NCBI GenBank assembly: GCA_903826405.1
Contig: CAIKEH010000053.1
Coordinates: 1-44,327, forward strand
DNA: 44,327 nt
Direction: 5' to 3'
Source of the DNA: an uncultured bacterium
Lineage (GTDB): Bacteria; Bacteroidota; Bacteroidia; Chitinophagales; Chitinophagaceae
Shown here: positions 1 through 44,327 of the stretch, one piece after another
Layout: each line of letters opens with the position of its first letter
Position numbering within the stretch: the stretch's first letter is position 1
Made by a program: the position numbers and the translations under genes
The notes under the pieces: generated by a model
What the model was told of the DNA's origin: nothing
Databases searched by the model: none
The model's input: only the letters and a program-made list of their open reading frames with translations

Positions 1-2250
1 ACCATCAGGATCACTCGCGGATCCTGTCAGATTGCTACTATTCACGGGTAAGGTCAGGGTGATGTTACTACCAGCTGAAACCGTAGGAGGCTGGTTGATG
101 ATAGGGGCGGAATTGACCGTGACCGTTACCGTGGCGGAAGTAGCGGCTCCACTGTTATCGGTAACGGTAAGTTTATAAACATAGGATCCTGCGGTGAGGC
201 CGGTAATCGTTGTACTTGTACTGTTAGGTGTGGTTAAGGTGCCGCCAGCAGGTCCCGACACTTTGGTCCATACGGTCGACACAACAGTACCGTCAGCATC
301 GCTGGCCTGGCCTGTCAGTGTCACCGTATTCGCGGGCAACGTGACACTGATTGCGTTTCCCGCGGAGGCGAAAGGGGGCTGATTCGGTGGCGGGTTGACC
401 GTTACGCTCACGTCCGCTGTACCTGTAGCGCCTCCATTGTCTGTTACAGTGAGTCTATAGGAATATGTACCCGCGACGAGCCCTGTAAGTGAGGCTACGG
501 CGGTATTCGGGGTTTGAATAGTATTGGCAGAAGGTCCACTGACCATAGACCAGGAATATGCTGAGATGGTGCCATCTGCATCCGTGCCACTACCTGAAAG
601 GGTGGCGGTATTCGTAGGCAGTGTTATTGTTTGGTTGGTGCCCGCATTGGCTACAGGAGGCACATTTGTACCTGAAGATGAACCGACGGTCACATTGGCG
701 AGGGTATAACTTCCGTCTGTGTTTCTCCCATTTATTGCGAGTGGGAAAGGAGTACGGTATCCATTGGGGTCTCTGATGATAAGAACTAACTTATATGTCC
801 CGGTCGCTACTGTGGATGGAACAGTGAAATTATCGATAGCGGTGGTAGCTGTTGACTGGGGCAGGAAAAGCCTTAGATTAAATGCAGAAGTTCCAGACCA
901 TACTGCGGCATTAGCTGAGTTACGGAGTTCGTACATGACTGTCCATTTCTCATAAACCGGTGCCAGACCAATATTCTGCCAACTCAGGTTAATCGCAAAG
1001 GGTGAACCGGGTGTTATGGTACTGGCGACATTCCCGCCCGTGAGCGTCATTCTATATCCGGATGCGATCCCGGTTGAACGCATATTAGACATGGTATTGG
1101 CATCACTGGGACTTTCCAAGTTACCATTGCCAAGAATACTCAAGTGATAAAGTTTAGCTTGTGCGGGCAGTTGCTGATAAAGTACGTTTCCCCCGTCGGT
1201 AGTGCAGCATTGCATGGGTTCACCAGTTATTGGAGCTACCTTCCACTTATTCATGATGAGCGTACTGAACTGGACGCCATTATATGAAGTGGTATTATTC
1301 TCAAGAAAGGAAGGAAACCAGGTTCCAGCCCAACCCCAACTGTCTCTTCGCCAGCCGATCTCACCAACATTGTTTTTGGCAGTTAAAGCATAATAACCAA
1401 CAGCAGGATCTTGTATCGCATTACCGTCTGCTTTTCCACCAAAGGATTCGTGTTGAATAACCGATTGATAATCAGGAAATGCATTCAAATTGGCATCAAT
1501 TATCCTCTTCACAGAAGCATATGTGACGATCCGGTTTGTTGTAATTTCTCCAGTCCAAGGATATGTATGCCATTCACCGAAGTTCCCATAACCACGTATG
1601 TCGATGATGCCTACAACTTTGGAATAAGCTATTCCATTATAACTACTGGTAGAAATGTGACTAGCAATCGCTTTTTGCAGATTCTCCCAGGCAGTAAGAT
1701 AAGAGTTGCTGTTCCAGTCCGGAACCCAGGCATTATCTGCAGTCTCGATCCAATCCTTGATCGATTCTGCTTGCATTTGATTATGTAGGTATAATGGATA
1801 CTGCAGGTTTGCTCCACCCACATTCCGCATACTCTCGGAAGTGGCCAGAGGCATAACAGCGAAATCAAATTTACGGCCAGCAGCTATTGATGCATTGATC
1901 TTGGAATCGAATATGGTCCAAGTGTAGTTCCCATTGTCGTCCTGAATCTCCCACCATTTGAAACGATAATAATCATCGAAACTATTTCCAGGATGCGCAC
2001 TTCCGGAAGTTGGATAGGGAACCGCCCATTGGTTAATCCACCCTTGCAGGCCGCGACCAGGTCCCGGCACTTCGGTTCCAGTGGTGATTTGTGTAAATGT
2101 AAAGTTAGAGACAGTTTGAGCAGATGCAAAGCTTTTCAAAAAAACGAAAAGACAAATCATTGATAATGAAATGATTAGCCTTTCTAGGGCTCTGGATCCA
2201 TTCACTGGAGGGTGAATAGGTCGGACGGTTTGAGGGATAGTAGATTTCAT
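1..2250 (-). CDS. Secreted glycosidase-like DUF4832 protein with PKD/K319-like repeats (3' end beyond the left edge)
   Basis: An uninterrupted minus-strand frame of 750 codons starts with ATG at 2248-2250 and runs off the left edge without a stop. The N-terminus has a long basic leader, a hydrophobic stretch (LIISLSMICLFVFL) and a likely signal peptidase site after ASA, before QTVSNF, so the product is secreted. Residues about 50-330 look like a TIM-barrel glycosidase fold. The segment GIIDIRGYGNFGEWHTYPW, with Glu226, resembles an acid/base region. Residues about 400-520 (LSWQNIGLAPVYEKW onwards) resemble DUF4832. From about residue 529 there are three tandem modules of 92-98 residues, each opening with PPxAxAG-like sequence and containing DADG, VSGP and LTVTDN. 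They are PKD/K319-like beta-sandwiches, and the third is cut. The family suggests a polysaccharide-active or polysaccharide-binding surface protein. A C-terminal type IX sorting domain is likely but lies outside the window. It diverges from the polysaccharide locus. Confidence 0.85.
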   Translation of the reverse strand, partial: MKSTIPQTVRPIHPPVNGSRALERLIISLSMICLFVFLKSFASAQTVSNFTFTQITTGTEVPGPGRGLQGWINQWAVPYPTSGSAHPGNSFDDYYRFKWWEIQDDNGNYTWTIFDSKINASIAAGRKFDFAVMPLATSESMRNVGGANLQYPLYLHNQMQAESIKDWIETADNAWVPDWNSNSYLTAWENLQKAIASHISTSSYNGIAYSKVVGIIDIRGYGNFGEWHTYPWTGEITTNRIVTYASVKRIIDANLNAFPDYQSVIQHESFGGKADGNAIQDPAVGYYALTAKNNVGEIGWRRDSWGWAGTWFPSFLENNTTSYNGVQFSTLIMNKWKVAPITGEPMQCCTTDGGNVLYQQLPAQAKLYHLSILGNGNLESPSDANTMSNMRSTGIASGYRMTLTGGNVASTITPGSPFAINLSWQNIGLAPVYEKWTVMYELRNSANAAVWSGTSAFNLRLFLPQSTATTAIDNFTVPSTVATGTYKLVLIIRDPNGYRTPFPLAINGRNTDGSYTLANVTVGSSSGTNVPPVANAGTNQTITLPTNTATLSGSGTDADGTISAYSWSMVSGPSANTIQTPNTAVASLTGLVAGTYSYRLTVTDNGGATGTADVSVTVNPPPNQPPFASAGNAISVTLPANTVTLTGQASDADGTVVSTVWTKVSGPAGGTLTTPNSTSTTITGLTAGSYVYKLTVTDNSGAATSATVTVTVNSAPIINQPPTVSAGSNITLTLPVNSSNLTGSASDPDG

Positions 2251-2811
2251 GGTACTTCGGTTGGATATTGGATTAAGACAGATTTGGATCTGTGAATTGT
2301 ACATATAACAAACGACCTGCCATAAAAATTGTGAAGCCACTGAATTGATTGTCAACTTTTTTGGCTCCGATCAAATTAAATAAATTTATATACTTATAAA
2401 GTACTGATTTACTAGTTTTTATAAAAATTTTAGGAGCTATTGATCATTTATCCACAAGATATTTGCCAAAGTATATTTTACATATTTCACAGGAAGTCAG
2501 GGTATTGAATTTGAACTGCATATCATAAACTGCTCATTGTAACGTTTCTATGTGAAGTCAATAGTGGAAAACGTACAAATACTGTTATAAAAGGGATTTT
2601 CATGACCAGTTCTTACCAACTCGTCTCTATATATTAAATATGAATAGTACACTGAAATAGACTGAAGAACATTGAATTTAGCCTCATTATGTTCAACTAA
2701 ACACATTGGTCCATAACGAAAGAACAGGTCAAGAATCCGTATCTTACATTAATAATCAATATCTTACATCATTTTTAAATACTTATTATCATCTATTTAA
2801 TCATCGGGAAA
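2251..2811. other. Divergent AT-rich intergenic region before the polysaccharide locus
   Basis: No credible gene is seen in these 561 bases. The stretch is very AT-rich and must hold the divergent promoters for the secreted protein on the left and the export lipoprotein on the right. A weak plus-strand match to the Bacteroidota promoter is TTTG at 2360-2363, 17 bases, then TAAATTTA at 2381-2388. It misses the last base of TAnnTTTG and would leave a leader of about 400 bases. No JUMPstart/ops element was found. Confidence 0.5.
2740..2769 (+). repeat. Two direct copies of TATCTTACAT spaced by two helical turns
   Basis: The 10-mer TATCTTACAT occurs at 2740-2749 and again at 2760-2769, a start-to-start distance of 20 bases. 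The second copy ends 42 bases before the start codon of the export lipoprotein. Identical half-sites on one face of the helix are what a dimeric regulator would need, but the region is AT-rich and chance cannot be excluded. No regulator gene sits next to it. Confidence 0.4.
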
Positions 2812-3609
2812 ATGAAATCAACCACACCATTTGAATGGCTTAAGGGAATAATATCAACTTATGTATTGATCTCGGTTTTAGCATCTTGCGTAGACACGAG
2901 GAAACTGGCATATTTTGAAGGTGCCCCTGAATCGGGAATCAAGTCTAACGTAACGAATGTGGAGCCCATCATTCAAAAAAATGACATCCTGAGCATCACT
3001 GTAAGCAGTTTGAATCCTGAAGCATCCACTGTTTTCAATGCACCTAACCTTTCCAATCCATCGGGAGGGACGATGGCGGGTTTCAATAATGTTGTTGGAT
3101 ACCTGGTTAGTCCCGATGGCAACATTCAATTTCCAGTTATCGGCTCTGTACATGCCGAAGGCTTGACCAAGTCACAACTATCACATCAACTGACCGCACA
3201 GCTTATAGACAAAAAACTACTGGTGGATCCAATCGTCACCATTAGGCACCTGAATTTCAAGGTGAGTGTATTAGGTGAGGTCGCACGACCAGGAGTATTC
3301 CCCATCCTCAATGAGAAGATAAATATCATGGAAGCACTTGGCCTTGCTGGGGACATAACCATATATGGCAAAAAAGATAATGTCACCTTGATCCGAGAGG
3401 ATGAAAAAGGGGAAAAGATCGTCAAGAGGCTGGATATGAACTCTCCAGATGTACTCAGTTCCCCCTACTATTATCTGAAATCAAACGACATTGTATATGT
3501 GGAACCACTGAAGGATAGGGTTAAAAGAGAGCGTAATGCTCAGTTGCTTCCTGTCATTTTCAGCTTAGTTTCATTAACTATAGTGATATTGGACAGAGCT
3601 ATCAAGTAA
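2812..3609 (+). CDS. Wza/GfcE-like polysaccharide export lipoprotein (Poly_export + SLBB)
   Basis: This is the outer-membrane or periplasmic export component through which the assembled polysaccharide leaves the cell. The 265-residue product has a lipoprotein signal with lipobox LASC and acylated Cys26. A Poly_export domain follows (about 50-135, with YLVSPDGNIQFPVIG). An SLBB-type beta-grasp domain lies at about 148-205 (VLGEVARPGVFPI). The C-terminus has a hydrophobic helix (about 245-262), the position at which Wza-type proteins cross the outer membrane. It is shorter than E. coli Wza (about 380), as usual for Bacteroidota versions with a single SLBB domain. The co-polymerase/kinase starts 7 bases downstream, a standard export pair. 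It is the first gene of the locus. Confidence 0.9.
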   Translation: MKSTTPFEWLKGIISTYVLISVLASCVDTRKLAYFEGAPESGIKSNVTNVEPIIQKNDILSITVSSLNPEASTVFNAPNLSNPSGGTMAGFNNVVGYLVSPDGNIQFPVIGSVHAEGLTKSQLSHQLTAQLIDKKLLVDPIVTIRHLNFKVSVLGEVARPGVFPILNEKINIMEALGLAGDITIYGKKDNVTLIREDEKGEKIVKRLDMNSPDVLSSPYYYLKSNDIVYVEPLKDRVKRERNAQLLPVIFSLVSLTIVILDRAIK

Positions 3610-3615
3610 CCACTG

Positions 3616-6006
3616 ATGAACGCCACAAAAATAACGTCACCCATGAACCAGATCAGACAGGACAAAGCCAACAGCAATGTTACACAGTCTTTATTCGAGC
3701 AAATCGCCTTTAAATACATGCCTTATTGGCCGATATTCCTCATCCTATTATCCCTGAGCGGACTTTCAGCTTACTTCTTTCTCAAGGTAACCCCCAAAAA
3801 ATATGAGTCAGTTGCAAGTATACTGATCAAGGATGAGAAAAAGGGACAAGAAGATTCAAAGATGGAGGAAGTCCTCAATGTTTTCAATACCAAGAAGATC
3901 GTCGAGAACGAAATAGAGATCCTGCGCTCCAATGCAGTCATCATGAATGTGGTCAGCTCGATGGGATTGTATGCACCCATCTACCGAGAAAGTGGATGGA
4001 ACAACATGGTGATCAGGAGTGGCTATACAACTTGCCCTATCAGGGTTGAACATATTGATCCTGCAAAAATAATCCCGGAAGAAAAAATACCTCTGAGCTA
4101 CCAGATGGATAAAAATGGAGTGATGGCCGGTAATATTTTCATTCCACTAGATCAATGGACAAAAACACCCTGGGGAACATTACGTTTCGTGAAAAACAAG
4201 GACTTCGTTGCGAGCAGTGAAGATAAAGAACCCGGCAATTTTTACTTTTCAATCCTGCCGGTCTCGGATGTGGCCGATGTTATCAGTGAGAATCTGGTAA
4301 CCGTATCCACCAGCAAACAATCCACGGTCGTGGATATCAAGATCAAAGATGAAGTACCCAAACGTGGAGAAGCCATTCTACTGTCGCTGATCAATGCATA
4401 TAACTTCAGTGCCGTACGAAAAAAGAACGAGATCGCATCAAACACATTGAAATTCATCGATGAAAGATTGAAGCATGTTGCATCCGAATTGGACTCCGTC
4501 GAGGGCAGCATCCAACGCTACAGGAATCAAGCCGGAGCAGTTGACCTGAGCGAACAGAGTAGACTTTATCTTCAAAATATTGAGGAAAATGACCAGAAGC
4601 GGAATCAGATAACCATGCAAAGTGCCGTATTGGATGAAGTTCAGAAGTACGTGGAATCCAAGAACGAAAAAGGGAGCATTGTGCCTTCAACAATAAACAT
4701 AGCAGACCCATCTCTCAATACCCTTTTGGAAAAGCTTCATACTGATGAAAGTCAGTACGAAAAACTGAAGAAGACAACGGCAGAAAACAATCCTATCCTA
4801 TCCGGACTACAAAATGAGATCGCGAAAACCAGGGCCGATATACAGGATAACATCAAAAGTCAGAAAAACAATATTGAAACGTCGAAAAACTATCTTGATC
4901 AATTCTCCAAGAAATACTCTGCAATGGCCAGTTCAATACCTCAAAAGGAACGTGAACTGGTTGATGTTAGTCGGCAACGCAATACAAAGGCCGATATTTA
5001 CGCATTTCTACTTCATAAGAGAGAAGAAACCGCTTATTCGATCAATGCAACTATACCTGACAGCTTTATTGTGAACATGCCCGCCACCTCCCCGATACCC
5101 GTAAGTCCTAAAACACTTCTCATATCACTGCTGGCTTTGATGTTACCATTAGCTCTTGGCGTTGGAAGCGTAACATTGAAAGATTCCATCAAAAATAATA
5201 TCCTCTATAGGAATGACATAGTCAAATACACAAGCTTCCCGGTCATCGGTGAGGTCATCGAGGAAAAATTTGAAGACCCCCTGGTCACGGGCAATGGGAA
5301 CAGAAGCTTCATTGTCGAGCAATTCCGTCTGATAAGGTCGGCGATCAGGAATTTCAGTAATCCTCCCGGCACATACAGAACAATCATAGTAACATCTTCC
5401 GTAGCTGGGGAAGGAAAAAGTTTCATCGCCACGAATATTGCAAATACTCTTGCCAGAAGCGGCAAGAGGACTGTAATCTTGGAAATTGACCTTCACAAAC
5501 CAAATGTCTGCGAGACATTGCGTATGGAGAGGGGAAAAGGAATTACCGACTATCTAAACCAAATGGCTTCAGAAGAAAACATCATACAGAAAACGACCGC
5601 ACACGAAAATCTTTATCTGGTATCAGCAGGAACTCCCGCTGAAGAGGCCTCTGAATTACTGCTAAATGGCAGAATTGAGAAATTACTCGACTACCTGAAA
5701 GCACGTTTCGACTTCATTATAATGGATACGGCACCGATAAACCCCATAACGGATTTCTATGCTCTGGCCCCCATGACCGACCTTACATTATTCGTGGTGC
5801 GACATGGAAAAACGCCAAAAGTCCATATACAGCATCTCGAAGAAAGCTTGACCTCACATAATGTGTCCAAAGTCGCCATCATATTCAATGGAGTCAAGAA
5901 ACGAGGGAGCGGAAAATTCAGTTATGGTTACGGTTATGGATACGGCCATGATTATCGTTCAACGTACGAGTCGTATGGAAAACAAAAATTGAAAAAAGTA
6001 AGTTGA
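3616..6006 (+). CDS. Wzc-like polysaccharide co-polymerase fused to a BY-type tyrosine kinase
   Basis: This 796-residue inner-membrane protein sets chain length and drives export, cycling through tyrosine autophosphorylation. Helix 1 is at about 36-56 and helix 2 at about 498-518. Between them is a Wzz/GNVR periplasmic region with long coiled-coil stretches (about 270-450). The cytoplasmic kinase carries Walker A SVAGEGKS with Lys601, Walker A' EIDLHKP with Asp625, and Walker B FIIMDTAP with Asp704. The tail from about residue 766 has seven tyrosines in alternating Gly-Tyr runs, the autophosphorylation cluster. Walker A' reads LEIDLHKP where ILLIDxDxRxP is usual, so the second acidic residue is replaced. 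No partner phosphatase (Wzb or PHP type) is present in the window. The gene lies 7 bases after the export lipoprotein. Confidence 0.93.
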   Translation: MNATKITSPMNQIRQDKANSNVTQSLFEQIAFKYMPYWPIFLILLSLSGLSAYFFLKVTPKKYESVASILIKDEKKGQEDSKMEEVLNVFNTKKIVENEIEILRSNAVIMNVVSSMGLYAPIYRESGWNNMVIRSGYTTCPIRVEHIDPAKIIPEEKIPLSYQMDKNGVMAGNIFIPLDQWTKTPWGTLRFVKNKDFVASSEDKEPGNFYFSILPVSDVADVISENLVTVSTSKQSTVVDIKIKDEVPKRGEAILLSLINAYNFSAVRKKNEIASNTLKFIDERLKHVASELDSVEGSIQRYRNQAGAVDLSEQSRLYLQNIEENDQKRNQITMQSAVLDEVQKYVESKNEKGSIVPSTINIADPSLNTLLEKLHTDESQYEKLKKTTAENNPILSGLQNEIAKTRADIQDNIKSQKNNIETSKNYLDQFSKKYSAMASSIPQKERELVDVSRQRNTKADIYAFLLHKREETAYSINATIPDSFIVNMPATSPIPVSPKTLLISLLALMLPLALGVGSVTLKDSIKNNILYRNDIVKYTSFPVIGEVIEEKFEDPLVTGNGNRSFIVEQFRLIRSAIRNFSNPPGTYRTIIVTSSVAGEGKSFIATNIANTLARSGKRTVILEIDLHKPNVCETLRMERGKGITDYLNQMASEENIIQKTTAHENLYLVSAGTPAEEASELLLNGRIEKLLDYLKARFDFIIMDTAPINPITDFYALAPMTDLTLFVVRHGKTPKVHIQHLEESLTSHNVSKVAIIFNGVKKRGSGKFSYGYGYGYGHDYRSTYESYGKQKLKKVS

Positions 6007-6155
6007 AGTTCGGCATGTATCGAAAAGGTTGTTTCTAAATGATCCATTACTGAACCTTCTTAGTCACTGAACTGAGCTCACAGACAGTTCAGATCAATCT
6101 GATACAAGGGTGCAGTAGGAAATATATCGTAACCCTTACAAGAAATACATAGATC

Positions 6156-7532
6156 TTGAAATTGATCCTTTTTTTATCGATTTTTCCTGTACTATACCTG
6201 CTGGTTGTCAAGCCCGAGTATATTGCTGCTCTATTTTTCACCATTACCATCGCCGACATCAACTTTGAAGTGGGTGGGGCGAGTTTCAGGGCAATTTTGG
6301 GGATACTTCTGCTCGCCCGCACTATCATCCCGGACAAAAAAACCGAATACCCGTCTATTTTCAGCACCAATGCATTCTACATATTTCTTTTGATACTCTA
6401 TGCAACTCTGGTCACCATCGCATATGATCTCGCGACAATTACATTCGTTAAAATCACAGGCCAGGTCATTATTGCAACCTTTTGCGGCTATCACTATTTC
6501 ATGCGCAAAGGTCGATATGATCTTCTCAAAATCAGTCTGATCATCAGTGGGCTGATCTGTCTTGGAGATCTTGCCTATACCTATGCCGTAGTAGGCACCT
6601 TCCCCGTGCAAAGAATATATGAGAGTCTGCTGGGCATAACTCAGGATGTCAATGAGAACGGGGATTTCATAGAAAAGATCAACCATAATTTCTATGGCCA
6701 GATCTGTGCCATGTGTTTCGTGTTCCTATTGCATGAATATGTAACAAACACAGATAAGAAAAGAGATCAGACTCAACTAATCATTCTCCCCCTGATGCTA
6801 CTAGGTGTACTCATGTCAACATCCCGTAGTAGCCTTTTGGGCCTCATTGGCATCTCCATATTCCAGCTCCGGTTAATGATCAAAAGCGGACAAAACGCCA
6901 CAAAGGCCATCAGAGTGGTCATGATCATGGCTTCCGCACTTATCCTATCATTCTTACTGTTCTCTGTCGTAAAAGACTCCTTGAATCTTAGATTGGATTT
7001 CGTGGACAGGATCAGTGAACGCCTGATCGATGAACCACTCGCCGTCTTTCAAAAGCGACTAGGGCTGAATTATAATGCACAAGCACTTGATGCGATGGAA
7101 TGGCGTGAAGAGGCTTCGGCAAATGCATTCGAGGCATTTCTCCGGCTCAAACCCATAGAACAGATATTTGGGATCGGATACTGGGGATTCGTCGAAAGGA
7201 ATCTGGGGCATACACACCTGCCCCCACATAACGGCTTCCTGCTTCTGCTCATCGAGAATGGGATCATTGGTTTCGCCATATACATCCTACTCGTATTTGC
7301 AGTGATCAGAATTTCGAACCGAACACTACCCTCTTCATCACCAATCATCAGCGTAATCATATTCATGTTCCTATATTGTGTAGGGCAGAATGGAGAACTC
7401 ACCAATGGCACTACATTTCTTTTCCTTGTCACCCTTATTGGACAAAGTGTTTACACCGAAAAAATAAAATATGGCCACGGAATGAAGCTCACCGAAATGA
7501 CCAAAAGACATTTTTCAATGACTGCCAACTGA
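6156..7532 (+). CDS. O-antigen polymerase/ligase-like membrane protein (Wzy_C type)
   Basis: This is a 458-residue polytopic protein, probably with ten or more helices, proposed to polymerise the flipped repeat units in the periplasm. The Wzy/WaaL hallmarks are a serine-rich STSRSSLLGLIG segment opening a helix and, at about residues 352-375, HLPPHNGFLLLLIENG. The latter is the conserved HN motif at the end of the large periplasmic loop in the O-antigen ligase/polymerase family. The start is TTG at 6156: an in-frame stop lies at 6150-6152 and no ATG occurs before the first membrane helices. Another TTG at 6162 is possible. It is the only Wzy candidate here. Polymerase and ligase cannot be told apart by motif, but the Wzx/Wzc context favours polymerase. 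Confidence 0.82.
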   Translation: MKLILFLSIFPVLYLLVVKPEYIAALFFTITIADINFEVGGASFRAILGILLLARTIIPDKKTEYPSIFSTNAFYIFLLILYATLVTIAYDLATITFVKITGQVIIATFCGYHYFMRKGRYDLLKISLIISGLICLGDLAYTYAVVGTFPVQRIYESLLGITQDVNENGDFIEKINHNFYGQICAMCFVFLLHEYVTNTDKKRDQTQLIILPLMLLGVLMSTSRSSLLGLIGISIFQLRLMIKSGQNATKAIRVVMIMASALILSFLLFSVVKDSLNLRLDFVDRISERLIDEPLAVFQKRLGLNYNAQALDAMEWREEASANAFEAFLRLKPIEQIFGIGYWGFVERNLGHTHLPPHNGFLLLLIENGIIGFAIYILLVFAVIRISNRTLPSSSPIISVIIFMFLYCVGQNGELTNGTTFLFLVTLIGQSVYTEKIKYGHGMKLTEMTKRHFSMTAN

Positions 7533-7539
7533 TCACTAA

Positions 7540-8652
7540 GTGAAGATATTATACATTCTACCGGCCATGTCAATAGGTGGCGCAGAGACTTTCCTGGCCT
7601 CATTAACCAAAGAATTCCATCATGTTGGTGTTGACCAACATTTGATTTCCCTTAGCAACAGAAACCCATTAGCCTACGCATTTGACGATAATATCGCAAA
7701 AACCATACTGGCAAGAAAAAACAAATTCAGCATTGAACCCGCACGAAAATTGAGGCGCATCATGAAGAATGAAAGGCCTCAGATCATTTTCTGCCTAAAC
7801 TTTTTCAGTTACGCTTTTTGCAGGATCGCCTCATGGGGTGCAGATACGGGATCGGATTATATCATATCCTATCACAGCACGATTCACTTGAACAGAAAAG
7901 ATCACTTTCTTCACAAATTATATATTGGCTTCCTCCGTCGCAAAGACAGGGTGATCATGGTATCTACAAATCAGGCGGAATATACATCCCGAAAATATCA
8001 TCTCGACCCCAAGCAGATCAGCGTCATTCATAACGGGGTCGACACCACATATTGGCATCCCCCATCGACAGATTTCAAAAAAGAAAAAGCCAAAGAGGAT
8101 TTGGGGATCCCTACGGATTCCCCAGTGATCATCATGACCGCATCTTTCCGAAAAGAAAAGAATCATATTGCTGCCGTCGAAGCACTTCAGATACTACATA
8201 GGCAAGGTAACTCCAAACCCTATTTGTTGCTGATCGGTGATGGCGAAACACGAAAAGAGGTCGAGTCCGCCTCAAGAGGATCAACCGTTTCAGCATATGT
8301 GAAATTCACCGGAGCCCAAAAAGATGTCAGACACTATCTATGGTGCAGCGACATGTTTACCTTGACTTCCAATGGAGTGGAAACCTTCTCGATAGCTGCT
8401 CTGGAAGCCATGGCATGCGGACTACCTTGTGTTCTCACGGATATCGGGGGGGCATCTGAAATGGTATTTTCGGGCATCAACGGGGAACTTTGCAGTACAG
8501 ATCCCATAGATATAGCGTCAAAATGGTCCAAGGTACTCGATCAGCGATATTCGGCGATACATATCCATGAATGGATCATGAACAAGTTCGAAAAAACCAA
8601 GATGATCGCTTCATATCAAGAAGAGATGGATATCAAAATGGGGAATACATGA
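7540..8652 (+). CDS. Family 4 glycosyltransferase
   Basis: This is a retaining, GT-B fold cytoplasmic transferase of 370 residues that adds a sugar to the lipid-linked repeat unit. The N-terminal domain has the GT4 acceptor-side loop MSIGGAETFLASL. The C-terminal nucleotide-sugar domain carries IHNGVD, LLIGDGE and the EX7E pair at Glu281 and Glu289 in GVETFSIAALEAMACGLP, followed by DIGGASEMV. The start is GTG at 7540, 7 bases after the polymerase stop. Donor and acceptor cannot be read from sequence. The stop overlaps the ATG of the next transferase (ATGA), so the pair is probably co-translated. Confidence 0.88.
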   Translation: MKILYILPAMSIGGAETFLASLTKEFHHVGVDQHLISLSNRNPLAYAFDDNIAKTILARKNKFSIEPARKLRRIMKNERPQIIFCLNFFSYAFCRIASWGADTGSDYIISYHSTIHLNRKDHFLHKLYIGFLRRKDRVIMVSTNQAEYTSRKYHLDPKQISVIHNGVDTTYWHPPSTDFKKEKAKEDLGIPTDSPVIIMTASFRKEKNHIAAVEALQILHRQGNSKPYLLLIGDGETRKEVESASRGSTVSAYVKFTGAQKDVRHYLWCSDMFTLTSNGVETFSIAALEAMACGLPCVLTDIGGASEMVFSGINGELCSTDPIDIASKWSKVLDQRYSAIHIHEWIMNKFEKTKMIASYQEEMDIKMGNT

Positions 8653-9752
8653 AGGGGAAACAAAACCCGGAAAGTACAATGCAGATGAAAAAAAACGAAC
8701 GAGTACTCATGATAGCTGCAAGCAGGAAGACCAGAGGAGGCATTTCTGCAGTTCTTCATGCTTATACTAAAGCTGCCTTTTGGAAAAAGTGGGATTGCTA
8801 TTGGCTGGAGACGCATATTGACAGATCATTACTCCAAAAGTTCATTTATCTATTCCGAGCATATGCCAGATTCACCATTTTGGTACATAGATACCGGATA
8901 CTTCATATACACTTTAGCGAGCCCCCCTCCGCAGCCAGGAAGCTCTGCTTTTTCATTCCAGGTTTATTGCTCAGAAAGAAGATCATTTTGCATTTCCACT
9001 CATTCTCCACAGAAACGACAATAAATAGCAGGTTTCGCCCCCTTTATCGTTTCCTTTTCAATAAGGCGGATTTGATCTTCGTTCTTTCAGAAAGTTGGAA
9101 ACGAGAGGTCTCTTCTATTACCACGAACAGGAATATACAGGTCATTTACAATCCTGCATCACCTCACTCCACGAGCCCCCAGAATCTAAAACGGGAAAAT
9201 ACCATTCTATTTGCGGGCACCTTGAATGAAAGAAAGGGATTCCGTGACCTCATCAGGTCCTTCGCATCTATGTCAGAAAATGCACCTGAATGGAAGCTGA
9301 CCATAGCTGGAAATGGTGAAATGGAAAGCGGAAAAGAACTGGCTAAAGAACTCGGCATTCATGAAAAGGTGGAATTTACGGGATGGATCTCCGGCGAGCA
9401 AAAAGAAAATATATTCAACAAGGCCGGTATCTTCTGTCTTCCAAGCTACGCAGAAGGATTTCCCATGGCTGTCATTGATGCTATTAGTTACAGCATCCCT
9501 GTGATCACCACCCCGGTGGGTGGCATTCTGGATGTTCTGACAAACGGAAAAGACATCCTGACCTTTGATCCGGGCGACCAACAAGCGTTGGCTACTTGTC
9601 TGACCAAACTTGTCAATTCTGTTGAAGAACGTAATAAATTGGCCGAAAATGCGTTAAAAAAAACAGATAAATTATTTGACCTCAGCGCAATAGGTGAGCA
9701 GATCAGCCAGATCTACACCCAATTGATTAGTACAAATCAAAAAAAACGGTAA
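8649..9752 (+). CDS. Family 4 glycosyltransferase with an EX7D variant motif
   Basis: This is a GT-B transferase of 367 residues. I place the start at ATG 8649 because it forms an ATGA overlap with the preceding stop. The same frame is open upstream to an ATG at 8571, but that would overlap the upstream gene by 82 bases. A Met codon at 8685 (MKKNERVLMI) is also possible. The sequence has an early RGGISAVLHAY loop, LHFHSFS, NPASP, LFAGTLNERKGF, and at the active site EGFPMAVID (Glu269 to Asp277), then TPVGGILDVL. The second acid of EX7E is Asp instead of Glu, a known conservative variant. It probably adds the next sugar after its neighbour. Confidence 0.86.
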   Translation: MKGKQNPESTMQMKKNERVLMIAASRKTRGGISAVLHAYTKAAFWKKWDCYWLETHIDRSLLQKFIYLFRAYARFTILVHRYRILHIHFSEPPSAARKLCFFIPGLLLRKKIILHFHSFSTETTINSRFRPLYRFLFNKADLIFVLSESWKREVSSITTNRNIQVIYNPASPHSTSPQNLKRENTILFAGTLNERKGFRDLIRSFASMSENAPEWKLTIAGNGEMESGKELAKELGIHEKVEFTGWISGEQKENIFNKAGIFCLPSYAEGFPMAVIDAISYSIPVITTPVGGILDVLTNGKDILTFDPGDQQALATCLTKLVNSVEERNKLAENALKKTDKLFDLSAIGEQISQIYTQLISTNQKKR

Positions 9753-9755
9753 GCC

Positions 9756-10511
9756 ATGTTTTATATGCCCTCCCAACCTAAAACAGTATACACAATGGGT
9801 TTTCAGGTCCTTTCTGATAACCTGTCTAAAATACCCATCAATGGTCCTAAAGGAAGGGTGATCAATACCATCAGTCCGAATTCATATGGGCTTTCGGTCA
9901 AGGATGAAAAATTCAGAGAAGCGTTGAAAAATAGTGATTTTCTGGCTTTGGATGGTGTGTATTTTGCATATGCATCCTTGATCATGAAAGGGAAAAATAT
10001 CAAAAAAAACCAAGGCCCGGACATATTTTACCATTTCATGAAACGCCTCCAGAATAGCGGAGGAAATGCATTTTTTCTTGGCTCCAGTGAAAAAACATTG
10101 GAGAAAATCAAAGAAAAAGCTGCTTTTGTTTACCCTGAAATCAAAATCCATACTTATTCTCCTCCCTTCAAAGCCGAATTTAGTGAAGAAGATAACCAGG
10201 CCATGATCGAAGCGGTCAATTCAGTTTCCCCTGACATATTGTTCATTGGAATGACCTGTCCAAAACAAGAAAAATGGTCAATAGCACACCGGGAAGAACT
10301 GAATGCCCCGTTGATCATATGCATCGGCAATGTGTTTGATTGGTTCGCAGGTACACAAAAATCAATTCACCCACTTTGGTTCAAACTCAGACTCGGTTGG
10401 CTGATCAGGATCTTTTTAAGACCTGAAATTTTCAGGAGGAATATCGGAAACCAGCTTAAATTTTTTCTGGATGCGACATTGATTGCCCTGAAGCTTAAAA
10501 AAGAAGCCTGA
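9756..10511 (+). CDS. WecG/TagA/CpsF-family (GT26) glycosyltransferase
   Basis: This is a 251-residue enzyme of the family that transfers ManNAc or ManNAcA to undecaprenyl-diphosphate-GlcNAc in enterobacterial common antigen and teichoic acid synthesis; other members transfer glucose. Family marks are INTISPNSYGLSVKD near the N-terminus, the DFLALDGVYFAYASLI acidic site, AFFLGSSEKTLEKIKEKA, the GMTCPKQEKW segment, and VFDWFAGTQKSIHPLWF followed by GWLIRIFLRPE. This C-terminal appendage is amphipathic and mediates membrane contact in TagA. The length is normal for the family. It starts 3 bases after the preceding stop. Together with the WzxE-like flippase next door it hints at an ECA-like lipid-linked intermediate, but the donor sugar is unknown. 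Confidence 0.88.
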   Translation: MFYMPSQPKTVYTMGFQVLSDNLSKIPINGPKGRVINTISPNSYGLSVKDEKFREALKNSDFLALDGVYFAYASLIMKGKNIKKNQGPDIFYHFMKRLQNSGGNAFFLGSSEKTLEKIKEKAAFVYPEIKIHTYSPPFKAEFSEEDNQAMIEAVNSVSPDILFIGMTCPKQEKWSIAHREELNAPLIICIGNVFDWFAGTQKSIHPLWFKLRLGWLIRIFLRPEIFRRNIGNQLKFFLDATLIALKLKKEA

Positions 10512-10803
10512 TCCGGCTGACCCCCGCTTATTTATTTCAGTGGACGTCCTTTCCAATAAATTCTGAATGTAGAGGCTGGAAAGTGCCAAAACATGATTTC
10601 CTGCTATTCCCCCCCACCCTCTCAGATATGCAGAAGCGTTAGTCGGATCTAAACCGGCCTATTATACGTAACAGTACAATTTTCAGTCACTTATGACGTT
10701 ATTCATGGTAATTTGCCGACATTTGGTGAAACGGCAAATTATTCGAAGTCAAGGCGTTATGGAAATCAATCCAAAACGACCATGTGACTAAGGTGGCGAA
10801 GCC

Positions 10804-12135
10804 ATGTATGGAGAAGACGAACCGAAAGCATTCAAAATAAACCAGTTGGAAGTATCCATCACAAAAATCAAATCCGCCTTTCGAACAGACCTGTTCAAAG
10901 TTTCCTTTCTGAATGGCATCGCCACATTCATTAGAATGCTTACGGGGGTAGTTAGCGTAAAGGTTATAGCCAAAATCATAGGACCACCGGGTATCGCACT
11001 TTTGGGGCAATTGAACAATTTTAGTACGATCATGCTGAGTATTTCCAACGGCGGCATAGTAGCAGGTGTCACGAAATATGTCTCTAAAAATTCAAATGAC
11101 GAATCCGGGTACATGCCTTTCTTGCGTACAGGATTCATGATCACACTCGTACTATCCATAATTTCATCTCTTTGCCTGATCCTATTTGCCGATCATTTTT
11201 CCATGATCATCCTTAAAAGTCAAGATTATCGATCCGTGTTCTACATTTTCGGATCAACACTTACTTTATATGCCATGAACTCCTGGCTCTTGGCCGTGAT
11301 CAACGGCTTCAAGCTTTATAGGATATATGTGATCACCAATATCGCAGGAAGTATAATCGGGCTCATACTTTCCCTACTTCTCTCTTACAAATATGGTACC
11401 TGGGGGGCATTGGTCTCCTCCATCACCTTTCAATCTTTAGTTTTTCTGGTTACAATCAGCATGGTCCTGAAATTCAAATGGCTCAATTTGAAAGAGCTAT
11501 TGAAAGTACCGGATAGATCAACCACAATCAAACTATCTCATTATTCCCTGATGGCCATTACATCTGCAGTGGTAATGCCTACCGCACAATTGATCGTTCG
11601 CAGCCATATCAAAACACACTCATCGTTGATGGAATCCGGGATCTGGGAAGGTGTCAATAAAGTGTCGAACATGTATCTGATGGTGATCATCACCTCGCTT
11701 AGCATATACTTTCTGCCCAGAATAGCAGAATTAGATGAAGGAAAAGACGTGAAGTCGGAAATACTCAAAGTCTACAAACTCATCATTCCGTTCATGGTAC
11801 TGGGTACCATTTTGATTTACATCCTCAGGAAAACATTGATACATGTTCTGTTCACGCCGGAATTCGAGTCCATGGAATCACTTTTCCCCTATCAATTATT
11901 GGGTGACATATTCAAAATGATGGGGTGGGTACTTGGTTATGTAATGCTCGCCAAATCCATGACAAAAACATACATTTTCATGGAATTACTGAGTGGTATA
12001 TTTTTTACCGGCTTCAGTATCCTGTTCATAAACACATACGGAACAATCGGAGCTACAACTGGATATATGCTGAGCAATTTCCTGTACCTGGTGCTCGTAG
12101 CTTTTAAACTCAGATTCATACTTCTAAAAGCATGA
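10804..12135 (+). CDS. WzxE-like lipid-linked oligosaccharide flippase
   Basis: This 443-residue MOP-superfamily protein, with about 12 predicted helices, should move the undecaprenyl-diphosphate-linked repeat unit across the inner membrane. The conserved block at 84-94, GIVAGVTKYVS, together with IGPPGIALLGQLNNF, is closer to the O-antigen translocase/WzxE branch than to the capsule-type Wzx branch. The start at 10804 is the first ATG after a 292-base gap in which I see no gene. A transcript start may lie in that gap, but no clear promoter was found. The neighbours on both sides are glycosyltransferases. Confidence 0.87.
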   Translation: MYGEDEPKAFKINQLEVSITKIKSAFRTDLFKVSFLNGIATFIRMLTGVVSVKVIAKIIGPPGIALLGQLNNFSTIMLSISNGGIVAGVTKYVSKNSNDESGYMPFLRTGFMITLVLSIISSLCLILFADHFSMIILKSQDYRSVFYIFGSTLTLYAMNSWLLAVINGFKLYRIYVITNIAGSIIGLILSLLLSYKYGTWGALVSSITFQSLVFLVTISMVLKFKWLNLKELLKVPDRSTTIKLSHYSLMAITSAVVMPTAQLIVRSHIKTHSSLMESGIWEGVNKVSNMYLMVIITSLSIYFLPRIAELDEGKDVKSEILKVYKLIIPFMVLGTILIYILRKTLIHVLFTPEFESMESLFPYQLLGDIFKMMGWVLGYVMLAKSMTKTYIFMELLSGIFFTGFSILFINTYGTIGATTGYMLSNFLYLVLVAFKLRFILLKA

Positions 12136-12163
12136 TCTTCAGAATAAATCATGAAAAGAACCA

Positions 12164-13231
12164 ATGGATAAGCGTATGAAACAAAAGCAAATTGAAAATT
12201 TCTTTTCTGACGGCAGCAGCCCATTGGTATCCGTTGTGATGACCGTTTTCAACGGCGGAATATACATCCGGGAATCCATCGAAAGCATAATCAACCAAAC
12301 TTACTCGAACTTTGAATTTATCATCGTGAATGATGCATCCACAGATGATACAGAATCCATCATCAAATCATTTTCAGATACCCGTATCATATATATCAAA
12401 AACGAATTGAATTCGGGAATCGGGCCATCGAGGAACAAAGCAAATAAACTAGCAAGGGGGAAGTACATAGCAACACTTGATGCAGATGATATTGCACATG
12501 AGGAAAGGCTTCAAAAACAAGTTGTATTCATGGAGAAAAACGCGAATGTAGCTGTATGCGGCTCGTCTTTTACCCAGATAGACACGAAAGGGAAAAAGCT
12601 TCGTAAAATCACATTACCTGTTGATCCCGTAGCCATTCGCACTGAACTTCTGTTATGGAATTGCATCTGCAATCCTTCCATCATGATAAGAAGAGATGTT
12701 TCCCATGCTAATCCATATAAAAAGGAATTCGAACTTACAGAGGATTTCGAACTCTGGTACAGGATATCCTTAAACAATGAAATCCATAATCTGCCTGAAG
12801 CCCTTTGTTTCTACAGAGTACATGAGGGTAATATAAGTACCGTGAAAAAGGAGCAACTCATGGAAGTTGCCAAAAAACTATTTCAAATAATCCTCACCGA
12901 TTTGAAGGTTGAATTTTCAGAAGCTGAATTGACCATGCATAGGGATGCTTTGTATTTTTTGTACGACAAATTTGAAAGTCCAAATAATCTTGAAAATTTG
13001 GAAACATGGTTCCATAAATTGATGAGGCATATCAGGAATAATGACAAATACGATTTCAACCATTTCTATTCCATATTGATGAACAGATGGATTACGATGG
13101 CTTTCAATCGAAAAGATTATCATTCCATGCTGTTCAATTCCTTTATCCACATTGCCCCAATGACATATGTAAAAACCCTGTTCCAGAAATTGGGCGACAG
13201 AATGGCAAAGAAGAAAATGATGATCCTATGA
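12164..13231 (+). CDS. Family 2 glycosyltransferase (first of a tandem pair)
   Basis: This is an inverting GT-A transferase of 355 residues. The domain starts at about residue 22 with VSVVMTVFNGG. It has the nucleotide-binding IIVNDASTDDT, RNKANKLARGKYIATLDADD with the metal-binding acidic triplet, and EDFELWYRIS as the catalytic-base region. FYRVHEGNIS follows, typical of WcaA/WbbD-type GT2 enzymes. About 120 residues of helical tail lack recognised motifs. It overlaps the next gene by ATGA. The two proteins align along most of their length (same DADD/DSDD, FRVHxxNIS and tail), so they look like an old tandem duplication with diverged specificity. Confidence 0.88.
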   Translation: MDKRMKQKQIENFFSDGSSPLVSVVMTVFNGGIYIRESIESIINQTYSNFEFIIVNDASTDDTESIIKSFSDTRIIYIKNELNSGIGPSRNKANKLARGKYIATLDADDIAHEERLQKQVVFMEKNANVAVCGSSFTQIDTKGKKLRKITLPVDPVAIRTELLLWNCICNPSIMIRRDVSHANPYKKEFELTEDFELWYRISLNNEIHNLPEALCFYRVHEGNISTVKKEQLMEVAKKLFQIILTDLKVEFSEAELTMHRDALYFLYDKFESPNNLENLETWFHKLMRHIRNNDKYDFNHFYSILMNRWITMAFNRKDYHSMLFNSFIHIAPMTYVKTLFQKLGDRMAKKKMMIL

Positions 13232-14262
13232 CGGAACCCATTCCAAAGAACGGATTCAAAGTGTCTGTCATCATGCCGGTTTACAATGCAGCCGGATATG
13301 TTAAAGAATCCATTGACAGCATTTTGGCACAGACATTAGTTGATTTTGAGCTTATCCTTATCAATGATTGCTCGACAGACCTTTCCAAAGAGATCCTCGA
13401 ATCTTATACTGACCCCAGAATCAAGATCCTGCACAACGAACGCAATATGGGAATCGTTCATACAAGAAACAGAGGCTTGGAAGTGGCGAATGGGGAATAC
13501 ATAGCCATATTGGACAGTGATGACCTCGCATATCCAACCCGCCTTCAACTCCAAACTGAATTCTTAGATTCGCATCCTGATTATGGAATTTGCGGCTCGG
13601 ATTACGACGTCATCGATTCGACAGGCAAAAAACTCATACACATATCGGTACCTCATAGTGCACTCGATAACAACACCATACTGAAATTCAATATCAACTG
13701 CATACATTCCAGTATGACCATCAGGTCATCCATCCTGAAAAATCATCGATATCGTGTAGGATTCGACATAATCGAAGACTATGAACTGGCATTTGCTGTT
13801 TCCAGGAAATGGAAAATCGGTAATCTGAACAGGACTGTGACCTCCTATAGAGTGCATGGGAATAACATATCCATCGAGAAATGGGGCAAAATGATCGGCT
13901 CCAGGAAAACACTTGATGCAGAAGTCCTGCGTGACATGGAAATCCCATTTTCCATGGAAGAACTTGACCTGCATTCCAATTTCATAAATGCCAATTACGA
14001 ATATTTCAAAATTAATGATCGCAGAAAAACGCTTTTGAGCTGGCTGGAAAAATATATTTCACTATTGGTTGAAAGAAAAGACATCAATCCCGTACTCATT
14101 AGAAAAGGTTTTGCATTCCGCTGGCTGATCCTGTGCATTCGAAATGGCCAATACAACGAAGTCCTACAACCTTTGAAAATAGGAGTCACCAAACAAGAAT
14201 TGTCAAATTGTTTTTACGATCTGTTCAAAATGAAATTCCTGAAAAAGATGAAGGTGTTTTAG
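13228..14262 (+). CDS. Family 2 glycosyltransferase (second of a tandem pair)
   Basis: This is a 344-residue GT-A transferase. The frame is open further upstream to 13087, but the start at ATG 13228 gives a 4-base ATGA overlap with the previous gene and places VSVIMPVYNAAGY near residue 12, as expected. Motifs are LILINDCSTDLS, RNRGLEVANGEYIAILDSDD, IIEDYELAFAVS and YRVHGNNIS. The tail matches that of the upstream paralogue in length and pattern (LLSWLEKYI versus LETWFHKLM). Its donor sugar is unknown. With its partner it probably adds consecutive residues of the same or related sugars. Confidence 0.87.
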   Translation: MTEPIPKNGFKVSVIMPVYNAAGYVKESIDSILAQTLVDFELILINDCSTDLSKEILESYTDPRIKILHNERNMGIVHTRNRGLEVANGEYIAILDSDDLAYPTRLQLQTEFLDSHPDYGICGSDYDVIDSTGKKLIHISVPHSALDNNTILKFNINCIHSSMTIRSSILKNHRYRVGFDIIEDYELAFAVSRKWKIGNLNRTVTSYRVHGNNISIEKWGKMIGSRKTLDAEVLRDMEIPFSMEELDLHSNFINANYEYFKINDRRKTLLSWLEKYISLLVERKDINPVLIRKGFAFRWLILCIRNGQYNEVLQPLKIGVTKQELSNCFYDLFKMKFLKKMKVF

Positions 14263-14301
14263 TGTCCGATTTAAAAAGAGGGGATATTTCAAACAAACCG
14301 T

Positions 14302-16128
14302 ATGGCCATATTGAAAAGAAATAAATGGTTTTCCAATATAAATCCGAAACAATTTTTCGGCCTTATCGTCGCATATCAACTTATTTGGATATTCCAGGGT
14401 ATTGATCTATCCGACGAAGGCTTTTTAGCGACTTTTTATCAAAACATCTTCACCCATCCTGAATCCGTACAGTATAATTTCATGTTCTGGCTAACCGGTG
14501 TCATTGGTGGAATATGGTGGAAATTTTTCCCATTTCTTGGAATCCTGGGCCTTCGTCTAGCGGGGGTTATAGTGGTTACCAGTACGGCTTATACGACTTA
14601 CCTGATTCTGAGAAAACATATTAGTGCTCCAATCCTGCTCATTGGGATTTTTTTGGTAATCATAAATCTGAATAACGACATAAAAACGATCAACTACAAT
14701 AACCTTTCGGCTTTATTCTTCGTGATCGTCATCCTTCTTCTAGCTAAACATCTGGAAAATCCAAAAACCGGCTATCTATTTCTTGTTGGCTTGCTGTTGT
14801 CTTTGAATATCATGGTCCGTCTACCCAATATTCTAGGACTAAGCCTATGCTCACTACCTTTGCTGGCGCCCGGAAGTCTCGAAAAGAAGTCAAAAGCTTT
14901 TTTTGAAATGTTATTGGGCATCTTGATAGGCTTCTTTTCCATGTATCTGATGCTGAGGTCGACAGGACAGATGGATACATTTTTCAATGCTTTCCAATTG
15001 GTTCGTGAAATGAGCCAGGCAAAGACCCAGAATGGTATCGTGGGCGGAAATTATGGATTCATGAAGATCCTTTCCCAATTCAGATCAGATATTTTGCATT
15101 CATTGCTCTACACTATCTTGATATTGGGTCTAACACTTGCGATTCAATTAAGCTTTGCAGGTTATATCAGGAACAGCAAAATGAGAAATTGGTCATCCAT
15201 GGCATTGACCACATTACTACTTTTTGTTTTAATGACGATGATTTTACGAGGCAATTTTCGGTACTTCTCCTCATTGCCATTATATCACGGTGCAGGTATC
15301 ATCTCGACTTTAATCATTCTACACAGAAGGATGCCACTTGCCATACAATACATTTCTTTTGCAGGATTACTCACCCTTCTATTCTATCCTGTTGGAAGCG
15401 CTCAAGGCATATTGACCGCTGGAAAGTTCTGCCTCTGGATATCGACTCCGATAGCTTTAGAAATACTATACAAAGGGATCGTCATCAAGCCTAATCAATA
15501 CTTTGCAAAAAAGTTACCCTTTATCACGGTCGGACAAAATTTATTCCCGGAATGGTCAATTAAAGCAGTGAGGAAAAGCTTCCTGATCGCAGTGATGGCC
15601 TTTGGATTATTCTTCTCCTTTCGTTACCCGATGTTCGACTATGGAAGCCGATTCGAAATGTGGCATAGAATTGAAAATAAAAATCTGGCCCTGATTGGAA
15701 CAACGGAATCAAGATCTGAAGCAATAAACAATTTGCTTATTGCAAGCAGGAATATCATAAAACCCGGAGATACGCTACTTGCCTATGACTGCTTGCCACT
15801 TTTACATTTCCTGACAGAAACCACGCCATTCCTTCATAATTCATACCCTTGGCTTTATTCGACGGGGGCATTTGAAAAAGACCTTGAAACATGCAGTTCA
15901 AGATCAACTCATCAACCGGTCTTGATCCGTCAGAAAATCCAAACCATAGGTGATGGTGGCGGATGGCCAAGTAAAATCGTGTCAGGCAAATATGAAGATT
16001 GGGAGGTAAATAGAGGTCGTAATGAAACATTGAATCGCTTCCTGATCGAACATGGATACACGTTGTACTGGGAAAGTCCCTATTTTCAAATTATGGTCCC
16101 TAAAGATTTCCGATTACCACGAGGATAA
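14302..16128 (+). CDS. Predicted GT-C-like polytopic glycosyltransferase
   Basis: This 608-residue membrane protein has about 11-13 predicted helices and a soluble C-terminal part of about 150 residues. I do not recognise a named family with certainty. The first extracytoplasmic loop carries LSDEG (Asp38-Glu39-Gly40), the position and type of acidic motif used by GT-C enzymes such as ArnT and PMT, which take sugars from polyprenyl-phosphate donors on the periplasmic side. Later segments (GGNYGFMKILSQF; a C-terminal region with LAYDCLPLLHFLTETTPFLHNSYPW) resemble uncharacterised bacterial GT-C proteins. The context supports this: a GtrB/ArnC-like donor synthase and an SMR-like protein lie 3-5 kb downstream. 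An alternative is a second polymerase. The start at 14302 is the first ATG after the GT2 stop. Confidence 0.6.
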   Translation: MAILKRNKWFSNINPKQFFGLIVAYQLIWIFQGIDLSDEGFLATFYQNIFTHPESVQYNFMFWLTGVIGGIWWKFFPFLGILGLRLAGVIVVTSTAYTTYLILRKHISAPILLIGIFLVIINLNNDIKTINYNNLSALFFVIVILLLAKHLENPKTGYLFLVGLLLSLNIMVRLPNILGLSLCSLPLLAPGSLEKKSKAFFEMLLGILIGFFSMYLMLRSTGQMDTFFNAFQLVREMSQAKTQNGIVGGNYGFMKILSQFRSDILHSLLYTILILGLTLAIQLSFAGYIRNSKMRNWSSMALTTLLLFVLMTMILRGNFRYFSSLPLYHGAGIISTLIILHRRMPLAIQYISFAGLLTLLFYPVGSAQGILTAGKFCLWISTPIALEILYKGIVIKPNQYFAKKLPFITVGQNLFPEWSIKAVRKSFLIAVMAFGLFFSFRYPMFDYGSRFEMWHRIENKNLALIGTTESRSEAINNLLIASRNIIKPGDTLLAYDCLPLLHFLTETTPFLHNSYPWLYSTGAFEKDLETCSSRSTHQPVLIRQKIQTIGDGGGWPSKIVSGKYEDWEVNRGRNETLNRFLIEHGYTLYWESPYFQIMVPKDFRLPRG

Positions 16129-16188
16129 AAACTAATGCAAAATCATAAAGCGTGATTTTAATAGCGCACCAACCAGAATTTTTATAAA

Positions 16189-17211
16189 ATGAAAAACAAT
16201 TCCAAAATCAATTTAGGGATAATAGGTTACGGATATTGGGGAACAAACCTCGTCCGTAACTTTTTCACGGTAGGTGATTGCATACTTTCACATGTTGCAG
16301 ATGGCAGGCCCGACAGACTGGAGGCTCTTGCGAAGATATTCCCGACCATAAAAGGTGTTCTTGAGGCCAATGATATCATAAATGATCCTGCGATCGATGC
16401 AGTGGTTATCGCAACACCTGTCTGGTCACACTACGAGTTGGCCAAAAAGGCACTGAACAATGGCAAACATGTATTGTTGGAGAAACCCATGACCTCTACC
16501 AGAGCTCAAGCAGCTGAACTCATCGAAATGGCTGAAAAAATGGGACTTACGCTGATGGCCGACCATACTTTTCTTTACACTGGGGCCGTTCAAAAGATGA
16601 AGGAACTGATCACAGATGGAACCCTTGGCCAACCCGCTTACTTCGATTCCACCAGAATAAATCTGGGATTATTCCAGCCTGATGTGAATGTATTGTGGGA
16701 TCTGGCACCCCACGACATTTCCATCCTTTTACATCTCATCGAAGACACTCCTATCAGCATCAATGCAACTGGAATATCCCATACGCACAACGGCATAGAG
16801 AATATTGCGTACATGACCGTGAACTACGATTCCGACCTCATCGCACATTTCAACTGTTCCTGGACCTCTCCTGTTAAGATCCGCCATACACTCATCGGCG
16901 GTGATAAAAAAATGATCGTCTACAACGATCTTGAACCATCAGAAAAAGTAAGGGTGTACGATACGGGCTATCAGCATAAGACAGATGACGAAAAGAAACA
17001 TGTCATGGTGGACTACCGAACGGGTGATGTATACATCCCGAAAATTTCCAGCAGGGAAGCTCTAGCCAGTATGGCCAATGATTTCGTACAGTCCATCATT
17101 CAGAAAAGAAAACCCCTCTCTCATGCAGAATTGGGCATGAAAGTGGTCAGCGTGCTTGAAGCTTCACAGTTATCCATAAAGAATGGCGGAACATCCATCA
17201 AAATTGCCTGA
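16189..17211 (+). CDS. Gfo/Idh/MocA-family sugar-nucleotide oxidoreductase (module A)
   Basis: This is an NAD(P)-dependent dehydrogenase of 340 residues. The N-terminal Rossmann fold has IIGYGYWGTNLVRNF (Gly13-x-Gly15-x-x-Gly18), followed by VVIATPVWSHYE and the substrate-site HVLLEKPMTS. The C-terminal alpha/beta domain has WDLAPHDISILLHL, whose Asp-x-x-x-His pair is typical of the catalytic site. The order oxidoreductase, hexapeptide acyltransferase, DegT aminotransferase is that of WlbA-WlbB-WlbC (WbpB-D-E). Those enzymes oxidise C3 of a UDP-N-acetylglucosaminuronate, aminate it and acetylate it. The UDP-sugar 6-dehydrogenase and the epimerase of that pathway are not in the window, so the exact sugar is unresolved. 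Confidence 0.82.
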   Translation: MKNNSKINLGIIGYGYWGTNLVRNFFTVGDCILSHVADGRPDRLEALAKIFPTIKGVLEANDIINDPAIDAVVIATPVWSHYELAKKALNNGKHVLLEKPMTSTRAQAAELIEMAEKMGLTLMADHTFLYTGAVQKMKELITDGTLGQPAYFDSTRINLGLFQPDVNVLWDLAPHDISILLHLIEDTPISINATGISHTHNGIENIAYMTVNYDSDLIAHFNCSWTSPVKIRHTLIGGDKKMIVYNDLEPSEKVRVYDTGYQHKTDDEKKHVMVDYRTGDVYIPKISSREALASMANDFVQSIIQKRKPLSHAELGMKVVSVLEASQLSIKNGGTSIKIA

Positions 17212-17212
17212 A

Positions 17213-17701
17213 ATGACAACTTTAAACATCAATGAATCGAAAAAGAGCCTGAACAATGTGAATGTTGGTGAGAATGTACGGATTTTCGACTTCGTCAATG
17301 CCTACGGCTGCACCATAGGGGACAATAGCAAAATCGGAGCATTTGTAGAGATCCAGAAAGGTGTGTCCATAGGTAGGAACTGCAAGATCTCCAGCCATAG
17401 TTTCCTTTGCGAAGGTGTCATTATCGAAGACAATGTATTTATTGGACATGGAGTCATGTTCACCAATGACATATTTCCCCGGGCAACCAACCCTGATGGC
17501 AGCCAACAGACAGACGCCGACTGGCATGTAGTCCAAACAATCATCAAAAAAGGAGCCTCTCTTGGATCCAATTCAACTATACTGGCAGGCATCACCATTG
17601 GCGAAAATTCACTTGTGGGGGCAGGGGCAGTTGTGATCAGAGATGTCCCTGCAAATACCGTCGTCGCCGGCGTACCCGCTAAAATCATACGTAGCCTCTA
17701 A
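17213..17701 (+). CDS. WlbB/WbpD/QdtC-like left-handed beta-helix N-acetyltransferase (module A)
   Basis: This is a 162-residue hexapeptide-repeat enzyme that should acetylate the 3-amino group of a nucleotide-linked sugar. I place the start at ATG 17213, right after the preceding stop. The frame is open to 17183, but that would overlap the oxidoreductase and add ten residues not typical of the family. Hexapeptide turns run from NVGENVRIFDF to IIRSL. The family-specific loop is FIGHGVMFTNDIFPRATNPDG, as in WlbB and QdtC, where the Asn and the following loop bind the amino sugar. The aminotransferase that would supply its substrate starts 10 bases downstream. Members of the family form trimers in the cytoplasm. 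Confidence 0.85.
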   Translation: MTTLNINESKKSLNNVNVGENVRIFDFVNAYGCTIGDNSKIGAFVEIQKGVSIGRNCKISSHSFLCEGVIIEDNVFIGHGVMFTNDIFPRATNPDGSQQTDADWHVVQTIIKKGASLGSNSTILAGITIGENSLVGAGAVVIRDVPANTVVAGVPAKIIRSL

Positions 17702-17711
17702 ACGTTTTAAA

Positions 17712-18812
17712 ATGAACCACAAAATTCCTTGTCTTGACCTGAAAGGACAACACCAATCCATCAAAAAAGAGATTTTCGAAGCATTCGAAAAAGTTTATGA
17801 CCAGACTGCATTCTCCGGCGGACCTTTCGTGGAGGAGTTCGAGAAAGCGTTTGCACTTTTTTGTGGAACCAATCATGCAGCTGGCGTCAATAATGGCACC
17901 ACTGCGCTGCACTTGGCCATGCTGGCCCTGGGCATCGGGGACGGCGATGAAGTAATCATACCCGCAAACACGTTCATAGCAACCGCGTGGGGGGTCACTT
18001 ACTCTGGTGCCAAGCCCGTGTTCGTCGATTGCACAGAGGATACCTGGGAGATAGATCCAACCAAGATCGAAGCTGCCATAACTTCGAAGACCAGGGCGGT
18101 TGCCGGCGTACATCTCTACGGCCAACCCTTCGACATTGAAGCTGTGAAAAAAATATGTACAAAGCACAACTTATTCCTCATAGAAGATGCGGCACAGGCA
18201 CAGGGTGCACGCTATCACGGAAAACCAGTCGGCGGTTTCGGGGACCTTGCATGTTTCAGCTTTTATCCAGGGAAAAACCTCGGCGCCTGTGGTGAAGCGG
18301 GTGGAGTGACCACCAATAACGAAGCCTACTATAAACATATTCTCAGTCTTCGAAATCATGGTTCGGTGGTGAGGTATCATCACGACGAGGTGGGCTATAA
18401 TATGCGAATGGGCGGCTTAGAAGGAGCGTCATTGAGCATCAAACTGAAGCACCTCCCTTCCTGGAATGCCCGTAGGCAGGTTATCGCCCAAGCTTACCAG
18501 CAGCGCATCCAGAATCCCAAATTGAAAATGCAAATTCAACCCGAAGGGCATGAATCCATATTTCACCTGTTCGTCGTGACCACCTCAGATCGGGATGGAT
18601 TAATGAAATACCTAAACGACAATAACATAAATCCAGGACTGCATTATCCTATACCCTGCCATCTGCAAAAAGCCTATTCTGATTTGGGCCATAAAGAGGG
18701 GGACTTTCCGAATTCTGAATACCTCGCTTCACATTGTCTTTCATTGCCCATGTTTGCTGAACTTACAAATGCCGAAGTGGACTATGTCATCGAAACACTG
18801 AACAAGTACTGA
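17712..18812 (+). CDS. DegT/DnrJ/EryC1-family sugar aminotransferase (module A)
   Basis: This is a PLP-dependent aminotransferase of 366 residues acting on a keto-sugar nucleotide, with glutamate as the usual amino donor. I use ATG 17712 (MNHKIPCLDLKGQ); the longer frame from 17643 would overlap the acyltransferase by 59 bases. PLP-site marks are VNNGTTALHLAM, IEDAAQAQGARY (Asp and Gln contacting the cofactor) and the Schiff-base lysine Lys188 in FYPGKNLGACGEAGG, followed by VGYNMRMGGLEGA. This subgroup (WbpE/WlbC, FdtB, QdtB-like) commonly acts at C3. The gene position between two acyltransferases agrees with a 3-acylamino sugar. It starts 10 bases after its neighbour. Confidence 0.88.
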   Translation: MNHKIPCLDLKGQHQSIKKEIFEAFEKVYDQTAFSGGPFVEEFEKAFALFCGTNHAAGVNNGTTALHLAMLALGIGDGDEVIIPANTFIATAWGVTYSGAKPVFVDCTEDTWEIDPTKIEAAITSKTRAVAGVHLYGQPFDIEAVKKICTKHNLFLIEDAAQAQGARYHGKPVGGFGDLACFSFYPGKNLGACGEAGGVTTNNEAYYKHILSLRNHGSVVRYHHDEVGYNMRMGGLEGASLSIKLKHLPSWNARRQVIAQAYQQRIQNPKLKMQIQPEGHESIFHLFVVTTSDRDGLMKYLNDNNINPGLHYPIPCHLQKAYSDLGHKEGDFPNSEYLASHCLSLPMFAELTNAEVDYVIETLNKY

Positions 18813-18818
18813 TCCCAA

Positions 18819-19451
18819 ATGGACAAACTGCAATTACTCATATTCCCGTTCAACGGAAACGGTCTCGAAGCGCTCGATTGCATCGACTCTGCAAGGTTTG
18901 AATTTATCGGATTTGTGGATGACAATGAAGAGAAACGCAATCAGCTTCAGCCTTGGCCGATAATGGATCGCACCGCGCTAACCCGTCATAATAAGGCAAA
19001 AATTCTAGCCGTACCCGGGGGCCCGCTCTCCTATTTGAAAAGAAGCGAATACATCCTTGGACTTGGTATAGATCCATCCAGGCTGGTATCAATCATACAT
19101 CCTCATGCCCATATCGGCCATTCAGTCAAGATCGGGACCAACTGTCTGATCATGGCAGGGGTGGTCTTGACCAGTAATGCCAGCATCGGCGACCATGTCT
19201 GCATCCTCCCCAATACAGTCGTCCACCACGACTCCGTCATAGGGGATCATTCACTGGTCGGATCTAATGTTGCCATTGCGGGTGGAACACGTATTGGCAG
19301 GAATTGCTATATCGGAAGTGGTACCAACATCATGAACGGAATAGAAGTTGGTGAATTTTCACTAATCGGTCTCGGAAGCAACGTAACGAAAAGCATTGCC
19401 CCATATTCCAAGGTGGCCGGCAATCCGGCCAAACCTATTTTAAAAAAATAG
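18819..19451 (+). CDS. PglD/NeuD-like sugar O- or N-acyltransferase
   Basis: This is a 210-residue two-domain enzyme. The N-terminal Rossmann-like sugar-nucleotide domain covers about 1-85 (LLIFPFNGNGLEALDCI, FVDDNEEKRNQ). The left-handed beta-helix (about 88-205) begins with HPHAHIGHSVKIG and ends with KVAGNPAKPILKK. The catalytic base is probably the histidine in NTVVHHDSVIG, as in PglD and NeuD. PglD acetylates the C4 amine of a UDP-sugar and NeuD O-acetylates sialic acid. A second acyltransferase beside the WlbB-like one suggests either a diamino sugar or a different acyl group. It starts 6 bases after the aminotransferase. Confidence 0.82.
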   Translation: MDKLQLLIFPFNGNGLEALDCIDSARFEFIGFVDDNEEKRNQLQPWPIMDRTALTRHNKAKILAVPGGPLSYLKRSEYILGLGIDPSRLVSIIHPHAHIGHSVKIGTNCLIMAGVVLTSNASIGDHVCILPNTVVHHDSVIGDHSLVGSNVAIAGGTRIGRNCYIGSGTNIMNGIEVGEFSLIGLGSNVTKSIAPYSKVAGNPAKPILKK

Positions 19452-19460
19452 CTGAATCGG

Positions 19461-20402
19461 ATGGAAAAAAAATTTGATATCACCATAATCGTACCCTTCC
19501 TGAACGAGGAGGAAAATTTAGCCCAGCTGGGACAGGAACTCATTCATTTCACGTCATTCCACTCTACAATTCATTTTGAAGTGATTCTGGTCAATGACGG
19601 ATCTTCCGATAGATCCGTTTCAACGATCAAGAATAATACGTTTCCCAATGGAACCAAATTGATTTCATTGTCCCAAAACTATGGATCACATGCAGCTCTG
19701 AGAGCGGGGATTAAATACGCAGGTGGGCGATACATTACTTTCTTGTATGCAGACCTTCAGGATCCCATTGACAATATCACCCGGATGTACACCAAGGCCT
19801 TGGAAGGTTCCGAGATCGTTTGGGCACATCGCGGAATGACACAAAACTCTTTTTTCGAAAAGAAATTCTCTGCACTTTATTCCCGCCTCATGCAGAAATA
19901 CGTCAACCGCCGGTACCCCGACAAAGGTTTCGACGTTGTGATGTTCGATCGTAAGGTTGCTGACGCCGTGAACAATAACGTGGAGGCCAATTCCAGTGTT
20001 TTCCTGCAGATCCTCAATCTGGGTTTCCGTCAGGATTTCGTAGAGTATCAGAAATCAGCAAGAAAAGCAGGGAAGTCCAAGTGGACACTTTCAAAAAAGA
20101 TCAAACTTTTGATAGACTCTTTTGTCGGCTTCTCCTATGCGCCGATCCGCCTGGTTTCCATAGTCGGGATCCTTTTCTTCATAGGAGGTCTATTCTGGAC
20201 ACTATACATCGTACTGAGGAAATTATTTTACAATGACCTGCTCAGCGGATGGCCTGCACTGGTCTCTATTCTCACCATAGGTTTCGGAATAACCAATATC
20301 TCATTGGGTATCATCGCAGAATACCTTTGGAGGACACTGGATGCCAGTCGGAAGAGACCCGTATTCATCATTGATGAGATCACTGAATTGGACAAGAAAT
20401 GA
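19461..20402 (+). CDS. DPM1/GtrB/ArnC-like polyprenyl-phosphate glycosyltransferase
   Basis: This is a GT2 enzyme of 313 residues that should make undecaprenyl-phosphate-sugar from a nucleotide sugar on the inner face of the membrane. The GT-A domain shows TIIVPFLNEEENL, VILVNDGSSDRS (Asp46), YAGGRYITFLYADLQDP with the metal-binding acids, and AHRGMTQNSFFEKKFSALYSRL. Two C-terminal membrane helices (about 228-252 and 265-285) give the GtrB-type topology. The arginine-rich segment WRTLDASRKRPVF follows. It overlaps the SMR-like gene by ATGA. This pairing of donor synthase and small four-helix protein is the same idea as GtrB-GtrA or ArnC-ArnE/F. It would feed a GT-C enzyme, plausibly the one at 14302-16128. 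Confidence 0.85.
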   Translation: MEKKFDITIIVPFLNEEENLAQLGQELIHFTSFHSTIHFEVILVNDGSSDRSVSTIKNNTFPNGTKLISLSQNYGSHAALRAGIKYAGGRYITFLYADLQDPIDNITRMYTKALEGSEIVWAHRGMTQNSFFEKKFSALYSRLMQKYVNRRYPDKGFDVVMFDRKVADAVNNNVEANSSVFLQILNLGFRQDFVEYQKSARKAGKSKWTLSKKIKLLIDSFVGFSYAPIRLVSIVGILFFIGGLFWTLYIVLRKLFYNDLLSGWPALVSILTIGFGITNISLGIIAEYLWRTLDASRKRPVFIIDEITELDKK

Positions 20403-20770
20403 CCAAAGCCATTCTTCTTTGTATTGCATATGCCATCCTGAACGTTTCAGGTGCGGGACTCATCAAATGGAAAATCCGTGAACGGTCCCTCATGACTATA
20501 CAAGACTGGATCGGCTTTCTGATTGAACCACAGGTGATCACGGCATTCACATTGATCTTCGTGTCCGCCCTAGTCCTCTTCAAGGCATTATCAACCGGAC
20601 AATTCACTTTCATCATCCCGATTGCCGTTGGAGTCAATTTCATTTTGACGGTCATACTGGGATATTTTCTCTTCAAAGACAAATTGAACACTGTTTCTTT
20701 CCTCGGTTTCGGATTCATCCTTACCGGCATCATCATTTTAAGCTTAAATACTGTACAAAATGGTCAATAA
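20399..20770 (+). CDS. Small four-helix SMR/EamA-like protein, candidate lipid-linked sugar flippase subunit
   Basis: This 123-residue protein is almost wholly membrane, with four predicted helices. The C-terminal helices read FIIPIAVGVNFILTVILGYFLF and FLGFGFILTGIIIL, typical of the drug/metabolite transporter superfamily (EmrE, ArnE/ArnF). The glutamate of EmrE helix 1 is not evident, which argues against drug efflux; the first helix has Asn and Lys instead. It is sandwiched by overlaps: ATGA with the GtrB-like gene upstream and 11 bases with the epimerase downstream. Such tight coupling suggests that it works on the product of the upstream transferase. Function is inferred from fold and context. 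Confidence 0.72.
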   Translation: MTKAILLCIAYAILNVSGAGLIKWKIRERSLMTIQDWIGFLIEPQVITAFTLIFVSALVLFKALSTGQFTFIIPIAVGVNFILTVILGYFLFKDKLNTVSFLGFGFILTGIIILSLNTVQNGQ

Positions 20771-21731
20771 AGTGAACAACAGCAGGATACTCATCACCGG
20801 CGGTGCGGGCTTCATCGGCTCATATGTTGTTGAGGAACTCCTGCAATTATCCCCTAAAAAGATAATCATACTCGATAACCTCATAAGGGGAAGCCTGGAG
20901 AATATGAAATTTTTCGCAGACAACCCGGCAGTGGAGTTCCGTCAGGGGGATATCCGTGATACGAATCTATTGGAACAATGCATCATGGAAGTGGATTATG
21001 TGTTCCATATGGCAGCCCTGCGGATAAACGCCTGTGCAGCAAACCCTCATGAAGGTTTCGAGGTGATGCTGAAGGCTACATTCCATGTTGCCGACCTGTG
21101 CACAAAACACAAAGTCAAAAAAGTCATTTACAGCTCCAGTGCTTCAGTATATGGTCTTGCACAGCATTTCCCTACTCCTGAAACTGACAATCCATATAAC
21201 AATCAGACATTCTATGGTGCTGCCAAAATGTGGGGAGAACAACTATTCCGCAGCTATAAATTCATGCACGGATTAGATTATGTAGCCCTTCGCTACTTCA
21301 ATGCTTATGGTCCTCGGATGGATACAGATGGAAAATACACCGAAGTCATGATCAGGTGGTTAGATTGCATCAAAACAGGCAAGAACCCACTCATATACGG
21401 TGACGGAAGCACCTCAATGGACTTTGTTTATGTCCGAGACATAGCCCGTGCCAATATCGCGGCACTGCAGGCTGAGGTGACCGATGAAGCATTCAACATA
21501 GGTAATTGTGAAGAGACCAGCCTGAAACAACTTCTGGCCGTGCTCCTGAAAGTCAATCGATCTGAACTAGTGGCCGAGCATCGTGAAGAGAATTCTATCA
21601 ACCCGGTCAGCAGAAGACTAGCAGATATAAACAAAGCAGTTAAACTTTTGAATTTCACACCCACAGTTAGCCTTGAACAGGGTCTCAAAGAACTAAGCGA
21701 CTGGTATTTCGATAAAACCAAAAACAAATAG
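20760..21731 (+). CDS. NAD-dependent sugar-nucleotide epimerase/dehydratase (extended SDR, module B)
   Basis: This is a 323-residue cytoplasmic enzyme. The Rossmann motif is ILITGGAGFIGS (Gly14, Gly17, Gly20). The catalytic region holds YSSSASVYG, then YGAAK with the Tyr-x-x-x-Lys pair, and LRYFNAYGPRMD is the conserved substrate loop. MDFVYVRDIARANI and AFNIGNCEETSLKQL are typical of 4-epimerases, 4,6-dehydratases and decarboxylases. The subclass cannot be fixed by eye. Next to a DegT aminotransferase it could supply the 4-keto sugar, and the lack of an obvious Asp/Glu dehydratase pair beside the active site leaves epimerase equally possible. It overlaps the SMR-like gene by 11 bases, and the aminotransferase follows after 5 bases. 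Confidence 0.83.
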   Translation: MVNKVNNSRILITGGAGFIGSYVVEELLQLSPKKIIILDNLIRGSLENMKFFADNPAVEFRQGDIRDTNLLEQCIMEVDYVFHMAALRINACAANPHEGFEVMLKATFHVADLCTKHKVKKVIYSSSASVYGLAQHFPTPETDNPYNNQTFYGAAKMWGEQLFRSYKFMHGLDYVALRYFNAYGPRMDTDGKYTEVMIRWLDCIKTGKNPLIYGDGSTSMDFVYVRDIARANIAALQAEVTDEAFNIGNCEETSLKQLLAVLLKVNRSELVAEHREENSINPVSRRLADINKAVKLLNFTPTVSLEQGLKELSDWYFDKTKNK

Positions 21732-21736
21732 ACCTC

Positions 21737-22867
21737 ATGATTCCCATTGCCAAACCCTATTTGACAAAAGACGAAGCTCAGGCAGCTTATGACACGATCC
21801 TATCCGGATGGATCACACAAGGTCCAAGAGTAGCCGAATTTGAGGAGAAATTCGCAGCTTATACAGGTGCGAAATATGCAGTTGCCGTATCTAATTGTAC
21901 GACAGCACTTCATCTCGCCATGATCGTAGCTGGGATTGGCCCTGGCGATGAGGTAATCTGTCCATCACTGAGTTATATCGCCACCGCCAACTCCATCAAA
22001 TACGTAGGTGCAAAACCCGTATTCGCTGAAGTGGACCCGGTCAACTATAATCTGGATCCAGCTGATACAGAAAGAAGGATCACGAACAGAACGAAAGCGA
22101 TACTTATCGTACACCAGATAGGTATGCCGGCGGACATCGATACCTTTCAGGCGATAGCGGATAAGCATGGTATCAAACTCATTGAAGATGCAGCCTGTGC
22201 AGCCGGATCATCTTACAAAGGGAGGAAAATAGGAAGTCACTCCGAGTTGGTCTGCTTTTCACTTCATCCCCGTAAAGTGATCTCCACCGGCGACGGGGGT
22301 TTCATTACCACCGATAATGAAGAGTACGCACGTCGCATGAAATTACTGCGCCAGCATGGCATGTCCGTGAATGACCGGGTGCGTCATGAATCTTCAAAAC
22401 TCATCTTCGAAGATCATGTGGAAGTAGGATACAATTACCGCATGACAGACATTCAAGCTTCAGTGGGTATCCAGCAACTTGCCAAATTGGATTGGATCGT
22501 ATCGGAACGTCGCAAGATCGCTGAAAATTACCATCAGGCTTTTAGACATCTGGACATGGTAAGACTGCCCATCGAAAAGGAAGGTTTTTATAGCAATTAT
22601 CAATCATACAGCATTTTCCTGAAAGAAAACTGCAGGCTATCCAGAAATGATATCATGCAAAAAATGCTGGACGAAGGTATCGCAACACGCCGAGGCATCA
22701 TGACCACGCATCGGGAAACAGCCTATCTAGAGGAATCCAAGGACATTCACTTGCCGGCATCTGAAATGGCTTCGGACCGGAGCATCATTTTACCGTTGTT
22801 CATCCCCATGACCGAGGCCGAACAGCAGAAAGTGATATCCTCGTTCATAAAGATCATCGCCGGATGA
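21737..22867 (+). CDS. DegT/DnrJ/EryC1-family sugar aminotransferase, perosamine-synthase-like (module B)
   Basis: This is a PLP enzyme of 376 residues. It begins IPIAKPYLTKDEAQAAYDTI and SGWITQGPRVAEFEEKFA, the opening usual in 4-aminotransferases of the perosamine synthase/PglE/ArnB type. Cofactor marks are AVSNCTTALHLAM, LIEDAACAAGSSY and Lys180 in SLHPRKVISTGDGGF. VEVGYNYRMTDIQASVGIQQL forms part of the active-site loop. The serine and histidine around the lysine (FSLHPRK instead of FSFYPGK in module A) separate the two aminotransferases clearly. It ends 106 bases before the next gene, in an AT-rich gap. Confidence 0.88.
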   Translation: MIPIAKPYLTKDEAQAAYDTILSGWITQGPRVAEFEEKFAAYTGAKYAVAVSNCTTALHLAMIVAGIGPGDEVICPSLSYIATANSIKYVGAKPVFAEVDPVNYNLDPADTERRITNRTKAILIVHQIGMPADIDTFQAIADKHGIKLIEDAACAAGSSYKGRKIGSHSELVCFSLHPRKVISTGDGGFITTDNEEYARRMKLLRQHGMSVNDRVRHESSKLIFEDHVEVGYNYRMTDIQASVGIQQLAKLDWIVSERRKIAENYHQAFRHLDMVRLPIEKEGFYSNYQSYSIFLKENCRLSRNDIMQKMLDEGIATRRGIMTTHRETAYLEESKDIHLPASEMASDRSIILPLFIPMTEAEQQKVISSFIKIIAG

Positions 22868-22973
22868 CCCAATTGTCTGCCAAATGGGTAAATCCATGTG
22901 AAATCTTTGCGGTCACACAATAAAATAGCCTAATAATCATTCATTTATAAATAATCAGACAAATCAGGCAAAC

Positions 22974-23981
22974 ATGGTCAGAACAGGTATAATCGGTGTG
23001 GGCAAAATGGGCATCTCGCATCTGGCCATCCTTGGCGCTCACCCCGACGTAAGTGTAGTAGGTGTATGCGACTCATCAAAGATGGTCACGGATGCAATAG
23101 GGAAATACAGTCCATTTCCCTGCTATGCCGATTATAAAAAAATGCTTGACGAAGCGAAACCGGATGCTGTCGTGGTCTCTGTTCCGACGAAATATCATGC
23201 TCCCATGGTACGGGAACTATTGGAAAAAAACATACATGTTTTTTCCGAAAAGCCATTTTGCCTCACCCCGGAAGAAGGATCACCGCTGGTGGATTTAGCC
23301 CGGAAAAATAAATTGGTGAACCAGGTTGGTTACCACAACAAGTTCGTGGGAACATTCAGGGAGGTGAAGCGCATTTTGGAAAGTAACCTCCTTGGGGAGA
23401 TCTATCATTTCACAGGAGAAGCTTATGGACCTGTGGTAGTGAAACCCAAGCAGGATACTTGGCGCTCCAGTGCCGGTGAAGGCGGTGGGTGTTTGATGGA
23501 TTATGCCTCACACGTCATAGACCTCATCAATTATCTCTTAGCCCCAGTCAGTTCCGTTAAGGCATCACTTCTCAAGTCTATACATTCCAAAGAGGTTGAA
23601 GATGCGGTCTACGCTTTGTTGGAATTATCCAACAAGGTCTCCGGGGTTCTTTCCGTGAATTGGAGTGATGAAACCCACAGGAAAATGAGCACTTCAGTGA
23701 CCATCATGGGAAAAAAGGGAAAGATCATATCCGATGCCAATGAGCTGAAAGTTTTCTTCAAGGATGAGGCCCCGGCCGAATACTCCAAGGGATGGAACGT
23801 AAAATATGTGACCGACCTGACGGACCCTGTGCATTTTTATTTACGGGGTGAAGAATACTCCGCACAAATGGACCACTTCATAGCCGCAGTTCAAGGTAAA
23901 ATACCCAACCATCTCAATAATTTCGAGAGCGCCTGGCATACCGATCAGGCGATAAAATTGATCAAAAACGCACAACACTGA
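22974..23981 (+). CDS. Gfo/Idh/MocA-family oxidoreductase (module B)
   Basis: This is a second NAD(P)-dependent oxidoreductase of the family, 335 residues. The Rossmann motif is TGIIGVGKMGISHLAIL (Gly8-x-Gly10-x-x-Gly13). VVSVPTKYHAPMV and FSEKPFCLTPEEG form the nucleotide and substrate edges. QVGYHNKFVGTFREVKRIL and the catalytic-type CLMDYASHVIDLINYL follow. It is not a close duplicate of the module A enzyme: the C-terminal halves differ (FKDEAPAEYSKGWNVKYV here). The 106-base gap before it contains AATCTTTG at about 22902-22909, one base short of the TAnnTTTG promoter element, so an internal promoter is possible. The unusual aldo/keto-reductase-like gene follows after 4 bases. Confidence 0.84.
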   Translation: MVRTGIIGVGKMGISHLAILGAHPDVSVVGVCDSSKMVTDAIGKYSPFPCYADYKKMLDEAKPDAVVVSVPTKYHAPMVRELLEKNIHVFSEKPFCLTPEEGSPLVDLARKNKLVNQVGYHNKFVGTFREVKRILESNLLGEIYHFTGEAYGPVVVKPKQDTWRSSAGEGGGCLMDYASHVIDLINYLLAPVSSVKASLLKSIHSKEVEDAVYALLELSNKVSGVLSVNWSDETHRKMSTSVTIMGKKGKIISDANELKVFFKDEAPAEYSKGWNVKYVTDLTDPVHFYLRGEEYSAQMDHFIAAVQGKIPNHLNNFESAWHTDQAIKLIKNAQH

Positions 23982-23985
23982 TAGT

Positions 23986-24867
23986 ATGGAAAGGATCTTA
24001 TTTGGAGACAATCAATTTTTTGCCGTAAACCATATATCAGACGAGAAATCAAGGGCACAATCCATCCGATTCAAGGACGATTCTGCCATCCTGCAGACAC
24101 TTGATATTTCCCGGGATAATGGTGTCCAAACTTTCATGTGCACCACACACGATCGTATTGCGAACATCTGCGATGCGATCCGTGCCAACCCCGAAAAATA
24201 CAAGGGATACAAGATCTTTCCCTGTATGCCCTATGCACACAAATACGCCAATGCGGTCACTGAATTAGGCATTGCAGGAACCCTGAAACAGTATGTTCCT
24301 GGGAATTTCATAGGCTCCATGTTCAAAGGTGGTGTTGCATTTCTTTCGAAGGATTACCTGTCCATCATGGAACTGTTGATCGACGCCGAAATGAAAATGT
24401 TCAAAGGGATCGATACTCCAGTAATATTCTTGCAAAATGTCATCACCGATCTGTTGCTTGGTTTAGGCATGAAAGACATCCTTATTGCCTTCCATACATA
24501 TGTAGCCAAAAAATATCAGGCTGAAGCAGGTTTCATAACCATGAATATGCCGATGCTTCTTGATGTTCTGGAAAATGGTGGTGTGAAAAACCCGATCATC
24601 TGCTCCTCTATCAATAAGGTCGGCTTCCGGATGTCAGGTGGAAAAGAACTCTACGAAAAAACATTGCGGACTCGTCAGTTCAGGGCCATCGCTATGCAAG
24701 TTCTGGCAGGAGGTGCCATTTCTCCGAAAGAAGCACTTGAATATGTCTGTAATCTTCCAAATGTGGAATCGATACTTTTTGGCGCCAGTTCCAGAGCAAA
24801 CATACAAGAGACTGTGCGGCTTATCAACCAATTCGATCAGTCCCGTGCAGACATGATCCTAAATTGA
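23986..24867 (+). CDS. Unrecognised TIM-barrel protein, distantly aldo/keto-reductase-like (module B)
   Basis: This is a 293-residue cytoplasmic protein without signal or membrane segments. I do not recognise a named family. The pattern of beta strands (MERILFGDNQFF; DNGVQTFMCTTHDR; FPCMPYAH; TPVIFLQNVITDLL; PIICSSINKVGFRM; IAMQVLAGGAISP; VESILFGASSRANI) fits a TIM barrel. The C-terminal FGASSRANIQETVRLI (about 265-280) resembles the GASSPEHIEENL cofactor-binding end of aldo/keto reductases. The Asp-Tyr-Lys-His tetrad cannot be traced: no Tyr sits in the usual loop after strand 2, which reads THDRIANICDAI. It might bind a sugar nucleotide or act as a lyase or aldolase. It lies 4 bases after a Gfo/Idh enzyme, so a joint redox or epimerisation step is plausible. 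Function unknown. Confidence 0.7.
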   Translation: MERILFGDNQFFAVNHISDEKSRAQSIRFKDDSAILQTLDISRDNGVQTFMCTTHDRIANICDAIRANPEKYKGYKIFPCMPYAHKYANAVTELGIAGTLKQYVPGNFIGSMFKGGVAFLSKDYLSIMELLIDAEMKMFKGIDTPVIFLQNVITDLLLGLGMKDILIAFHTYVAKKYQAEAGFITMNMPMLLDVLENGGVKNPIICSSINKVGFRMSGGKELYEKTLRTRQFRAIAMQVLAGGAISPKEALEYVCNLPNVESILFGASSRANIQETVRLINQFDQSRADMILN

Positions 24868-24983
24868 TAGCTTGAATTGACGTGGGAGATCAGGCATAAA
24901 TGCCATATCTTCAACAAGTTAAAGAACATCTTGACCAATCATAGGCTTTTTACTGCCTAAATGCGAATTGTACGGGAATCAGC

Positions 24984-26369
24984 ATGAACAAGCTATCCTT
25001 TTATACATACAGGACCTTGCTTTGGGTGTGGGACATCATATCCCTGAATATCGTGTTATTCACACTCGGCTATTTCGTCTCCAGAGCGAATGCCCTGAAT
25101 GACAGGGATTACTTCTTCTTTTTTGCGGCCATGAACATGTTCTGGATGGGATCGGTCTTTGTGACTGCACTGTATTTGAGCAAGAACTGGTTGGACACGC
25201 GACATTTCATCAAGGAGACGCTCAAAAGCTATTTACTCACTCTCCTGTTGACGCTTTTTTTCATTTTCTTTTCCAAAACATTATACTCCAGACTTTTCAT
25301 TATACTCACTTTCTCCGGATTCGCGTTCATCCTGGTAACGAACCGGATTCTTTTCTTTTTCTTCGTCAAAGCCCTCAAAAACAACCTCAACATCGCCAAA
25401 AATGTCGTGGTAGTTGGATACAATGACATATCCAAGCGGCTCATCAGGTATTTTCAAAAAGAAACCAAACTGGTGAATTTCTTGGGATGCTTTACGGATC
25501 AAGATAAAATTGATGGCGAACCGACACTTCCCATACTAGGAGATCCCAGTCAAGTCATGGAGTATGCAAAAAACAATCAGGTTACGGAGATCTACTCTAC
25601 ATTGGCACCGGAAACACACCCATACATGTATGACCTTGCCAAATCTGCCGAAAGTCATTTCATCCGGTTCAAATTTGTGCCTGACTACCAGATCTTTGTC
25701 AACCGGAATATTTTCGTGGACTTTGTAGATGACATTCCCGTTTTATCCTTGCGTAAAGAGCCGCTTGAAGACACCGGCAGCAAGATCAAGAAAAGGTTTT
25801 TCGATATTGTTTTCAGTTTTTTGGTCATCCTACTGCTACTTTCCTGGCTTGTCCCCTTGATTGCGCTGATCATCAAATTGGACTCCAGAGGTCCGGTATT
25901 TTTCATCCAGGAAAGATCTGGTAAAAACAATGAGCCTTTCTCATGCATCAAATTCAGAAGCCTTCGGACCAATCAAGACGCAGACAGGAAGCAGGTTACC
26001 AAGAATGATAGCAGGGTCACCAAAGTAGGCAGGATCCTTCGCAAAACAAACCTTGATGAATTGCCACAGTTTTTCAATGTATTTTTGGGCGACATGTCCG
26101 TAGTGGGCCCGAGGCCTCATATGCTGAAACACACTGACGAATTCACCGCTATCTACAAAGAATACATGATCAGGCATTTTGTAAAACCCGGGCTGACAGG
26201 ATGGGCCCAAGTGAACGGATTCCGTGGCGAGATCCGCGAGAATGAATTACTCCGGAAACGGGTGGAATATGACATCTGGTATCTGGAGAACTGGGATATC
26301 TGGCTTGATCTAAAGATTGTTCTCATGACTGTCTATGTAACTATAAAGGGCGATAAGAACGCCTACTGA
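24984..26369 (+). CDS. WcaJ-type polyprenyl-phosphate sugar-1-phosphate transferase (initiating enzyme)
   Basis: This is the initiating enzyme of Wzx/Wzy-type polysaccharide assembly, 461 residues. It transfers a hexose-1-phosphate or acetamido-sugar-1-phosphate to undecaprenyl phosphate. Four to five N-terminal helices (about 1-130) are followed by a Rossmann-like CoA-binding_3 domain (NVVVVGYNDISKRLI), a re-entrant helix (VFSFLVILLLLSWLVPLIALII) and the catalytic bac_transf domain. Catalytic marks are FIQERSGKNNEPFSCIKFRS, the Asp-Glu pair in LDELPQFFNVFLGDMSVVGPRPHM and KPGLTGWAQVNGFRG. The full-length layout is the WcaJ/WbaP type. It follows a 116-base gap after module B and ends the plus-strand locus; its terminator may be the one about 560 bases downstream. 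Confidence 0.92.
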   Translation: MNKLSFYTYRTLLWVWDIISLNIVLFTLGYFVSRANALNDRDYFFFFAAMNMFWMGSVFVTALYLSKNWLDTRHFIKETLKSYLLTLLLTLFFIFFSKTLYSRLFIILTFSGFAFILVTNRILFFFFVKALKNNLNIAKNVVVVGYNDISKRLIRYFQKETKLVNFLGCFTDQDKIDGEPTLPILGDPSQVMEYAKNNQVTEIYSTLAPETHPYMYDLAKSAESHFIRFKFVPDYQIFVNRNIFVDFVDDIPVLSLRKEPLEDTGSKIKKRFFDIVFSFLVILLLLSWLVPLIALIIKLDSRGPVFFIQERSGKNNEPFSCIKFRSLRTNQDADRKQVTKNDSRVTKVGRILRKTNLDELPQFFNVFLGDMSVVGPRPHMLKHTDEFTAIYKEYMIRHFVKPGLTGWAQVNGFRGEIRENELLRKRVEYDIWYLENWDIWLDLKIVLMTVYVTIKGDKNAY

Positions 26370-26481
26370 GCCCCCTCATTGATTTTCCTTTCTTCGCATT
26401 ACTCGCTCAAATCAAAAGGAAATCGGGTCATATTCACCTGTATCCGCCATCCCACCTTTTAAACCTTGTCATTTTAGCACC

Positions 26482-26589
26482 ACTTCATCACTTCATCACT
26501 CCATCACTCCCGTTATCATTCACTTATCAAAACTTCATCACTTCATCACTCCATCACTCCATCAATCCCGTTATCATTCACTTATCAAA
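26482..26589 (+). repeat. Two tandem 50/58-base units built from 8-base ATCACTYC microrepeats
   Basis: Unit 1 is at 26482-26531 (50 bases) and unit 2 at 26532-26589 (58 bases). Each begins with runs of ATCACTTC/ATCACTCC and ends with the same block, CCGTTATCATTCACTTATC plus AAA. Unit 2 has exactly one additional 8-mer (ATCAATCC). This points to slippage or unequal recombination of the 8-base step. There are no spacers and no palindromes, so it is not CRISPR. Confidence 0.8.
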
Positions 26590-26929
26590 TTCAATTCGAA
26601 ATCACCTGTAGATTCTGAATACCCATACATACAAAGCCCTGTATGAAACCCATGATCGAAATCTTCAGTAAACATAATCCAGAATGTGGAACTTACCTCC
26701 AGTAACCTCGGAACAGGATGAATAACTAGAAACTCCCTGAACACTTTTTTTGATCAATGATAATCAGTAAGCCAGATCAGATGTAAACGAAACCACTAAA
26801 ACTCTTTGCGATCGGTCATATGATCCGAAATTGAATCCAGGAACTGAGCATCAAATTTAGACAAGAAAGATCTCCGAAAAAAGGCAGGATAAGTCAAAAG
26901 AACCTCCTACATCCGGACTCATCATTTAC

Positions 26930-26957
26930 AAAACCACCCTGACGGGTGGTTTTGTAT
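26930..26957 (+). terminator. Rho-independent terminator (plus strand)
   Basis: A perfect 10-base stem (AAAACCACCC at 26930-26939, GGGTGGTTTT at 26944-26953) closes a 4-base TGAC loop and runs into T-rich sequence. The A-run on the left makes the hairpin partly usable on the minus strand too. It probably ends readthrough from the polysaccharide locus. Confidence 0.8.
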
Positions 26958-27063
26958 TTTGAAGCGATCGAGTAAAAATGGTCAGGATTGGTAAAGACTC
27001 ATGTGGCAAACCAGAAATTCCTTCAGAAAGCAGAATAACGAATAAGCCCCATCTACAGATCTG

Positions 27064-27101
27064 AAAAAATAATCCCGGTCATGTTCAACACAACCGGGAT
27101 T
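27064..27101 (-). terminator. Rho-independent terminator for the minus-strand sugar transferase
   Basis: On the minus strand AATCCCGGT (27101-27093) pairs with ACCGGGATT (27079-27071), closed by a 13-base interior that can pair further (TGTT with AACA). A T-run from six A's at 27064-27069 follows. It lies about 50 bases after the stop of the sugar transferase at 27154, the right place to end that transcript. Confidence 0.8.
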
Positions 27102-27153
27102 TCATCAAAGTATTTCGGACCGCAAGGAACTTATATGATCAAGCCAGCGGTAT

Positions 27154-28359
27154 TTAAATGGAGAATTCAGTCTTGAATGGGGAAACAACAGTGTTTCTAG
27201 TTTCTTGCTTGGCTTTTTCCTGATTCGGAAATTCACTAACCAGGAATGGAAGTGTCCGAAGCATGATCTGGAGATCCATCTTGAGGTTATGACTACGTGA
27301 GTAGTGTATATCAGCCTTGATCCTGTCCTCACTGGAAAGCACAGCATTCATTTTCTCTTGTACTTGCCAAAATCCAGTGATACCAGCCGGGGCAGCGAAA
27401 CGTTCGGCCCACTCGTCGGTTGTCAGCGTATTCGCTTCATACAGGGGCAAAGGGCGATTACCGACTATGGACATGTCCCCACGCAGGACATTGAATAATT
27501 GAGGAAGCTCATCAAGACCCGTCGCGCGCAAGAATTTTCCCACGCCGGTAATCCTCGGATCATTTTTGATCTTGAAAAATACCGCTCCGTTCGAAGTGTT
27601 GTATTTATTCAAGTGGGTCATGGACTGGATCATCCTGTCAGCGCCAACTTTCATGGTCCTGAATTTGAAGAACCGGAAAATTTGAAAGCCCCTACCCGCA
27701 CGGAAAGAATTATAAAAGACAGGTCCCTTACTCTCCCATTTGATAGCGATGGCGATCACCATCATGACAGGAAGGAGAATAAGTAGAAGGGTAAGGGAGA
27801 AAATGATGTCAAATGTCCTTTTATAAATACCAACTGCTCCAATTTCCATACTTCCTGCGGTCTCGATCTTCACTGCTGAGTCCTCAACTGCGGCAGAACA
27901 CTTCATCCGATTCAAGAATCCAACTCGGGTTGCTGCCATGGCTAGTTCAGAATCAAAATCCATGATCTCATCGACTAAGTGGGAGGAGATGATGTCCTCG
28001 TTCTCCGATGCAGATAATTTTCTGACATTTCCTATGAGAACCAATCCTTTCAGTTCAACATCGTTTTCTATGAAACGCCTGATCGACATGAATTTATCCT
28101 TCTCGTAGGGGATATCCAGGAATATGGCTTGCGGTAAGTAAGAGCCGTATTCTTTCAGGAACGTAAGGGTCTCGGTGATCTCTGATACAGTTCTGAGATG
28201 AAGGCCTTTGCCCATATTAAGAACGAGTGCATCGAATACCTTGTCAGCTGTACCTAAATAAAGAAAGGTGTCGGAGGAAACAGCATCAGATGCTGATCTT
28301 TCGGTAACCCTGACATATTTATACCGAGGGACTGTTTTATGTATGATCTCTAAATTCAT
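27154..28359 (-). CDS. Initiating sugar transferase with degenerate receiver-like N-terminal domain
   Basis: This is a 401-residue protein. Residues about 180-380 are a bac_transf phosphoglycosyltransferase domain: KRTFDIIFSLTLLLILLPVMM (re-entrant helix), FKFRTMKVGADRM, LDELPQLFNVLRGDMSIVGN with the catalytic Asp-Glu, and AGITGFWQVQEK. The usual VGPRP reads VGNRP. The N-terminal part has no membrane helices and no CoA-binding_3 domain. Residues about 28-150 instead follow the strand/helix rhythm of a response-regulator receiver. Asp82 in AIFLDIP is at the phospho-acceptor position, but the acidic pair of strand 1, the Thr/Ser of strand 4 and the Lys of strand 5 are missing. It could sense a partner without being phosphorylated canonically. 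A CheY-like regulator lies 32 bases upstream in the same direction. It is a second initiating enzyme in addition to the one at 24984. Confidence 0.85.
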   Translation of the reverse strand: MNLEIIHKTVPRYKYVRVTERSASDAVSSDTFLYLGTADKVFDALVLNMGKGLHLRTVSEITETLTFLKEYGSYLPQAIFLDIPYEKDKFMSIRRFIENDVELKGLVLIGNVRKLSASENEDIISSHLVDEIMDFDSELAMAATRVGFLNRMKCSAAVEDSAVKIETAGSMEIGAVGIYKRTFDIIFSLTLLLILLPVMMVIAIAIKWESKGPVFYNSFRAGRGFQIFRFFKFRTMKVGADRMIQSMTHLNKYNTSNGAVFFKIKNDPRITGVGKFLRATGLDELPQLFNVLRGDMSIVGNRPLPLYEANTLTTDEWAERFAAPAGITGFWQVQEKMNAVLSSEDRIKADIHYSRSHNLKMDLQIMLRTLPFLVSEFPNQEKAKQETRNTVVSPFKTEFSI

Positions 28360-28391
28360 TTCTTTCTCTTTTTAATCTATCCCGCCAGGTA

Positions 28392-28781
28392 TTAATAAAC
28401 TTTCCCCATCGCGTTACCAACCAAGATGTTCTCCACTGAATCCAAAAGGTGGAGGGGGTTGAATGGTTTTTGGAAAAAATCCATGACCCCATAGTTGATG
28501 GCCTTTACCCTTGTCTCGTCTTCCGGCTGATTGGAAATCACCAGAAGAGGAATAGATGCATACAAATGGCTGCCAGAAAGATGTCTTACCAGTTCCCAAC
28601 TTCCAAGATCCGGGAGTTCCGGGTCCATGATGATCAGATCGGGATGAGCAGATTCTCTCAGATAATACATTGCACTAACGCCATCTGGTACAGAAATAAC
28701 CTTGTAGTTCTTTTTAAGGATAGTATGCAACATGTACCGGATTGCCTTACTACCATCAATGACCATGATATCCTTTCTCAT
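28392..28781 (-). CDS. Single-domain CheY-like response regulator
   Basis: This is a stand-alone receiver of 129 residues without an output domain. Asp53 in LIIMDPELP is the phospho-acceptor, Asp9 in MVIDGS supplies the metal site (the second acid of the usual pair is Gly), Ser83 in LLVISNQ stands for the switch Thr/Ser, and Lys105 in FFQKPFNP is the conserved lysine. It should therefore be phosphorylatable. It is transcribed with the sugar transferase 32 bases downstream, whose N-terminus looks like a degenerate receiver. The natural inference is direct protein-protein control of glycan initiation. No histidine kinase is in the window, so its kinase is elsewhere. Confidence 0.88.
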   Translation of the reverse strand: MRKDIMVIDGSKAIRYMLHTILKKNYKVISVPDGVSAMYYLRESAHPDLIIMDPELPDLGSWELVRHLSGSHLYASIPLLVISNQPEDETRVKAINYGVMDFFQKPFNPLHLLDSVENILVGNAMGKVY

Positions 28782-29083
28782 TTTCTTAGGGTTTTAAAAG
28801 TTGAACACAGCGGGCAGTTTGAACCCGTGGATTCATAGAAAATTGGAAAAAGGGGGTACTAAGAAATCAGGATTTCCTTTTCATGGGATTGAAATCAGAG
28901 GCTGAGAGCCAGTGTCTTTGGAAGGATATTGCGCTACGGTAGAACCTTGGGGGTGGTTTCTTCAGAAAGGAATTGAGATGCTAAAAACTTTACAGGGAGT
29001 AAATATAGAGACAAAAAAACAGGAATGCAAATAGAATACGTACAAATACTATGGAATAAGACCTTTCCAGGTAATACCTGGGC
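28782..29083. other. 302-base gap before the response regulator
   Basis: No gene is seen. A 15-base palindrome (29067-29081) sits just after the GT2 stop, and the rest presumably carries the promoter of the response-regulator operon. I searched for the minus-strand form of TAnnTTTG and found no exact match. Confidence 0.45.
29067..29081 (-). other. Palindrome at the end of the membrane GT2 gene
   Basis: CCAGGTA at 29067-29073 and TACCTGG at 29075-29081 are perfect inverted copies around one base. The site begins 2 bases past the stop of the minus-strand GT2. As RNA it would form a CCAGG/CCTGG hairpin with a 5-base loop. There is no T-run after it, so it is at best a weak or Rho-assisted terminator, or an RNA-stabilising hairpin; a protein operator is also possible. 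Confidence 0.4.
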
Positions 29084-30286
29084 TCATTCAACAAAGGGAC
29101 GGCGATCAGACTTATCCCAAATCACTGATTGAGAGTTATTTATGAATCTAAAAAAACCTAACCAAACGGAATAGTTCATGAACAGAAAATAATATGGAAC
29201 ATTAAAAATCCTCCTGCTGGACAAATTGAAATGGTTGATCAGGTATCCGACAAGTGCGAATACATATAATATGATCTGCCCGCAAAACAAGTACTCATAC
29301 AAGGTATGATTTACCGTAAAATAAACAATCATCCCATTGATAATCAATATGAAAGGCAATGCCAAAGGACAAATCACCCACCGCATTACCCGGTGGGAGA
29401 TATATTGAAAGCTTAGTCGGGGGTTCGAGAATGGATTCAAGAGATTCATGAAGCACCCAATGGCTTGAAATGCACCTGCGCTGATCCGGATTTTGCGTTT
29501 TTTTTCCTCACTGATGGAGGTGGATGCTTGTTCCAATGCAACGGCCCCTGGCTCGTATTTGACCAGATAACCTTGTATGCAAATATTTATAGATATGTAA
29601 AAATCATCAAGTATGATATTTTGCGGTATGCCTATATAAAGTTCCCTTCGTACAGAAAGCAATTCTCCTGCGGCACCCACCATGGTATTAAAGTCGGAAT
29701 CGAGTTTCTTTAAATGGGATTCGTATTTCCAATACATAGACTCGCAATCTGCCTGAACCATACCCAATCCCCCTGAAACCACCTTTTTCTCGCCGGATAC
29801 CGCTCCTACTCGAGAATCAGCATAGTGCCTCACCAACAAGCGGACTGCATCTGGATTGACCAAGGTATTCGCATCGCTAAAAATTAGAATGGAGGCATTA
29901 CCCGCCAATGAGACGCCCTTATTCAATGCCGAGGCCTTGCCACCCCTGTCCGGATCATAGGATATAATGATGCCTGGATGTTTTTGTATCAGCTCCGTTG
30001 TAGTATCCGTGGACCCATCTGCAACTACAATGATCTTCATCTGATCACGTGGATAATTCAAATCCATCGTATTCCTGATCTTCCTCTCGATAACATCCTC
30101 TTCATTGTATGCGGCAATGATGAACGCAACCATGGGCAAGTTTTCGTCACCAGCAATTGATGATTTAATTGATTGATCTCCTTTTTTGAACCCGACAAGT
30201 ACATGTAACAGGAGTCCATATCCTATATAAGTGTATAAGACAAGTAAAAAAAGAGTCCAGAATATGGTTTGAAGGACGATGTACAT
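29084..30286 (-). CDS. Membrane-embedded processive-type family 2 glycosyltransferase
   Basis: This 400-residue inner-membrane protein has one N-terminal helix (about 5-30), a cytoplasmic GT-A domain and about four C-terminal helices (about 290-385), the HasA/IcaA/BcsA-like layout. Catalytic marks are FIIAAYNEEDVIERKI, IIVVADGSTDTT, GKASALNKGV with FSDANTLVNPDAV, and ILDDFYISINI as the base-bearing TED-like motif. The Q-x-x-R-W motif of cellulose and hyaluronan synthases is replaced by KRKIRISAGAFQA, so processivity is uncertain. In a group with a response regulator and a phosphoglycosyltransferase it may belong to a second, regulated glycan pathway. The promoter region is shared divergently with rarA (30287-30497). 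Confidence 0.85.
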   Translation of the reverse strand: MYIVLQTIFWTLFLLVLYTYIGYGLLLHVLVGFKKGDQSIKSSIAGDENLPMVAFIIAAYNEEDVIERKIRNTMDLNYPRDQMKIIVVADGSTDTTTELIQKHPGIIISYDPDRGGKASALNKGVSLAGNASILIFSDANTLVNPDAVRLLVRHYADSRVGAVSGEKKVVSGGLGMVQADCESMYWKYESHLKKLDSDFNTMVGAAGELLSVRRELYIGIPQNIILDDFYISINICIQGYLVKYEPGAVALEQASTSISEEKKRKIRISAGAFQAIGCFMNLLNPFSNPRLSFQYISHRVMRWVICPLALPFILIINGMIVYFTVNHTLYEYLFCGQIILYVFALVGYLINHFNLSSRRIFNVPYYFLFMNYSVWLGFFRFINNSQSVIWDKSDRRPFVE

Positions 30287-30497
30287 TGATTAATGCAAAT
30301 AAACAAAGGATTCCTCAACATCAACCTCTTCATTCCGAAATATCATCTGACAAAAGAGGGCTGCCTGCTCAGAATAAATGCATTCAGCTCCATAACTGTC
30401 GGGCTCTGATTATCGAGAAATATCTGCCTATCAAGATAACGGGTGCCACCACCATTCGTCTGGACACCTCTATTGTCATTTTCCTTAATTTGTGTTC

Positions 30498-31757
30498 ATG
30501 AATGCCCCATTGGCCGAGAGAATGCGCCCCGTTACACTGGACGACCTTTCGGGACAGGAACACCTGACCGGGAAGGGCAGTATCCTGAGAAATGCCCTGG
30601 AACAAGGGAAAATGCCCTCCATGATACTTTGGGGACCACCTGGAACAGGGAAGACCACCATTGCTCGGATTCTCGCTGAAAGCAGTTCGCAACCCTTCCA
30701 TACACTAAGCGCCATTTCCGCGGGGGTGAAAGACATTCGTGAAGTCATTCAACAAGCAAGGGAACAGGGTAATGCGATCCTTTTCATTGACGAGATCCAT
30801 AGATTCAATAAAAGCCAGCAGGATGCCCTGCTTGGTGCAGTCGAAAAAGGTACCATCACATTGATAGGAGCCACTACCGAAAACCCCTCCTTTGAGATCA
30901 ATAGTGCGCTTCTTTCACGTTGTCAGGTTTTTGTACTCAAGGCACTCGGTATGGCCAACCTGGATATGATCGTGGAGAATGCTATAAAAAAGGATTTGAT
31001 CCTTTCAAAGAAAAATATATTGCTGCAAGAAAAGGAAGCTCTATATCGACTTTCCGGAGGCGACGGAAGGAAATTATTGAACCTTCTCGAGATGGCAGTG
31101 AACAACAGCACGGAAGAACCCATCCGCCTAACTGATGCATTCATATTAGAAACAGCCCAGAAAAAGATCGCACTTTACGACAAATCCGGCGAACAGCATT
31201 ACGACATCATCTCTGCTTTCATCAAATCGATCCGCGGAAGTGATCCCAATGCAGCAGTCTACTGGCTGGCGAGGATGATCGAGGGTGGTGAAGATGTCCG
31301 ATTCATTGCAAGAAGGATGGTCATCCTTGCCAGTGAAGATATCGGTAACGCCAACCCGACTGCCTTAGTTTTAGCCAATGCATCCTTCGAAGCAGTGGAT
31401 AAGATAGGATACCCCGAAGCGAGGATAATTCTGTCCCAATGCGCCACATACCTCGCCGCCTCCCCCAAGAGCAATGCAGCCTACCTTGCCATAGACGAAG
31501 CGTTGGCCATGGTCAGAAAAGAGGGTGACCTTCCCGTACCCCTCCCCATTCGTAACTCTCCCACCCAACTCATGAAAGAACTTGGATATAACCAAGGTTA
31601 TCAATACGCACACGACCACCCGATGAATTTCATCCTGCAGGAATTCCTACCCGATAGTATTTCAGGATCAACTTTTTATCGACCGGGTCAGAATGCCAGA
31701 GAAGAGGAAATGAGGAAATTCCTAAGGGAAAGATGGAAAGGGAAATATGGCTATTGA
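30498..31757 (+). CDS. rarA: Replication-associated recombination protein RarA (MgsA)
   Basis: This is an AAA+ ATPase of the clamp-loader clade that acts at stalled replication forks. I use ATG 30498 ([16 protein letters not shown]); a GTG six bases earlier is an alternative. The N-terminal [19 protein letters not shown] is the family signature. Walker A is [14 protein letters not shown], Walker [19 protein letters not shown] and sensor 1 [20 protein letters not shown]. The C-terminal tetramerisation part includes [19 protein letters not shown] and [17 protein letters not shown]. The length (419 residues) is usual. It is unrelated to the glycan genes and marks the return to housekeeping sequence. 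The elaA-like gene starts 44 bases downstream on the same strand. Confidence 0.95.
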
Positions 31758-31801
31758 CAAATCAGTTAGGCCCTTAAAAAAACCGTACAGAAAATCTGAA
31801 T

Positions 31802-32245
31802 ATGCTCAACTGGACCTGCAAGCGCTTCAACGAACTCATGGCCAGCGAACTATATGCCATTCTGCAGTTAAGAGCAGAGGTTTTCATCATGGAACAGAAA
31901 AGCATTTATCAGGATCTGGACGGCAAAGACCAGTATTCCATGCACCTGATGGCATGGGACGGAACTGCTCTCGCCGCCTATTGCCGGATCATAGCACCAG
32001 AAATATGCTATGCAGAACCTTCGATCGGGCGAGTGATCACTCCATTAATATATAGAGGTACCGGTGTCGGAAAGGAGCTGATGGGCAGGGCTATCGGTAT
32101 CTGTACGGAAATTCATACTGGTCAACCCGTCCGAATCAAAGCACAGGCATATCTTAAACATTTTTACTCATCCTTTGGTTTTGAGGTCGTTGGCGAGATT
32201 TTCATGGAAGACGGCATAGAGCATGTGGAAATGTTGATGAGCTGA
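31802..32245 (+). CDS. elaA: ElaA-family GNAT acetyltransferase
   Basis: This is a 147-residue GNAT-fold acyltransferase whose substrate is not established. It closely follows E. coli ElaA: YAILQLRAEVFIMEQKSIYQ, DLDGKDQ, AAYCRIIAPE, IGRVITPLIYRGTGVGKELM with the acetyl-CoA loop (RGTGVG), and AQAYLKHFYSSFGFEVVGE, then EDGIEHVEM at the end. The first ATG at 31802 is used. It probably shares a transcript with rarA, and a clear terminator follows its stop. Confidence 0.92.
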   Translation: MLNWTCKRFNELMASELYAILQLRAEVFIMEQKSIYQDLDGKDQYSMHLMAWDGTALAAYCRIIAPEICYAEPSIGRVITPLIYRGTGVGKELMGRAIGICTEIHTGQPVRIKAQAYLKHFYSSFGFEVVGEIFMEDGIEHVEMLMS

Positions 32246-32272
32246 CAATATTTGGGTTTTCAATATGTTATG

Positions 32273-32301
32273 AAAAAGGGCTCCATTCGGAACCCTTTTT
32301 T
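32273..32301 (+). terminator. Rho-independent terminator after elaA
   Basis: AAAAAGGG (32273-32280) pairs with CCCTTTTT (32293-32300). An inner TCC/GGA extension across one mismatch closes an ATTC loop, and the T-run is part of the right arm. It ends the rarA-elaA unit. Confidence 0.85.
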
Positions 32302-32379
32302 CATTAGAACGTGAAATATTCATACGTCAGGAAGCGTTATTCAGGTAATCCCAACTCTTGAAAATCCAAATCCGATTTT

Positions 32380-33354
32380 ATGAAACAAGTGTTACACACG
32401 TACCTCACCCGTATCTTTTTTTCGCTTACCCTGATCTTTGCGATCAACTCCCTCGGCCAGGCTCAGATGAAATTTGAAACGGGTATCAATGTAGGCCCAT
32501 CCAATTTCCTTGGTGATCTTGGAGGAACCATGGGAAAAGGCAGAACCTTCATCAAGGACAACAATTTCGCCATGACCCGCCTGATGAAAGGTGTCTTCTT
32601 CAGCGTTGCCCCCACTGAATTCGTGAATTTCCGCGTCTCCCTCAGTTTTGGCAGGTTGGAAGGTGCTGACAGCGTCATCAATGGCAAAGGTGGCATGGAA
32701 GAAATGAGGAAATTCCGCAACCTTTCCTTCCGGTCCAATATTGCTGAACTATATGCCGGGGCAGAATTCTATCCCACAGTATTCTTTGAACAGGACGGTA
32801 ACGACGTCTTCCACAAGATCCGCCCTTATGGTATCATAGGTGTAGGTGTATTCCATTTCAATCCCCAGACCGTTTATACAGACCCTTCAGGCAACAAGCA
32901 GTGGGTCAACCTGCACGACCTGCATACGGAAGGTCAGGGAATGCCCAATCATCCCGACCGTAAGCAGTACAGCCTGACACAAGTGAATGTCCCTTACGGC
33001 ATTGGCATCAAATATTTCATCTCAGAAAAATTCAACATCGGTTTCGAGATCATAAATCGCAAGACCTTCACTGATTATATTGATGATGTGAGTACCAAGT
33101 ATGTTGCCGATCAGGATTTCTACAATTATTTCGGTGCCGGATCCCATACTGCAGACATCGCCGTTCAGGTCGCCAACAGGCCTCCTCAAGGTGCCATCAC
33201 CAAAAGATTTGAAGCCGGGTCTCAGAGGGGAACCCCAACGAATAACGATGCTTATTATGCGACCACCGTTAAGCTCGGTATCAGGCTGGGTGGAGATGGT
33301 GAGTCAAACAGGCACTCCCTGAACAAAACCCGCTGCCCGATCATCAGATTTTGA
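32380..33354 (+). CDS. DUF6089-like outer-membrane beta-barrel protein
   Basis: This is a 324-residue protein with a Sec signal peptide (hydrophobic IFFSLTLIFAINSL, cleavage about at AQA-QMKFETG). The mature part opens with FETGINVGPSNFLGDLGG, the opening typical of DUF6089/OmpA-barrel-like Bacteroidota proteins. Alternating strands follow, such as YGIIGVGVFHFNP, VPYGIGIKYFISEKFNIGFEI and TTVKLGIRLGGDG. FEIINRKTFTDYIDDVS is the conserved last third. It is predicted as an outer-membrane barrel; the role is unknown. It has its own transcription unit, between the elaA terminator and a 12-base inverted repeat. Confidence 0.82.
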   Translation: MKQVLHTYLTRIFFSLTLIFAINSLGQAQMKFETGINVGPSNFLGDLGGTMGKGRTFIKDNNFAMTRLMKGVFFSVAPTEFVNFRVSLSFGRLEGADSVINGKGGMEEMRKFRNLSFRSNIAELYAGAEFYPTVFFEQDGNDVFHKIRPYGIIGVGVFHFNPQTVYTDPSGNKQWVNLHDLHTEGQGMPNHPDRKQYSLTQVNVPYGIGIKYFISEKFNIGFEIINRKTFTDYIDDVSTKYVADQDFYNYFGAGSHTADIAVQVANRPPQGAITKRFEAGSQRGTPTNNDAYYATTVKLGIRLGGDGESNRHSLNKTRCPIIRF

Positions 33355-33495
33355 TCACTAAGATCATCATTCGAAACACAACCCATTTAAATAAGGGTAT
33401 CTATCACCCAAGAAATATCTACCCATCCGTTCCCAATGAAGACAAATGACGTATTGGAATAGACCTGACAACTGAAACCGTCACCAATACTTTAT

Positions 33496-33572
33496 GCAAG
33501 GCATGCACAGAGAGTTCAGAAACAGAACCGTGAATAATCCGGGGATGTAGAAGCTTTACTTGCATGCCTTGC
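33496..33572. terminator. Perfect 12-base inverted repeat, possible bidirectional terminator
   Basis: GCAAGGCATGCA (33496-33507) and TGCATGCCTTGC (33561-33572) are exact inverted copies with 53 bases between them. On the plus strand TCCTTTTT follows. It lies between the convergent barrel gene and deoxyribonucleotidase gene, where termination of both is expected. The large loop is unusual for an intrinsic terminator. Confidence 0.5.
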
Positions 33573-33582
33573 TCCTTTTTCA

Positions 33583-34110
33583 TCAAAGGAAAATACGTGC
33601 AGCCTCTTTCCAGTCATGGATACGTACATAATCTGTCACCAGGACATTATGAGGACTGCTGAAAAGGTATTTCTTCCCCGGAAAATGGATCAGATGCCGC
33701 ACATGATCATCTATCATATGATCGCCTGTTATCGGCCTCTTGTCTCCACAAAGAACCAGCTGGCGCCAACTGAAGAAAGGAAAATGATCCCGCAGCCAAT
33801 CGTGTTTTTCTTTCAATGAATTGGGGAATTCAGTAGCTGCAGATACAATAAACACTTCATAGGAACTGTTGATACGCTCCAGTACTTCAATGCTATCCTT
33901 CATGACAGGCAGATCGCGGAAAAATCCAGGCTCATGCAGTCTTTCCCTGATCATCGACTGATGCTCCTCGGGGAATCCCTTCGACCAAGAACCCACTTGC
34001 ATCTTCACATAATCCACCGTTCCACCGTACTCACGTTCGTACCAGTCAACCATCGCACCCATGGGATCCGCGATCACCTCATCCATATCGATGATGATCC
34101 TTTCTTTCAT
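33583..34110 (-). CDS. 5'(3')-deoxyribonucleotidase (NT5C-like HAD phosphatase)
   Basis: This is a 175-residue HAD-superfamily enzyme that should dephosphorylate deoxynucleoside monophosphates. The HAD motif I is IIIDMDEVIAD, with nucleophile Asp8 and acid Asp10. The cap region (GFFRDLPVMKDSIEVLERI) matches mammalian mdN/cdN and bacterial NT5C proteins. Motif II is VFIVSAATE, motif III lies near LCGDKRPITGDHMIDD with Lys and the terminal acids. Its ATG overlaps the uvrA stop by ATGA, so it is translationally coupled to the repair gene. A link between nucleotide-pool control and excision repair is inferred from this only. Confidence 0.87.
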   Translation of the reverse strand: MKERIIIDMDEVIADPMGAMVDWYEREYGGTVDYVKMQVGSWSKGFPEEHQSMIRERLHEPGFFRDLPVMKDSIEVLERINSSYEVFIVSAATEFPNSLKEKHDWLRDHFPFFSWRQLVLCGDKRPITGDHMIDDHVRHLIHFPGKKYLFSSPHNVLVTDYVRIHDWKEAARIFL

Positions 34111-36944
34111 GATGACAATTCATTTTTAAGGAACCGGCCGGTATGACTTGTCTTGACCTTCAGGAGTCCATACGGTTCACCCTGGTAAAGCACCACGCCT
34201 CCTCCATCACCCCCTTCAGGACCGAGGTCAATGATATGGTCTGCCACTTTGATCACGTCCATATTATGTTCGATGACCAAAACCGTATTACCCCGGTCAA
34301 CCAACTTGTTCAACACTTCCAGCAGATGGCTGATATCCTGAAAATGAAGTCCGGTTGTGGGTTCATCCAATATATAGAATGTTCTACCCGTATCTTTTTT
34401 GGACAACTCAGTGGCCAACTTCACCCGCTGGGCTTCTCCCCCGCTCAATGTTACGGCAGACTGTCCCAGTGTGATGTAACCGAGCCCCACTTCCTGAAGT
34501 ACTTTGATCTTCCGATACAGGTAAGGTATGTTGTTGAAGAACTCCACCGCTTCATCTACCGTCATGTCCAGCACGTCGCTGATGGACTTCCCTTTGTACC
34601 GGATCTCAAGGGTCTCGCGGTTGTAGCGACGGCCATTGCATTTTTCGCAAGGAACATAGACATCGGGAAGGAAGTTCATCTCGATCACGCGCATGCCACC
34701 ACCTTCACAGACCTCGCATCTTCCGCTCTTGACATTGAAAGAAAAGCGACCGGCAGCATATCCACGGATCTTTGCTTCCGGTATTGCGGCGAACAATTGG
34801 CGAATCTCAGTAAAAAAGCCGCAATACGTGGCAGGGTTACTCCGGGGGGTCCTTCCGATGGGTGACTGGTCGATCTCGATCACCTTGTCGATCTCATCCA
34901 GCCCCTTTACTTTTTTGTATGGTTGGGGCACGGCCTTGGAATCGTAACAATGCTTATTGAGGATGGGATACAAAGTTTCATTGATGAGTGTGGACTTTCC
35001 ACTGCCGCTGACACCTGTGACCAGCACCAATGAACCCAATGGGATCTCGATGTCCACCTTTTTCAGGTTATTCCCGGAAGCACCAGTAAGGATCAACCAT
35101 TTGCCGTTGCCCTTTCTCCTCTCTTTCGGCAAGGCTATTTTTTTCTTCCCATTAAGATACATGGCCGTTTCCGATCCGGATCGAAGCACTTCTGCAGGTG
35201 TGCCCTGCGAGACCACTTCACCACCATGTTTTCCAGCCTGTGGACCAATATCCACCAGGTGATCAGCAGCGAGCATGATATCCTTGTCATGTTCCACGAC
35301 GAGAACACTGTTGCCAATATCGCGAAGGTTCTTGAGGGCACCGATGAGTCGCTGGTTATCCCGTTGATGTAGTCCGATGGAAGGTTCATCCAGAATGTAG
35401 GTGATCCCTCTTAATTGCGAACCGATCTGGGTGGCCAGACGGATCCGCTGTGATTCACCACCGCTGAGCGATCGGGTAGGTCGACTCAAAGTCAGGTATG
35501 TCAATCCAACATCGAGAAGAAAGCTGAGTCTTTCATTGATCTCTTTCAGGATATCCTTACCGATGGCTTTCTGTTTTTCATTCAGGACCTTGGGCAATGC
35601 CAGGAACCACTCGGCCAGTTTGTCCAAATTCAATTCACTGAGCTCCGCGATATTACTATCCCCCACCCTGAACCATAAGCTTTCTTTTTTCAGACGTGCA
35701 CCTTCACAAATCGGGCAGGTCCTCAGCTCCATGAAAGACTCCGACCACTCGCGAATGGACTCGCTGCCGGTTCCCGTGAACCACCTGACCAGCATATTGA
35801 CGATACCTTCGTATGCAGAATCCGTTTCAGCAGGAGCATCATCAAAACCCATGACCACATCCACACGACCTTCCACATTACCATACAATAGCATGTTCAT
35901 AGCCTTATCGGGCAAATCGGAAATGGGCGTCTTCACGCTGAACTTTAATTTACGAGCAAGTTGCTCCACCTGTTTATAAACGTAAGAATCCCTTGCCTCA
36001 CCGAGTGGAATGATGGCCCCTTCAGCAATGGAAAGGGAACGATCCGGAATGACCGCATTCATATCCACCTGATACACCTGACCGATCCCCTTGCATTCAG
36101 GACATGCCCCGTAAGGTGAGTTGAATGAAAATGCATTGGGTGAAGGCTCCTCGTAAGACAGACCCGTATCCTCACACATCAGCTGTCTGCTGTATTGCAC
36201 CACGCGTTCACTTTCGCCCACTTGGATGAAGATCAAGCCCTTCCCCACCTGTAAAGCCTTCTGCACACTCTGTCCCATCCTGAGTTTCATCTCTTCATTC
36301 ACCGGAAGCCTGTCCACGACCACTTCAATATCATGGATCTTATATCTGTCCACCTGCATTTTGGGGGCCAAGTCCTTAGTTTCCCCATCCACGCGAACTT
36401 TGAGGTACCCTTTCTTCCGGATCTCTTCGAAAAGTTCCCGGTAATGACCCTTTCTTCCTCTCACCATCGGTGCTAGTATGGCGATTTTTTTTCCTTTGTA
36501 TCTCTTTTGGATGTCAGCGACTATCTCTTCTTCACTGAATTTGACCATCTTCTTTCCCGTATTATAGGAATAGGCCACCGCAGCTCTGGCGAAAAGCAAT
36601 CGGAGAAAATCATAGATCTCCGTGATGGTTCCAACCGTGGAACGGGGATTTTTATTGGTGGTCTTCTGTTCAATGGATATCACCGGTGAAAGACCGGTGA
36701 TCTTGTCCACATCGGGCCGTTCCATTTCCCCCATGAATTGGCGGGCATAAGCACCAAAGGTTTCCATATATCGCCGTTGCCCCTCTGCATAAATGGTATC
36801 AAACGCCAGGGATGATTTACCACTTCCACTAATACCCGTGATCACTACCAGTCGATTTTTCGGCAGACTGATGTCCATGTTCTTCAGGTTATGTACCCTT
36901 GCCCCACTCACCACAATCGAATCCTGGCCCGCCATCCTGTTCAT
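34107..36944 (-). CDS. uvrA: UvrABC excision nuclease subunit A
   Basis: This is the damage-recognition ATPase of nucleotide excision repair, 945 residues, the normal length. ATPase site I has VVITGISGSGKSSLAFDTIY and site II has LVTGVSGSGKSTLINETLYP. ABC signatures are LSGGESQRIRLATQIGS and LSGGEAQRVKLATELSK, with YILDEPSIGLH and YILDEPTTGLH. Zinc ligands are seen as CPECKGIG, CPICEGAR and CEVCEGGG...CEKCNGRR. The first Met at 36944 is followed by MAGQDSIVV; a start at the second Met (36935) is also possible. The gene is followed by the coupled deoxyribonucleotidase. Its promoter region is shared with the divergent methionine operon. Confidence 0.97.
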   Translation of the reverse strand: MNRMAGQDSIVVSGARVHNLKNMDISLPKNRLVVITGISGSGKSSLAFDTIYAEGQRRYMETFGAYARQFMGEMERPDVDKITGLSPVISIEQKTTNKNPRSTVGTITEIYDFLRLLFARAAVAYSYNTGKKMVKFSEEEIVADIQKRYKGKKIAILAPMVRGRKGHYRELFEEIRKKGYLKVRVDGETKDLAPKMQVDRYKIHDIEVVVDRLPVNEEMKLRMGQSVQKALQVGKGLIFIQVGESERVVQYSRQLMCEDTGLSYEEPSPNAFSFNSPYGACPECKGIGQVYQVDMNAVIPDRSLSIAEGAIIPLGEARDSYVYKQVEQLARKLKFSVKTPISDLPDKAMNMLLYGNVEGRVDVVMGFDDAPAETDSAYEGIVNMLVRWFTGTGSESIREWSESFMELRTCPICEGARLKKESLWFRVGDSNIAELSELNLDKLAEWFLALPKVLNEKQKAIGKDILKEINERLSFLLDVGLTYLTLSRPTRSLSGGESQRIRLATQIGSQLRGITYILDEPSIGLHQRDNQRLIGALKNLRDIGNSVLVVEHDKDIMLAADHLVDIGPQAGKHGGEVVSQGTPAEVLRSGSETAMYLNGKKKIALPKERRKGNGKWLILTGASGNNLKKVDIEIPLGSLVLVTGVSGSGKSTLINETLYPILNKHCYDSKAVPQPYKKVKGLDEIDKVIEIDQSPIGRTPRSNPATYCGFFTEIRQLFAAIPEAKIRGYAAGRFSFNVKSGRCEVCEGGGMRVIEMNFLPDVYVPCEKCNGRRYNRETLEIRYKGKSISDVLDMTVDEAVEFFNNIPYLYRKIKVLQEVGLGYITLGQSAVTLSGGEAQRVKLATELSKKDTGRTFYILDEPTTGLHFQDISHLLEVLNKLVDRGNTVLVIEHNMDVIKVADHIIDLGPEGGDGGGVVLYQGEPYGLLKVKTSHTGRFLKNELSS

Positions 36945-37025
36945 ATTCTTCTTTTACAATGGATTGATGATCAGCCCGGCCGGACCGATCCAAACGCGAA
37001 TGAACAGGAAAATTACATAAAATGT

Positions 37026-37058
37026 TTTGGGAGATTTCCCCTCCAGCCAATATCTTTG
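37026..37058 (+). promoter_or_regulatory. Bacteroidota-type promoter of the methionine operon
   Basis: TTTG at 37026-37029 is the -33 element and TATCTTTG at 37051-37058 is an exact TAnnTTTG -7 element, 21 bases apart. Transcription should begin near 37064-37066, about 12 bases before the SAM-I aptamer. Confidence 0.75.
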
Positions 37059-37076
37059 CCACAGTTCTTGCACATG

Positions 37077-37191
37077 TTCTTATCCAGAAAGGCAGAGGGA
37101 AATGGCCCTGTGAAGCCTTGACAACCTGTCCGCCCCAGGCGAGATAAGGTGCCAACTCCAGCCCCGGTCAATGACTTGGGACAGATAAGTC
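37077..37191 (+). ncRNA. SAM-I (S-box) riboswitch aptamer
   Basis: The S-box core is complete and in order: CTTATC (37079-37084), GAGGGA, TGGCCC, TGAAGCC, AACC, AGGTGCCAACTCC, and closing GATAAG (37184-37189). CTTATC and GATAAG form helix P1. When SAM binds, P1 is held and the downstream terminator can form, so metY-metX-hom is turned off when SAM is plentiful. The fit is far beyond chance, and the gene behind it is a methionine gene. Confidence 0.95.
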
Positions 37192-37225
37192 AGATAAAAG
37201 GCTTTAGATACCACAACATCATATT

Positions 37226-37258
37226 AAGCCCATCTGACGATCCAGATGGGCTTTTTTG
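37226..37258 (+). terminator. Riboswitch-controlled intrinsic terminator
   Basis: A perfect 11-base stem (AAGCCCATCTG, 37226-37236; CAGATGGGCTT, 37243-37253) with a 6-base loop ends in a T-run. The rival antiterminator is also visible: GTCAGAT (37189-37195) pairs with ATCTGAC (37232-37238), GGCTT (37200-37204) with AAGCC (37226-37230), and GAT (37184-37186) with ATC (37240-37242). The last pairing and G37189 use the 3' strand of P1, so aptamer and antiterminator exclude each other. Confidence 0.9.
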
Positions 37259-37365
37259 TTGCCCCTACCTGATGGATAATGCATGTTCATGGATCTGAGA
37301 TCGATGCCTTAGCAAACTGACAAAAAAAATACACGGCCATGAGTACAGTATCCAAAATACCCTAC

Positions 37366-37373
37366 TATATTTG
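37366..37373 (+). promoter_or_regulatory. Possible second promoter element between riboswitch and leader peptide
   Basis: TATATTTG is an exact TAnnTTTG -7 element and would start RNA near 37380, 13 bases before the leader frame. No TTTG or TTG sits 17-25 bases upstream, so the -33 element is missing. If real, it would let the operon escape the riboswitch. Confidence 0.35.
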
Positions 37374-37392
37374 TAGAGTATTTAAAGTCAAC

Positions 37393-37464
37393 ATGAACAG
37401 CCTGAGATTATCCCCCATGCTTCTGTATTCCAGAATGATGAGTTCCTGTTGTTGTATGCCGTAA
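37393..37464 (+). CDS. Putative Cys/Met-rich leader peptide upstream of metY
   Basis: This is a 23-codon frame, ATG 37393 to TAA 37462-37464, reading MNSLRLSPMLLYSRMMSSCC followed by Cys-Met-Pro. Three TGT codons in a row are followed by ATG, and five of 23 residues are Met. It lies in the untranslated leader between the riboswitch terminator and metY, 105 bases before the metY start. Ribosome pausing at consecutive Cys or Met codons is the principle of amino-acid attenuators, and metY makes homocysteine (or cysteine) from sulfide. The stop codon lies inside a small hairpin, ATGCC-GTAA-GGCAT (37456-37469), with a GNRA-type loop. No match to a described leader peptide can be claimed from sequence alone. 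Confidence 0.5.
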   Translation: MNSLRLSPMLLYSRMMSSCCCMP

Positions 37465-37504
37465 GGCATTACCATTCCCATAATCCATACAGGGCCTTGT
37501 GCCA

Positions 37505-37523
37505 GTTTCCGTTGAACGGGAAC
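37505..37523 (+). other. Hairpin between the leader peptide and metY
   Basis: GTTTCCG (37505-37511) pairs with CGGGAAC (37517-37523), one G-T pair included, around a TTGAA loop. It has no T-run, so it is not a standard terminator. It lies 47 bases before the metY start and could modulate translation or pausing. Confidence 0.4.
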
Positions 37524-37536
37524 CTTCCATTATTGA

Positions 37537-38877
<1,341 letters not shown>

Positions 38878-38905
38878 TCAGATCAGTCCATTCACTCTTG
38901 AAGTA

Positions 38906-39934
38906 ATGAAACCCAAACACCTTCGATTTGACTATAAAGAGGCATTCAGGTTAGAATCCGGGGCGGTGATCCCCGGATTCCACCTTGCCTATACCACCTC
39001 GGGGAACCTCAACCCAGAGGGGTCTAATGTGGTATGGGTTTTTCATGCACTTACTGCAAACAGCGACCCTTCGGAATGGTGGCCGGGTTTGGTTGGTGAA
39101 GGAACCTTCTTCGATCCCGAACGGTGGTTCATCATTTGCGTGAATATCCCCGGTAGCTGCTATGGCAGCATCGGGCCATTAGACACGGACCCGACCCGGG
39201 GAAAACCCTGGTACCACGATTTCCCTTTCTTCACGCCTCGGGACATGGTCAAAGCCTATCGTCTTCTGCGTGATGAACTCGGCATTGGTCATATATATAT
39301 AGGTATCGGGGGCAGCATGGGCGGTCAGCAACTGCTGGAATGGGCAATCGAAGAGCCCGATGCGTTCAAGAACATCTTCCCAATCGCTACAAATGCCGTT
39401 CATTCGCCCTGGGGCCGCGCCTTCAACGCCAGCCAGCGCATGGCGATAGAGAATGACCCTACATGGGCCGAGCAAACCCCCAAGGCAGGCATCAATGGAA
39501 TGAAAGTTGCCCGATCCATAGCCCTACTGAGCTACAGAAACTACGGCACCTATGGCGCCACTCAATTGGATACCACGGGCCAACTAGAGGATTACAAGAG
39601 CGAATCTTACCAGCGCTATCAAGGAGAGAAACTGGCCCGGCGCTTCAATGCATTCAGCTATCATGCCCTTTCCAAAGGAATGGATGCACATGATATCGGA
39701 AGGGGCAGGGGTAACTGTGCACTTGCTCTGAATGGTATCCGATCCAGAGCACTCGTGATCGGCATCAGCAGCGATATCCTTTTCCCCATAAGCGAACAGG
39801 AGTTCATCGCCAATCATATCCCGGGCGCCAAGGTCCATTTCATCCACTCCGATTATGGACATGATGGTTTTCTCCTTGAACATGAAAAAATAAGCTCGCT
39901 CATCAGTGAATTCCTCGCCCCCGACCATAACTGA
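38906..39934 (+). CDS. metX: Homoserine O-acetyltransferase
   Basis: This is an alpha/beta-hydrolase-fold enzyme of 342 residues that makes O-acetylhomoserine, the substrate of the upstream MetY. The nucleophile elbow is GIGGSMGGQQLLEW with Ser137. The acid is Asp in GISSDILFPISEQ and the base is His in DYGHDGFLLEHE. The family core also shows VWVFHALTANSDP, GSCYGSIGPLDTDP and FPIATNAVHSPWGRAFN. It is separated from metY by 28 bases and from hom by 24 bases. Acetyl and succinyl donors cannot be told apart with certainty, but pairing with MetY favours acetyl. Confidence 0.93.
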   Translation: MKPKHLRFDYKEAFRLESGAVIPGFHLAYTTSGNLNPEGSNVVWVFHALTANSDPSEWWPGLVGEGTFFDPERWFIICVNIPGSCYGSIGPLDTDPTRGKPWYHDFPFFTPRDMVKAYRLLRDELGIGHIYIGIGGSMGGQQLLEWAIEEPDAFKNIFPIATNAVHSPWGRAFNASQRMAIENDPTWAEQTPKAGINGMKVARSIALLSYRNYGTYGATQLDTTGQLEDYKSESYQRYQGEKLARRFNAFSYHALSKGMDAHDIGRGRGNCALALNGIRSRALVIGISSDILFPISEQEFIANHIPGAKVHFIHSDYGHDGFLLEHEKISSLISEFLAPDHN

Positions 39935-39958
39935 AAACATGGGAAATAAGGCCTAAAG

Positions 39959-41224
39959 ATGCATGCCATGGATGCAAACAAACAACTCACGATCGGACTC
40001 TTCGGCTTCGGTGTGGTCGGACAAGGTCTTTACCGCATACTTCAGCAGACCCCTTCCCTGAATGCTTCCATCAAGCGCATCTGCATCAAGGATCCAGCCA
40101 AAAAACGAGATGCCCCGGATGCGCTATTCACTACCGACCGGGACCTGCTGCTGAATGATCCGGAGATCAATGTAATCGTTGAAGTGATCAACGAGTCCGA
40201 ACCTGCCTATCGTATCGTCACAACCGCATTGAGAAAAGGAAAGGATGTGGTGAGTGCCAGCAAGAAGATGCTTGCAGAGCACCTGCCAGAATTGATAACT
40301 CTCCAGCAGAGCAGCGGACGTTCATTGCTGTATGAGGCTTCTGCATGCGCCTCCATACCGGTCATCCGTAATTTGGAGGAATATTACGACAACGACCTGC
40401 TCCATTCGATCAAAGGAATCGTCAACGGATCCACTAATTTCATCTTGACAAAGATGTTCGAGGATAAACTCGACCTGAAGGATGCATTGCTGTTGGCACA
40501 GCAACTGGGATTCGCTGAAACCGATCCCACTCTGGACCTGGAGGGATATGACGCCGTGAACAAATGGACCCTGCTGCTCAACCATGCATACGGGATAACC
40601 ACAAGCCCCGGGGATATCGTCTTCAATGGCATCCAGAACATCAAGGAATCAGATGCCCGGGTAGCCAAGGAGAAAAACCTTCACATCAAACTCGTTGCTC
40701 AGGCTCAGAAACTCAAGGAGGGTGATGTGGCCGGTTTCGTGCTGCCGCAGTTCGTCAGGCAGGACGACCATCTGTCTTTCGTGAAGAATGAATACAATGG
40801 CGTGGTCATTGAAAGCGGATTCGCCGACAAGCAGTTCTTTTATGGAAAAGGCGCAGGCAGTTTCCCCACTGCCACGGCGGTGCTGAGTGATATCTCCGCT
40901 CTACGTTACCAATATAAATACGAGTACAAAAAACTTCACCACCACAAGCTCCTAAGGCTGTATGACGATTTTCATCTCAGGGCCTATGTCAGTTTTGCTG
41001 ATTGGACATTCATCCCCAGGGAGAAATTCGAATACATCGAAGAGTGGCATGCCCATGCAGACAGGAAGTACCTGGTTGGCATCCTGCATTTCCGTGAGAT
41101 CAAAGGCCACCGTTGGTGGAAGGACAACAACACATCACTTATACTGATGCCCGATCCCATTGTAGAAGACATGGATGTACGCAAGTTGAAGAAGGTGAGT
41201 CTGGAACTTGCTGGCATCATGTGA
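39959..41224 (+). CDS. hom: Homoserine dehydrogenase
   Basis: This NAD(P)H-dependent enzyme of 421 residues reduces aspartate semialdehyde to homoserine, the precursor used by MetX. The Rossmann motif is IGLFGFGVVGQGLYRIL. Catalytic marks are VSASKKMLAEHLPEL, LLYEASACASIPVIRNL and SIKGIVNGSTNFILTKM, followed by FAETDPTLDLEGYDAVNKWTLL with the catalytic Lys and Asp residues. No fused aspartokinase domain is seen, and the C-terminal region (from about 330) is not a clear ACT domain. ATG 39959 is used; another Met at 39968 is possible. The operon thus gives homoserine, O-acetylhomoserine and homocysteine under one SAM switch. Confidence 0.92.
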   Translation: MHAMDANKQLTIGLFGFGVVGQGLYRILQQTPSLNASIKRICIKDPAKKRDAPDALFTTDRDLLLNDPEINVIVEVINESEPAYRIVTTALRKGKDVVSASKKMLAEHLPELITLQQSSGRSLLYEASACASIPVIRNLEEYYDNDLLHSIKGIVNGSTNFILTKMFEDKLDLKDALLLAQQLGFAETDPTLDLEGYDAVNKWTLLLNHAYGITTSPGDIVFNGIQNIKESDARVAKEKNLHIKLVAQAQKLKEGDVAGFVLPQFVRQDDHLSFVKNEYNGVVIESGFADKQFFYGKGAGSFPTATAVLSDISALRYQYKYEYKKLHHHKLLRLYDDFHLRAYVSFADWTFIPREKFEYIEEWHAHADRKYLVGILHFREIKGHRWWKDNNTSLILMPDPIVEDMDVRKLKKVSLELAGIM

Positions 41225-41471
41225 ATGGGAATGTCATTTTTGAAGCCATCCATCGTGACGATCGTGAGCATGGATGGCGAAAGATGAAACCATTTCGGAA
41301 ACGAGAATACTTCAATGATCAATCTGTATGATCATCGAATAAACATCAGCTTGGTGACAAGGGTGTTGAATGCGAATGCCATTTTTGAACCCATCGATCG
41401 TGACGATTGTGAGCATGTACTTCGAAAAAGGAACACATTTCGGAAACGCTTGTATCTCAACGATCAATCAG
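41223..41471 (+). repeat. Diverged 104-base direct repeat, two copies 145 bases apart
   Basis: Copy 1 is 41223-41326 and copy 2 is 41368-41471. They align without any insertion or deletion, with 83 of 104 bases identical by my count. Copy 1 begins inside the hom stop codon. Each copy is open in the same relative frame. Copy 1 reads NGNVIFEAIHRDDREH then FRKREYFNDQS; copy 2 reads NANAIFEPIDRDDCEH then FRKRLYLNDQS. The 41 bases between the copies are not repeated. Origin and role are unknown. Confidence 0.8.
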
Positions 41472-42216
41472 CATTTTCATCGACAAGGATCTTAACTTGC
41501 CGAAAGGGTGTTTATAAATTCAGCCATAAAATCAAGGTTAATCGGTGTACATTCACTTACTTAGTGTTTGATAAGTTTGTTTCCAAGCACAACCCAATCC
41601 GTGAATTTCTTCGAAAAGCCAACCGCATACTTCCCCTGAATAAGCATTAGTTCCAATTCTTGCATGCCGGCGAACCCGGCACGGTGGCCAGTTTATCAAA
41701 CCAAGGCCATACTAACCAAAACGGATAAACGATATCCGTTCTCCATTATCCTCCCCATTCGGAAGACCGACCAATTCCCATGTTTTCCATTTAGATCCAA
41801 TCTTTCCCGGCTTACCCAAGCTACAGACAGGTCATTTCGTGCGCATGAAATACTCATGGCCGACAATGGACTACCAACAAATTTTCTGAAAGATTAAGGA
41901 TCATGAGGAAACTGGACACGATGCATCACTTACTGGCTAACCTGCTCCGAAACATCTTCGGATGGTTGACAGGCATGAGTTTTCAACCGAAAATCTCAAA
42001 TTCCTCATTCCCCCACACCAATAAAAAAATGATAGACGGACCTAAGGAATTAAATGTTTCAGGATCCGGCAAGGATCACGGCATACTTCCAGCCATTTGG
42101 AAATTCCTGCCACCCTTTTTACCAGGATATCAAAAAATACGTCCGTCATTTGAAGTAACGCATACGAATAAACGAAATTTCACAGGAAGAACACCATCAC
42201 CTAAATCGACCCGATC
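41225..42216. other. About 1 kb without a recognisable gene
   Basis: Apart from the 104-base repeats I see no gene that I would defend. Open frames at 41315-41650 (111 codons, includes repeat copy 2), 41664-41897 (77) and 41903-42220 (105) have no signal peptide, domain motif or recognisable similarity and are probably chance. The hom operon may end here, but no clear intrinsic terminator was found. Confidence 0.5.
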
Positions 42217-44327
42217 ATGAAAAGTCTCAATCCGATGATGAATATCTGGAGAACGATAACCGGCAAGCTCAAAAAGCTTGCCCTCGGTCGTTCAGAGGAA
42301 GCCCCGATAGAGTTTGACATGCCGGTGGAGATGGGACGCGTGGTTTGGATGCGTGGCAGGCAAAGCCGGATGGAAGAGCCCATGGTCATCAATGGTCAGA
42401 AACGACACAAGCAAGTACCGCCCTATACGGTACTACCACGTGAAATGCACATTCAAAAAAATATTTCGACATCGCCGAAACATATCCGTTCCAAAGTAAG
42501 ATCCGCTTCCACACAAGGTAAAATTGCACTCATGAAAACTTGGCTCCGCAAATCTGGTCTGCTATCACTCACCATCATGGTCACGTCCCTTCTCATGACC
42601 GGGAATACCATGGGGCAGTCCACTCAGACTTTCACAAGCTCTTCTACTTGGGTTTGTCCGGTCGGTGTGACCAGTGTCACGGTAAAAGCATGGGGAGCAG
42701 GAGGCGGTGGCAGCACCATTACCAGCGCATCCACCCGTGGTGGTGGTGGTGGTGGTGGCGCATATGCCACGAAAGCCATAACTGTGACAGCCGGTACTAC
42801 CTACACGGTAACAGTAGGTACGGGCGGTGGCGCCAATACTGCCGGTGGCAATAGCTCCTTCAACTCCACATCGGTTGTAGCTGCAGGTGGCGGTGGTGGA
42901 ACAAGCAACACTGGTACAGCAGGAGCTGGAGGAACAACGGCAAGTTCAACGGGATCTACTACATACGCTGGTGGAGCAGGAGGTACTGCTCCAGTCTCCG
43001 GCAACTCCGGGGGTGGCGGCGGCGGTGCAGACTCTACCGGAGCCGGCAATGCCGCATCAGGAGCAACTGCAGGTGCTGCAAAAGGAAACACGGGTGGAGC
43101 TGGTGGCGCAAGTGCTGCCATTGGTACTAATGGCAACAGCGGAAGCACTTATGGCGGCGGCGGAAGTGGTGGCTACAGAAACGGTTCAAATACCGGCGGT
43201 ACTGGCGGTTCCGGAGCCAATGGCGCAGTCATCCTTACCTGGACCACTCCTACCTACACATCAACAGGAAACGGAAACTGGAATACCGCTGCAACTTGGG
43301 ATCTTGGATCCGTACCGGCAGCAGGCGCCAATGTGGTGATAGCAAATGGTCATACAGTCACTGTAAACATCGCAGCATCCGATCTGGTCAACCTGACCGT
43401 GAATGGCACGCTTGATGTGAGTACATATCAGGTTTCGGGAACAGGAACTTTATTGGTTCCCGGCACACTGAAAGTCGGCGGTACCTCCAACTTCCCCTCC
43501 GGCTTCAGCACTGTAACCTTAACCAGTGGTACGGTGAACTATTCCGCAACAGCTGGCGGGCAAAAAATCTATAGCACGACATATAATAACCTGACCTTAA
43601 GCAATACCAGTGGAACAGACTCTGCGCTAGGTGCAATCACTGTTAACTCCGGAACGCTTACTACAACCGCAAGTGGCACCTTGAACATGTCCACCTATGC
43701 CCTGAGTGGAACTGGCACATTCACCAATAACGGTACCATCAGCACTGCAAATACATCTTCCACTCCCTTACCCACGGGCAAGACCTGGGACGGAACCATC
43801 ATTTATGCCACTACCGCTGGCGGACAGACCGTCATGGCGGGCACATACAACAACCTGACCCTATCCAACACCTCCAATTCGAGCACGGCTAGTGGCGCCA
43901 TCACCGTCAACGGGACTTTGACCACCACGGCAGGTGGCACTTTTGCGCTCACTACTTACGGTTTGACCCTTGGAGGGTCTGCTTCCGTTACAAACAGTGG
44001 TACGATCAGCACAACAAATACTACAGCCACACCCCTAACCACGGGCAAGACATGGGGTGGAACCATAATTTACGCAGCAACCGGCGGTGGGCAGAAATTG
44101 GTTTCCGGCACTTTCAATAATTTAACCGTAAGCAACTCCAGCGGAATTGATTCTGCAACAGCCGACCTTACGGTAAATGGTACGCTGACCACAACTGCAA
44201 GTGGCACCTTGGATATGAGTAGTTACGCACTGAGTGGCACGACCACACCGACCAATGCGGGCACCATCAAAACAGCAAATACCAGTTCAGCGCCACTTCC
44301 CACCGGCAAAACTTGGGCCGGTACGGT
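42217..44327 (+). CDS. Large secreted glycine-rich repeat protein (3' end beyond the right edge)
   Basis: An open frame runs from ATG 42217 to the right edge (703 codons seen). A typical signal peptide begins only at the in-frame Met106 (ATG 42532: MKTWLRKSGLLSLTIMVTSL, cleavage about at TMG-QSTQT). Either translation starts at 42532 or there is a 105-residue hydrophilic N-terminal extension. Codon use in the extension looks coding, so I keep the longer frame. After the signal comes a glycine-rich domain (VTVKAWGAGGGG to GGSGANGAVILTW, including six GGT codons in a row at 42739-42756). Then comes NWNTAATWDLGSVPAAGANVVI, common at the start of Bacteroidota beta-helix surface proteins, and repeats of 87-89 residues. 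A type IX sorting tail is likely beyond the edge. Probable role: surface adhesion or matrix. Confidence 0.75.
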   Translation, partial: MKSLNPMMNIWRTITGKLKKLALGRSEEAPIEFDMPVEMGRVVWMRGRQSRMEEPMVINGQKRHKQVPPYTVLPREMHIQKNISTSPKHIRSKVRSASTQGKIALMKTWLRKSGLLSLTIMVTSLLMTGNTMGQSTQTFTSSSTWVCPVGVTSVTVKAWGAGGGGSTITSASTRGGGGGGGAYATKAITVTAGTTYTVTVGTGGGANTAGGNSSFNSTSVVAAGGGGGTSNTGTAGAGGTTASSTGSTTYAGGAGGTAPVSGNSGGGGGGADSTGAGNAASGATAGAAKGNTGGAGGASAAIGTNGNSGSTYGGGGSGGYRNGSNTGGTGGSGANGAVILTWTTPTYTSTGNGNWNTAATWDLGSVPAAGANVVIANGHTVTVNIAASDLVNLTVNGTLDVSTYQVSGTGTLLVPGTLKVGGTSNFPSGFSTVTLTSGTVNYSATAGGQKIYSTTYNNLTLSNTSGTDSALGAITVNSGTLTTTASGTLNMSTYALSGTGTFTNNGTISTANTSSTPLPTGKTWDGTIIYATTAGGQTVMAGTYNNLTLSNTSNSSTASGAITVNGTLTTTAGGTFALTTYGLTLGGSASVTNSGTISTTNTTATPLTTGKTWGGTIIYAATGGGQKLVSGTFNNLTVSNSSGIDSATADLTVNGTLTTTASGTLDMSSYALSGTTTPTNAGTIKTANTSSAPLPTGKTWAGT
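43516..44310 (+). repeat. Tandem 261-267-base coding repeats
   Basis: In the right-edge gene the marker Gly-Lys-Thr-Trp recurs with its Lys codon at 43780, 44047 and 44308, giving steps of 267 and 261 bases (89 and 87 residues). Each unit contains a (V/I)xYxATxGGQ strand, YNNLTLSN or FNNLTVSN, ITVNGTLTTTA and G(T)IxTANTS. Units keep frame. The first unit begins near 43516 and at least one more is cut by the right edge. Confidence 0.8.

Follow-up and report, generated by a model that had tools for sequence, protein, structure and literature searches.

The locus considered here centres on metY, which encodes an O-acetylhomoserine sulfhydrylase and is followed on the same strand by genes for a metX-like homoserine O-acetyltransferase and a homoserine dehydrogenase (hom), three genes that probably form one operon (Table 1). 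They lie within what we call the window, the whole 44,327-nucleotide stretch analysed (contig CAIKEH010000053.1, assembly GCA_903826405.1), from an uncultured member of the Chitinophagaceae with a genome of 3.59 Mb; its MetY groups with proteins mostly from that family. Upstream of metY, in 5' to 3' order, come a SAM-I riboswitch aptamer, an intrinsic terminator, a palindrome with a putative promoter, a small leader open reading frame (ORF) and two hairpins, H1 and H2. The riboswitch is firmly assigned, its covariance-model match exceeding the gathering score and a terminator, the sole terminator-like site between 36950 and 37600, following it. Elsewhere in the window, a repetitive stretch at 42540-43339 holds long overlapping open frames on both strands with Trp runs and Pro/Val/Ala-rich segments.

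Table 1. Coordinates of features at the metY locus of the window
Feature	Position	Strand	Evidence
SAM-I (S-box) riboswitch aptamer	37077..37191	+	Rfam RF00162, 72.8 bits against a gathering score of 44.4
Intrinsic terminator of the SAM-I riboswitch	37226..37258	+	11-pair stem 37226-37253, T run after
Palindromic box AAATAC.CTAC-TATATTT-GTAG.GTATTT; putative second promoter, possible operator	37355..37383	+	sequence
Bacteroidota -7-like element TATATTTG within the box	37366-37373	+	sequence
Leader peptide ORF MNSLRLSPMLLYSRMMSSCCCMP, then stop	37393..37464	+	sequence and comparative evidence
Control codons Cys-Cys-Cys-Met (TGT TGT TGT ATG)	37447..37458	+	Cys run kept in relatives, as TGT or TGC
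Hairpin H1, AUGCC-GUAA-GGCAU, stop codon in loop	37456..37469	+	conservation in the window and 19 relatives
Hairpin H2, GUUUCCG..CGGGAAC, no T run behind	37505..37523	+	sequence, folds, no terminator match
metY, O-acetylhomoserine sulfhydrylase, first gene after the leader	37570..38877	+	TIGR01326, 690.7 bits, above cut-off
metX-like homoserine O-acetyltransferase	38906..39934	+	TIGR01392 best match, 331 bits, below cut-off of 500
Homoserine dehydrogenase	39959..41224	+	NF004976, 310 bits, above cut-off

The leader ORF translates as M N S L R L S P M L L Y S R M M S S C C C M P stop and ends 105 nt 5' of metY, its last codons being three TGT (37447-37455), ATG (37456-37458), CCG (37459-37461) and TAA (37462-37464). 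An earlier sequence-only reading had described just such a frame, with 23 codons, a Cys-Cys-Cys-Met-Pro-stop ending and five Met residues including the start, placed between metY and a SAM-I riboswitch with its own terminator, with its stop in a GNRA-type loop and another hairpin some 40 nt further on; every one of these features is borne out, the loop being GUAA and the second hairpin H2. That reading did not see the palindrome that carries TATATTTG 20 nt 5' of the leader ATG. By the promoter consensus of the phylum, TATATTTG is a -7-like element, and the layout of the box resembles that of Rrf2-family operators. The proposal of two-level control is supported, in that a conserved Cys/Met leader does accompany a SAM-I riboswitch. 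It needs one correction here: in the window a second promoter-like element stands between them, so both sensors would share one RNA only in read-through transcripts.

Recurrence of the Cys-run frame upstream of metY

The sequence-only reading had looked to conservation for support, and short frames that open with ATG and carry a run of Cys codons, written as TGT or TGC, do recur 5' of metY in Chitinophagaceae, Cytophagales and Flavobacteriales-like genomes. Eighty MetY relatives were chosen from genome contigs on protein alone, and an ORF starting with ATG, 6-75 codons long and containing two or more CC pairs, was sought 25-380 nt 5' of metY. Such an ORF precedes metY in 42 of the 80 and is absent from 38. 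Among the 79 relatives scored with controls (the 80th, L080, has no such ORF), the same test returned 3 on the reverse strand and, over 20 dinucleotide shuffles, a mean of 0.1 and a maximum of 1, in comparisons that leave kinship among the loci uncorrected. A strict DNA pattern of the leader ending, TGYTGYATGCCNNAAGGCA, was found in 42 of 394 genomes and 20 of 101 genera of the family, with no match for the reversed control; at the 30 of these 42 sites that were fetched, the next gene is metY in 26 (the window included) and another gene in four. A 23-codon frame is in itself unremarkable, and readable same-genus relatives lack the leader, yet the shuffle and strand controls, the family-wide pattern matches and the sharing of the CCMP-hairpin ending with other genera contradict a chance frame, which we find scarcely credible. 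The conservation is of a kind that does not arise by chance.

Sixty-five leaders were collected: the 42 selected through metY, that of the window, and 22 selected by pattern, the last being hairpin-biased by construction. Their 376 Cys codons comprise 271 TGT and 105 TGC, and the last Cys is followed by Met-Pro in 37 of the 65. Leader length and the N-termini of the peptides vary; Cys/Met codons towards the end persist, and so does their position 5' of metY. Met makes up 30 of the 165 non-Cys residues within Cys runs, compared with 57 of the 1724 residues before the runs. Ile is commoner still, at no fewer than 40 of the 165 (a count for which the Ile background was not computed), which weakens the case for a specific role of Met. 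Two features expected of an attenuator leader are present: a short ORF with a codon run (Cys-Cys-Cys-Met) for amino acids tied to metY-metX-hom, and preservation of that frame and its control codons, synonymous substitutions included, in 42 of 80 relatives, although in none of 16 readable loci from the same genus. Recurrence of such tiny ORFs before metY in many Bacteroidia suggests that cysteine, and probably methionine, is sensed by the ribosome in addition to SAM being sensed by RNA.

The distribution of the leader is patchy at close range. Within the genus of the window, MetY was found in 19 other genomes of the 31 searched, and the leader is absent from all 16 metY loci with a placeable start; the start could not be placed in three more. 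Relatives without a Cys-run frame, which the sequence-only reading had reckoned would tell against a leader, are therefore what the genus presents, and not what the family or the class presents. In a tree of 108 MetY proteins, built by a quick method with no support measure but SH-aLRT, each of the two main clades includes proteins whose genes have leaders. The protein of the window is a lone branch close to its clade's base, at an open fork. An ancestral leader with repeated loss is the likely, and simplest, reading of these sequences; the leader may also have been gained in several lines.

One convincing case was found outside metY. At a locus of the same family as the window (L184 in genome G004), a SAM-I riboswitch with a terminator and a leader, MKKTTTFPSKTTVANAFKFAAACCCCQKFAACCCKC, containing CCCC and CCC, precedes a CysH-like reductase, named by eye; this is the same arrangement on a sulfate-assimilation gene. 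Cys leaders before cysH or cysD were sought through PF01507 in 30 relatives, and across the 21 of 30 loci examined a Cys-containing ORF appeared only in L213, a weak case. A survey across the phylum gave 89 SAM-I places in 60 of 70 genomes, among which credible Cys leaders were confined to L173, L184 and the window; L140 is weak, and the scattered-Cys ORFs of L134, L154, L192 and L193 were discounted.

Three arrangements of leader, riboswitch and terminator

The arrangement of the window, class A, belongs to the Chitinophagaceae and is defined by a SAM-I riboswitch with a terminator, a putative second promoter in a palindrome, and a leader ending in a near-invariant AUGCC-GNAA-GGCAU hairpin; 41 leaders represent it (20 metY-selected, 20 pattern-selected and that of the window). 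Of the 20 metY-selected loci, 15 have SAM-I no more than about 700 nt upstream of metY; it is absent in L010 and L015 and distant in L022, L024 and L054. It is found upstream in 14 of the 20 pattern-selected loci scanned. With up to six mismatches to a consensus derived from these class A sequences themselves, the palindromic promoter box is present in 26 of the 41 leaders and in none of 41 shuffled controls, and in 22 of the 26 loci with the box the leader ATG falls 8-20 nt 3' of the -7-like element. A sulfur regulon for the box was sought in the genome of the window, where, with up to two mismatches allowed, the window site and one further site with a single mismatch were found; as the reversed box pattern gave 4 + 4, no regulon is claimed. 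By eye, many of the same-genus loci (L284-L299) keep a near-palindrome such as GTCTAC-TAAATTT-GTAGAC around a -7-like element directly 5' of metY even though they have no leader.

Class A is arranged like the front half of a classical attenuator: its control codons fall at the 5' arm of H1, and the loop of this hairpin contains the stop. Across the window and 19 metY-selected relatives, the pairs of H1 are retained in 89% of cells and the sequence is near-invariant; with no compensatory change at any pair in this set, conservation of the hairpin cannot be distinguished from that of the codons. In leaders with a GCAA loop rather than GUAA, the frame continues, mostly as MPQGI(x). Pairing of the Cys codons with downstream RNA exceeds that of shuffled RNA over 18 class A leaders (combined z -4.4), four of which are significant singly, at rank 10 or better of 200. 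A relaxed test placed an intrinsic terminator 3' of the leader in 6 of 41 class A sequences (shuffles: mean 0.6, maximum 2), and a second test in 8 of 40, three of these being H1 itself, and in none of 20 class B sequences. The stretch 3' of H1 contains 28% C and 14% G, a composition that would suit Rho, though it is no test of Rho. A search of the window leader against Rfam up to E 10 gave, besides SAM-I, weak hits far below the family cut-offs.

Class B, mostly from Cytophagales, consists of 26 hand-chosen loci in which SAM-I lies shortly 5' of metY and has no terminator; 20 of them have a Cys-run ORF. Here riboswitch and leader abut. The first ATG stands 8-11 nt past the end of the SAM-I model in 21 of the 26 loci, and nearer or overlapping in the other five, and a predicted extended P1 helix stops 1-4 nt 5' of this ATG in 18. 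Native pairs of P1 flanks reach -128.4 kcal/mol, compared with -60.5 +/- 9.8 when flanks are swapped between loci, and none of 20,000 permutations was as low, in a test that does not remove relatedness. The proposed strict control by SAM-I and leader in series is clearer in class B, in which the riboswitch helix nearly abuts the leader ATG. The ATG is kept and the Cys run absent in the Algoriphagus and Belliella loci (L044, L048, L071, L072 and L080).

Cys-codon pairing downstream again exceeds that of shuffles (combined z -5.2) over 22 leaders, namely 20 of class B together with L062 and L075, and does so singly in six. At nine loci (L034, L040, L047, L049, L052, L059, L063, L068 and L077) a conserved RNA element, GCAACAMACTAGCGTACG, with a GUGAC-loop hairpin lies 3' of the leader. 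The sequence GCAACA, common to the nine behind the leader, is complementary to Cys codons, and 3 of the 15 predicted pairs in this region have changed on both sides. Rfam found only SAM-I above cut-off in the class B leader of L047, with weak hits far below the cut-offs up to E 10.

Class C comprises Flavobacteriales-like loci that lack an upstream SAM riboswitch and have a single Cys/Met-rich leader or a pair of them, every leader being followed by an intrinsic terminator. In an even sample of the Bacteroidia, a close MetY was present in 21 of 89 genomes, that of the window included. The 20 other genomes have 21 MetY loci between them; as judged by eye, 12 of these loci show a clear leader of the Cys or Cys/Met kind, one (L240) is weak and eight have none. 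Six of the 12 resemble class B, with SAM-I shortly 5' of the leader (L233, L236, L238, L241, L242 and L245); in L239, L243, L247 and L249, as in L075 from the first set, leaders are followed by intrinsic terminators; L232 and L234 are left unclassed. Another 29 loci came from a single family, that around L247. Met/Cys-rich ORFs are present in six (L257, L260, L270, L276, L281 and L282) and are accompanied by terminators in five of these; the ORFs of L259 and L279 were set aside, the start of L283 lay outside the match, and L263 has SAM-I and no leader.

No SAM riboswitch was found upstream of metY on its strand in the 11 class C loci. Some have switches elsewhere: SAM-I lies behind metY in L249, L260, L270 and L276, and SAM-II riboswitches occur within or close to the locus, on the other strand from metY, in L249, L257, L260 and L276, so that more than one class of SAM switch surrounds a single gene in some. 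Two leader-terminator units stand in tandem in 7 of the 11 loci (L075, L239, L243, L253, L257, L281 and L282), and the control residues of class C are shifted towards Met.

From the 11 loci, 18 leader-terminator units were picked by hand. Since in equilibrium folding the terminator wins in nearly all states, co-transcriptional windows were used instead. In all 18 units the 5' arm of the terminator is predicted to pair upstream more with the ribosome at whichever Cys/Met codon is best (mean 0.70) than with the ribosome at the stop (0.08), a contrast partly built in, as the 'stop' state leaves a shorter upstream sequence and the stall value is the best of several codons. Against 100 shuffles the predicted antiterminator pairing ranks sixth or better in nine units and not in the other nine.

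Proposed mechanism, alternatives and known systems

We think it quite probable that the frame is a genuine leader peptide that measures the supply of Cys-tRNA, and probably also of Met-tRNA, and adjusts metY-metX-hom accordingly. When cysteine is plentiful, a translating ribosome would pass the Cys codons and the leader RNA would fold into an off state made up of H1 and the RNA behind it; under a shortage of Cys-tRNA, the ribosome would stall in the TGT run, mask the 5' arm of H1 and so permit expression of the operon. Attenuation by Cys would in this way add to upstream sensing of SAM and to the second promoter in its operator-like palindrome. The sequence-only reading had likened the frame to an amino-acid attenuator; the codon run and its conservation uphold this, but H2 is not an intrinsic terminator, and the output step in the window is consequently not the textbook one. 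No intrinsic terminator lies behind the window leader (36950-37600), and pairing with the metY start is not general. Sensing of Cys, and perhaps Met, by stalling is likely; for the output step, termination that is Rho-dependent or at a weak hairpin is judged a little likelier than translational control of metY.

The latter is the most substantial alternative, and one that overlaps with the leader-peptide explanation: the Cys-codon region would pair with the metY start, and stalling would free that start. The minimum-energy fold of the window indeed pairs CUGUUGUUGUAUGC with GCAUACC...GACAACAUGAG at the metY start, but this fold is no more stable than shuffles (z -0.70) and, by eye, no comparable pairing occurs in the other class A folds listed, so that sequestration of the start was rejected as a general rule among them. 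A translational output is possible, if on the doubtful side. It is also conceivable that the ORF product is itself functional, either as a small protein rich in Cys or as a nascent chain that senses metal or redox state, and that the ORF is not a codon-based sensor of Cys-tRNA. Small Cys-rich proteins exist, and runs of 3-7 Cys could bind metal; the freedom of the length and N-terminus to vary while the Cys/Met codons near the end and the place before metY persist, and the class C shift to Met, which fits codons of the pathway product and not a metal site, make this improbable. A further candidate for the conserved element is the RNA hairpin AUGCC-GNAA-GGCAU itself, bound by protein or acting as a pause site, the ORF being incidental, and H1 is near-invariant and is kept in the MPQGI* leaders, where the stop has moved downstream. 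The Cys run upstream of the hairpin is nonetheless made of TGY codons in one frame with T/C variation, and class B and C leaders have Cys runs without this hairpin; we regard an incidental ORF as highly improbable.

Extending the leader-peptide explanation to the Bacteroidia, we give even odds to the proposal that metY is gated in layers, by a SAM-I riboswitch and by a ribosome reading Cys/Met codons, in forms specific to each class. In class B, the riboswitch would forgo a terminator of its own and its extended P1 helix would sequester the leader start; SAM would then decide whether the Cys/Met-tRNA sensor is read at all, in effect an AND gate for low SAM and low Cys. In the form of the window, the two sensors would be separated by an operator-bearing second promoter, and in the Flavobacteriales-like form a second leader-terminator unit would often take the place of the upstream riboswitch. 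If this is true, a riboswitch acting through the initiation codon of an attenuator leader would amount to an uncommon kind of RNA device with two inputs, and a class-wide family of Cys/Met leaders would give a codon-based view of the balance of cysteine, methionine and SAM.

Leader-peptide attenuation is little described in Bacteroidota. Short ORFs are reported in long 5' UTRs of Bacteroides thetaiotaomicron (PMC7366714), and leader-peptide attenuation before amino-acid operons of Flavobacterium psychrophilum, with no Cys or metY case named there (PMC9723704). A 2010 survey states that to its authors' knowledge no leader peptides had been shown outside Proteobacteria and Actinobacteria except ermC, and then adds a Firmicutes case (PMC2965389). 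Our literature search found no prior Cys leader in Bacteroidota; as it was limited to open-licence papers, this is weak evidence of novelty.

The closest relatives in kind are found in Actinobacteria. Canestrari et al. (2020) reportedly described poly-cysteine leaders in mycobacteria, in which a leaderless Cys-run ORF forms a cysteine-responsive attenuator. Cys leaders lacking conserved terminators precede actinobacterial cys and cbs operons (PMC1262725). The window and class A share with both a run of Cys codons close to the stop, a position 5' of a sulfur operon, the absence of a conserved intrinsic terminator and an ORF near the promoter, and differ in phylum, in the gene controlled (metY), in the pairing with SAM-I, in the CCMP hairpin and in the Met codons mixed in. 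With respect to the leaderless mycobacterial ORFs, the relevant figure is the 22 of 26 class A loci with the box whose ATG lies 8-20 nt past the -7-like element. In the Rhodobacterales, uORFC-8-2 before cysS places tandem Cys codons in a first stem and has been proposed to act by ribosome-mediated attenuation; unlike the metY leader, it has two Cys codons, an aminoacyl-tRNA synthetase gene, a 3' U run in all members and no riboswitch (PMC8632094). Membership of the window leader in uORFC-8-2 was rejected, its gene being metY rather than cysS and no terminator lying behind it.

The classical four-segment attenuators are those of trp, his and ilv. With these, class A shares control codons at segment 1 and a stop between segments 1 and 2, as seen at H1, and class C shares a terminator with a predicted antiterminator; the metY leaders differ in their Cys/Met specificity, in the lack of a clear terminator in the window and in the proposed riboswitch gating of class B. 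Pairing of SAM sensing with a second sensor also has precedents, for in Clostridium an S-box occurs with a Cys T-box. A SAM-I riboswitch of Xanthomonas also senses tRNA (PMC7270179). These systems have in common with the metY leaders a SAM signal and a tRNA-linked signal acting on one sulfur operon; the second sensor is an aptamer or a T-box in the Xanthomonas and Clostridium systems, and in the metY leader it would be a ribosome on an ORF.
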